DNA of 40,312 nt from Pseudomonadota bacterium. Its GTDB lineage: Bacteria; Pseudomonadota; Gammaproteobacteria; Steroidobacterales; Steroidobacteraceae. The stretch lies in contig JAJZDX010000038.1 in NCBI GenBank assembly GCA_021805865.1, positions 1-40,312 on the forward strand. Reading direction: 5' to 3'. The notes under the pieces were generated by a model. That model was given only the letters and a program-made list of their open reading frames with translations, was not told the DNA's origin and did not search any database. The position numbers were made by a program, and so were the translations under genes. Shown piece after piece: positions 1 through 40,312 of this stretch. The first letter of the stretch is position 1; each line of letters opens with the position of its first letter.

Positions 1-81
1 CGCCCCGGCTACCGTCCCCGCGCCCGAGAACCGCAGTGACAGCGTCACGAATGTTGCGCCCAATCCTGTCACCCGTATGGC

Positions 82-120
82 CTCGTTTTGCTGAGCAGAG
101 CCGGACTCATTTTGCCGAGC
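82..120. repeat. two 15-bp imperfect direct repeats
   Basis: CTCGTTTTGCTGAGC at 82-96 recurs as CTCATTTTGCCGAGC at 106-120, two mismatches, 24 bp apart. They lie just downstream of the small membrane-protein gene that ends at 129. Positions 1-81 hold no gene that I can recognise. The repeats could be the edge of a mobile element outside the window or chance similarity. Confidence 0.35.
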
Positions 121-128
121 GCCGCAGG

Positions 129-326
129 CTACGAGACCGCCAGCAGTAGTGCGACCAGCACCAGCAGCACAGTAACCGCCTGTAGCGCGACCCGCGCGAG
201 CATCAGATGGTCGCTGCGAAGATCGTCGTAACGATCGCCATGGGCCATCGAGCCGATACCCGTGAATAATACGATCACGGTCGCCAGCGCTCCGAGCATG
301 ATCATCGACGTGAGTAACGGGTCCAT
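129..326 (-). CDS. small two-helix membrane protein, HIG1-like
   Basis: A 65-residue protein with two hydrophobic segments (about residues 4-24 and 43-63) joined by a short polar loop rich in D and R. The second helix is entered through R45-VAL-Q49, which resembles the R-x3-Q part of the HIG1 motif; the preceding R/H of that motif is L here, so the match is partial. HIG1 and bacterial twin-transmembrane proteins are small inner-membrane proteins linked to respiratory oxidases and hypoxia. The start is well supported: GAGGAGG lies 6 bases before the ATG, and longer readings of the frame have no such site. An FNR-like palindrome upstream (399-414) would suit oxygen control. Family assignment is moderate; the existence of the gene is likely. 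Confidence 0.65.
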   Translation of the reverse strand: MDPLLTSMIMLGALATVIVLFTGIGSMAHGDRYDDLRSDHLMLARVALQAVTVLLVLVALLLAVS

Positions 327-398
327 GAACAGCCTCCTCGCCGCGATGCAGCACGAAATAGCAGCCAGCTTATAAGACTCCCGTTTCCCACTGATCGT

Positions 399-414
399 GC
401 TGATGTAGATCAGC
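399..414 (-). promoter_or_regulatory. FNR/Anr-like palindrome upstream of the HIG1-like gene
   Basis: GCTGATGTAGATCAGC is a perfect 6-4-6 inverted repeat. Its core CTGAT-N4-ATCAG differs from the FNR consensus TTGAT-N4-ATCAA only at the outer position of each half. An AT-rich possible -10 (TATAAG on the minus strand, 374-369) follows, which puts the palindrome at about -40 to -45, the usual place for a class II activator. Function is inferred. Confidence 0.4.
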
Positions 415-530
415 TTCCTGGCAAAAGGCGGGTTCACCGAATATTGACCGGAAAACCGATGACGAGCAGCGCAAGCTATTGATACGAAAAGAAATTTGTC
501 GAATGCGCAGTCACGCCCGCGATTTCCATC

Positions 531-554
531 GAGCCCCCTGCCGAGGAGGGGCTC
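531..554 (-). terminator. hairpin at the end of the response-regulator gene
   Basis: Arms GAGCCCC (531-537) and GGGGCTC (548-554) are perfectly complementary around a 10-base loop and overlap the stop codon of the response regulator. No T-run follows on the minus strand, so this may be a transcript-stabilising hairpin rather than an intrinsic terminator. Confidence 0.3.
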
Positions 555-1188
555 ACCGGAACAATCCCATCTGTGCGGCGAGTCTCGCAAGCTGCGCGCT
601 GTTCCTTGCGCCGAGCTTCTCGCGGATGGCCGATTGATGGTTGGCGATAGTCTTCTCCGAGAGCGCGAGCTTCTCGCCGATGCGTCTGACCGTCTCGCCT
701 TGCACCAGCAGGCGCAGCACTTCGAACTCGCGCGGCGTCAGCGCTTCGATCTCGGAGGTTCCGGGCTGCGCCGATCGCTCCAGGTTCGCCGCCACGTCCG
801 CACTCATGCAGCTCTCGCCCCGGGAAACCGCGTAGATCGCCTGCACCAGGACCTCCGGGGCGCTCGCCTTGCTGAGGTAGCCCAGGGCGCCGGCCTCGAG
901 CGCGCGGGACGCGTAGATCGCGTCGTCGTACATGCTGAACATCAAGATGCGCAGGTGCGGCTGATCCTTGAGCATGCGGCGCGTTGCCTCTATGCCGCTC
1001 GTTCCCGGTAGGGCGATGTCCATCACCACCACATCCGGAGTGAGTGTGCGCGCGCGCTCCCAGGCCTGCGTCGCATTGGCTGCGTCCCCGACGACCTGAA
1101 TGCCAGGCTCGCCCTCGAGAAGCCGGCGGTAGCCCTCGCGCACGATGGCGTGATCGTCGACCAGCAGAACCTTGATCGGCGTCGTCAT
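553..1188 (-). CDS. NarL/FixJ-family response regulator
   Basis: A 211-residue two-domain regulator. The receiver domain (about 5-120) has the acidic pair D11-D12, phospho-acceptor D57 in VVVMDIALPG, and the conserved K107. A LuxR-type helix-turn-helix follows at about 147-206 (LTPREFEVLRLL, then SEKTIANHQSAIREKLG). It should bind DNA as a phosphorylated dimer. The gene overlaps the end of the sensor kinase gene by four bases (ATGA, 1185-1188), so the two are translationally coupled and very likely cognate. The UvrY/GacA-like layout is clear, but nothing in the sequence fixes the signal or target. It is a candidate regulator for the stress genes downstream, which is inference only. Confidence 0.92.
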   Translation of the reverse strand: MTTPIKVLLVDDHAIVREGYRRLLEGEPGIQVVGDAANATQAWERARTLTPDVVVMDIALPGTSGIEATRRMLKDQPHLRILMFSMYDDAIYASRALEAGALGYLSKASAPEVLVQAIYAVSRGESCMSADVAANLERSAQPGTSEIEALTPREFEVLRLLVQGETVRRIGEKLALSEKTIANHQSAIREKLGARNSAQLARLAAQMGLFR

Positions 1189-2234
1189 GAGAGGGGCCGC
1201 GAGGCGGTCCGCACCGGAATGCGCGCCGTCAGCTTGAACCCCTGTCCGGGGGAAGTTTCTATGGCAAGCCCCCCGCGTAGCGCGATGACCCGCTCGCGCA
1301 TGCCGATCAGGCCGAGTCCCCGGCCTGCCACGCCCGGCTCGGTCCCGGTCCCATCATCCTCGACCGTGACGGTCACCGTGTCATCCGGCGGTCCGCGCCA
1401 CGGCGCCCGATCGAGATGGATGGTCACGCGATGAGCGGCCGAGTGCTTCGCTACATTGGTCAGCGCCTCCTGAACGAGGCGGTATGCGGTGACCGCAAGG
1501 TCCTCCGGCAGTGCCGTGAAATCCCCCGTGGCAGACAGCCTCAGGGCCACCTCGGGCAGCCTTGTGCGCCATGCCTGGACGCAGTGCTCCAATGCGGCCG
1601 CGAGGCCCAGGTCATCGAGGCCCGCCGGCCGCAGCTCGCGGATCAGGCTCGCCACAGCGCCATGGACGTGATCGCAGTTGTCCACGATCGCGCCCGCCCG
1701 GCCGTGCACCGCTTGTAGGTCGCCCCGGGGATCATCGCGGATCCGCACGGCATCGATCTTGATGACGTTCAGGTACTGTCCGAGCTCATCGTGCAGCTCG
1801 CGCGCGAGCGCTTTGCGCTCGGCCTCCTGCAGCTCGACGTACTGCTGAGCGAGGCGGCGGTTGTCCGCCAGCACCGCCGCCAGCCGCTCTTCGGCTGATT
1901 TCCTGCGTGCGATCTCCCGCCGGGCTTCGTTGTATCGGCGGGTGGCGAACCAGGTGAGAGCGAGGCCCATCACGAGCAGCGCGGTGGGCACCTCATCGAG
2001 CTGGTAGCGCTCATAGGGGGCAGTGAGGCGGCGCAACATCTCCGTGACGTTGAAGATCGCGCACACCACCCAAGTGGCAACGGTCAGCGCAGCGACAATG
2101 AGTGCATCACGCCGGCGTACCCTGCGCAGGGGGTCTTTAGGGGGCGAAGCGCTGGGCAGGGGTCGGGGCTCGAGCGCGGCATCCGCGAGTGAGGCGGTGC
2201 TTGAGCCGGGTCCCGGATGGAGTCGAGCCCACAT
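1185..2234 (-). CDS. sensor histidine kinase, HisKA_3/NarX type
   Basis: A 349-residue inner-membrane kinase with two predicted membrane helices (about 44-62 and 83-97), a coiled linker (about 100-140), the HisKA_3 box with phospho-acceptor H148 in RELHDELGQ, and an ATPase domain with N260 (N box), EDDGTG at 292-297 and GRGLGLIGM at 304-312. Only about 20 residues lie between the helices, so it lacks a large periplasmic sensor; it may sense within the membrane or through a partner. It overlaps the response regulator gene by ATGA. The first about 35 residues are Pro/Ala-rich and the true start may be a little downstream. It faces the TonB receptor gene across a 243-bp divergent region (2235-2477) in which I see no clear site. 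Confidence 0.9.
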   Translation of the reverse strand: MWARLHPGPGSSTASLADAALEPRPLPSASPPKDPLRRVRRRDALIVAALTVATWVVCAIFNVTEMLRRLTAPYERYQLDEVPTALLVMGLALTWFATRRYNEARREIARRKSAEERLAAVLADNRRLAQQYVELQEAERKALARELHDELGQYLNVIKIDAVRIRDDPRGDLQAVHGRAGAIVDNCDHVHGAVASLIRELRPAGLDDLGLAAALEHCVQAWRTRLPEVALRLSATGDFTALPEDLAVTAYRLVQEALTNVAKHSAAHRVTIHLDRAPWRGPPDDTVTVTVEDDGTGTEPGVAGRGLGLIGMRERVIALRGGLAIETSPGQGFKLTARIPVRTASRPLS

Positions 2235-2477
2235 TGCGCAATACTCCAGCTGCCTTCGATCTGCCGCGGGCTGTCCGCCGGATCAGGCGCCGATCAGTCT
2301 ATCCCGGAGTCTGACGCCCGCGCATCCCGAGTTGCGCAAGCGTTCCATTTTGGCACAGCGCCGTCGATGGGCCGAACGGGCGCAAGTCGGGAGAAACTCC
2401 CTTGCGCACTCCGCCATCGCCATGGAACAGTGGCCGCGGGGGTAAAGGACCCCCGATCATCTGGAGCCCGGTCAAGC

Positions 2478-4790
2478 ATGTCGATCCGCACAGGGTCCTG
2501 CCGCATCGTCCGCGCACTGTCCGCCCTGGCCATTGTCGGGCTCGCGCAGGCGCTCGTGGCTAGCGCACACGCCGCATCCCCCGCCGCAGCCGCTCCCCCG
2601 CTCCCCTCCCTCGCCGCGACGCTGCGGCAGGTGGTGATCACCGCTCCGCTCGGCGGCAGCCAGGTTCCGCTCAACGAGGTTCCGGCCAATATTCAGCAGA
2701 TCTCGGTGAGTGCGATCAACCGCCTCGCCTCGGCCACCCTTTCCGGGTCGCTCAACCAGCTGGCCGGGAGCGTCAATCTCAACGACACCGAGGGCACTCC
2801 GTTTCAGGAGAACCTGAACTTTCGCGGCTTCACCGCCTCGCCGGTGCTCGGTACGCCCGAGGGCGTTTCGGTGTACGTTGACGGTGTACGGGTGAACGAG
2901 GCGTTCGGCGACGTGGTCAACTGGGACCTCATTCCGCAGGGGGCGATCTCCAGTCTGGAGGTGATTCCGGGCGCGAATCCCGTGTTCGGCTTCAATACCC
3001 TCGGCGGCGCCGTCAGCATCACGACCAAGCGGGGATTCGACGACCCCGGGACGCACTTCGAGATCTACGGGGGGTCCTTCGGCCGGCACGTCGAGCAGCT
3101 CGACACCGGCGGGCACGACCGGCACTTCGATTACTACCTCGGCGGAACGGTCTTCGACGATCACGGCTGGGGCGATCAGAACCCGAGCCGGGTGCGCCAG
3201 GTTTACGGCGAGGTGGGCTATCGCGACAGCCTGAACGACGCCTCCCTCAACCTGACCTATGCCGACAACACGCTCTATGGCAACCAGACACTGCCGCTGT
3301 CGCTCCTCTCCGATCCATACCAGAGCTACACCTGGCCGGACATTCAGACGAACCAGATGGTCTTCTTGAACTTCGACGAGCGCCACCGGCTCACCTCCGG
3401 ATGGACCTTGACGGCGAAGGGCTACTTCCGCAGGGTGAGCACCGATATATTCAACAGCAACGTCAACGGCAACTTCGATCCGACCCTGCCCGTCGGGACC
3501 GGCAACGAGCCGATGGGCAATGCCATCGAGGGCATCGACCAGTACCGGCCGGGCGCGGCGCTGCAGATCTCCGGCCACAGCCTTCTCGCGGGCCACCGCA
3601 ATACGCTCATCGTCGGCGCGAGCTATGATCCGGCCTGGACGAACTACCGTCAGTTCAGCCAGCAGGCGGGCACCTCTCGCGATACGCTGTCGGGCTCCCC
3701 CGCGCTGCTCGGTACGCTGCTGCATGCGGTCAATAATTACTCGGGCCTGTACTTCTCTGACACCTTCGGCATAACGCCCAAGCTCTTTCTCAATGTTGCC
3801 GGCCGCTACAACCACGCGAGCGTGACGCTGCAGGATCGCCTCGGCACGGCGCTCAACGGGCACGATGTCTACAATCACTTCGATCCGTCCGTGGGGCTCA
3901 CATTCAACCCGACCCGCACGCTCACGGTGTACGCAAACTACGACCAGGGTACGCGGGTGCCGACGCCGATGGAGCTCACCTGCGCCAATCCGACCGCGCC
4001 GTGCACCCTGCCGGACGCCTTCACCTCCGATCCGCCGCTGAAGTCGGTGACGGCCAAGAACTTCGAGATCGGCGCGCGCGGAGAGCTCGGGCACGCGATC
4101 TCCTTCACCGCGTCGGTCTTTCGCACGAACCTCGAGAACGACATCCAGTTCGTCGCGGCCGGCAACGGAATCGTCAGCTCCGGATACTTCGTCAACGTCG
4201 GCCAGACCCGCCGGCAGGGATTCTCGCTCGGCGTGCATGGAAGAAAGGGACCGTTCGATCTCGGCGTCCACTATTCGTTCGTCCAGGCGACCTTCCAATC
4301 GCCGCTCACCCTCAACAGCCCGAACAATTCCACTGCGGCGCCCATCGACTGCGCGACCTGCACCGACATCCGCGTGGTCCCGGGCGACCGGATCCCGGGG
4401 ATCCCGGAGAACATCCTCAAGCTGAATGGGCAGTACACCGCCGGTCCGCTCACGCTCGGTGTCAATGTCGTCGGCCAGTCGGACATCTATGCCCAGGGCG
4501 ATGAGAACAACCGGGATATCAACGGCCCCATTCCCGGCTTCTTCCTGGTCAATCTCAACGCGGGCTACTCGCTCTCCTCCCGCTGGCGTGTGTTCGCCCG
4601 GATCGACAACGTATTTGACCAGCGCTACTACACCTACGGCATCCTCGGACTCAACGAGTTGACCGGGCCGGGCCATACCTTCGATACCACCGGAACGACC
4701 TGGCGCAACGCCCAGTTCCGGACCGTGGGGATGCCGATCGGCGCGTGGTTCGGGGTCGAGTACGACGTCGACGGCGGTGCCGGGTTCTGA
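2478..4790 (+). CDS. TonB-dependent outer-membrane receptor
   Basis: A 770-residue receptor. The start at 2478 is preferred because it opens a good signal peptide (SCRIVRALSALAIVGLAQAL, then a cleavage region near SAHAASP) and has GGAG 11 bases upstream; longer forms would bury the signal. A plug domain (about residues 45-170) carries RGFTASPVLGTPEGVSVYVD and the conserved INTLGGAVSI-type segment (here FNTLGGAVSIT). The rest is a 22-strand barrel rich in aromatic-ended beta strands, ending in a terminal F as the BAM complex expects. The family imports siderophores, cobalamin, carbohydrates or other scarce compounds using TonB-ExbBD energy. No specificity can be read here and no transport genes adjoin. 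The next gene is convergent; a short GC hairpin at 4810-4827 lies between the two stop codons. Confidence 0.93.
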   Translation: MSIRTGSCRIVRALSALAIVGLAQALVASAHAASPAAAAPPLPSLAATLRQVVITAPLGGSQVPLNEVPANIQQISVSAINRLASATLSGSLNQLAGSVNLNDTEGTPFQENLNFRGFTASPVLGTPEGVSVYVDGVRVNEAFGDVVNWDLIPQGAISSLEVIPGANPVFGFNTLGGAVSITTKRGFDDPGTHFEIYGGSFGRHVEQLDTGGHDRHFDYYLGGTVFDDHGWGDQNPSRVRQVYGEVGYRDSLNDASLNLTYADNTLYGNQTLPLSLLSDPYQSYTWPDIQTNQMVFLNFDERHRLTSGWTLTAKGYFRRVSTDIFNSNVNGNFDPTLPVGTGNEPMGNAIEGIDQYRPGAALQISGHSLLAGHRNTLIVGASYDPAWTNYRQFSQQAGTSRDTLSGSPALLGTLLHAVNNYSGLYFSDTFGITPKLFLNVAGRYNHASVTLQDRLGTALNGHDVYNHFDPSVGLTFNPTRTLTVYANYDQGTRVPTPMELTCANPTAPCTLPDAFTSDPPLKSVTAKNFEIGARGELGHAISFTASVFRTNLENDIQFVAAGNGIVSSGYFVNVGQTRRQGFSLGVHGRKGPFDLGVHYSFVQATFQSPLTLNSPNNSTAAPIDCATCTDIRVVPGDRIPGIPENILKLNGQYTAGPLTLGVNVVGQSDIYAQGDENNRDINGPIPGFFLVNLNAGYSLSSRWRVFARIDNVFDQRYYTYGILGLNELTGPGHTFDTTGTTWRNAQFRTVGMPIGAWFGVEYDVDGGAGF

Positions 4791-4816
4791 GGCGGCCGGG
4801 GCGGGGGCCCCGGGAT

Positions 4817-5722
4817 TCAAGTCCCGGCGCGGGGAGGAATGTAGACGTCTGGCGCGTCTCGATGCGGTGCCGGCAGCTCGGGAAAGTCCGTGCTCACCGA
4901 GAGCGCGCGCCAGGCGTGCAGATCTCGCAGCTGCCCGCGCAGCTGGTGCTCGGCGATCCAGTAGCCGTGGCGCCCGAGCACCAGGTGCTCGGGCGGATGC
5001 TCCGCGAGCACGGCCCGGATCACCGCCTCGGCGGCCCGGGCCGGATCGCCGCTTTGGTGGCCGCTGTGCGCGACGGTCTCGCGCCGATGATGGCCGGCGG
5101 TCGGCTCGTAGTCGAAGATGAAATTCGACGACTGCTTGAGCGATCGCCCGGCCCAGTCGGTGCGAAGCGGTCCGGGCTCGACGATGAGCACGCGGATGCC
5201 GAGCGGCTTGAGCTCTCGCGCCAGGGATTGCGACAGTCCGAGGACCGCGAACTTGCTCGCCGCGTAATAGCCGCCGCCTGCAAAGCCCGCGAGGCCGGCC
5301 ACCGAGGCGATGTTGACGATGGTCCCGGCGCGGCGCGAGCGCATGGCCGGCAACACGGCCCGGGTCATCGCCACCAGACCGAAGAAGTTCGTCTCGAACA
5401 ACGCCCGCACGTCCTCCTCGTCGCCTTCCTCCACCGCCGCCAGGTAGCCGTAGCCGGCGTTGTTCACCAGAACATCGATGCGACCGAATTCCCGCTCGGT
5501 GTCGGAGACGGCGTTGTGGATCTGCCCGGCGTCCGTCACGTCAAGAGCCAGTGCCAGCGTCCGGTCCGGGTACTGTGCCAGCCATCCGAGAGTAGTTGGA
5601 TCGCGCGCGCTCGCCGCGACACGAAACCCGTGAGCGAGCGCCGCGCGGGCGAACTCCCGGCCGAAGCCGCTCGAGCAGCCCGTGATCAGCCAGACGGGCG
5701 GGGGGGATGTGTTGGGCGGCAT
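4817..5722 (-). CDS. short-chain dehydrogenase/reductase
   Basis: A 301-residue classical SDR. The Rossmann nucleotide site is T14-G-C-S-S-G-F-G21, NNAG is at 87-90, and the catalytic set is N112, S140, Y153 and K157 (YxxxK). An Arg after the second strand (R40) favours NADP(H). It resembles the retinol/ketone reductase-like SDRs; the substrate cannot be read. The ATG at 5722 has GGGAG 9 bases upstream and starts directly at the beta-alpha-beta fold; longer forms add only low-complexity Pro/Arg sequence. It is the last gene of a tight operon after the universal stress protein and the nitroreductase (43-bp gap), so it probably serves in redox adjustment under stress. Confidence 0.88.
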   Translation of the reverse strand: MPPNTSPPPVWLITGCSSGFGREFARAALAHGFRVAASARDPTTLGWLAQYPDRTLALALDVTDAGQIHNAVSDTEREFGRIDVLVNNAGYGYLAAVEEGDEEDVRALFETNFFGLVAMTRAVLPAMRSRRAGTIVNIASVAGLAGFAGGGYYAASKFAVLGLSQSLARELKPLGIRVLIVEPGPLRTDWAGRSLKQSSNFIFDYEPTAGHHRRETVAHSGHQSGDPARAAEAVIRAVLAEHPPEHLVLGRHGYWIAEHQLRGQLRDLHAWRALSVSTDFPELPAPHRDAPDVYIPPRAGT

Positions 5723-5765
5723 GGGCGATGGCTCCCGGCGGCGAGGTGAGCGGGCCTTGGGCGGT

Positions 5766-6329
5766 TCAGGGACCGATCCAGCGGATCCGCGGCTCTTTCC
5801 TGGGGACCGCCGCGGGCGATGCCACGGGCCGTCCCACGATGATCGGCGCCACCGGCAGGTGATCTGCGGGCAGGCCGAGCGTCTTCCTGGCCGCGGCGGT
5901 GGTGAGCCAGGTCTGTGCAAGGCCGATCCAGCAGCTTCCGAGGCCCTCGGCACAGGCGGCCAGCATGAGATTCTCGGCGGCGAGCGCGCAGTTCTCCACG
6001 GCCCAGCGGCTGTGCGTCACGCTCGCGATCACGATGAGCGCCGGCGCATGGTGAAGGATGTCGAACTGCGGATCCTCGAGCCGGGCGTGAAGCGATTCCG
6101 GGATGAAGCGCCCGGGCGCGCTGCGACGCAGATAGCTCTTGGTCTTCACTGAGATCCGCTCGAGCAGATCCCGGTCGGTCACCACGGTGAACGACCAGGG
6201 CTGCTCGTTGATGGCGCTCGGTGCCTGGATCGCCGCGTCGATCAGCTTGCGCAGCGTCCTCTCGCCGGGGGCTTCTTCGGCGTACTGGCGCACCGCGCGC
6301 CGGGAGTAGATCGCCTGCTCGAGCTCCAT
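5766..6329 (-). CDS. nitroreductase-family flavoprotein
   Basis: A 187-residue protein of the FMN-dependent nitroreductase fold. The N-terminal FMN-binding signature YSRRAVRQY (8-16), the PSAINEQPW segment and the C-terminal GLGSCWIG motif are present. The family reduces quinones, nitro compounds or flavins with NAD(P)H in the cytoplasm. The start at 6329 is fixed by GGGAGG four bases upstream. It sits 19 bp behind the universal stress protein and 43 bp ahead of the SDR, all on one strand. A nitroreductase next to Usp and Hsp20 genes recalls acg of the mycobacterial DosR regulon, but sequence alone does not show equivalence. Confidence 0.9.
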   Translation of the reverse strand: MELEQAIYSRRAVRQYAEEAPGERTLRKLIDAAIQAPSAINEQPWSFTVVTDRDLLERISVKTKSYLRRSAPGRFIPESLHARLEDPQFDILHHAPALIVIASVTHSRWAVENCALAAENLMLAACAEGLGSCWIGLAQTWLTTAAARKTLGLPADHLPVAPIIVGRPVASPAAVPRKEPRIRWIGP

Positions 6330-6348
6330 GGTGCCTCCCGGGTCAGGC

Positions 6349-6816
6349 TCAGCACTGCTTGCCTTCTTCCTCATCCGGCTGGCGCAGCAGCAGCACGGGC
6401 ACCCGGGAGTGGCGCAGGATGTACTCCGCATCGCTGCCCATGACCAGACGCCGTACGCCGCGCCGCCCATGGGTGCCGCACACGATCAGGTCCGCCGGCC
6501 ATTCCTCGGCGTGTTTCAGGATGACGGCCCCGACCGGCGCGCCGATCTGCTCGAGCAGCACGGTGTTGGGGATGATTCCGGCGGCCTTGGCCCGGACCTC
6601 GCCCTCATCGAGCACGATGTTGGCGCTCTCGCGCAGCCCTTCGGCGATTCCGCCCACATCGGCGCTCGTGGCATCCGGCGAGACGGCCAGCCATTCGTTG
6701 ACCACGTGCAGGAGGCGAAGCTCGGCGTCCTGGTCCTTGGCAAGTTTGATCGCTTCGTCCAGTCCGCGGGTGGAGGCGGGACTGCCGTCGACGGGAACTA
6801 GGATCTTCTTGTACAT
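6349..6816 (-). CDS. universal stress protein, single domain
   Basis: A 155-residue UspA-fold protein. It begins YKKILVPVDGSPAS and carries the ATP-binding motif G-x2-G-x9-GS (GTHGRRGVRRLVMGS), followed by the last strand VPVLLLR, so it is of the ATP-binding class. AAGG lies 8 bases before the ATG at 6816. It heads an operon with the nitroreductase and the SDR. The divergent intergenic region (6817-7048) shared with the host-attachment gene holds two TACGTA sites. Usp proteins act as cytoplasmic dimers in survival under starvation, hypoxia or acid; the exact role here is unknown. Confidence 0.93.
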   Translation of the reverse strand: MYKKILVPVDGSPASTRGLDEAIKLAKDQDAELRLLHVVNEWLAVSPDATSADVGGIAEGLRESANIVLDEGEVRAKAAGIIPNTVLLEQIGAPVGAVILKHAEEWPADLIVCGTHGRRGVRRLVMGSDAEYILRHSRVPVLLLRQPDEEEGKQC

Positions 6817-6908
6817 GCGAGTGCCTTCGGTTGTCGAGACCACGTGAATCTGCGGATACGCATCGCTCGATTCCCGCCGCAAGAATCGCCGCCGGACCGC
6901 GTTGGCTT

Positions 6909-6986
6909 CAATACGTACTTGCCTCTGGAGGCAGGCGGCGGACACGCCGCGCCACAGCTCGTGTGCATCTCTACAACTACGTATTG
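6909..6986. promoter_or_regulatory. two inverted 13-bp TACGTA sites in the usp divergent promoter region
   Basis: CAATACGTACTTG at 6909-6921 and, on the opposite strand, CAATACGTAGTTG at 6986-6974 agree at 12 of 13 positions. Their centres are 66 bp apart. Both lie between the start codons of the usp operon (6816, minus) and the host-attachment gene (7049, plus). The same TACGTA core occurs twice upstream of hsp20 (16279-16331). They look like operators of a dimeric regulator; which one is not known. Confidence 0.5.
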
Positions 6987-7048
6987 GCGCGCCGCCGCGG
7001 CCGCGTACAGTGCTCGTGCTGGGGAATGTGAGGTCGGGAGGCAGCTCG

Positions 7049-7519
7049 ATGCGAGTACGAATCGTGGTGGCTGATCAGGCGGAGGCGCGTTTTTATGACA
7101 CCGAGCCGCCCGATCCGGCTCTGCATCCGGCCGGCCGGCTGTCTGAGGCCCGTGCCCGGCTGCACGACCGGGACCTGGTCTCCGACCGGCCGGGCCGGGT
7201 GTTCGATCACGCGCCCGCGGCCACCGGCCGCCGCGGGGCGGTCGCGCATCATGGGACGGGCGGGGAGGGGGACCGCCGGCCGCACCGGCACGTGGCGAGG
7301 CTCTTTGCGCGCCGCATCGCTGAGGCGCTGGCGCTCGCGCAGCGTCAGGGCAGCATCGATCGGATCGTGCTCATGGCGGAGCCGAAGTTTCTCGGCCTGA
7401 TCCGCCAGGCGCTCTCGCCTGAGCTCGAGGCGAGCGTGGCCGCGGAGGTTCCGAAAGACCTGGTGCATCAGGCCGAGGATGTGGTACGGGCGCATCTGCC
7501 GCCGCTCGCGCTCAGATAG
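7049..7519 (+). CDS. host-attachment family protein (baeRF-like)
   Basis: A 156-residue protein that matches the family named 'protein required for attachment to host cells', a bacterial relative of the archaeo-eukaryotic release-factor domain. Typical features are the opening VRIVVADQAEARFY strand, a basic central segment with RHVARLFARRIAEAL, the strand IDRIVLMAEPKFLGLIRQAL, and the LSPEL...VPKDLVH ending. GGAGG lies 7 bases before the ATG at 7049. In baeRF proteins a link to ribosomes or RNA has been proposed; the attachment name comes from plant-associated bacteria and may mislead. It is transcribed away from the usp operon and precedes the phosphorylase by 93 bp, possibly in one transcript. 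Confidence 0.75.
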   Translation: MRVRIVVADQAEARFYDTEPPDPALHPAGRLSEARARLHDRDLVSDRPGRVFDHAPAATGRRGAVAHHGTGGEGDRRPHRHVARLFARRIAEALALAQRQGSIDRIVLMAEPKFLGLIRQALSPELEASVAAEVPKDLVHQAEDVVRAHLPPLALR

Positions 7520-7612
7520 GGGCGAGGGGTTGCGCGGCGCGGGCGCGGGGCAACCGCGGCGATCGGTCAGCCGGTGCCCCCGGGGGGCGCGCGCCGGAGT
7601 GGAGATGACACT

Positions 7613-9349
7613 GTGCTCGATGAGTTTCTGAGTCTGCCCCGGGTGGCGTATTTCTCCATGGAGATCGCCCTGCGCAACGAGATCCCGACCTATGCGGGAG
7701 GGCTCGGAGTGCTCGCCGGGGACACGCTGCGCTCGGCCGCAGACCTGCGCCTGCCGCTCGTCGGCGTGACCCTGGTGAGCCGCGCCGGATACTTCCGCCA
7801 GGAGATCGACTCCGGCGGTCAGCAGATCGAGCGGCCGGCGACCTGGGACCCGGCCCGCTGGGCGCAGCGGCTCGATGCCAAGGTTGCCGTGCGCATCGAG
7901 GACCGGCCGGTGTGGGTGAGCGTGTGGCTGTATGTCATCGAGAGCCGCATGGGCGGCCGCGCTCCGGTTCTGCTGCTCGACACCGACCTGCCGGAAAACC
8001 GCGAGGATGATCGGCAGATCACCCACTACCTCTACGGGGGCGATGAGGTCTACCGGCTCGAGCAGGAGATGGTCCTCGGCTTCGGCGGCGTGCGCATCCT
8101 GCGAGCGCTCGGCTTCGAGATCAGCGCGTATCACATGAACGAGGGCCACTCCGCGCTTCTCGGAGTGGAGCTGCTGCGCCACTTCACCTATCCCGCCGAT
8201 GACGTGCGCCCGGGCGAGGCACCGTACGATCTGCCAAGAACGCGGGATTTGTGCCGCTTCACGACCCATACCCCGGTCGAGGCCGGACACGACCGATTCT
8301 CCTACGAGCTCGTGAAGCGCCTGTTCGCGAGCAGCGTGTACGACCGCGACAATCACGAGGCGCCGAAGCCGGGGCAGCCGGGACCGGAGTACGGGCCGAT
8401 CGGTTTCTCCGTGCTCACCTCGCTCGGCGGAGCGAGCGAGCTCAACATGACGCAGCTCGCCCTGAGCGTCAGCGATTTCGTCAACGGTGTGGCCAAGCGC
8501 CACGCCGAGGTCTCCTCCAAGATGTATCCCGGCTACCAGGTGCGGGCGATCACCAACGGCGTGCATCCCTACAGCTGGAGCGCGGCGAGCTTTCGCGAGC
8601 TGTACGACCGCTTCGTGCCCGGCTGGTGCCACGAGCCGGAGCTGCTCGGCAGGGTGCACGGCATTCCCGACGCCTCCCTGCTGGAGGCCCATGCGAAGGC
8701 GAAGCAGGCGCTCATCGACAAGGTGCATGAGCTGACCGGCGTGGTGCTGCAGGCCAGCGTGGCGACGCTGGGATTCGCGCGTCGCATGACCGCCTACAAG
8801 CGCCCGGACCTGCTGTTCACGGATCTTACCCGGCTGCGCTCGGTCGCGCACGAGCACCCCGTGCAGATCGTCCTCGCCGGGAAGGCGCACCCGCGCGACG
8901 CGGAGGGCAAGCGCTTGATTGCGCTGCTGCACGAGCGCGCCCGCGAGCTCGCGGGCGCGCTCCCGGTGGTATATCTGCCGGACTATGACCTCGATCTGGC
9001 GCTGCTTCTGGTCTCAGGCGCCGACATCTGGCTCAACACACCGCTCCCCCCGCTCGAGGCCTCCGGCACGAGCGGCATGAAGGCGGCCTTCAACGGCGTG
9101 CCGAGCCTCTCGCAGCTGGACGGCTGGTGGGTCGAGGGCTGCATCGAGGGGGTCACCGGCTGGGCGATCGAGGATGCCGCCTCGCTCTACGAGAAGCTCG
9201 CACACACCGTGCTGCCGCTTTACTACGGCTACAGCGGCGACCCGCGCGGCTGGGTGAGATTGATGAAGGCGACCATCGGCACCAACGCGGCGTATTTCAA
9301 CAGCCAAAGGATGATGCGCCGGTACGCCACCGAGGCGTATCTGCGCTGA
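7613..9349 (+). CDS. glgP: alpha-glucan (glycogen/maltodextrin) phosphorylase, short GT35 form
   Basis: A protein of about 578 residues of the short alpha-glucan phosphorylase type. It opens with the family's [10 protein letters not shown]...[13 protein letters not shown] segment, carries [11 protein letters not shown], and has the pyridoxal-phosphate lysine K490 in [14 protein letters not shown], followed by LDGWWVEG. It releases glucose-1-phosphate from glycogen or maltodextrins. It lacks the about 250 extra residues of animal and E. coli phosphorylases, which is normal for this subgroup. GTG at 7613 is chosen because GGAG lies 8 bases upstream; an in-frame GTG at 7574 would add 13 residues. 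Glycogen use fits the energy-reserve side of a dormancy or stress cluster. No other glycogen genes are in view. Confidence 0.9.
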
Positions 9350-9388
9350 GCGCCGCCGGGACCCGGGCCGGGCGATGTCCGCTACCCT

Positions 9389-10939
9389 TCAGGCCCCGCG
9401 CAGTGCCTGCACGGTGTCGATCAGCTGCTCGGCGTGGATGGGCTTGGCAAGGAGGCGAAGGCGCGTGTCGCGCTCGAGCCCGCCCGCCGCGCTGAGATCG
9501 CCTGTCACGAGGATGGCCTTCAGCTGCGGACCGAGCAGCGCGCGCAGGGCGGTGATGGCCTGCATGCCCGTCTCACCACCGCAGAGGTGATAGTCGGTGA
9601 TGAGCAGCTCGATGGCCTGCGCGCGGGCCCCCTCGAGGGCTTCCCCGATCGTGGCGGCGGTGAGCACATCGTAGCCGTGCACTTTCAGAAGCAGCCGGGT
9701 TGCATCGCGGACCGCAGGGTCGTCCTCGAGAACCATCACCCGGGGGGGAGCCTCGATGGGAGCGGATGAGAGCGGCGCGCGGGCCGCCGACTGAGGGCTC
9801 TCCCGGCCGGGCAGCGTCAGTGAAAACACCGAGCCGAGTCCGACCGTCGAGCGCGCTTCGAGCTCGAGATCGAGCAGCCTGACGAGCCGGCGCACGATGC
9901 TCAGACCCAGCCCGCTGCCGCGCTGGGCGCTGCGATAGCCGGTCTCGATCTGGTAGAACTCCTCGTAGATGCGCGGCAGCTCCTCGGACGCAATCCCGAT
10001 GCCCGTGTCCTCGATCTCGATGCGGACCTGCCCGGAGTGGGTTTTGGCACTCAAGCGCACGTGGCCGTGCGGCGTGTACTGCACCGCGTTCATGACCAGG
10101 TGGTGCAGGATTTGACCGACCAGCGCCCGATCGCTGTGCACAACGTGCGCCGAGGGCGTGATCTCGAGCGCGAGGCCATGGGCGGCGGTGAGCCCGGAGA
10201 ACTCGCCGCGCACCGCCAGGAACAGCTCCGCGACGGGGAAGTCCACCGGGCTCGGCTTGATCGCACCGGACTCGAGCCGGCTGATGTCGAGCAGGGCGCT
10301 CAGCAGCCGCGCCATCGCGTCAATCGCCTCGTCCTGGCGCGACACGGCGGTGAGCGCATCGCCCTCCCTCACGAGCTGGCGCAGCGTGCCGTTGAGCAGC
10401 GCAAGGGACTGAAGCGGCTGGCGTAGATCGTGACTCGCGGTCGCAAGGAAGCGGCTCTTGGCCTGATTGGCGCGATTGGCCGCCTCGCGCGCCTCGTTGG
10501 CGCCGCGGCGTGCGGCCTCGGCGGCCTCGCGCGCGGCGATGAGCTCGGCTTGCTCGCGCTGGCGATCGGTCACATTGCGCATCGCGGCCACCGTGAGCAC
10601 CTGCTCGCCGTAGCGGATGGGGCTCAAGCTGATCTCGACGGGAATCTCGGCCCCGTCCCGGCGGCGGGCGAGCAGCATGAGGCCCGTTCCCATGGGGCGC
10701 GTTTGCCGCTCCGCGCTGAAGCGGCCGCGGTAGCCGGCGTGCGGCGTGCGGAATCGCTCGGGCATCAGCTGCTCGATGCCGCTGCCGCAGAGCTCGCCGG
10801 CTTCGTAGCCGAGCAGTGCGCAGGCCTGGCGGCTGGCGAAAAGGATCGTGCCCGCCGAATCGGCGATGAGCATCGCATCCGGCGCGAAGTCGAGCACCCG
10901 CGGCAGCACCTGTGGCGGCAGGGAATCGCGTAAGGGCAT
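9389..10939 (-). CDS. PAS-domain hybrid histidine kinase with receiver
   Basis: A 516-residue cytoplasmic hybrid kinase without membrane helices. The order is PAS (about 12-125), a coiled-coil linker (about 126-165), HisKA with H170 in [10 protein letters not shown], HATPase with N284, DTGIGI at 311-316 and GSGLGL at 341-346, then a receiver domain (about 400-512) with E405-D406-D407, acceptor D449 and K499. The receiver can pass phosphate back or on to a phosphotransfer protein that is not in the window. The PAS domain could bind a ligand or flavin/haem; no Cys or His pattern decides this. It converges on the phosphorylase gene (39-bp gap) and diverges from a tandem Usp gene across 239 bp in which I see no distinct site. 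Confidence 0.92.
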
Positions 10940-11178
10940 GATCTAGCTTGACCTTGCCGCGGCGGCGTCAGATATACGCGGAAGTACCTATGGCGTGCGA
11001 AGGATTCACGGCGGTCTCATATCCTTGGGGTGCGTGTGAGGCGTGCGGGGCGGCCTGTGGGAAAGCGGCTATCGCAGTCGTTGAGAGTGCGGATGGATCC
11101 GCGCAGGCATCTGTGAGAGCGTGATTCGGACGGGTGTGTCCGGCTGAGGCCGCAAGAGCTGCCGATGGGGCGCGGGCG

Positions 11179-12087
11179 ATGGGAAAATTGAGGTCGATTC
11201 TGGTCGTCACCGGCCGTTGCGAGGCCGATCCGGTGCTGATGGTGAAGGCCGCGCGGCTCGCGCGCGCGCTCGGCACGGGGATCGAGCTGTTCGTATGCGA
11301 TGCCGAACAGGCCTATGAGCTGAAGCACGCATACGATTCGTGCGGCTTCGAGGAGAAGGTGCTGCAGGACTGCATCAGGCGGGCCCGGGAATTCCATCTG
11401 CGGCACAAGGAACTGATGGGCCTCGGGACGATACCCTTTTCGGTCGACGCGAGCTGCGAGAGCCCGCTGTACGAGAGCATCCTGCGCAAGGTGCACAGGA
11501 GCGGACCGGCACTGGTCATCAAGGCCGCCGGCGGCGGGCGCCCGAATCACAGCGCATTCGATGCCAACGACTGGCAGCTGATGCGCACCTGTCCCTCGAC
11601 GCTCATGCTGGTCCGGGCCAGGCACTGGAGCAAGAAGATGCGGATCGCCACCGCGATCGACGTATCGGAGGAAGAGGAGACCAAGGGCCTGGCCGATACC
11701 ATCCTTCAGGTTGCAAAAGACCTGGCGCGGGCGACTGACGCCGATCTGGACGTTGCATACGCGGAGCGCGCGGCGCCGAATGAGCCCGTGAGCCGGGTCC
11801 GGGCGGAAAAGCTGCGCGGGCTGACCCGCGAGGCAGGCATCGAGCCCGATCACGTGCACATCCTCGCGGGCCACCCCGAACGGGAGCTGTCAGGCTTTGC
11901 GGCGGCGCGCAACTACGATGTCATGGTCCTCGGCGCGCTGACCCACCGCCCGAGCGCGGTGAGTCTGGTGGGCACACTGACCTCGGTCCTCGTCGAGGGC
12001 CTCGAGTGCGATTTCGTGCTGGTCAAGCCGGGCTCCTATCCCTACGGGGTGCGCTCGGAGAGCGCGCTCGCGGCGGCGCCGGCCTGA
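11179..12087 (+). CDS. tandem-domain universal stress protein (UspE-like)
   Basis: About 302 residues made of two Usp folds. The first (about 1-145) starts KLRSILVVTG and lacks the Gly-rich ATP motif. The second (about 150-290) starts MRIATAIDVSEEEE and ends with MVLGALTHRPSAVSLVGTLTSVLVEGLECDFVLVKPGS, the UspE-like version of the nucleotide loop. The ATG at 11179 is preferred because it opens the first strand, though no strong ribosome site is visible; an upstream GTG at 11134 is possible. The 3' end overlaps the 3' end of uup by 46 bp on the other strand. Confidence 0.87.
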   Translation: MGKLRSILVVTGRCEADPVLMVKAARLARALGTGIELFVCDAEQAYELKHAYDSCGFEEKVLQDCIRRAREFHLRHKELMGLGTIPFSVDASCESPLYESILRKVHRSGPALVIKAAGGGRPNHSAFDANDWQLMRTCPSTLMLVRARHWSKKMRIATAIDVSEEEETKGLADTILQVAKDLARATDADLDVAYAERAAPNEPVSRVRAEKLRGLTREAGIEPDHVHILAGHPERELSGFAAARNYDVMVLGALTHRPSAVSLVGTLTSVLVEGLECDFVLVKPGSYPYGVRSESALAAAPA

Positions 12088-13955
12088 CCCGCCGCGAGCG
12101 CCTCGAGCGCCTCCCAACGGGCGTACTGGGCGGCGAGCTCGGATTCGAGTTCCTCGAGCCTGCGCATATCGGAGCGTATCCGCTCGGGGCCTTGCGCGTG
12201 GTACGCCGGATCGCTCATCCGCGCGGAGATCTCGGTCTGCTCCCGCTCGAGCGCCTCGATCTGCCCGGGTAGCGCACTGAGCTCGCGTCCCTCGAGGTAC
12301 CCCAGCCGGGCACGCTTCGCGGGGCTTTTCTGCACCGGCGGCGCGGTGGCGGGCGAAGCGGTGTCTCGGGTGGCGGCAGGGGCCTTGCGTGTACCGCCCG
12401 CGCCGCGGCTCCTGACGGCGGGCTGCGGGCGCTGCCGCAGCCAGTCGGTGTAACCGCCCACGTAGGCGCGCCAGAGGCCGCCGCCTTCGGCCACCAACGT
12501 CTGGGTCACGACGTTGTCGAGGAATCGCCGATCGTGGCTGACGAGCAGCAGCGTCCCGGGGTAGTCCTGCAGGCGTTGCTCGAGGAGCTCGAGCGACTCG
12601 ATGTCGAGATCGTTGGTCGGCTCATCGAGCACCAGGAGATTGGCCGGCCGGGCAAACAGACGCGCGAGGAACAGCCGGTTGCGCTCGCCTCCGGAGAGCA
12701 TCTTGACGGGGGACTTCGCCCGATGCGCCGGGAACAGGAAATCCCCCAGATATGTCATGACGTGCTTGCGCTCCTCGCCGACGGTGATCCAGTCCGAGCC
12801 CGGACTGATCGCATCGGCGAGTGTCGAGTCCGGATCGAGTCGCTCGCGCATCTGGTCGAAGTAGGCGACTTTGAGGTTGGTGCCGAGGCGGATCGAGCCG
12901 CTCCCGGGCGCAAGCTCCCCGAGGATGATGCGAATCAGCGTCGACTTGCCCGCGCCGTTCGCTCCGATGAGCCCGACCCGGTCGCCGCGCATGATGCGGG
13001 TCGAGAGCGCCTCGATGAGCGGTTTCCCCGAGAACGCGTGGCCGACGCCGGTGAGCTCCGCGACCAGCCGACCCGAGCGGTCGCCGGGATCCAGCGCCAG
13101 TTTGATGTTTCCCAACCGATCGCGGCGCTCGGCACGGGCTTCACGCAGATGCTCGAGCCGTCTGACTCGCCCCTCGTTGCGTGTGCGCCGCGCTTCGACG
13201 CCCTTGCGGATCCACACTTCCTCCTGCTGCCAGAATTTCTCGAAGCGCCGGCGGGCCAGGTCCTCCGCCGCGATCTGCTCATCGCGCCGGGCCTCGTAAG
13301 CGGCGAAGTTGCCCGGATACGAGCGCAGGCAGCCGCGATCGAGCTCGATGATGCGTGTGGCGGTGGCATCGAGGAACGCGCGGTCATGCGTGACGATCAC
13401 GGCCGCGGGGGCTTTCACCACCTGCTCCTCGAGCACGGCGATGCCGTCGATGTCGAGGTGGTTGGTGGGCTCATCGAGCAGCAGCAGCTCCGGCGCGGAG
13501 GCGAGCGCGAGGGCGAGGGCGGCGCGTTTGCACTCACCGCCCGAGCAGCCTTGCGGGCGCTCGGTGCCCGTCAGGCCGAAGCGGTGCAGAAACTCCGCGA
13601 GCCGCGATTCCATTTGCCAACGGTCCCGGTCTGCGCCGTGCAGCTGCTCGGCGGTGAAGGCGGCCGAGTGAGGCAGGGTCCGGGCTCTCTCGAGGAGACT
13701 CGCCCTCAGGTCCGTTCCGGCGGGCAGCACCGGCTCCTGCTCGACCATCGCGACGCGCAGGCCGGCGCGCCGCTCGAACTCGCCTTCCTCGAGCGCAATC
13801 AGGCCCGCGATGATCCGCAGTACGGTCGATTTGCCCGTGCCGTTGCGGCCGATGAAGCCGAGGCGCTCGCCGGAGTGGATCATGAGCTGCGCGCCGTCCA
13901 GAAGAGGCCGGTCGCCGAAAGTGAGGTGCGCGTCGCGAAGAGTGAGGAGAGACAT
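12042..13955 (-). CDS. uup: ABC-F ATPase Uup
   Basis: A 637-residue soluble ABC-F protein with two ATP-binding cassettes. The first has Walker A GRNGTGKS, signature SGGECKRAAL and Walker B LLLLDEPTNHLD. The second has GANGAGKS, LSGGERNRLFLARL and LLVLDEPTNDLD. A charged linker lies between them and the C-terminal about 80 residues form the coiled coil typical of Uup (LEGRELSALPGQIEALEREQ onward). Uup acts on ribosomes and Holliday-type DNA structures and limits precise transposon excision. The start at 13955 (MSLLTLRDAHL) matches the family; a longer form adds 20 unrelated residues. No clear Shine-Dalgarno is present. It diverges from the rhlE-like gene across a region with a striking palindrome. 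Confidence 0.9.
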   Translation of the reverse strand: MSLLTLRDAHLTFGDRPLLDGAQLMIHSGERLGFIGRNGTGKSTVLRIIAGLIALEEGEFERRAGLRVAMVEQEPVLPAGTDLRASLLERARTLPHSAAFTAEQLHGADRDRWQMESRLAEFLHRFGLTGTERPQGCSGGECKRAALALALASAPELLLLDEPTNHLDIDGIAVLEEQVVKAPAAVIVTHDRAFLDATATRIIELDRGCLRSYPGNFAAYEARRDEQIAAEDLARRRFEKFWQQEEVWIRKGVEARRTRNEGRVRRLEHLREARAERRDRLGNIKLALDPGDRSGRLVAELTGVGHAFSGKPLIEALSTRIMRGDRVGLIGANGAGKSTLIRIILGELAPGSGSIRLGTNLKVAYFDQMRERLDPDSTLADAISPGSDWITVGEERKHVMTYLGDFLFPAHRAKSPVKMLSGGERNRLFLARLFARPANLLVLDEPTNDLDIESLELLEQRLQDYPGTLLLVSHDRRFLDNVVTQTLVAEGGGLWRAYVGGYTDWLRQRPQPAVRSRGAGGTRKAPAATRDTASPATAPPVQKSPAKRARLGYLEGRELSALPGQIEALEREQTEISARMSDPAYHAQGPERIRSDMRRLEELESELAAQYARWEALEALAAGQAGAAASALSERTP

Positions 13956-13975
13956 CGGTTTGGCGGAAACGAAGA

Positions 13976-14004
13976 TGGACTTGAGGGCGGCGGGTCGGTA
14001 TAGT
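13976..14004 (+). promoter_or_regulatory. probable sigma-70 promoter for the rhlE-like gene
   Basis: TGGACT (13976-13981), 17 bp, TATAGT (13999-14004) match the -35 and -10 consensus at 4/6 and 5/6. Transcription would start near 14011 and leave a 5' leader of about 175 bases before the ATG at 14186, long for this window and common for cold-shock-regulated helicases. Confidence 0.4.
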
Positions 14005-14023
14005 CGCTGGCGCAAGACTATAC
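13998..14023. promoter_or_regulatory. 8-10-8 palindrome between uup and the rhlE-like gene
   Basis: GTATAGTC (13998-14005) and GACTATAC (14016-14023) are a perfect inverted repeat around 10 bases. Each arm contains TATAGT, one reading towards the helicase gene and one towards uup. It could be an operator for a dimer or a transcript hairpin. Confidence 0.5.
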
Positions 14024-14185
14024 AGGCGCGCAGCGGTCTGCGCCTGCCTCGCTCGCGGTCGAGCCTTTCCCGGCTTCACTTCGATCACTATCACTTCCCC
14101 TCGCTTCGACCGCCACGGCCTTGATCAGGCTCGCCGGTATCCGGCGAACGCCGGCCGTTTGCGCGGGTTCACCAAAGAGGTATTC

Positions 14186-15667
14186 ATGTCATTTTCCGAT
14201 CTCGGGCTCTCGCCCGAGCTGCTGCGTGCCGTGTCCGAGAAGGGCTACGCATCCTCCACCCCCATCCAAGCCCAGGCCATTCCGGCCATCCTTTCCGGAT
14301 GCGACGTGCTGGCCGCCGCCCAGACGGGCACGGGCAAGACGGCGGCCTTCGTGCTGCCCATTCTGCAGCGTCTGGCCGAGGCGCAAGCCGGCTCCCCGCG
14401 CAAGCTTCCGCGCGCGCTGGTGTTGACGCCGACCCGGGAGCTCGCCGCCCAGGTCGCCGACAACGCCCGAGTCTACGGCCGTCATCTTGATATCCGCACG
14501 GCGGTCGTCTTCGGCGGCGTCGGCATCAATCCACAGATCGAGGAGCTGCGTCGCGGCTGCGATCTGCTCATCGCCACGCCCGGGCGGCTGCTCGATCTCG
14601 CCGACCAGGGCGCGCTCTCCTTGAGCCGCATTGGCCAGTTCGTGCTCGATGAGGCGGACCGGATGCTCGACATGGGCTTCATCCATGCCATCCGCCAGGT
14701 GCTGAAGCTTCTGCCCCCCGAGCGGCAAAACCTGATGTTCTCCGCCACCTACTCGGAGGACATCCGCTCCTTGGCGCAGCGGTTCCTGCGCAATCCCAGG
14801 ACCGTGGAAGTGGCAGGCCGCAACTCCACCGCCGAGCGCGTCGAGCAGTGCCTGTATCGGGTTGCGAAGGAGCACAAGCGGCACCTGCTGGCCCACCTGA
14901 TTCACGAGGGTAACTGGCAGCAGGTGCTGGTGTTCACCCGCACCAAGCACGGAGCCAATCGCCTCGCCAAGCAGCTCGAGGGCGCGGGCGTCGCCGCCGC
15001 CGCCATCCACGGCAACAAGAGCCAGAGTGCGCGCGTGCGGGCGCTGGAGGATTTCAAGGGCTATCGCATCACGGCGCTGGTCGCCACAGAGGTGGCGGCG
15101 CGCGGCCTTGACATCAAGGAGCTGCCGCACGTGGTGAACTTCGAGCTGCCCAACGTTCCCGAGGACTACGTCCATCGTATCGGGCGCACGGCGCGCGCCG
15201 GCGCCACGGGCTCGGCGATTTCGCTGGTCTCACCCGATGAGGCGCCTCTGCTGCGCGATATCGAGAGACTGTTGAAGCGCGCCATCACGGTCGCAGCGCT
15301 GCCGCAGTTTCCGATCGTGGCGAACGCGGCCGACGCCGCACCCGAGAGCGAGCGGCAAGCCGAGCGGGCAGCCCCACGGAACGGCTCGGCGGGCGGGAGC
15401 CGGCGGCCGAGCCACGGGAGCAGTCGCGGCCGCGGCGAGGCGCCGAGGCGGGCGCCGGGAGAGAGCCAGCAGTCGCGCCCGCGGCAGGACGATCGTCGCA
15501 ACACCGGTGGCAACCGCCAGGAGAATGGCTCGCCGGCGGGCCACGCACATGGCGGTCACGTTCATCGCGGCTCGCATGATCAGGGGAGGCGGTCGAACTC
15601 AGAGCGACGCTCGCCGCCCAATGATGCCGGGCGCGGACGGTCCGAGGGGGGCTGGAGGCGGGCATAG
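14186..15667 (+). CDS. rhlE: DEAD-box RNA helicase, RhlE-like
   Basis: A 493-residue DEAD-box helicase. Visible motifs in order: Q motif ([11 protein letters not shown]), motif I AQTGTGKT, Ia PTRELAAQ, Ib TPGRLLD, II DEAD ([13 protein letters not shown]), [27 protein letters not shown] and [12 protein letters not shown]. The last about 115 residues are a low-complexity Arg/Gly/Ser/His tail that probably binds RNA. RhlE works on rRNA precursors, ribosome assembly and mRNA decay. AGAGG lies 5 bases before the ATG at 14186. The long leader and divergent arrangement with uup place two ribosome-associated factors around one control region. Confidence 0.92.
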
Positions 15668-15706
15668 AGAAAACCGGACTGCCGTCTCGTGTGAGGCGGC
15701 AGTCCG
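15668..15706 (-). terminator. intrinsic terminator of hsp20
   Basis: Arms CGGACTGCCG (15675-15684) and CGGCAGTCCG (15697-15706) pair perfectly over 10 bp; three further pairs (CTC/GAG) after one mismatch close the loop to four bases. On the minus strand the stem is followed by GTTTTCTCT. That is the right polarity for hsp20 transcripts. On the plus strand no T-run follows, so it would not by itself end the helicase transcript. Confidence 0.75.
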
Positions 15707-15800
15707 CAGCTCCCGATCCTGTGAGCCGTCCGCGGCAGTGGCACGGTCTTTAAAAGGATGCCCGTGCCGCTCTCGCTGCGCGATCCTGCGCTTGCCGCGA

Positions 15801-16241
15801 TCACTGGATCGTGATTTCCTTCGGCTTCTTCTGCTCGGCCTTCGGGATGTGCACGCTCAGCACCCCATCCTTGCTCTCGCAGCGGATCGCATCGGCCTTG
15901 ATGTTGTCCGGCAAGGTAAAGGCGCGGCTGAAGCTGCCGTAGGAGTTCTCCACCCGGTGGAACTTCTCGTTGGTCTCCTCTTTGTGCTGCTTGCGCTCGC
16001 CCTGGATGGTGAGCAACCCGTCGCTGAAGGTGACTTTCACGTCTTCCTTCTTCATTCCCGGCAGATCGGCGCGGACCAGGTACTCCTTCTCGGTCTCGCT
16101 GATGTCGGCCGACGGTGACCATTCGAAGGTGACTCCGCCGTCTTCCTCCAACGACAGGCGTGGGCCGCGGCCAAGCCGCGGCAGCATGCGGTTGAACAAA
16201 CTCTCGACGTCCGCAAAGGGATCCCATCGGATCAGGCTCAT
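15801..16241 (-). CDS. small heat-shock protein Hsp20 (alpha-crystallin domain)
   Basis: A 146-residue Hsp20. It starts with MSLIRWDPFADVESLFNRM, has the alpha-crystallin domain at about 42-135 (EYLVRADLPGMKKEDV, SYGSFSRAFTLPDNI with the conserved F-R-x-F-x-LP pattern, and the near-C-terminal A-x-x-x-x-GVL as CESKDGVLSVHIPK) and ends ITIQ, a possible IxI oligomer contact. It holds unfolding proteins for the Hsp70/Hsp100 systems. GGGAG lies about 9 bases before the ATG. Two TACGTA palindromes sit 43 and 87 bp upstream, and a strong hairpin terminator follows the gene, so it is a single-gene transcript with its own control. Confidence 0.94.
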   Translation of the reverse strand: MSLIRWDPFADVESLFNRMLPRLGRGPRLSLEEDGGVTFEWSPSADISETEKEYLVRADLPGMKKEDVKVTFSDGLLTIQGERKQHKEETNEKFHRVENSYGSFSRAFTLPDNIKADAIRCESKDGVLSVHIPKAEQKKPKEITIQ

Positions 16242-16278
16242 GACGATACTCCCGTGTGACTGCAGTGTCCGGGATCGG

Positions 16279-16331
16279 ACTTACGTAAGTTTGGGGATGC
16301 GCCCGGACGATGTTATTCGGTCATTTACGTA
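16279..16331 (-). promoter_or_regulatory. two TACGTA palindromes upstream of hsp20
   Basis: ACTTACGTAAGT (16279-16290) is a perfect 12-bp palindrome, and TTACGTAT (16325-16332) shares its TACGTA core (16326-16331). The centres are 44 bp apart, close to four helical turns, and lie 43 and 87 bp before the hsp20 start. The core is shared with the usp operon sites at 6909-6986. The remaining sequence up to 16485 shows no gene. Confidence 0.5.
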
Positions 16332-16485
16332 TACAGCCGGTCGCCGATGATCAAGGTCACCTCAGAGGCATGGAGCATGCGCGAGAGCTTGAAACGACGT
16401 CGCGGGCTTGGGCGCGCCGCGCGGGCAGGACGAGAAGCGGGTGCGTCATCTTCGCCGTTTCATTTCGGAGGTGCGCGATGTGGAT

Positions 16486-18876
16486 TCAGGTGAGTTTCAG
16501 CCTTGTGAAAACCAGTGATTTGATGAAGTCGAGCGCCAGGGCGAACAATGCGGACGCGACGAGCACGGCGCCGATGATCGGCCAGGGCAGGGGGTGCATG
16601 AGAAGGCCATAGGCCGCGAGGAGCGAGATGCTCGCGACATTGAGCACGGCGGACAGATCGACCCAGGTGCTCGGCCACGAGCTCCAGAGGCGGCGGCGAT
16701 CGCGCACCACGTAGAAGGCGGCCTGTGTGTTGAACACCAGCGTCACGGCGGCGAGTGTGCGCAGCCCGTGCCCCGCGGTCCATCCCAGGTGGAAATAGGC
16801 GGCGGCGATGACCGCGGTGCAGAAACACACGTTGCCGAGCCCGAGGACGATGGCCGCGATCGTGATGGGTCCGATCCGCCAGGCATTCGGCTCGGGAGAG
16901 GGGCGGACGTTGTCGGTGGTGGCGGACATGGCGAGAAAATCGCCGCCGATCATGACGATGACGATCAGCATCGGCGTGAGGATGGCCTGCCCGGTGAGCA
17001 GCAGCCCTGCCGTGAGGAAGAGCATCTGGTTGACCTTGGCGGTCACGGATCTCAGCGTGTATGTGAGAATGCGTTGATAGGCGACGCGGCCGGTCTTGAC
17101 GGCCGCGACGATTCCGGCGAGCCCGGGCTGGGTGAGTACGATGCCGGCGGCGGACTTGGCCACGTCGGTGGCGCTCGAGACCGCGATGCCCATCTGCGCC
17201 TGGCGCAGGGCCGGGGCATCGTTGGCGCCATCGCCGCACATTCCCACCGTGTGTCCCTCGCCCTGAAAGGCCCGCACGATATGGAACTTGTCCTCGGGGA
17301 AGACGCCGGCGAATACACCGAAATCGCGCGGATGAATCCGTTCCGGCGGCGTGCCCGCGGGACAAACCTTCCCCTCGATCCCCACGGCGCGTGCGACCAC
17401 GGTCGCGGTCGACGCTGCATCACCTGTCACCATGACCGTTTCGACACCGAGTGATTTCAGCTCCGCGATGAGCTCGCGGGCATCGGGACGGGGCGGATCG
17501 CTCAATGCGATCAGACCGATCCAGGACAGCGGGGCGGCCGGTCCTGCCGCCACCGCGAGCACACGGTAGCCTTGGCCCGCCAGCGCCTCGGCTGCCGCGC
17601 TCATCTGCGGCGCGGGGGGCGCGAGTTCGGCGATACGGGCAAATGCCCCCTTGACGATGCGGAGCGGGCGGCCATCGACGTCGAGAGCCTGTGCCTCGGA
17701 CATCTTGCGCGCGGGATCGAAGGGCACGAAGCCGCTGCGGCGGGGCAGCCCGCTTGCGGGACTTTGCGCAGCGGCGCTGCGGATTGCCGCATCGACCGGA
17801 TCCAGCCCCGCCTCGGCGCTCGCGATGGCGCCGAATCCGAGTACCCGCGGCTCATCGAGGCCCGCTGCGGCATGCACGGCGGTCACGGCCAGCGCGTTCT
17901 GCGTCAGTGTGCCGGTCTTGTCCGAGCACAGCACATCCATGGTGGCGGCCTCGTCGATCGCCGACAGGCGCGTCGGCAGCACCCCCTGCGCGGACAGTGC
18001 ACGCGCGCCGATGGCCGAGGCGAGGGTAAAGGTTGCCGGCAGTGCGACCGGAATGGCCGCCAGCACGGCCGTGAGGATCAACGGGATCACCTCGACGCCC
18101 GGCATGCGCACGGCGGTTGCGTACGCCAGCTGCAGGAGGACCATCGCGGCACAGAACAGCGCGAGGTTGCGCACCACGCGCAGCACCGCCTGCTGCTGCG
18201 TGCTTGCGCCGTGGGCTACGCGCACGAGCTCGGCGGTTCTGCCGAATTTCGTCCGCGGACCCGTCGTGGTGACCAGCGCCAGCGCCTCGCCGCGGCGCAC
18301 GAGCGCTCCGGCGTAGGTCGATGCGCCGGCGCCGGCCTCGACCGGCAGGGACTCGCCGGTCAACATCGATTGATCGAGAAGCACATTGCCTTCGAGCAGC
18401 CGGATATCCGCCGGGACGATACCGCCGAGGGTGAGTTTCACGACATCGCCCGGCACCAGCTCGCTCGCCATCAGGGTGCGCCACGCGCCGTCGCGGCGCG
18501 CCAGGGCGGTCAGTGCGAGCCGCGCTTTCAGCGCGTTGAGGGTTGCTTTTGCACGGCCTTCCTGCAGCAGGCCCAGGGCGCCGTTGAACACGAGCAGGAC
18601 CGCGATGACGGCCGCCTCGAGATACTCGTGCAGCATGAACTGCAGCAGGATTGCCGCTTCGAGCATCCAGGGAACGGGGGCCCAGAACTTCGAGAGCGCC
18701 TGCCGCCACATGCCCGGCTCCTCGTCCGGCATGGCGTTGGCGCCGTACTGATCGAGCCGCCGGCTCGCCTCGTCGCTCGTCAGGCCCCAGGTGCCGTCCG
18801 GGTGTTCGGCCTCGAGCGCGCTGCGGCCTGCGGCCGCAGCGGCGGCCGGCGTGATGTCTTCCGTAGAGCCAGGCAT
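16486..18876 (-). CDS. P-type ATPase, plasma-membrane H+-ATPase type (P3A)
   Basis: A protein of about 796 residues with the order of a P3A pump: N-terminal cytoplasmic domain (GLTSDEASRRLDQYGAN), two membrane helices, actuator loop with MLTGESLPV, the conserved helix with PVALPATFTLA, phosphorylation site D319 in CSDKTGTLTQN, MVTGD and GMCGDGANDAPAL, then about six C-terminal helices. The PVALP form and lack of an N-terminal metal-binding domain favour proton export over heavy-metal or Ca2+ transport. It probably defends cytoplasmic pH or sets membrane potential under stress. ATG at 18876 is the simplest start; an in-frame ATG at 18954 would add 26 residues. No strong ribosome site marks either. 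It diverges from a tandem Usp gene across 110 bp. Confidence 0.9.
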   Translation of the reverse strand: MPGSTEDITPAAAAAAGRSALEAEHPDGTWGLTSDEASRRLDQYGANAMPDEEPGMWRQALSKFWAPVPWMLEAAILLQFMLHEYLEAAVIAVLLVFNGALGLLQEGRAKATLNALKARLALTALARRDGAWRTLMASELVPGDVVKLTLGGIVPADIRLLEGNVLLDQSMLTGESLPVEAGAGASTYAGALVRRGEALALVTTTGPRTKFGRTAELVRVAHGASTQQQAVLRVVRNLALFCAAMVLLQLAYATAVRMPGVEVIPLILTAVLAAIPVALPATFTLASAIGARALSAQGVLPTRLSAIDEAATMDVLCSDKTGTLTQNALAVTAVHAAAGLDEPRVLGFGAIASAEAGLDPVDAAIRSAAAQSPASGLPRRSGFVPFDPARKMSEAQALDVDGRPLRIVKGAFARIAELAPPAPQMSAAAEALAGQGYRVLAVAAGPAAPLSWIGLIALSDPPRPDARELIAELKSLGVETVMVTGDAASTATVVARAVGIEGKVCPAGTPPERIHPRDFGVFAGVFPEDKFHIVRAFQGEGHTVGMCGDGANDAPALRQAQMGIAVSSATDVAKSAAGIVLTQPGLAGIVAAVKTGRVAYQRILTYTLRSVTAKVNQMLFLTAGLLLTGQAILTPMLIVIVMIGGDFLAMSATTDNVRPSPEPNAWRIGPITIAAIVLGLGNVCFCTAVIAAAYFHLGWTAGHGLRTLAAVTLVFNTQAAFYVVRDRRRLWSSWPSTWVDLSAVLNVASISLLAAYGLLMHPLPWPIIGAVLVASALFALALDFIKSLVFTRLKLT

Positions 18877-18986
18877 TGCGGAATTACGCACCGCGCGCAG
18901 CGGGCCCGGCAGTACGGTTTTCAGCAATGCCCCTGCGGTGAACCCGTATGGCACGGCCTTGCCGGCGTGGTCAGCATCGTCACATC

Positions 18987-19967
18987 ATGGCAGCGATTTC
19001 ACGCATCCTCGTCGCGGTCAAGAATCCCTGGGCCCGCTCAATGCCCGCTGTCGAGAAAGCCGTGCAGCTTGCGCGCTCCCTCGATGCCGAGGTGCGCCTC
19101 TTTCACAGCCTGAGCGACCCGGTGGTCGTGGACGTGCGGGAGATACAGAATCTCGCCAGGCTGGAGCACAACCGAAGGGATCGGGTGCTCGCTCAGCTCG
19201 AGTCGGTGGCCAAGCGCCAGGGGAGGGGCGTGACCGTGACGGGGGGGGCGGAGTGGGATTTCCCGGCCCATGAGGCCGTGATCCGCGCGGCGCAGCAATT
19301 CAAGGCGGGGCTCATCGTCGCCGAGCTTCACCCCGCCACTCATCGCATGCCCTGGCTGCTGCGTTTCACCGACTTCGAGCTGTTGCGTCTTTCACCTATG
19401 CCAGTCCTGCTCGTGAAGCTACGCCAGCCCTACGAGCGGCCCGCTGTGCTTGCGGCGCTCGATCCGAGCCACGCCCGAGCAAAGCCCGCCGGCCTCGATG
19501 CGCAGATCCTGCACTACGGCTCCAGCGTCGCCCGAGCGCTGCGAGGCGCGCTCCATGCCGTTCACGCGTGCAATTCCTTTACCACGACCTCGGTCCTACC
19601 GCGCATCGCAGCGACCGGCACCGTGGGCGTCGAGACGGCAGCGCGATCCCAAGCCAAAGCCCGCGCGGCGTTGGATCGAGCGGTACGCTCGGCTGTCGTG
19701 CGCTCACGCAGGCACGTTGTCGCACAGCATCCGGCGGATGCGATCGATGAGGTGGCGCGCGAGATCGGGGCCGGGATCGTTGTGATGGGGGCGATCTCCC
19801 GCTCCGGCCCCAGAGGCATGATGATCGGCAACACGGCCGAGAAGCTCCTCGATCGTCTCTCCTGCGACGTGCTGGTCGTAAAGCCGATCGACTTCCCGAA
19901 CCGGGTTCCCACGAAGGCGCGCGGCGCGCAGATGATTGTGCATTCCGGCGTCCAGGCCGGCTATTGA
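18987..19967 (+). CDS. tandem-domain universal stress protein
   Basis: A 326-residue protein with two Usp domains. The first opens ISRILVAVKNPWARSM, the second (from about 150) ends IVVMGAISRSGPRGMMIGNTAEKLLDRLSCDVLVVKP, a clear G-x2-G-x9-G(N/T)-type nucleotide loop. It is the third Usp gene in 13 kb. It shares a short divergent region with the H+-ATPase gene, which suggests joint control in acid or energy stress. The last part (about 310-326) is an unstructured tail. It is the last intact backbone gene before the accessory DNA. Confidence 0.88.
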   Translation: MAAISRILVAVKNPWARSMPAVEKAVQLARSLDAEVRLFHSLSDPVVVDVREIQNLARLEHNRRDRVLAQLESVAKRQGRGVTVTGGAEWDFPAHEAVIRAAQQFKAGLIVAELHPATHRMPWLLRFTDFELLRLSPMPVLLVKLRQPYERPAVLAALDPSHARAKPAGLDAQILHYGSSVARALRGALHAVHACNSFTTTSVLPRIAATGTVGVETAARSQAKARAALDRAVRSAVVRSRRHVVAQHPADAIDEVAREIGAGIVVMGAISRSGPRGMMIGNTAEKLLDRLSCDVLVVKPIDFPNRVPTKARGAQMIVHSGVQAGY

Positions 19968-20015
19968 TTCCCCGCTCGGGACGGACGCAGGTAGCTCGAT
20001 GCGCTCCTGGCGCAG

Positions 20016-20370
20016 TCACGGCAGGACCTGGCGCACACTGCCGAGCTGGCGGAACTTGCGGAAAACCAGCCCGATCGCCTTGCGGATACGCCGATCGGGA
20101 TCCATCTCCAAACCGGTCGCTCGGCGCGCGCACGTGGCCGATCGAGACGGTGGAGTCTGGCTTTCCGCGCTGAGCCCTCTGCATTGCGGTCTCCTGAGAC
20201 CGTTGGCGTATCGTGGAAAGCTGCATCTCAGAGTACGCCCTTCCTGCCGAGCAGGAGTCGATTGTTCTTCCGGCGGACACCGTAGATGCCGTCCTCGCCA
20301 ATGATCAACGTATCCACGAGCCTGCAAAACTCAAGGTGCGTATGCCAGTCGCGCCCGTTTGCGCCCCAGA
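20016..20370 (-). pseudogene. serine recombinase remnant in three frames
   Basis: Three consecutive minus-strand fragments in different frames read together as a large serine recombinase. 20365-20228 gives NGRDWHTHLEFCRLVDTLII and RLLLGRKG (catalytic domain end). 20235-20107 gives YSEMQLSTIRQRSQE and VSIGHVRAPSDRF. 20111-20016 gives DPDRRIRKAIGLVFRKFRQL and GSVRQVLP. This is the usual order and spacing of the family around the catalytic-to-recombinase junction. Frameshifts lie near 20,230 and 20,110. Both ends are missing: the nucleophilic-serine region would be right of 20,370 and the zinc-ribbon part left of 20,016. It is not functional and marks the left margin of the accessory DNA. Confidence 0.8.
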
Positions 20371-20579
20371 GGCGGCTTGATGCGGAACACCGCTGCGAGG
20401 TTCCCTTCATAGGGTTGCTCCGGGGGGTACCGGACAACGGGGCACGGCTAGTCGCAATGTCGGCGGAGGGTCGCTGCGGCCTGTTAACGAGTTAGGGAGT
20501 GGCGTGCGAGGGAATCGAGAAATTGAGAGCTGAGGCGGGTGCGGTGAAATCGTCCCCACTGCTCGCGGACGACGTTACG

Positions 20580-20690
20580 CCTCGGAATGCGGCGACGGAG
20601 TAGGGTGGCGGTGCGAGATGAATTGCACTCGCACCATTGATTCGGGCGAGCGCTGAGCTTACGGGGAGCAGCTGAAGCGTAAGCCTGGGA
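20580..20690. repeat. about 110-bp degenerate repeat, copy 1
   Basis: This stretch matches 29750-29861 in the same orientation, most clearly GCGCTGAGCTTACGGGGAGC here against GCGCTGGGCTTACGGGGAGC there, then CAGCTGAAGCGTAAGCCTG against CAGCTGAAACGTAAGCCTG. Copy 2 runs straight into a tRNA-end att copy; copy 1 is cut at that point by the left inverted repeat of the IS66 element (20691). The rest of 20371-20579 shows no gene. Confidence 0.65.
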
Positions 20691-20704
20691 GTAACTACTC
20701 ACGC
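20691..20704 (+). repeat. left inverted repeat of the IS66 element
   Basis: GTAACTACTCACGC; differs from the right end at one position. Confidence 0.75.
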
Positions 20705-20734
20705 CCGAACGCTCCCGCTCCATTGAACGGATGC

Positions 20735-20763
20735 TTGACAACGTAGCGATTTAATCCTACGCT
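20735..20763 (+). promoter_or_regulatory. possible promoter inside the IS66 left end
   Basis: TTGACA (20735-20740) is a perfect -35; 17 bp further is TACGCT (20758-20763), a weak -10. It would drive the methylase and then the transposase. The short repeat CGTAG/CTACG spans the spacer. Confidence 0.35.
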
Positions 20764-20800
20764 GCGGCCCCATCTTCGGCAGGGTACGGGTTCGGCGGCG

Positions 20801-21466
20801 GTGGGCGCATATTTCGGATCCAAGGCGACCTCGGGGTTGTGCCAGCCGATCATCGCGCTGATGCCCCCGCACGAGACCTACATCGAGAGTCACCTCGGCG
20901 GCGGGGCGATCATGAAGCGTAAGCCGCCGGCGCTGCGCAATATCGGCATCGATCGCAATGAGCGCGCCCTGGAGAGGTTTCAGTGCGAGTATCCGGTGGA
21001 GCTGGTGCAGGGCTGCGCGCACCGGTTCCTGGCCGACTTTGACTATCAGGGGCGGGAGCTCGTTTACTGCGATCCGCCGTACCTGCACTCGACGCGCAGC
21101 TCCGAGCGGCGCTACCGGTTCGACTATGAAGAGCACGATCACCTGGAGTTGCTGCGGCTGCTGAAGAGCCTGCCCTGCCAGGTCATTCTCTCGGGCTACC
21201 CGTCCGGCCTGTACGATCAGGAGCTTGCCGGCTGGCGGAGCCTGGAGCTGCAGGTGATGAACCAGGCCGGCGTGCGCACCGAAAAGGTCTGGTTCAACTT
21301 CAGTCCCGATCGGGTGCATTGGGCCGGTCACGCGGGGCGCAACCACACCCACCGCCAGACGATCAAGCGTAGGGCCCAGAGCTGGGCTCGACGCTATGCG
21401 GCAATGCCACCGGCCGAGCGCCTGGCGGTATTGGCAGGGTTGATGGCCGTAGAGGCCGGCGAGTAA
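20801..21466 (+). CDS. D12-class DNA adenine N6-methyltransferase
   Basis: A 221-residue methylase. The cofactor motif is SHLGGGAIM (30-38), in the place of the F-x-G-x-G motif, and the catalytic motif is D91-P-P-Y94. N-terminal YFGSKATSG and MPPHETYIE fit the fold of small D12 enzymes that often act alone in phages and islands. It starts at GTG 20801, which opens the first conserved strand. No restriction gene is near. It lies between the IS66 inverted repeats and ends only 18 bp before the transposase, so it is a passenger of the element and is probably co-transcribed with it. The recognition sequence cannot be read. Confidence 0.85.
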   Translation: MGAYFGSKATSGLCQPIIALMPPHETYIESHLGGGAIMKRKPPALRNIGIDRNERALERFQCEYPVELVQGCAHRFLADFDYQGRELVYCDPPYLHSTRSSERRYRFDYEEHDHLELLRLLKSLPCQVILSGYPSGLYDQELAGWRSLELQVMNQAGVRTEKVWFNFSPDRVHWAGHAGRNHTHRQTIKRRAQSWARRYAAMPPAERLAVLAGLMAVEAGE

Positions 21467-21484
21467 TCCACCAGGCCGCCTTTC

Positions 21485-22933
21485 GTGCCGAGCGTCAATA
21501 AGCAATCCCTGCGCGAGGAGTTCACGGCCCTCAAGGAGCGCTTCGGGCAGTTGTCCAGCGACGGCAAGGTCGGCGCCGAGAGCCGCGCCCTGATCGAGGC
21601 GCTGCTGATGTTGATGCAGGTGCTGATCGCGGTGTTCATGGAAAAGAACACCCCCAAGAGCAGCACGAACTCCAGCAAACCCTCCTCCCGCACCGAGAAG
21701 GACGAGAGCGCGATCGGCCACGCCGGCACCCATACCAAGGGCAAGGTGTACGACCCGAGCCGCTCGGCGAACACCCGCACCGTCGAGACCGTTGAGGTCT
21801 CCAAGGTCAGCGCCTGCGAGGAATGCGGGGAAGACCTGCGCACCGTCCGGCCTCACGGTCACGAACGGCGCACCCAGGTCGACATTGTCTTCGAGAAAGT
21901 CCTCAGCCACGTCGACGCCGAGATCAAATCCTGCCCGCACTGCGGCAGCGAGACCCGCGCGCCATTCCCCGAGAGCTTCTCTGGCCCCGTGCAGTACGGC
22001 TCGGGCATCAAGGCGTACGCGCTGAACCTGCTGATCGCCCAGATGATCTCGCTGAAGCGCGTGCAGCAGTCGATTCAGACCCTGATTGGCCTTGCAATCT
22101 CCGAGGCCACGATCTTGAAGTACCTGCTGCAGCTGCACCTGGCGCTCGCTCGCTGGGAGCAGATGGCCATCGAGCGGATCCTCATCCAGCCGGCGATGCA
22201 TGTCGATGAGACCTCGATCCGCGTCGACAAGCACAACCATTGGATCCACGTCTGCTCGGCAGGGGATATCACGCTGAAGTTCGTGCATGAGAAGCGCGGG
22301 CTGGAAGCGATGGCCGCCATCGGCATCATCCCCAAATATGGAGGGGTGATCGTGCACGACTGCTGGGCCTCCTACCTCTCCTATGAGCACTGCCGCCATG
22401 GACTCTGTGGCGCGCATCTGTTGCGCGAGCTGACCTTCATCGTCGAGGCGAACGGCTACGCCTGGGCCGCCAACATGAAGCGGCTCCTGCAGCAGACCTG
22501 CCAGCGTGTCTCCAAGCGCCAGCGCAAACGACTCACCCCGCGCGAGTACGACGCTCTGCAGCAGCACTACCGCAACATCCTCACCCGCGGCGAGCGGGAG
22601 CTGCCGCCCATCCCGGCAAAGCAGAATGGCAAACGGGGCCGGGTCGCGAAATCCGATGCTCACAATCTCTGGGAACGTCTGAAGGAGTACGAGACCGCCG
22701 TGTTGCTTTTTGCCAGGGACTCCAATGTGCCCTTCACCAATAACCGCGCCGAGCGAGACCTGCGGATGAGCAAGGTCAAGCAGAAGGTCTCGGGATGCTT
22801 CCGCAAGGCCGAGTTCGCCCAAGCCTACTGCCGCATCTCCAGCTACCTGCAGACCATGGCCAACCAAGGCGTCAACCCCCTCGTCGCTATCCAAATGGCC
22901 CTATCCGGGCAGCTCTACACCGAAACCGCGTGA
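21485..22933 (+). CDS. IS66-family transposase (single-ORF type)
   Basis: A 482-residue transposase. It has an N-terminal coiled region (about 5-55), a zinc-binding pair C111-x2-C114 and C150-x2-C153, and the DDE residues D241 (MHVDETSIRV), D292 (VIVHDCWASY) and E423 (NNRAERDLRM), followed by the YCRISSYLQT helix. The frame is open from GTG 21485 to the stop inside the right inverted repeat. The accessory genes tnpA and tnpB of classical IS66 are absent, as in the ISBst12 subgroup. Confidence 0.9.
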   Translation: MPSVNKQSLREEFTALKERFGQLSSDGKVGAESRALIEALLMLMQVLIAVFMEKNTPKSSTNSSKPSSRTEKDESAIGHAGTHTKGKVYDPSRSANTRTVETVEVSKVSACEECGEDLRTVRPHGHERRTQVDIVFEKVLSHVDAEIKSCPHCGSETRAPFPESFSGPVQYGSGIKAYALNLLIAQMISLKRVQQSIQTLIGLAISEATILKYLLQLHLALARWEQMAIERILIQPAMHVDETSIRVDKHNHWIHVCSAGDITLKFVHEKRGLEAMAAIGIIPKYGGVIVHDCWASYLSYEHCRHGLCGAHLLRELTFIVEANGYAWAANMKRLLQQTCQRVSKRQRKRLTPREYDALQQHYRNILTRGERELPPIPAKQNGKRGRVAKSDAHNLWERLKEYETAVLLFARDSNVPFTNNRAERDLRMSKVKQKVSGCFRKAEFAQAYCRISSYLQTMANQGVNPLVAIQMALSGQLYTETA

Positions 22934-22941
22934 GCAGTTAC
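22928..22941 (-). repeat. right inverted repeat of the IS66 element
   Basis: Reads GTAACTGCTCACGC on the minus strand and contains the transposase stop codon. Confidence 0.75.
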
Positions 22942-23024
22942 CCTAAATCCATAAATACGATTGCGTATCGGACTGGCATATTTCCCTGCTCGGTGGCATG
23001 CTTATCGGCCCAAGGAGGGGATGT

Positions 23025-24175
23025 ATGCCGAGAAAATGCCCATATCGTATTGAGCTGTCCGACGCAGAACGAGCCTGACTCGAGGCTACGGCTCGGAAAT
23101 ATACGTCACCGTATCGTGATGTCATCCGCGCCAGGATCGTGCTGTACGCCGCCGAGGGGCTCGACAACGACGCCATTGCGGCGCGCCTGGATACCCCGCG
23201 GCAGATTGTCAGCAAATGGCGCAAGCGCTTCTTCCGAGAACGGCTACGAGGTCTGGAGGAACGCTCCCGCACCGGGCGCCCAGCGCTCTTTTCCCCCCAG
23301 CGTCCTCGTCGCCATTAAGGCCTTGGCCTGCCAGCTGCCGTACGAGTCCGAGGTGCCGCTGTCGCGCTGGAGCGTGCCGGAGATCCGCCGCGAAGTCATC
23401 GAGCGCGGCTTGGTCGCCTCGATCGGACAAACCACCCTGTGGCGTTGGCTGACGGAGGATGCGATCCGCCCCGTGGTTGCACCGCACCTGGATTTTCCCG
23501 CGCGATCCGGCCTTCGAGCGCAAGGCCGCCAGAGTGCTGGATTTGTATCACGGGGAATGGGAAGGACAACCCTTGAGCGAGATGGACTGCATTCTTTCCA
23601 CGGACGAGAAGACCAGCATCCAGGCCCGCCGCCGTATCCATCCAACCCTGCCTACGGCGCCTGCCCGCCCGATGCGCGTGGAGCACGAATATCAACGCCG
23701 CGGCGCCTGGGCCTATCTGGCCGCTTGGGATGTCCGAGGCGCCAAGGTCTTTGGCCGCTGCGAAACCACGACCGGAATCCGCCCCTTCGGCCGCCTCCTC
23801 GCCCAGGTCATGAGGCGAGAGCCCTGTCGCTCCGCCCCGCGAGTGTTCTGGATCATGGATAACGGCTCCTCGCACCGCGGCCAAGCGTGCATCCGGCGCT
23901 TGCAGCGACGCTGGCCCACGATCATCCCGGTGCATACTCCGGTGCACGCCAGCTGGCTCAACCAGGTCGAGGTGTACTTCTCCGTCATCCAGCGCAAGGT
24001 GCTCACGCCCAACGACTTCCACTCCCTGGCTGAAGTCAAAGACCGCTTGTTGCGCTTCCAGGATCACTACGGCGCCGTCGCTCGCCCGTTCCAGTGGAAG
24101 TTCAGTCGCGAGGACTTGAGAGCACTGCTTGCCAAGATCCACGCCCATGAGCAAACCTTCCGCAAGGCAGCCTGA
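23025..24175 (+). pseudogene. broken IS630-family transposase
   Basis: Three successive frames join into one IS630 transposase. The first (from ATG 23025, with AGGAGGGG just upstream) gives MPRKCPYRIELSDAERA, a TGA stop at 23076-23078, then the helix-turn-helix region DNDAIAARLDTPRQIVSKWR. At the TTTTCCCCCC run near 23,290 the reading shifts to VLVAIKALACQLPYE...TTLWRWLTEDAIRP, and at a CCCC run near 23,470 to PWLHRTWIFPRDPAFERKAA. The last part holds the DDE set: STDEKTSIQAR, WIMDNGSSHRG and SWLNQVEVYFS. An in-frame stop and two shifts make it inactive. Remnants of AT-rich ends may lie near 22942-22975 and 24180-24212, but I cannot fix them. Confidence 0.85.
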
Positions 24176-24469
24176 GTGGAATACGTCACCGAATTTACGG
24201 GCCACAGTACTTAGCTGGGCCTGTCCGGTTCGATGAGCGGGATGTGGAGACGGAGTCATGGTTCGTCGATTGCGACACCGCCAGACGAAAGGGGCGGAAA
24301 CAGTTGAGACGCACCTACCGCCACCGCGCCACATCTCGACTCTAAGGATTCGCTCCCGGATTTGAGGTCGGCGGCCCGCCCGGGTGAGCGCCATCAAGTA
24401 CTTGCGAGCGTGTCGATGGCGGAAGTGGCTGTAGTGAAGACCTTGGCTCTGGTCAGGCTGGCGGCGGCG
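24176..24469. other. no gene recognised between the two IS remnants
   Basis: About 290 bp between the IS630 and IS1634 remnants. It should hold the right end of the first and the left end of the second; I see no convincing inverted repeats, coding sequence or promoter. Confidence 0.5.
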
Positions 24470-26331
24470 ATGAGCATAATGGTCAGCCGACATGTTCCTG
24501 CGCGCCACAGCAAAGATCACACGTACTACAGCGTGGTGGAGAACAAGCGCCTCTCCGACGGGCGTGTGGTGCAGCGGCACGTGCTGTACCTCGGTGAAAT
24601 CAATTCCTCCCAGCAGCTGGCGTGGCGTAAATCAATCGAGGTGCTCGATGAGGAGCACCCGCACGCGCCACGCACGATCGCGCTTTTTCCCGAGGATCGC
24701 AGACGAGGCGGTAGTCGGCGAAGAAGACGTGGTGCGGCTGCGGCTCTCGCAGCTGCGGCTCGAGCGGCCGCGGCAGTGGGGTGGGTGCTGGCTGGCGATC
24801 GAGTTGTGGCGCGAGCTGGGTCTGGATGCGTTCTGGGCGGCGCGGTTGCCGCCCTCACGCAAGGGCACGCTCTGGGACGAGGTGCTGTTGATCATGGTGG
24901 TGTACCGGCTGCTCTCGCCCGGCAGCGAGTGGCGGTTGCACCGGGAGTGGTACGGCAGGAGCGCGCTGCCGGATCTGCTTGATGCCGAGGAAGTGATCGA
25001 TCCTCACGCGCTCTATGCGTGCCACGCTCTGTTGCTCGAGCACAAGGCGGCGCTCTTCGATCACCTGGTGTGCCGGTGGAGGGAGCTGTTTGACGTCAGC
25101 TTCGATGTGCTGCTCTACGATCTCACCAGTACCTACTTTGAGATCGACCCGCCGCTCTCGGAGGAGGGCAAGCGCCGGCTCGGTTATTCCCGTGATCATC
25201 GGCCCGACTGCGTACAGGTGGTAATCGCGCTGATGGTGACGCCGCAGGGGTTCCCCCTGGCCTACGAGGTGCTCGCTGGCAATACCGCCGACAACACGAC
25301 GCTGAAGGACTTCCTCACTCGCTCGCATCGAGCGCCAGTACGGCAAGGCGAGGCGGATTTGGCTGATGGACCGCGGCATCCCCACCGAGGAGGTGCTCGA
25401 GCAGATGCGCAAGAGCGATGGTACAGTACTTGGTCGGCACGCCCAAGGGGCGCCTCAGCGCGCTCGAGCGCCCGCTCCTGGAGAAGCCCTGGAGGCAGGC
25501 GCGGCCGGATGTGCGCGTGAAGCTGCTCCCGCAGGATAAGGAACTGTATGTCTTCGCCGAGAGCCAGGATCGTATCGCCAAGGAGCGCAGCATGTGCCGG
25601 AGGCAACTGAAGTGGTTGTGGGCGCGCCTGAAGAAACTCTCGACGATGAAGCTCACGCGCGCTGCGCTGCTGATGAAGCTCGGCGCCGCACAGAACAAGG
25701 CGCCGGCCGCCTGGCGGCTCGTCACCACCGAGATCGCCATCGACGGTGCCTCCTTCGGCTTCTGGCTCAATCGCAGGCGATTGCGCGAGGTGCGCCGACG
25801 CGAAGGCCGCTATCTGCTGCGCACGAACCTGACCGAGTCCGATCCGGCAAAGCTCTGGGAGTATACCTACAGCTGGTCGCCGTCGAGGAGGCGTTCAAAA
25901 CGCTCAAGGGCGATCTGGCGATCCGCCCGATCTACCACCAACACGAGGACCGCATCGAGGCGCACATCTTCATCGCCTTCCTTGCCTACTGCCTGCACGT
26001 GACGCTCGGCTACCGCCTCAAGCATCTCGCACCCGGGCTCACGACGCGCAGCGCGTTGGAGAAGTTCTCCGCCGTGCAGATGATCGACGTGCGCATCCCG
26101 ACCAGCGACAGGCGCGAACTCGCCCTCACGCGCTACACCCAGCCCGAACCGGATCTGAAGCTGCTGCTCGAGCGCCTGAAGCTCGCCCTGCCAGCCCAGC
26201 CGCCCCCGAAAATCACCGCCGCCCAGGGCCTCCTCGGCTACCTCCGTGTAGTGCAGACTTCCGGGGGACACTCCCCGGAAAATCAATGCGTTATCCTCGC
26301 GCTACCCCTCGAATCCGCGAAGAGCGGCTAA
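24470..26331 (+). pseudogene. broken IS1634-family (IS4-like) transposase
   Basis: One transposase can be followed through at least four frame changes. 24470 to about 24,697 gives HTYYSVVENKRLSDGRVVQR and HVLYLGEIN. The next frame, to about 25,320, gives LRLERPRQWGGCWLAIELWR and FDVLLYDLTSTYFE (first D). The next, to about 25,415, gives YGKARRIWLMDRGIPTEEVL (second D). The next, to about 25,865, gives VRVKLLPQDKELYVFAES and GRYLLRTNLTESDPAKLWEY. The last, to 26,331, gives QLVAVEEAFKTLKGDLAIRP (catalytic E). The number of shifts shows long decay; the amino-acid pattern is otherwise well kept. Confidence 0.85.
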
Positions 26332-26346
26332 GGGGCTTGCAGATCG

Positions 26347-26982
26347 ATGCAAAAAAGGCGACAATTGATGCGGAATATGCATCAGTCACCATCCTCGATC
26401 CTCTTCCCCGGCTACCGCCGCCGGGTGCTCGGAATGCTCCTGCTGCATCCCGAGGAATCTCTGCACGGACGCGAGATTGCCCGCCGGGGGGGGCTGCCTG
26501 CCGGGACATTGACTCGCGAGCTGAAGCGCCTTGCCGGGGCGGGATTGCTGAATTGCGAGCGCCGCGGAAACCAACTTCTCTATAGCGCAAACAGGCAGTC
26601 TCCTATTTTCGAGGAACTCGCGGGTATCCTGCGCAAAACTTCCGGGCTGGCCGATGTGGTTGCCGAGGCACTTGCACCGCTGACGGACCACATCGAAGTC
26701 GCGCTGATATTCGGCTCCGTCGCGCGTGGGACCGAGACGCGAGCAAGCGACGTGGATGTCTTGATCATCGGAGCTGTAGATTACGGAAGCGTCATCGATG
26801 CGTTGTATCCGGCGCAACAGCGCCTCGCGCGAGAAATCAACCCAAAGGTATTTACCCGGCGCGAGTGGAACGCGAAGCTAAAGGAGAAGAGTCCCTTTGT
26901 GCTCGAAATACTGTCGCGCGAGAGGATCTTCCTGATAGGAGGCGAGCATGAGCTTGCAGAGCTTGGTCGGCATCAGTCTTGA
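26347..26982 (+). CDS. winged-helix nucleotidyltransferase (MNT) of a HEPN/MNT pair
   Basis: Up to 211 residues. An ArsR-like winged helix (about 22-95: RRRVLGMLLLHPEESLHGRE, then GTLTRELKRLAGAGLL) precedes a minimal nucleotidyltransferase fold with G123-S124 and D135/D137 in ASDVDVLIIG. In MNT/HEPN systems such as MntA/HepT the MNT partner is the antitoxin and adenylylates the HEPN RNase; here the fused DNA-binding domain suggests it also controls transcription. Possible starts are 26347, 26368 and 26377. The last matches the usual family start and would place the TGATGC/GCATCA palindrome at the start site. The gene overlaps the HEPN gene by 35 bp. Confidence 0.82.
   Translation: MQKRRQLMRNMHQSPSSILFPGYRRRVLGMLLLHPEESLHGREIARRGGLPAGTLTRELKRLAGAGLLNCERRGNQLLYSANRQSPIFEELAGILRKTSGLADVVAEALAPLTDHIEVALIFGSVARGTETRASDVDVLIIGAVDYGSVIDALYPAQQRLAREINPKVFTRREWNAKLKEKSPFVLEILSRERIFLIGGEHELAELGRHQS
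26366..26384. promoter_or_regulatory. operator-like inverted repeat at the start of the MNT gene
   Basis: TGATGC (26366-26371) and GCATCA (26379-26384) are perfect inverted arms around 7 bases, with a further CGATGC at 26344-26349. Together they would suit autoregulation by the winged helix, if translation starts at 26377. Confidence 0.4.
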
Positions 26983-27385
26983 GCGGATCACCCCGGCCAA
27001 GGAAACGATCAAGCGGCTGGTCGAAGGCGCCGCTCGACATATCGCCGACGCAAAGGTTCAGGCGATCAGTGGTGAAACTCGCTTTGGCAGCGCGTATACA
27101 GCGATCCGGATGCTTGCCGACGTTGGACTGCACGCTCATGGCTACCGGACATTGACGAGCCGGCCTGGGCATCACCAAACGGCAATTCAGACATTGCCCA
27201 CGACGCTGGGAATCGACCCGCAGACTGTCATCCGCCTCGATAAGCTGCGCAAGCAGCGGAACCTGACCGAGTACACAGGTGATCTCATCCCGGAGTCGGC
27301 GGTCAAGGAATGTCTCGCCCAGGCGGAGTCGCTTTTTGTGATGACTCGAGACTGGCTGAAGGGCAACAGGCCCGACTTACTGTAA
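26948..27385 (+). CDS. HEPN-like protein, partner of the MNT gene
   Basis: A 145-residue all-helical protein. The pattern LRKQRNLTEYTGD (R104-N105-x3-Y109) sits where HEPN RNases have R-x4-6-H, so the catalytic His is replaced by Tyr. The gene overlaps the MNT gene by 35 bp, and the pair order (MNT first, HEPN second) is common in genomic islands. It may be an RNase toxin with an altered active site or an inactive partner; the sequence does not decide. No other domain is visible. Confidence 0.7.
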   Translation: MSLQSLVGISLERITPAKETIKRLVEGAARHIADAKVQAISGETRFGSAYTAIRMLADVGLHAHGYRTLTSRPGHHQTAIQTLPTTLGIDPQTVIRLDKLRKQRNLTEYTGDLIPESAVKECLAQAESLFVMTRDWLKGNRPDLL

Positions 27386-27497
27386 ACAACCGATAGGACT
27401 TCACTACTCGGAGTTGCGAGTCAGCAGGAATGGGCCGAAGAGGGGCCAAGTGCCCGCTTGAATGGCAGCGGAGCAGCAGACGGGGAGCCACGGAAAG

Positions 27498-27516
27498 TGG
27501 TAGCGAGGGCGGGATT
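27498..27516. repeat. degenerate copy of the tRNA-fMet 3' end (att remnant)
   Basis: TGGTAGCGAGGGCGGGATT matches the minus-strand end of the tRNA (38215-38233) at 17 of 19 positions and the copy at 29864 equally well. Weak similarity to the 29864 copy continues to the right (AGGTGG and GACGGGT-like blocks up to about 27,580). It lies in a 291-bp gap (27386-27676) without a gene. Confidence 0.6.
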
Positions 27517-27650
27517 CGCTAATATCCGCAGGCGCCACGCGCTGAGGTGGGCGGCTTGAACGGTCACGCCTGCCAACTGATGCAGCTATTGCTAAACGGT
27601 TAAAAACACGCCGCGGCCCCGACTGGCGGGACTGTGATCAGGTTGCCAGG

Positions 27651-27675
27651 ATTATCGTAACGCATTACGATTAAT
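27651..27675. promoter_or_regulatory. operator palindrome in front of the DUF6036 pair
   Basis: ATTATCGTAA (27651-27660) and TTACGATTAAT (27665-27675) are near-perfect inverted arms around CGCA, one extra A on the right. The palindrome ends one base before the ATG at 27677, so a bound protein would cover the start of the transcript. No Shine-Dalgarno fits between, which hints at a very short leader. Confidence 0.55.
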
Positions 27676-27676
27676 C

Positions 27677-28150
27677 ATGCAATCTGTTCTCCAAAAGCGA
27701 TCCAGGAGAGGGCGGCCCGCGACGGGCGCCGCATTGACGCCGGCCGAGCGTATGCGGCGTGTGCGCGCGCGGCGCAAGTCCGCAGGGTTAAAGGCGGTTG
27801 TGACATGGGAGCCACGTGCACCCGTCGTGAGTGCGCCGTATTCCTCGCATCGGTTGCTTGAGGCTCGCAGCTTGGCGATGCATGCGGTTATCGCAGCCAA
27901 GATCATGCGAGATCCCGATCTCCTGGCGAAACCTCGGGACAATATTAAGCGGTGGAGTGGACGGTTCGGGAAGAACCCACCCCGCTGGATCGGGCAGTGG
28001 CGGCGCATACTTGCTCTGTCGTATCGAGAGATCGCTGCGCTTATCACGGAACCCAGCGAGGAGGGGGCGCGACTTAGACAGTCTTCCCCATTTGCGGGAT
28101 TGTTAACGACTCAGGAGCGCAGACGAATCTATGAAGCGTTCCGAGCTTGA
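27677..28150 (+). CDS. LRQSSPFAG-type protein, first gene of a putative toxin-antitoxin pair
   Basis: A 157-residue basic protein of unknown function. The N-terminus has an AT-hook-like SRRGRPATG and a ribbon-helix-helix-like segment AERMRRVRARRKSAGLKAVV. The C-terminal half (about 62-155) has KIMRDPDLLAKPRDNIKRW and ends in EEGARLRQSSPFAGLL with QERRRIYEAF, a conserved domain I know from genes lying next to DUF6036-type nucleotidyltransferases. DNA binding plus a tight overlap (20 bp) with the next gene suggests an antitoxin/regulator. An operator-like palindrome sits directly upstream. The assignment is by pattern and context only. Confidence 0.65.
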   Translation: MQSVLQKRSRRGRPATGAALTPAERMRRVRARRKSAGLKAVVTWEPRAPVVSAPYSSHRLLEARSLAMHAVIAAKIMRDPDLLAKPRDNIKRWSGRFGKNPPRWIGQWRRILALSYREIAALITEPSEEGARLRQSSPFAGLLTTQERRRIYEAFRA

Positions 28151-28682
28151 GCACATCATTCGTGCGGCAGGTGCAATAGCAAACGACCGTGAAGTCATTA
28201 TCATCGGGAGTCAGTCGGTTTTGGGCCAGTTTCCCGACGCGCCGACAGCCTTGCTTGTCTCGGCAGAGGCCGATGTCTTCCCGAAAAATCGCCCGGAGCT
28301 GGCTGACTTGATCGATGGCAGTATCGGTGAGGGTTCGTCGTTCCATGAGCTTTACGGTTATTACGCACAGGGTGTCGGTGAGGATACGGCGGTGCTGCCG
28401 CGTGGTTGGCGTGATCGTCTGATCCGGATCAGCAATCCGAATACCGTTGGCATCACCGGCCTCTGTCTTGAGATTCACGACTTAGCAATATCGAAGTACG
28501 TTGCGGGCCGCGAGAAGGACCTTGAATTTACTCGCGAACTTGCGAAACATCGCCTGACGGCCCAGGCGACACTAATCGAGCGATTGAGCCAGACGAAGGT
28601 TTCGGCTGAGATGCGTATCTTGGTCCGCGCCCGAATTCATCGCGATTTCACAGGAGCGGCACGTGGTGCATCAAAGGAATAG
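28131..28682 (+). CDS. DUF6036-like nucleotidyltransferase, second gene of the pair
   Basis: A 183-residue protein with a nucleotidyltransferase-like core: VIIIGSQSVLG (GS motif), SAEADVFPKN (acidic strand), and LCLEIHDLAISKYVAGREKD, the D-x3-K-...-R-x-KD element also seen in AbiEii-type enzymes. AGGAG lies about 14 bases upstream, inside the previous gene, so translation is probably coupled. AbiEii and MenT relatives are toxins that modify tRNA or other targets; whether this member is a toxin is not shown. Downstream, 28683-28980 holds no convincing gene. Confidence 0.7.
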   Translation: MKRSELEHIIRAAGAIANDREVIIIGSQSVLGQFPDAPTALLVSAEADVFPKNRPELADLIDGSIGEGSSFHELYGYYAQGVGEDTAVLPRGWRDRLIRISNPNTVGITGLCLEIHDLAISKYVAGREKDLEFTRELAKHRLTAQATLIERLSQTKVSAEMRILVRARIHRDFTGAARGASKE

Positions 28683-28980
28683 GTGCTGCTCTGTCCGCAG
28701 CTATCGCCTGGGGGTGCTTCGGAAAGTCAGCTGTGTCTCGCGCCGAGGACGACGACTGGCCCGGCTCGGCGCGCTTTTATAGAGGGGCAGGATTGGCGGA
28801 GCAGCGACCAGTGACGCTGGCGCGACGCTTTGGCATGACGTCGGCAGCTCGTTTTGATCTTCCAGCAGAAATCCAAACAGGTGGCGCGTGTCGGCCAATT
28901 GCGGTCTATGTTTGTGCTGCAAGCGGCCTGGAATTTGATACAGTGCGAAAGATCAACAGCATAGACCGGAAGTGAACCAT

Positions 28981-29568
28981 ATGGGCAGGCCACCTTCCCG
29001 TGCAATGCCACAACCGCGGAGTTTTCGGTCATCAAATGAACTTCGTGCATGGATGACTAGGGAGCACGCCCGAGCCCGTAGTCTATTCCTGCGAATTTAC
29101 AAGAAGGACTCTGGTGTTCCATCGGTTACATATGCCGAGGCGCTAGACCAGGCGCTGTGTTTCGGTTGGATAGATGGGCAAAAGCTGCCGTTTGACTCAA
29201 TCTCTTGGATACAAAAATTCACCCCACGCAGGGCAAAAAGCGGTTGGTCCAAGCTAAACGTTGCGCATGTGGATCGGCTTATCCAGGGGGGGCAAATGAC
29301 GCCCGCTGGTCTCAAAGAAATAGAAGCAGCCAAAGCCGACGGGCGCTGGGCTATTGCGTACGATTCTCCGGCTAACGCAACGGTGTCTCCAGAATTTGTC
29401 AAGGCGCTCGCACGTAATGCCAAGGCAAATCGGTTTTACGCGACACTTAACAAGGCTAATCTGTATGCAATTGCATACAGATTGCAAACCGCAAAACGCC
29501 CAGAGACAAAGATCAAGCGCACAAATCTGATTATCGACATGCTCGCGCGCGGCGAGAAATTTCACTGA
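28981..29568 (+). CDS. YdeI/OmpD-associated family protein
   Basis: A 195-residue protein of the YdeI/OmpD-associated family. Typical segments are ELRAWMTREHARARSLFLRI, SVTYAEALDQALCFGWIDGQ, FTPRRAKSGWSKLN and the C-terminal KRTNLIIDMLARGEKFH. The family is soluble and has been linked to resistance to antimicrobial peptides or bacteriocins, but the mechanism is unknown. ATG at 28981 has GGAAG 8 bases upstream; GTG at 28972 is also in frame. Base composition is lower in GC than the backbone, which fits recent transfer. A 26-bp perfect palindrome lies inside the gene. Confidence 0.85.
   Translation: MGRPPSRAMPQPRSFRSSNELRAWMTREHARARSLFLRIYKKDSGVPSVTYAEALDQALCFGWIDGQKLPFDSISWIQKFTPRRAKSGWSKLNVAHVDRLIQGGQMTPAGLKEIEAAKADGRWAIAYDSPANATVSPEFVKALARNAKANRFYATLNKANLYAIAYRLQTAKRPETKIKRTNLIIDMLARGEKFH
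29458..29483. repeat. 26-bp perfect palindrome inside the YdeI-like gene
   Basis: The sequence centred between 29470 and 29471 reads the same on both strands over 26 bp; its inner part is TGTATGCAATTGCATACA. It encodes NLYAIAYR with no apparent constraint to be palindromic. Confidence 0.85.
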
Positions 29569-29749
29569 CCGACCAGGTCCATGCTTCGAGGCACTGATAT
29601 TCGCCGCCTCCCGTGTGAGGGAACCGAACAGAGGGCCGCTTCGGGTCAACTCCGGCCTGTCGGCGGGTGACGTAATGGCGTGGGAGCGAGTCTAGGATCG
29701 GAGATCTGGGTTGGGGAAGCCCTGACCACGGACGAAAGTCGCTTCGCGT

Positions 29750-29861
29750 CTGGACGAGATGACGAAGGGAGCAGGGTAGTGGGGTGAGATACTTTGCACT
29801 CGCTCCATTGAGTCGGCCGAGCGCTGGGCTTACGGGGAGCAGCTGAAACGTAAGCCTGAGA
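29750..29861. repeat. about 110-bp degenerate repeat, copy 2
   Basis: Partner of 20580-20690, same orientation. Its plus strand can be read as IESAERWAYGEQLKRKPEKW ending in a TAG that overlaps the adjoining att copy, so it may be the C-terminal relic of a protein, perhaps an integrase of a lost element; copy 1 has an in-frame TGA in place of the Trp of ERWAY. Left of it, 29569-29749 shows nothing. Confidence 0.6.
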
Positions 29862-29863
29862 AA

Positions 29864-29882
29864 TGGTAGCGGGGGCAGGATT
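29864..29882. repeat. copy of the tRNA-fMet 3' end (att site)
   Basis: TGGTAGCGGGGGCAGGATT is identical over 19 bp to 38215-38233, the 3' end of the tRNA seen on the plus strand. It is the left border of the Fic segment and the right border of the DUF6036/YdeI segment. Confidence 0.82.
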
Positions 29883-30071
29883 CGGCACTTACTTGCACGG
29901 CTGCCCCGGCGCTCAGGTGGCTAGCGTGGACGGGTTGCGTGATGCAGGAGGGACTTGCTGGCCTTTGAGGCGGGGCGCGGGAGGGCGGTCACAGTCTCCG
30001 GCATCTGTGAACCTCTGGCGCGGCAAGCTCCGGCGGAATCGAACTGCACGCCTGAGACTCCGACGCTTTTC

Positions 30072-30137
30072 GGGTGTAATCGGGCGTCAGAATAGGCTTG
30101 GATAAATGGGCGTAAATGGGTGTATATTTAGGTGTGA
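30072..30137 (+). repeat. five short GGGYGT repeats in front of fic
   Basis: GGGTGTAA (30072), GGGCGTCA (30082), GGGCGTAA (30108), GGGTGTAT (30118) and AGGTGTGA (30130) recur with spacings of 10, 26, 10 and 12 bp, mostly near one helical turn. They overlap the start of the Fic gene and could be binding sites for its C-terminal helix-turn-helix. Confidence 0.35.
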
Positions 30138-31195
30138 GCCAGAGCCACCTCAATACGGACGCGTTAACGATCACCCCGGAAATCCTCGCCCTCATCGCCG
30201 CGATTGACGAGTTCAAGGGGGCTTGGCGGGCGCTCGGGGCGATCGCGCCGGAACGGCTCCAAGCCCTGCGCAAGGTGGCCACGATCGAGAGCATCGGGTC
30301 CTCGACCCGCATCGAGGGCGCAAAGCTCTCCGACCGTGAAGTCGAGCGCCTGCTGTCCAAGCTGGAGATCAAGTCCTTCGCGACACGCGACGAGCAGGAG
30401 GTCGCGGGCTATGCCGAAGTCATGGACCTCGTGTTCCAGTCCCATCCCGAGATCGCGATCACCGAGAACCATATCCGGCAACTGCACCGCGATCTCTTGT
30501 GCTACAGCACGAAAGACGATCGGCATCGCGGCAGCTACAAGACCGCGCCCAACCATGTCGCTGCGTTCGACGAGCAGGGCAATCAAATCGGCGTGGTGTT
30601 CGAGACAGAAAGCCCGTTCGAGACGCCGGGTCGGATGGCTGAACTCATCGCCTGGGTTCAGGGGGCTCAAGCCGAAAGGCGGCTGCATCCGATTCTGATC
30701 GTCGCGATCTTCATCGTAGTCTTTCTTGAAATCCATCCCTTCCAGGATGGCAACGGACGGCTCTCACGAATTCTAACCACTCTAATGTTGCTTCGGGCGG
30801 GCTATGTCTACATGCCATACGCCTCGCTCGAAAGCGTGATCGAGCAGAGCAAGGAAAGCTATTACCTCGCGCTGCGCCGAACCCAGGCGACGATCCACAG
30901 CAAGCGACCTGATTGGCAGCCCTGGATCCTGTTCTTCCTGCAGGCGCTCGAGCGGCAGAAGAACCATCTCGCCGCCAAGATCGAGCGCGAGAAGATCGTC
31001 GTCGCGCAACTGCCGGAGTTGTCGGTGCGCATTCTCGATTTCGCGCGCGAGCACGGCCGGGTGAGCGCCGGCGACATGGTGCGGCTAGCTGGCGCCAGTC
31101 GCAATACGCTGAAGCAACAATTCCGTCACCTCGTAGAGCGCGGCTATCTTACCCGCCACGGCGGCGGTCGCACGACCTGGTACACCTTGCGGTAG
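30116..31195 (+). CDS. Fic-family AMP-transferase with C-terminal helix-turn-helix
   Basis: A 359-residue class II Fic protein. The inhibitory helix S63-x3-E67-G68 (SSTRIEG) lies N-terminal to the core, the beta-hairpin flap region precedes it, and the active site is H207-P-F-Q-D-G-N-G-R-L-S-R. All residues for AMP transfer from ATP to a Ser, Thr or Tyr are intact. The last about 60 residues form a winged helix (ILDFAREHGRVSAGDMVRLA, then RNTLKQQFRHLVERGYL) that probably binds DNA. Such proteins are often island cargo and may act as toxins or self-regulated modifiers. ATG 30116 is plausible but has no ribosome site. The gene is alone between two copies of the tRNA 3' end. Beyond it, 31196-31426 shows no gene. 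Confidence 0.9.
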   Translation: MGVYLGVSQSHLNTDALTITPEILALIAAIDEFKGAWRALGAIAPERLQALRKVATIESIGSSTRIEGAKLSDREVERLLSKLEIKSFATRDEQEVAGYAEVMDLVFQSHPEIAITENHIRQLHRDLLCYSTKDDRHRGSYKTAPNHVAAFDEQGNQIGVVFETESPFETPGRMAELIAWVQGAQAERRLHPILIVAIFIVVFLEIHPFQDGNGRLSRILTTLMLLRAGYVYMPYASLESVIEQSKESYYLALRRTQATIHSKRPDWQPWILFFLQALERQKNHLAAKIEREKIVVAQLPELSVRILDFAREHGRVSAGDMVRLAGASRNTLKQQFRHLVERGYLTRHGGGRTTWYTLR

Positions 31196-31426
31196 AGAGA
31201 GGGAACGGGCCAGCGACGGGTCCGCGCGGATCAGGCAGCCGTGTCGCTGATCGGATCGAGGAGGCGTTCGAGACCGGTGACGTGATCCGCGCGAGGAAAT
31301 ACCTCACGGCGCAGATAGGACCGATGAGGGTCGATGGAACGGGAACGCGATCCGACGCTACAGCGAGCAGATGGCATTATCTGCGTCCTTGCTGAGGACG
31401 GTTGGCATCGCCCATGCAAGTAAGGT

Positions 31427-31441
31427 TGGTAGCGGGGGCAG
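31427..31441. repeat. att copy at the left end of the integrative element
   Basis: TGGTAGCGGGGGCAG equals the first 15 bases of the tRNA-end site at 38215; with the preceding T the match is 16 bp. The following bases (ATACC) differ from the tRNA (GATTT). Confidence 0.75.
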
Positions 31442-31489
31442 ATACCGAATAGTGCGCGTAAGACATTGAGACACAAAGGATTGCGCATC

Positions 31490-31543
31490 TGTGACCATGC
31501 GATTTGCGACCGGATTTTGTGACCATTTCGGGGTCGGTGCCTA
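31490..31543. repeat. left arm-type repeat block of the integrative element
   Basis: The block has TGTGACCA at 31490-31497 and 31518-31525, with TTGCGACCGGATTTTGTG (31504-31521) between and across them, and ends GGTGCCTA. The same order occurs at 38039-38095. These are probably integrase or excisionase binding sites. The rest of 31442-31689 shows no gene. Confidence 0.6.
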
Positions 31544-31689
31544 TCGTCGCTCGCGGCCCAGGTGGTGCGGGATTCTTCCGCACGTCGCCGCGCCCGCCGG
31601 TGTGAGCTTGTGCCGGGCTTCCCCGGTCGAGCGCCGATCAGGGGGTGATGTCGCTGCGCATCCTCGGCGCGGTCCGGGTCGGCGGGCGG

Positions 31690-31917
31690 TCAGCGGTCAA
31701 GCGTGCCCGCGCGGTACTCGGCCAGCTCTTGCCGCTGTGCCCGGAGTTCCCGCGCCAGCTCGCGCAGCTCGGCCCGTGTACCTCCGCGCCACGCATTGCG
31801 AGCGCAGATAGCTTTACCGGCTCCCGTCCTTGGTCCCGTCGACCGCTCCCAGGGTCGCCATTGCCGGATCAGCTCCGCTTGCCGTGCTCGGCGTGAGGGT
31901 GTCCAGGCGGTCGTCAT
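31690..31917 (-). CDS. small conserved island protein
   Basis: A 75-residue basic protein, MTTAWTPSRRARQAELIRQW followed by RPWERSTGPRTGAGKAICAR and a helical Arg/Leu-rich tail. I recognise this as a small protein found in phages and islands next to similar primase modules, without known function. A good ribosome site (GGAGG, 9 bases before the ATG) supports it although it overlaps the end of the upstream gene by 104 bp in another frame. Last gene of the leftward operon. Confidence 0.65.
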   Translation of the reverse strand: MTTAWTPSRRARQAELIRQWRPWERSTGPRTGAGKAICARNAWRGGTRAELRELARELRAQRQELAEYRAGTLDR

Positions 31918-32494
31918 GGCCTTGCGCCTCCAATAGTCTGTTCTGCGGGTTTTCGGTTTCTAGCGCGCGCGCGGGTACGGTCGGCGCGGGTGTGCCGTTG
32001 TTCACTTGCTGCGGGCCGTGCGCAACGTTCGCCTGCCGGATGAACGTCGGATTCGGCGGGTTCTTCAGCAGCGCCAAGGTTTCGAGGGTCGAGCGGCATT
32101 GATTCTGCGCCCGCAGCGCCAAGCGCATGTACCGGTCCGCCGCATCCAGGTACTCGCCCATGTTCAGGCCCGCTCTGCGTGCGAGCTCATGGAACAGCGC
32201 TTGCAATGTATGCGCTTGTGCGAAAAGCATTTCCTCGGCCCCCCGCATATCGCCACGTACAACGGCTTTGCTCTGTGACGCAAGTTCCTCCGCGAGAGCG
32301 GTAAAGTCCAAGTCCCCGAGCTGCGGCTTGGCATAACTGGCCGTCGTGACCGCTGCCCGCACATTGGCGCGCAAAGCAACCCGTGCGAGCATAGTGGCGC
32401 GGTCCGCGCCGGGTGATTTTTGGACACTGAGCGTATTGTTCGGCGGGGTCGTGGGTTTGGGCGGTGCCTTCGCTGGCGGTTTCTTGCGGCTCAT
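31814..32494 (-). CDS. conserved island/phage protein of unknown function
   Basis: A 226-residue protein. A Pro/Lys-rich N-terminal tail (1-25) leads to a mostly helical core (about 30-145) with MLFAQAHTLQALFHELARRA and ADRYMRLALRAQNQCRSTLE, then NPTFIRQANVAHGPQQVNN, a motif that recurs in phage and island proteins, and a disordered C-terminus. No enzymatic motif is visible. GAGGGG lies 8 bases before the ATG, which overlaps the stop of the previous gene (ATGA, 32491-32494), so translation is coupled. It may assist replication or DNA handling with the primase; that is inference. Confidence 0.75.
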   Translation of the reverse strand: MSRKKPPAKAPPKPTTPPNNTLSVQKSPGADRATMLARVALRANVRAAVTTASYAKPQLGDLDFTALAEELASQSKAVVRGDMRGAEEMLFAQAHTLQALFHELARRAGLNMGEYLDAADRYMRLALRAQNQCRSTLETLALLKNPPNPTFIRQANVAHGPQQVNNGTPAPTVPARALETENPQNRLLEAQGHDDRLDTLTPSTASGADPAMATLGAVDGTKDGSR

Positions 32495-32997
32495 GACGGC
32501 AGCCCCTCGGCGGACTGGCGCAGCCGCTCATTGAACATCGCCACTCCGGGCCACAATGCCGCCGGGATGTGCGCCTCGCCGGTGACGATGCCCCCGGTAG
32601 CGGTGCGCAGGCCCAGCAGGACCGACACGGGCCCGCTCGCCGGGGCGGTGAGCGATGCGTTCGCCACGTCGAAGCTATACCGCAGCGCCGGGTCCGCTTG
32701 CAGGCGCGCTATGACGCGCTGGCGGCGGCGTTCCAGTTCGCGGGCAGCAGGTGCCGCCGGTTGCCAATCAGCGGCGCAGCCGTCCGCATACGCGCCCCAG
32801 GTCTCGGTACGGTGTTTGACGCACCAGCCGTCCGGGGTCTGCCCGGGTTTCGCCCGGAAGTGCAGGCACGTGGCACACGCGCCGGTCGGGGTGGTGACGG
32901 TCGCCGGGGTGATCGGTCTCTCAGGCGGTGCGGCCTCGGCTTTCGTGGAGGATTGCCGCCCAGCAGCGGCCCTTGCGAGTCTCATCAGTTCAGACAT
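32491..32997 (-). CDS. Cys-cluster (zinc-ribbon-like) island protein
   Basis: A 168-residue protein. The centre holds C-A-T-C, then GWCVKHRTETWGAYADGC, a four-Cys arrangement that probably binds zinc, as in small phage-borne finger proteins. The C-terminal half has no recognised motif. The start at 32997 has GGAGG about 5 bases upstream; an ATG 15 bases earlier lacks a site. It lies 66 bp after the primase gene and overlaps the next gene by ATGA, in the replication operon of the element. Confidence 0.75.
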   Translation of the reverse strand: MSELMRLARAAAGRQSSTKAEAAPPERPITPATVTTPTGACATCLHFRAKPGQTPDGWCVKHRTETWGAYADGCAADWQPAAPAARELERRRQRVIARLQADPALRYSFDVANASLTAPASGPVSVLLGLRTATGGIVTGEAHIPAALWPGVAMFNERLRQSAEGLPS

Positions 32998-33063
32998 AGC
33001 CCCTCCGTTCAATCATGCGACGTGCGACCAAAGCGATATAAGCGACCAAAGTCCGGGGCTTGC

Positions 33064-35319
33064 TCATTCCGCACCCCCTTTTATCGCTTTCGTCGCTTTT
33101 GTCGCAGCTCGCCATACCTCGGAAGGTCGCCCGCCGGTCTGTTCCTCAGCCTTGCGCGCGAGTCCGCGCGATACCAGCAGGTCGAGTGCAGCGGTGACGC
33201 GCTCCGCCCTCTGATGTCGTTTGAACAGGTCGCGTATCGCTGTGCGCGTCAGTCCCTCATCGCCGGCCCGGCGCAATGCCGCCAGCAGGTCATCGGCCAC
33301 CGGATCGCCAAGGGAGTCTCCGAAGATGTACGCGGCGGATGCTTGGACGTACTCGATAACCGCTAGTGCTGCCAGCAGGTGCGGTGCGTCGATCACGGCG
33401 GAACAGTCGCCCAGGGCGTAGATCAGCGCCAGCCGCAATGTCTGCGCCTCCGAGCGGGCCGTGACAGCGCCCAGCAATCCGGGGCGCGGTTGCGACAGCT
33501 CGGCGTATAACCCCGCCCAGATCGTTCTCGCGGCCTCCGTCATGCGAACCCATTGCAGCGTGCGGGCGTGCTCTATCGCCCGGTTGAGTCTCAATGTCAC
33601 GTCCACCAGGGCATCGGGGTCTATCAGATCGCCGCCAAAGGGCAGCAGCTTCGACCGTCTCGCCAGTCCGAACAGAAACCGATTCGCAAAGCCGTTCGCT
33701 GTGTCGGTTGCGGTCAGCTCGGCGCGCAGCTCGGGAATGGTGATGTGCCCGATGATGCAGATGTGCGCGCCCGTCGCCACTACGGGATCGTTTTTCGTCA
33801 AGGTCATCATGCAGCCGGTATCCCATGCGCTGCGCACAGTAGGAGAGAGGGTGTTGCCGCTGCGCGCCGTCTGCCGTAGGGCTTGCGCAAATTCCGATTC
33901 CACGACCAGCAGCCGCTTATCGGTCACGCCAGGATCGGCCAGCACGGTCTCGGTGCGCTGGGCTTTCTTGTCGTACTGTTCTTCCTCTCGCGCGTCTCGG
34001 ACGTGGTACTTGAGCCCTTCGCCGCTCGATAGCCCCTCCACAGCGCGGGGCCAATCGTTCGTACCGCTCAAAATCTGCCGCACGCGCCCCCAGGACGTGC
34101 CCTTACGCGCCTTCGATGACTCCCCGACGATGACCGCATACAGCGCGCCGTGGTGCTCATCGCCTTCCACCTTGACGTGCGGGCCACGTCCTACGGTTGC
34201 GCCGAACGCGACCAGGGTTTGCAGCAGAATCGCCGCCGGGTCCGCTTCGGTCTGCGGCTCGATCAGGTCCACGATCTCCCCGATGATGCCGTGGTATGCC
34301 TCCTTGGCGAGCGAGTCAGGCCACGGTGCGGGGTCTGTAGGATTGGCCTCTGCGTTCGCTTGAACAGAGTCCGCCTCGGGACCAGGCTCGCGCGCCGCCT
34401 CGATACCGGCCCGCACAGCGTCCAGCCCCTCGGCCCGGTGAACGTCGTTCCAATCAGTGCCATCCTTGGGCGGAATCGCCACCAGTCCCCCAACCGCACG
34501 CGCCGATTCCATCGCCGCACGTTGGCCGGTGACGCTCGCGTCATTGTCGCCGCACAGGACGATGCGAGCCTCGGGAAACTTCGCTCTCAGCGCCTCGGCA
34601 ACGGCGCGCAGATTCCCGGCACTGAACGCAACCGCAACAGCGTGCCCGGTAGCCTCATGCACGCTCGCGCCGGTCGCGTATCCCTCGCAGATGCACAGCA
34701 GGCCGTCCGGCTTTCCGATAGCGAAATAACAGCCCTTCACGCGCCCGCCGGGGAGGAATTTCTTTTCGCCGTCCGGGGTGATGCGCTGAAGGTTTACGAT
34801 CTCGCCGCCGCTCGCCATCGGCACCAGCAGCTCATCGCCGCTCGCGCGCAGGCCGTAGGACTTCACACCTTTGCGTAACCGATAGGGGTGATTGTCCGGT
34901 GTCGGTGTCGAGTCGTGCCAGATCCGTTGCGCCCAGTCCGCCGTGCTGCGCTGGCGCTCGGCCTCATCCGCTTGGCGCTGCCGGCGCATTGCTTCCATGC
35001 GGCCCCTGTGCGCGCGGAATTCCTCCGTGGTGAACTTGCGGTCCGTTCTAGCGTGCCAGGTCTGTTTAACCCCGGAGCGCCAGCAGCCGAACATCCCCGC
35101 CGGCACGCCATCTAGGTGCAATCGGTAGTAACCAGCATCATCACCACGGTGGCCATCGGATGCGAAACGGTGCAGCGTGCCGTCCGCCTCGATTGCTTCC
35201 GGTGGTGTCAGTCCAGCCGCTGCAATCGCTGCACGGAATCGGTCGATCACGTCGTGCTCGGCGGTCGGGAGTGGTCGGCCATTCACCGGGCCGGTGCAGG
35301 TTTCCATGCCCGTGCTCAT
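33064..35319 (-). CDS. Toprim-domain primase/helicase of the integrative element
   Basis: A 751-residue replication protein. The N-terminal part (about 20-150) reads like a P4-type primase region (MFGCWRSGVKQTWHAR). A Toprim domain follows at about 200-300, with LLCICEGYATGASVHEATG and IVLCGDND as its acidic motifs. The C-terminal half is of the DUF3987/helicase type, with a P-loop-like segment VGESSKARKGTS and LLVVESEFAQAL. It would prime and perhaps unwind DNA at the element's own origin after excision. The ATG at 35319 overlaps the stop of the AlpA-like gene (ATGA), so the two are translated together. The final 70 residues look like a winged helix (EGLTRTAIRDLFKRHQRAER). Confidence 0.87.
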   Translation of the reverse strand: MSTGMETCTGPVNGRPLPTAEHDVIDRFRAAIAAAGLTPPEAIEADGTLHRFASDGHRGDDAGYYRLHLDGVPAGMFGCWRSGVKQTWHARTDRKFTTEEFRAHRGRMEAMRRQRQADEAERQRSTADWAQRIWHDSTPTPDNHPYRLRKGVKSYGLRASGDELLVPMASGGEIVNLQRITPDGEKKFLPGGRVKGCYFAIGKPDGLLCICEGYATGASVHEATGHAVAVAFSAGNLRAVAEALRAKFPEARIVLCGDNDASVTGQRAAMESARAVGGLVAIPPKDGTDWNDVHRAEGLDAVRAGIEAAREPGPEADSVQANAEANPTDPAPWPDSLAKEAYHGIIGEIVDLIEPQTEADPAAILLQTLVAFGATVGRGPHVKVEGDEHHGALYAVIVGESSKARKGTSWGRVRQILSGTNDWPRAVEGLSSGEGLKYHVRDAREEEQYDKKAQRTETVLADPGVTDKRLLVVESEFAQALRQTARSGNTLSPTVRSAWDTGCMMTLTKNDPVVATGAHICIIGHITIPELRAELTATDTANGFANRFLFGLARRSKLLPFGGDLIDPDALVDVTLRLNRAIEHARTLQWVRMTEAARTIWAGLYAELSQPRPGLLGAVTARSEAQTLRLALIYALGDCSAVIDAPHLLAALAVIEYVQASAAYIFGDSLGDPVADDLLAALRRAGDEGLTRTAIRDLFKRHQRAERVTAALDLLVSRGLARKAEEQTGGRPSEVWRAATKATKAIKGGAE

Positions 35320-35555
35320 GCCGCATCCCCGGTGGTGTCATGGGCCGGCTGGGTCCATTCCTCGCCGCGAGCGCGGGCAGCTAGATAGTCGGACAGCTCG
35401 GCGGTCAGGACTCCGCTCGCGCGCCCGCCGGGGGTGAATTTGATGATTCGGGGGAACTGTCGGCGCCGCTCAAGCCGATAGATGCTCGGCAGGCTCATGC
35501 CCGTCAGGTCGGGCAGGCGGTGCGTCCGGGTAAAGCCTTGGGGTCTCGAAAGCAT
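35316..35555 (-). CDS. AlpA-like helix-turn-helix regulator
   Basis: A 79-residue protein of the AlpA/excisionase-like winged-helix type: RLPDLTGMSLPSIYRLERRR, then FPRIIKFTPGGRASGVL. AlpA proteins bind DNA near integrase and replication genes of P4-like elements and activate excision or the operon. The start at 35555 is chosen because GGAGA lies about 7 bases upstream; an ATG 12 bases earlier lacks it. First gene of the leftward operon, ahead of the primase. A strong promoter (35586-35613) and three phased palindromes (35617-35675) lie just upstream. Confidence 0.85.
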   Translation of the reverse strand: MLSRPQGFTRTHRLPDLTGMSLPSIYRLERRRQFPRIIKFTPGGRASGVLTAELSDYLAARARGEEWTQPAHDTTGDAA

Positions 35556-35585
35556 GACGGTCTCCAAAAGGATGTGCCGTCAGGA

Positions 35586-35613
35586 ATCATAGGGACACGT
35601 CGCCCCGTGTAAA
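35586..35613 (-). promoter_or_regulatory. sigma-70 promoter of the AlpA-primase operon
   Basis: TTTACA (35613-35608) and TATGAT (35591-35586) are each 5/6 matches, with a 16-bp spacer. The start of transcription would be near 35,579, leaving a leader of about 24 bases. The nearest of the three palindromes ends three bases from the -35 box. Confidence 0.7.
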
Positions 35614-35616
35614 TCA

Positions 35617-35675
35617 AGTCTCCCTAGGAGACTGCCCAGTCTCCGCAGGAGACTCCCCAGTCTCCCCGGGAGACT
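35617..35675. repeat. three 17-bp palindromes with an exact 21-bp period
   Basis: AGTCTCC and GGAGACT flank three central bases (CTA, GCA, CCG) in three units at 35617-35633, 35638-35654 and 35659-35675. The arms are identical in all three; only the centres and the 4-base gaps (GCCC, CCCC) differ. A 21-bp period is two turns of the helix, so bound proteins would sit on one face. The array lies between the promoter of the AlpA-like gene and the stop codon of the next gene. It may be an operator or the iterons of the element's replication origin. Confidence 0.92.
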
Positions 35676-35678
35676 GGG

Positions 35679-36638
35679 TTATGCTTCGGCCTTTCCTTCG
35701 GCGTCGCGCCCCTCGGCAAGCCACGTTGCCACGGTCGACGGCTTGAACGGTCGACTGCCATTCGACAGTTTTATAGACTCAAGTGAGTCCGCGTACTTCT
35801 GATAGACAACGGACTTGGTGCGGTATTTCGCGTAGTCGCCTTCCTCATTCCACCATTTCAGCACCTGCGCCTTCGCCTTCCGGAATTCCTTGTACTTTGC
35901 TCCGTTCGCGTTTTGCGACTTGAGCTTGCGTTCAGCTCTCTGCGCTTCCTCGGATGCGCTTTGGCTGTCCTTCGTGGCCTTGGCGTGCTCGGCGCGCAAT
36001 TCGGCCATAGCGCGCCGGTTCTTTGCCTCGCTCGCCGCATAGCAGGCGGTACCGATAATGTCAGGATAATTGGGCGGACGTTGCGGCGGCATTTCGAGAG
36101 TTTCGAGAAAATTCGTTTGTGCTGCCTGCACAAACAGAGACACCGCCAAAATCGCGTAGAGCATCGCATCATCTGCATCTGGGCCAAGTTCTTCGTCTAC
36201 GACGTCAGAAACAGGCAGCTCACTCGCGCAGTAGTCCATGTACTGCAATGCACCGTTCAATACGAAGCGAGCAAGTACGTATTCCGGTCCGTTCGGTCCC
36301 TGGATAATCAGCTCATCAACGTTACCAATCCAATCGAACGTCTGTTCTATCTGGAAAGCCGCCTTGCGGATCATGTCATCGTTGAGTCCATTTAGGATGT
36401 CCAGAGCATCCCTACAAGCGTATGACGCTGAATCGTCGCTTAGGTGACGGGGTATTTCGGCAATGGATTTGGGCCAATTCGTTGGGCAAATTGTGGGAAT
36501 CGGGGCAGATGATCCGAATACTTCGTTTGCAATCTGATTAGAGTCTCCGACCTCATGCACACCATCCAATCTTGGGTCATCACATAGGCGCGCGTACTCT
36601 CGCCGCGCGGCCTCCCATTCGTTGTGATCGGTGCCCAT
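35679..36638 (-). CDS. protein of unknown function (319 aa), possible island cargo
   Basis: A 319-residue protein with no family that I recognise. The N-terminal two thirds are acidic and mixed helical (DDMIRKAAFQIEQTFDWIGN; DDAMLYAILAVSLFVQAAQ), with no membrane segment long enough to be sure. A charged coiled coil spans about 205-260 (AKNRRAMAELRAEHAKATKD onward), and the end (SRPFKPSTVATWLAEGRDAE) may be a small DNA-binding helix. AGGAGG 4 bases before the ATG fixes the start. GC content is lower than in the neighbouring genes. It lies between integrase and replication operon, a place where such elements often hold cargo. Enzyme motifs are absent. Confidence 0.75.
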   Translation of the reverse strand: MGTDHNEWEAARREYARLCDDPRLDGVHEVGDSNQIANEVFGSSAPIPTICPTNWPKSIAEIPRHLSDDSASYACRDALDILNGLNDDMIRKAAFQIEQTFDWIGNVDELIIQGPNGPEYVLARFVLNGALQYMDYCASELPVSDVVDEELGPDADDAMLYAILAVSLFVQAAQTNFLETLEMPPQRPPNYPDIIGTACYAASEAKNRRAMAELRAEHAKATKDSQSASEEAQRAERKLKSQNANGAKYKEFRKAKAQVLKWWNEEGDYAKYRTKSVVYQKYADSLESIKLSNGSRPFKPSTVATWLAEGRDAEGKAEA

Positions 36639-36672
36639 GCGTGCCTCCTAACAGGCGCTATCACTCTAAAAT

Positions 36673-36742
36673 CCGCCACGGCAGGAAGGTGATAGGAACC
36701 TCTTTTCCCGCCCAGGGATCAGCCGGGCGGTAGCCGTGGCGG
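36673..36742. repeat. nested inverted repeats between integrase and the 319-aa gene
   Basis: Outer arms CCGCCACGGC (36673-36682) and GCCGTGGCGG (36733-36742) are perfect over 10 bp; inside them CCGCCC (36708-36713) pairs with GGGCGG (36725-36730). A transcript from either strand could fold into a long hairpin. No T-run makes it a standard terminator. Confidence 0.5.
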
Positions 36743-36754
36743 GGTCTCGAAACC

Positions 36755-38008
36755 CTATGCGGGCGTCCTGAACGGTATGACGTTGGTTTTCGGCTCGGCC
36801 TCGCGCAGCTCCGTCAGCCAGTGCGCCCATCGCTGCATCATGGCGCGGCGTTGCGGCTCGAAGGTCGCGCGGTCATAGGCTTCGCCGTACTTGTCAGCGG
36901 TCAGATGCGATAGCTGATACTCGATCAGCTCATCGGCAAACCCCAAGGTTTGCTTCAGATTCGTCTTGGCGGTCGCGCGGAAACCGTGCCCGCTCATGAC
37001 TTCCTTCGGGATACCGAGCGCGCGCAGTGCGCTCAAGATCGCGTTATCGGACATAGGGCGGTCTCTGCCGCGCGCCGATGGGAACAGGTACTCGCCGTTG
37101 CCGGTGTGCGCTTGCAGCTCGCGCAGTACCTCGATTGATTGTGATGCGAGGGGAACATGGGCCATGCGGACGCGGCCCGCCTCGATGTGTTTGCGCCGTT
37201 GCTTCGATACCGGGTACACCCATTCGGCCCGCTCGAAGTCCACTTGCGACCATTTGGCGTGACGCAGCTCGCCGGGGCGCACAAACAGCAGTGGTGCGAG
37301 TTTCAATGCGGCGCGCACGGCGGGCGTTCCCTGATATGCCCAGATGCCGCGCAGCAGGTCCGCAAGTTTCGCCGGTTCGGTGATCGCCGCGCGGTGGCGG
37401 GTGACATGCTCGGGCATCAGTTCGCGCAGCAGCACCAATGCGGCATCGGCGGCGTCATAGTGAATGTCGAGCAGTGCCCGACCATAGCGGACAACGGCAC
37501 GGATCAGCCGGAACATGCGCCATGCGGTCTCAATCGAGCCTTTCTCGGCGCAGGGCAGTACGGCGGTGACGATCTCGCGGGCGGTCAGGTCGGCCAGCGG
37601 TCGCGCGCCGATCGCACGGTTTGCCTTGCCGATCAGCCGTTCATTGCGCGTGCGGTTGCCCTCGGCCCATACCTGCCGCGCCATCCACCGCTGTGCAACA
37701 TCCTCGAAGGTGCCCGATGTGATCTCGCGGCGGCGCAGGGCGTCCAGCCGGCGGTCGGTGATGGGGTCAGATGGGGCAGGGCTGGCGAGTTTCGCGCGCT
37801 CCTTGCCGGCCAGATCGCGCGCAGCAGCAAGCCCTACGGCGGGGTACTTCCCTAGGCTCATCCTGCGGGTCTTACCGTCGAGCGTGTAGCGCAGCAGCCA
37901 GTACTTGCGGCCCCAGGGTTCGACCGCCAGGAACAGCCCCTCGGCGTCGTGGAGCGTGTATCGCTTCGCCTTGGACTTGGCAGCCCTGATTTTGGCGTCG
38001 TTCAGCAT
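36755..38008 (-). CDS. P4-type tyrosine recombinase (integrase)
   Basis: A 417-residue integrase. The N-terminal arm-binding domain (DUF4102-like) reads LNDAKIRAAKSKAKRYTLHD and YPAVGLAAARDLAG. The catalytic domain has R244 (VRPGELR), H341-x2-R344 (GHGFRAT), H368 (LSHL) and nucleophile Y378 (EAYDR), followed by RRAMMQRWAHWL. All catalytic residues are present. AGGAGA lies 8 bases before the ATG. It is 206 bp from the 3' end of the initiator tRNA, with arm-type repeats between, so the tRNA end is its attachment site. Transcription runs away from the tRNA into the element. Confidence 0.95.
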   Translation of the reverse strand: MLNDAKIRAAKSKAKRYTLHDAEGLFLAVEPWGRKYWLLRYTLDGKTRRMSLGKYPAVGLAAARDLAGKERAKLASPAPSDPITDRRLDALRRREITSGTFEDVAQRWMARQVWAEGNRTRNERLIGKANRAIGARPLADLTAREIVTAVLPCAEKGSIETAWRMFRLIRAVVRYGRALLDIHYDAADAALVLLRELMPEHVTRHRAAITEPAKLADLLRGIWAYQGTPAVRAALKLAPLLFVRPGELRHAKWSQVDFERAEWVYPVSKQRRKHIEAGRVRMAHVPLASQSIEVLRELQAHTGNGEYLFPSARGRDRPMSDNAILSALRALGIPKEVMSGHGFRATAKTNLKQTLGFADELIEYQLSHLTADKYGEAYDRATFEPQRRAMMQRWAHWLTELREAEPKTNVIPFRTPA

Positions 38009-38038
38009 GCGGCGGTCTCCTATCGACCTAACCGCCCT

Positions 38039-38095
38039 TGTGACCAGTGCCCGGCTTGCGACCGGATTTTGTGTCCACTCTCGGGCGGGTGCCTA
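38039..38095. repeat. right arm-type repeat block of the integrative element
   Basis: TGTGACCA (38039-38046), TTGCGACCGGATTTTGTG (38056-38073) and TGTGTCCA (38070-38077), ending GGTGCCTA, mirror the block at 31490-31543 in the same orientation; the 18-base core is identical. They lie between the integrase start and the tRNA. Confidence 0.6.
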
Positions 38096-38154
38096 GCTGC
38101 CCGTCATGATACACCCTGAAATGTCGCTATACGCCTAAGTGCCTGATTTCTGGC

Positions 38155-38182
38155 ACAAAAAACCCCGCACGGTGGCGGGGTT
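38155..38182 (-). terminator. intrinsic terminator downstream of tRNA-fMet
   Basis: CCCCGC (38163-38168) and GCGGGG (38175-38180) pair around 6 bases. On the minus strand the stem is followed by TTTTTTG, a textbook terminator for the tRNA transcript. It lies on the element side of the att site, so the mobile element supplies it. Confidence 0.85.
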
Positions 38183-38214
38183 GATACGTCTCGAAATGTC
38201 CTGAAACGTGAATT

Positions 38215-38233
38215 TGGTAGCGGGGGCAGGATT
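38215..38233. repeat. att core inside the tRNA-fMet 3' end
   Basis: TGGTAGCGGGGGCAGGATT, 19 bp, is repeated exactly at 29864-29882, over 15 bp at 31427-31441, and with two mismatches at 27498-27516. Confidence 0.85.
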
Positions 38234-38291
38234 TGAACCTGCGACCTTCGGGTTATGAGCCCGACGAGCTGCCAGACTGCTCCACCCCGCA
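38215..38291 (-). tRNA. initiator tRNA-Met (CAT anticodon)
   Basis: A 77-base gene including encoded CCA. Acceptor arms TGCGGGG and CCCCGCT leave positions 1 and 72 unpaired (U-U), and the anticodon stem TCGGG/CCCGA around CTCATAA has the three G-C pairs typical of initiators. The T arm is GCAGG-TTCAAAT-CCTGC. Together this marks tRNA-fMet rather than an elongator. The last 19 bases are the att core of the integrative element, so integration keeps the gene whole. Confidence 0.95.
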
Positions 38292-38305
38292 CCAGGAGGG
38301 GGCGC

Positions 38306-38334
38306 ATTGTACGGGCCGGAGATCGATCCGGCAA
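38306..38334 (-). promoter_or_regulatory. promoter of the initiator tRNA gene
   Basis: TTGCCG (38334-38329) and TACAAT (38311-38306) with a 17-bp spacer; the -10 ends 14 bases before the mature 5' end. The stretch 38335-38440 towards the HIT gene holds a possible hairpin (TCCATTCG 38362-38369 with CGAATGGA 38384-38391) and no gene. Confidence 0.55.
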
Positions 38335-38440
38335 GAGATTTTCCGGGCGAGATTGATCGCTTCCATTCGGCTTCGATTTGGGTCGAATGGAGCAGACTTC
38401 GCTGTAATTGTATCGGCTTTGCCGTCTCAGGCAATGGCAC

Positions 38441-38857
38441 TCACTCGAGGGCTGCCCGCAGCCTGGCTGCGAGCTGGGCGCCCGCTTCGGTATCGAGTGG
38501 TCGCATGGGCCAGCCGATACCGAGTCCTTCCGTGCGATTTGGCTTTGGGATGATGTGAAAGTGCACGTGGGCGATGGCCTGGTGAGCGCCGGTGCCGTTG
38601 TTCTCCAGTACGTTGTACTCCCTGACACCGGTGACCGCGATCACCGCGCGGCAGATGCGCGGCAGCACGCGACCCAGAGCGGCGGCGGATTCCTCAGAGA
38701 GCGTATCGAGGGTCTGCGCCGGCTCCTTGGGGATCACCAGGGTGTGACCGTTGCTGAGCGGGTTGATATCGAGGAAGGCGAGGACCCGATCGTCCTCGTA
38801 CACCTTGTGACAGGGAATCTCTCCCCGGATGATCATGCCGAAGACGCTCTCTGACAT
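38441..38857 (-). CDS. HIT-family nucleotide hydrolase (HinT-like)
   Basis: A 138-residue HIT protein. It begins with CIFC-type VFGMIIRGEIP (without the Cys), has YEDDRVLAFLDINPLSNGHT and LVIPK, and ends the core with the histidine triad H-V-H-F-H-I (AHVHFHIIPKP). The middle His is the nucleophile for hydrolysis of AMP-linked substrates such as AMP-lysine or dinucleotides. GAGAGG lies 5 bases before the ATG at 38857. It is transcribed towards the tRNA gene. It is normal backbone and shows that the chromosome resumes right of the tRNA. Confidence 0.93.
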   Translation of the reverse strand: MSESVFGMIIRGEIPCHKVYEDDRVLAFLDINPLSNGHTLVIPKEPAQTLDTLSEESAAALGRVLPRICRAVIAVTGVREYNVLENNGTGAHQAIAHVHFHIIPKPNRTEGLGIGWPMRPLDTEAGAQLAARLRAALE

Positions 38858-38954
38858 GGATGCCTCTCGCCGGCGTGTGGCTCACGCCCAGCACATTGTC
38901 GCTCAAGCGGCCGCGCTACGCGAACCTGAGGCCGAGGGGCTCCCGTCCTGGCCC

Positions 38955-40312
38955 CTAGTGGCGGATGGGCAGGGTGATTCCCAGGCGTCGCATCTTGCGG
39001 TAGAGCGTATTGCGGCCAATGCCGAGCTGATGCGCCACGCGGCTGATGTTGCCGCGGTTGTGCTCGATCTCACGCTGCAGCGCGCTGCGCTCGGCCTTCT
39101 GCAGGGGATTGAGGGCGCAGCCGGGCGGAGGATCACCGCTGCACTCCGGCTCGGGTACGATGCATTCGGGGGGCAGAGCGCGCACATCCAGCCGATCGTC
39201 CGAGCGCATGGCGATCATGCCGCGCAGGACGTTGCGCAGCTCGCGCAGGTTCCCCGGCCAGGTGTAGGCCTGCAAGGCCTGCACCAGGTCGTCGCTCAAG
39301 GTGATGGAGGGACTGGTGGCGCTTTCCTGGATGAACACATCGCGGATGAGCGCCGCCTTGTCCTTGCGCTCGCGCAGCGGCGGCAGCGTGAGCGCAAGAC
39401 CCTGCAGCCGGTAGAACAGATCCTCTCGGAATTCCCCGCGAAGCACTTTCTCCTGCAGTCCGCCACGGGTGGCGGTTACCAGCCGCACATCGATCCGTAG
39501 GGCTGGCTCACCGGGCCGTGCGATCTCCCGCTCCTCGATCAGGCGCAGCAGCCGGGCCTGCAGGGCGAGCGGCAGCTCGACGACGTCGTCGAGAAACAAC
39601 GTGCCGCCGTTCGCCTGCACGATGCGCCCCGGGTCCTCCGCGCCGCCGCCCGGCGGTGCGCAGGTCTCGGGCGGACCGAACAGCTCCTGCGAGAGCTGCG
39701 CCTCCGGGAGCGAGCCGCAATGCACGGTAACGAAGGGCTTCTCGGAGCGCTCGCTCGAGGCGTGCAGCGCCCGCGCGAAGCACTCCTTGCCCGTGCCCGA
39801 TTCCCCGACCAGCAGAATGGGCACATCGCGCGACTGGGTGCGGCGCACGGCCTGGATGTTGCGCCCCATGAGCGGGTCGCCCAAAGCCAGATCATCGAGC
39901 GGGCTGCGGATCTCGTTCGGAGCGGGCTCCTTCACTTGGCGCGGCCGCCCCGTGCGTCTGGAGGAAGGTGCCTGGGCGACGACGAACACGCGCCCGCCGT
40001 GGCGGGCGTCGTAGAGGGGCAGGGGGTGGAAGGACTTTCTCTGGCTGCGCGCGAGCAGCGCCTCCGGGGAGATGTTGAACACGCGCTCCAGAGGGGCCCC
40101 GAGGAGTTCCGCGGCGCTCTTGAGGCCGAGCTGAAAGAGCGCATTGCGGTCCAGGGCGGCGATGCAGCCGGCCTCATCGAGGGCAATGATCCCCTCGCCC
40201 CAGGTGCCCAGGAGCTCCGGGCGGCTGTGGAAGCGCACCACGAACGCCTCGCGGAAGTGGTGCAGGAACAGCCGGTTCTCGATCATCTGGGCGGACATGT
40301 TCACCAGCACCA
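38955..40312 (-). CDS. AcoR-like enhancer-binding regulator, N-terminus cut by the window, GAFTGA motif absent
   Basis: At least 451 residues; the frame stays open at the window edge and the first GAF-like domain lies outside. What is present: a PAS-like segment (LGTWGEGIIALDEAGCIAAL), an AAA+ domain with Walker A GESGTGKE, Walker B region GGTLFLDD, arginine finger FREDLFYRL and sensor II WPGNLRELRNVL, then a Fis-type helix-turn-helix (GNISRVAHQLGIGRNTLYRK). Where sigma-54 activators have GAFTGA, this one reads LFGPPETCAPPGGGAEDPGR, so the loop that contacts sigma-54 is gone, and the usual Walker B Glu is Asp. It may work with sigma-70 or as a repressor, as TyrR does. Most AcoR-type proteins sense small metabolites such as acetoin. 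Confidence 0.85.
   Translation of the reverse strand, partial: VLVNMSAQMIENRLFLHHFREAFVVRFHSRPELLGTWGEGIIALDEAGCIAALDRNALFQLGLKSAAELLGAPLERVFNISPEALLARSQRKSFHPLPLYDARHGGRVFVVAQAPSSRRTGRPRQVKEPAPNEIRSPLDDLALGDPLMGRNIQAVRRTQSRDVPILLVGESGTGKECFARALHASSERSEKPFVTVHCGSLPEAQLSQELFGPPETCAPPGGGAEDPGRIVQANGGTLFLDDVVELPLALQARLLRLIEEREIARPGEPALRIDVRLVTATRGGLQEKVLRGEFREDLFYRLQGLALTLPPLRERKDKAALIRDVFIQESATSPSITLSDDLVQALQAYTWPGNLRELRNVLRGMIAMRSDDRLDVRALPPECIVPEPECSGDPPPGCALNPLQKAERSALQREIEHNRGNISRVAHQLGIGRNTLYRKMRRLGITLPIRH

Follow-up and report, generated by a model that had tools for sequence, protein, structure and literature searches.

The element and its insertion site

The analysed stretch of DNA, called here the window, is 40,312 nucleotides long and carries a small integrated element adjoining a tRNA-Met gene. 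Read along the minus strand, the element consists of a tyrosine integrase gene (int), a gene between int and alpA for which we use the working name mid, an array of palindromes, a promoter-like site, an AlpA-like gene (alpA), a Toprim primase gene and two smaller open reading frames (ORFs). The features are, from the tRNA end:

38215-38291, minus strand: tRNA-Met gene adjoining the element
38215-38233, plus strand: attachment-like repeat TGGTAGCGGGGGCAGGATT at the tRNA-Met end
36755-38008, minus strand: tyrosine integrase gene (PF13356, PF22022, PF00589)
35679-36638, minus strand: mid, 319 aa, candidate binder of the array
35659-35675: palindrome unit nearest the mid stop codon, AGTCTCC-CCG-GGAGACT
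35638-35654: middle palindrome unit, AGTCTCC-GCA-GGAGACT
35617-35633: palindrome unit nearest the alpA promoter, AGTCTCC-CTA-GGAGACT
35586-35613, minus strand: predicted promoter-like site of alpA-primase, TTTACA-N16-TATGAT, 10 of 12 consensus bases
35316-35567, minus strand: AlpA-like gene, ATG probably at 35555 (PF05930, 22.1 bits with a cut-off of 21)
33064-35319, minus strand: Toprim primase gene, 751 aa (Toprim_3, E=2.8e-18; PHROG DNA primase, E=1.1e-76)
32491-33012, minus strand: 173-aa ORF of the element, no Pfam or PHROG match
31814-32494, minus strand: 226-aa ORF of the element, no Pfam match
31504-31543, plus strand: 40-nt repeat immediately within the left end, with a counterpart of 83% identity at 38056-38095 within the right end
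31426-31441, plus strand: 16-bp copy of the attachment-like repeat, likely the other element end
29864-29882: 19-bp copy of the attachment-like repeat

The matches of the AlpA-like protein to PHROG excisionases and regulators were weak, and the primase had no Pfam match to DUF3987 or DUF5906 at E<=0.001. Measured between the repeats at 31426 and 38233 the element spans about 6.8 kb; it would be 8.4 kb if the 19-bp copy at 29864 were the end. The shorter length is probably correct, since an attachment repeat lies at 31426 and the 40-nt repeat, possibly an integrase arm site, is found inside both presumed ends. Partial copies of the tRNA-Met end repeat occur at 27498, 28784, 29864, 31426 and 38215 and are probably the traces of successive integrations into a single site; two of these copies enclose a Fic-domain gene (30116-31195). 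A search of plasmid DNA returned 461 records, and among the matches listed (20 of 461) only the tRNA end was matched.

The palindrome array and the alpA promoter region

The initial annotation had reported three 17-bp palindromes at 35617, 35638 and 35659 with a period of 21 bp, and both coordinates and period are right. The six arms are identical, the units are spaced by 21 and 21 bp, the gaps between them read GCCC and CCCC, and the array lies directly 3' of mid, its first unit beginning 3 bp past the mid stop codon. It was also correctly noted that the array adjoins the -35 box of the AlpA-primase operon: the predicted promoter is 3 bp from the array, and shuffled sequences contained a mean of 0.4 promoter-like sites of equal quality.

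The exact unit is rare. Beyond the three copies of the array it does not occur in the 4.68 Mb of the window's own genome, and among 200 genomes of the family it was found in two, the window's own and one other, whose single unit sits within an open coding frame and was taken as a chance match. Two tandem units with a 4-base gap were found in 0 stretches of the genome-contig and viral-contig collections, which possibly did not include the window's own genome. The direct-repeat score and the inverted-repeat score of the array were each reached by 0 of 400 dinucleotide shuffles; these shuffles and the rarity of the exact unit in the genome rule out a chance origin. The identity of the arms, which had been read as a sign of selection, was borne out as an observation, but the arms of one element alone are no proof of selection.

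Less complete versions of the pattern are more widespread. Left arms alone at 21-bp spacing were present in 3 of 58 genomes of the genus (the window's own, G571, which carries the related element L007, and G054 at locus L068), and the reversed control pattern matched three other genomes of the genus, so the left-arm pair alone is near background. In viral contigs, 10 stretches had three AGTCTCC motifs at 21-bp spacing, several of them being runs of short repeats, and the exact full unit was found at none of these 10 loci.

The half-site-like motif GGAGACC does occur at the ribosome sites at 35559 and 38014 and also in L007, as had been proposed, but not above background: because the 40-kb window contains it 8 times, counting both strands, these sites carry little weight as extra half-sites. 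The alpA ribosome site lies inside an inverted repeat in the window (35553-35590, arms GACGG/CCGTC) and in L007 (8183-8210, arms GACGGTC/GAGACCGTC), and translational control is a possible role of this structure.

Related elements

A related element lies at L007, on a contig for which the record gives a coverage of 1.65; its integrase, mid, AlpA and primase are 94%, 54%, 89% and 80% identical to those of the window, and it adjoins a gene similar to the neighbour of the window's element. This gene presumably encodes a HIT-type protein in both cases. L007 has an array in the same place, with 21-bp spacing and two units, of which the first matches window 35659-35675 and the second 35638-35654. 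In both units the left arms are exact and the right arms changed; the third unit is gone, and unrelated DNA (41% identical) holds the place of window unit 35617-35633. A TATACA-N16-TATGAT site is found at the place of the window's promoter-like site. The unit centres are 76, 55 and 34 bp away from the -10 hexamer in the window; in L007 the distances are 86 and 65 bp, a shift of 10 bp or about one helical turn, which as a single instance is a weak observation.

A search for the primase in 217 genomes of the family matched nine genomes, including the window's own with three loci. These three loci, on contigs C65 (the window), C47 and C77, encode related primases, the latter two 86% and about 60% identical to the window's, and the mid gene is different in each, as expected for heteroimmune or compatible elements. 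At L025, the co-resident locus with the 86% identical primase, mid is unrelated to the window's mid and so is the array, which consists of TCTGTCAGAGATGCCGG and TCTGGCAGAGATTCCGG at 21-bp spacing and starts 5 bp past the mid stop codon. This type of array was present in 2 of 58 genus genomes (its own and G102), with no match for the control pattern, and in 0 stretches of viral contigs. Outside these genomes, a comparison of the window primase with plasmids and phages gave no record with 80% coverage and only identities below 60%. The primase itself was not found in viral contigs; a scan of these contigs with the primase alignment gave two distant loci, one of them L066.

Another mid family is represented by L057; a search with its mid found 6 genomes among the 58 of the genus, counting that of the query. 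Four further loci (L096, L097, L098 and L099) have an L057-related site at the mid stop codon together with another AlpA subfamily, and no relatives of the window primase were detected in the 7.3 to 13 kb stretches available for them. At L099 (G181 contig 15) the L057-family mid is split into two frames and the post-mid site is kept. L035 and L037, with yet another mid family, have a mid-alpA gap of 293 bp with several AACCTATCCACCCC-like direct repeats. A near-perfect 29-bp palindrome, GCGACATCGTAACGCCGTTACGCTGTCGC, lies between mid and alpA at L062 (2001-2029), and its score was reached by 0 of 400 shuffles.

Covariation of the array with mid

A comparison of 10 elements gave 45 pairs; the 80-bp stretches following mid resembled each other in just two, window/L007 (z=20.7) and L025/L053 (z=39.8), and in both of these the mid proteins are related. 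With 14 elements (91 pairs), post-mid DNA was similar in 6 of 13 related-mid pairs and in 0 of the 78 others, and in 2 of 5 pairs sharing mid only compared with 0 of 6 sharing AlpA only, where the thresholds (z>=4, mid score >=70, AlpA score >=150) were of our choosing and the pairs are not independent. Not included in this table were L092 (mid match ends early), L090 (in-frame stop) and L091 (marginal match); L026 and the class-level loci, which have unrelated sites, were used in the gap-repeat scan described below only.

The pairs sharing AlpA only were L053/L057, L025/L057, L025/L050, L057/L050, L053/L050 and L054/L062. In the first three of these the 60 bp before alpA were similar, and in L053/L057 the AlpA proteins are 92% identical while the post-mid DNA has no similarity. 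Conversely, the post-mid site of L057 is common to L088 and L093, where AlpA belongs to another subfamily. On these comparisons the array appears to vary with mid, not with AlpA or the primase. The remaining 7 of the 13 related-mid pairs had no significant post-mid similarity. Six of them lie within the L057 family, where {L057, L088, L093} differ from {L087, L089} in a way that C-terminal identity alone fails to sort. Because the array abuts mid, linkage explains part of the covariation.

A second palindrome is found shortly before alpA in L025 (2465-2639) and L053 (4433-4606), with the sequence GACTCC-N2-GGAGTC, and a corresponding one, GACTC-AAAA-GAGTC, in L057 (4118-4258). It follows AlpA rather than mid and is a candidate AlpA site.

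These results bear on the binders named in the initial annotation, which were AlpA and the primase; mid was not among its candidates. Two altered units were found beside such genes in L007, and window-type palindromes were absent from L025, L050, L052 and L053, although their primases are 86%, 83%, 79% and 78% identical to the window's. As the arrays differ between elements with a well-conserved primase, the primase is probably not the reader of the array. AlpA is poorly supported as binder by the L053/L057 comparison; as the only close relative of the window's own AlpA subfamily is that of L007, which carries the array, AlpA could still be the binder within this subfamily.

Domain exchange and conservation

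The mid proteins of L025 and L053, which share the same array, have the last 75 residues in common (43/70) and little of the rest (37/135). In L053 and L062 the body is partly common (23/43) and the C-terminus is not (12/40), and here the post-mid DNA is different. Protein P0014 is chimaeric as well: its body resembles that of L053 and its end that of L062. This natural reciprocal swap points to the C-terminus of mid as the putative recognising part.

Between the window and L007 the two mid-proximal units are 87% identical, compared with 59-67% for the coding DNA of mid and 65% in the remainder of the gap; int (93%) and AlpA (89%) both exceed the array. In L025/L053 the array reaches 90% identity, more than any other stretch compared, and mid 48-64%. 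Judged by these values, hitchhiking alone would not leave the array more conserved than mid.

A repeat scan covered the first 110 bp of 22 mid-alpA gaps with 400 shuffles each. Direct repeats beyond all 400 shuffles were present in 4 of the 22 (window, L007, L025 and L053), all with a period of 21 and belonging to two families, and inverted repeats reached by at most 2% of the shuffles were likewise present in four (window, L053, L062 and L033). Being seen in 4 of 22 gaps only, the 21-bp array is one solution among several. No homology was detected between the two mid families that have such arrays (window/L007 and L025/L053), and in both the array of 21-bp period lies 3-5 bp past the mid stop codon; this period and placement may have arisen twice.

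The mid protein

The window's mid gave no match in Pfam (E<=0.001) or PHROG (E<=0.1), and no recognised DNA-binding domain was found in it in Pfam, PHROG and domain searches. Its structure model has a helix at 191-265 followed by two short helices, with pLDDT values of about 71-85 in this part and low overall, and Foldseek searches with low-confidence structure models gave no match at E<=0.001 for either model. The mid of L026 has a C-terminal homeodomain-like match below threshold (E=1.4e-6). The modelled helices and this match are a thin indication that the C-terminus of mid may be DNA-binding. A protein search with mid gave 9 proteins at E<=0.001, one being a start variant listed for the window only, and the mid families were not found in viral contigs.

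Proposed mechanism and alternative explanations

On balance we favour, with modest confidence, the interpretation that the array is a cooperative operator bound at the alpA-primase promoter by mid, a modular regulator, and that gene and array are exchanged as a cassette. The anatomy, position and conservation of the array and its covariation with mid can be read directly from the DNA. From these we infer binding, dimerisation, promoter function, the direction of control and an immunity-like consequence, as follows. The mid protein would have a helical body that probably dimerises, followed by a short DNA-binding unit at the C-terminus. Its dimers would bind on one face of the DNA behind the -35 region, each at one of the three palindromes and two helical turns from the next, and the array-bound protein would control the alpA-primase operon, which is expected to start excision and replication. 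Activation is more likely than repression, as the sites lie behind the -35 box, not over the promoter, and as an analogous gene in PICMI115, iolg, located between int and alpA, is needed for excision (PMC10803314). The mid gene and the array would travel between elements as one cassette, so that co-resident elements can carry different specificities.

Several other explanations were weighed against the operator interpretation. The hairpins in the int-mid transcript might act as a terminator, an attenuator or an RNA-based immunity signal, and the immunity of phage P4 is indeed RNA-based. The window (z -5.4) and L025 (z -4.7) fold better than nearly all shuffles, but the values for L007 (z -2.2) and L053 (z -2.0) are equalled by 4/200 and 10/200 shuffles, and in L007 the arm pairs are broken in both units without compensation. 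Moreover, the array hairpins on the operon strand have no T run, the one terminator-like match being on the opposite strand, and what the two families have in common is a direct period of 21 bp rather than pairing; we regard an RNA element as quite unlikely. An AlpA operator at the array, through which AlpA would control its own promoter, agrees with the self-activation of AlpA in Gram-negative PICIs (PMC6092414) and with the joint occurrence of the 89% identical AlpA proteins and the array in the window and L007. It fits poorly with another subfamily, where pairs of AlpA proteins 69-92% identical do not have post-mid DNA in common, or with the L057 post-mid site, which is retained beside AlpA of the other subfamily, and appears very unlikely to us.

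The array had initially been viewed as either a cooperative operator or the element's origin; the operator half of this proposal is now the better supported and the origin half is weakened. An iteron-type origin, with mid as replication initiator, the array as iterons at which the primase acts, and exchange reflecting incompatibility, would account for repeats at even intervals next to a protein gene subject to rapid exchange, for the three primase-related loci with different mid genes in one genome, which fit an incompatibility system, and for the several AACCTATCCACCCC-like copies in the L035 and L037 gap. Against it, L057-type sites occur in L096, L097 and L098, where no relative of the window primase was detected, and the origin of Gram-negative PICIs is placed immediately 3' of the replication gene and has an AT-rich region with an iteron set on either side (PMC6092414). 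The window array is GC-rich, has three units and is situated at a promoter-like site upstream of alpA. A scan 3' of the window primase (9-mers occurring three times within 500 bp), which would miss degenerate iterons, gave no clear set. We consider an iteron origin unlikely. Finally, mid could be a cofactor of an integrase-AlpA complex with the array as one binding site, in line with the iolg requirement and with the joint complex with AlpA and integrase suggested for it (PMC10803314). As the array and the tRNA attachment repeat are about 2.5 kb apart and the element is flanked at both ends by a different repeat of 40 nt, a role as excision accessory site strikes us as the most improbable explanation.

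Returning to the operator interpretation, a broader and tentative form of it, possible but doubtful in our judgement, is that AlpA-type satellites generally have their missing master regulator in the gene located between int and alpA. This DNA-binding protein would evolve fast, swap domains and act through a cognate array at the alpA promoter, the pair setting the immunity group and perhaps choosing the phage signal that wakes the element. If this were true, immunity groups would let several related elements coexist in one genome. If mid and array do form a pair, many unannotated int-alpA genes would gain a predicted function, and the binding site would be predictable, being readable just past the gene's own stop codon.

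Comparison with known systems

By their sequences, mid and the array may work like a specificity cassette of regulator and operator, with linkage possibly contributing in part. In lambdoid immunity regions the regulator and its cognate operators are exchanged together, which results in heteroimmunity; the likeness to mid and its array lies in the joint exchange, and the protein families and the site layout differ. Satellite phage P4 likewise encodes an integrase, a primase protein and Vis, which is AlpA-like; alpha binds the repeats at the P4 origin. Neither these alpha-bound repeats nor the RNA-based immunity of P4 fit the window array on present evidence. The available portions of PMC10803314, PMC10111431, PMC11773190, PMC12595487 and PMC6092414 describe no such array or regulator-array cassette.

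The master repressor Stl/Rpr of SaPIs is similar in being element-specific and in gating excision and replication genes, as proposed for mid; Stl, however, represses, has divergently arranged genes and is relieved by a protein of a phage (PMC6092414), whereas mid is read in the same direction as its putative target. The closest parallel in gene order is found in the PICMIs, satellites of Vibrionaceae, of which PICMI115 is 6,110 bp: these too are small elements with int, a gene beside int, alpA and prim in the same order (PMC10803314). In the window element the colocalised genes are represented by PF00589, PF05930 and the Toprim primase. There are also differences. PICMIs integrate downstream of fis, the window element at tRNA-Met; their primase is of the DUF3987 or DUF5906 type, that of the window Toprim_3; and unlike in PICMIs, mid does not overlap int but is separated from it by 116 bp (PMC10803314). 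PICMIs are induced and packaged by a helper phage (PMC10803314); the window element resembles them in gene layout. As neither the fis site nor a DUF3987 or DUF5906 primase is present, we do not file the window element as a PICMI. Gram-negative PICIs such as EcCICFT073 have unidirectional int, alpA and primase genes, an arrangement also seen here, but they are typically 10-20 kb with the origin 3' of pri, compared with probably about 6.8 kb for the window element (PMC6092414, PMC10111431, PMC11773190).

The gene beside int in PICMIs falls into 13 families, all reported as of unknown function (PMC10803314), and the operator interpretation makes the role of this int-alpA gene and the early switching-on of alpA-prim directly testable. 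In Gram-negative PICIs induction requires AlpA, which also activates its own promoter, and the existence of a global regulator besides AlpA has been called unclear (PMC6092414); this question, too, becomes directly testable with mid and its array.
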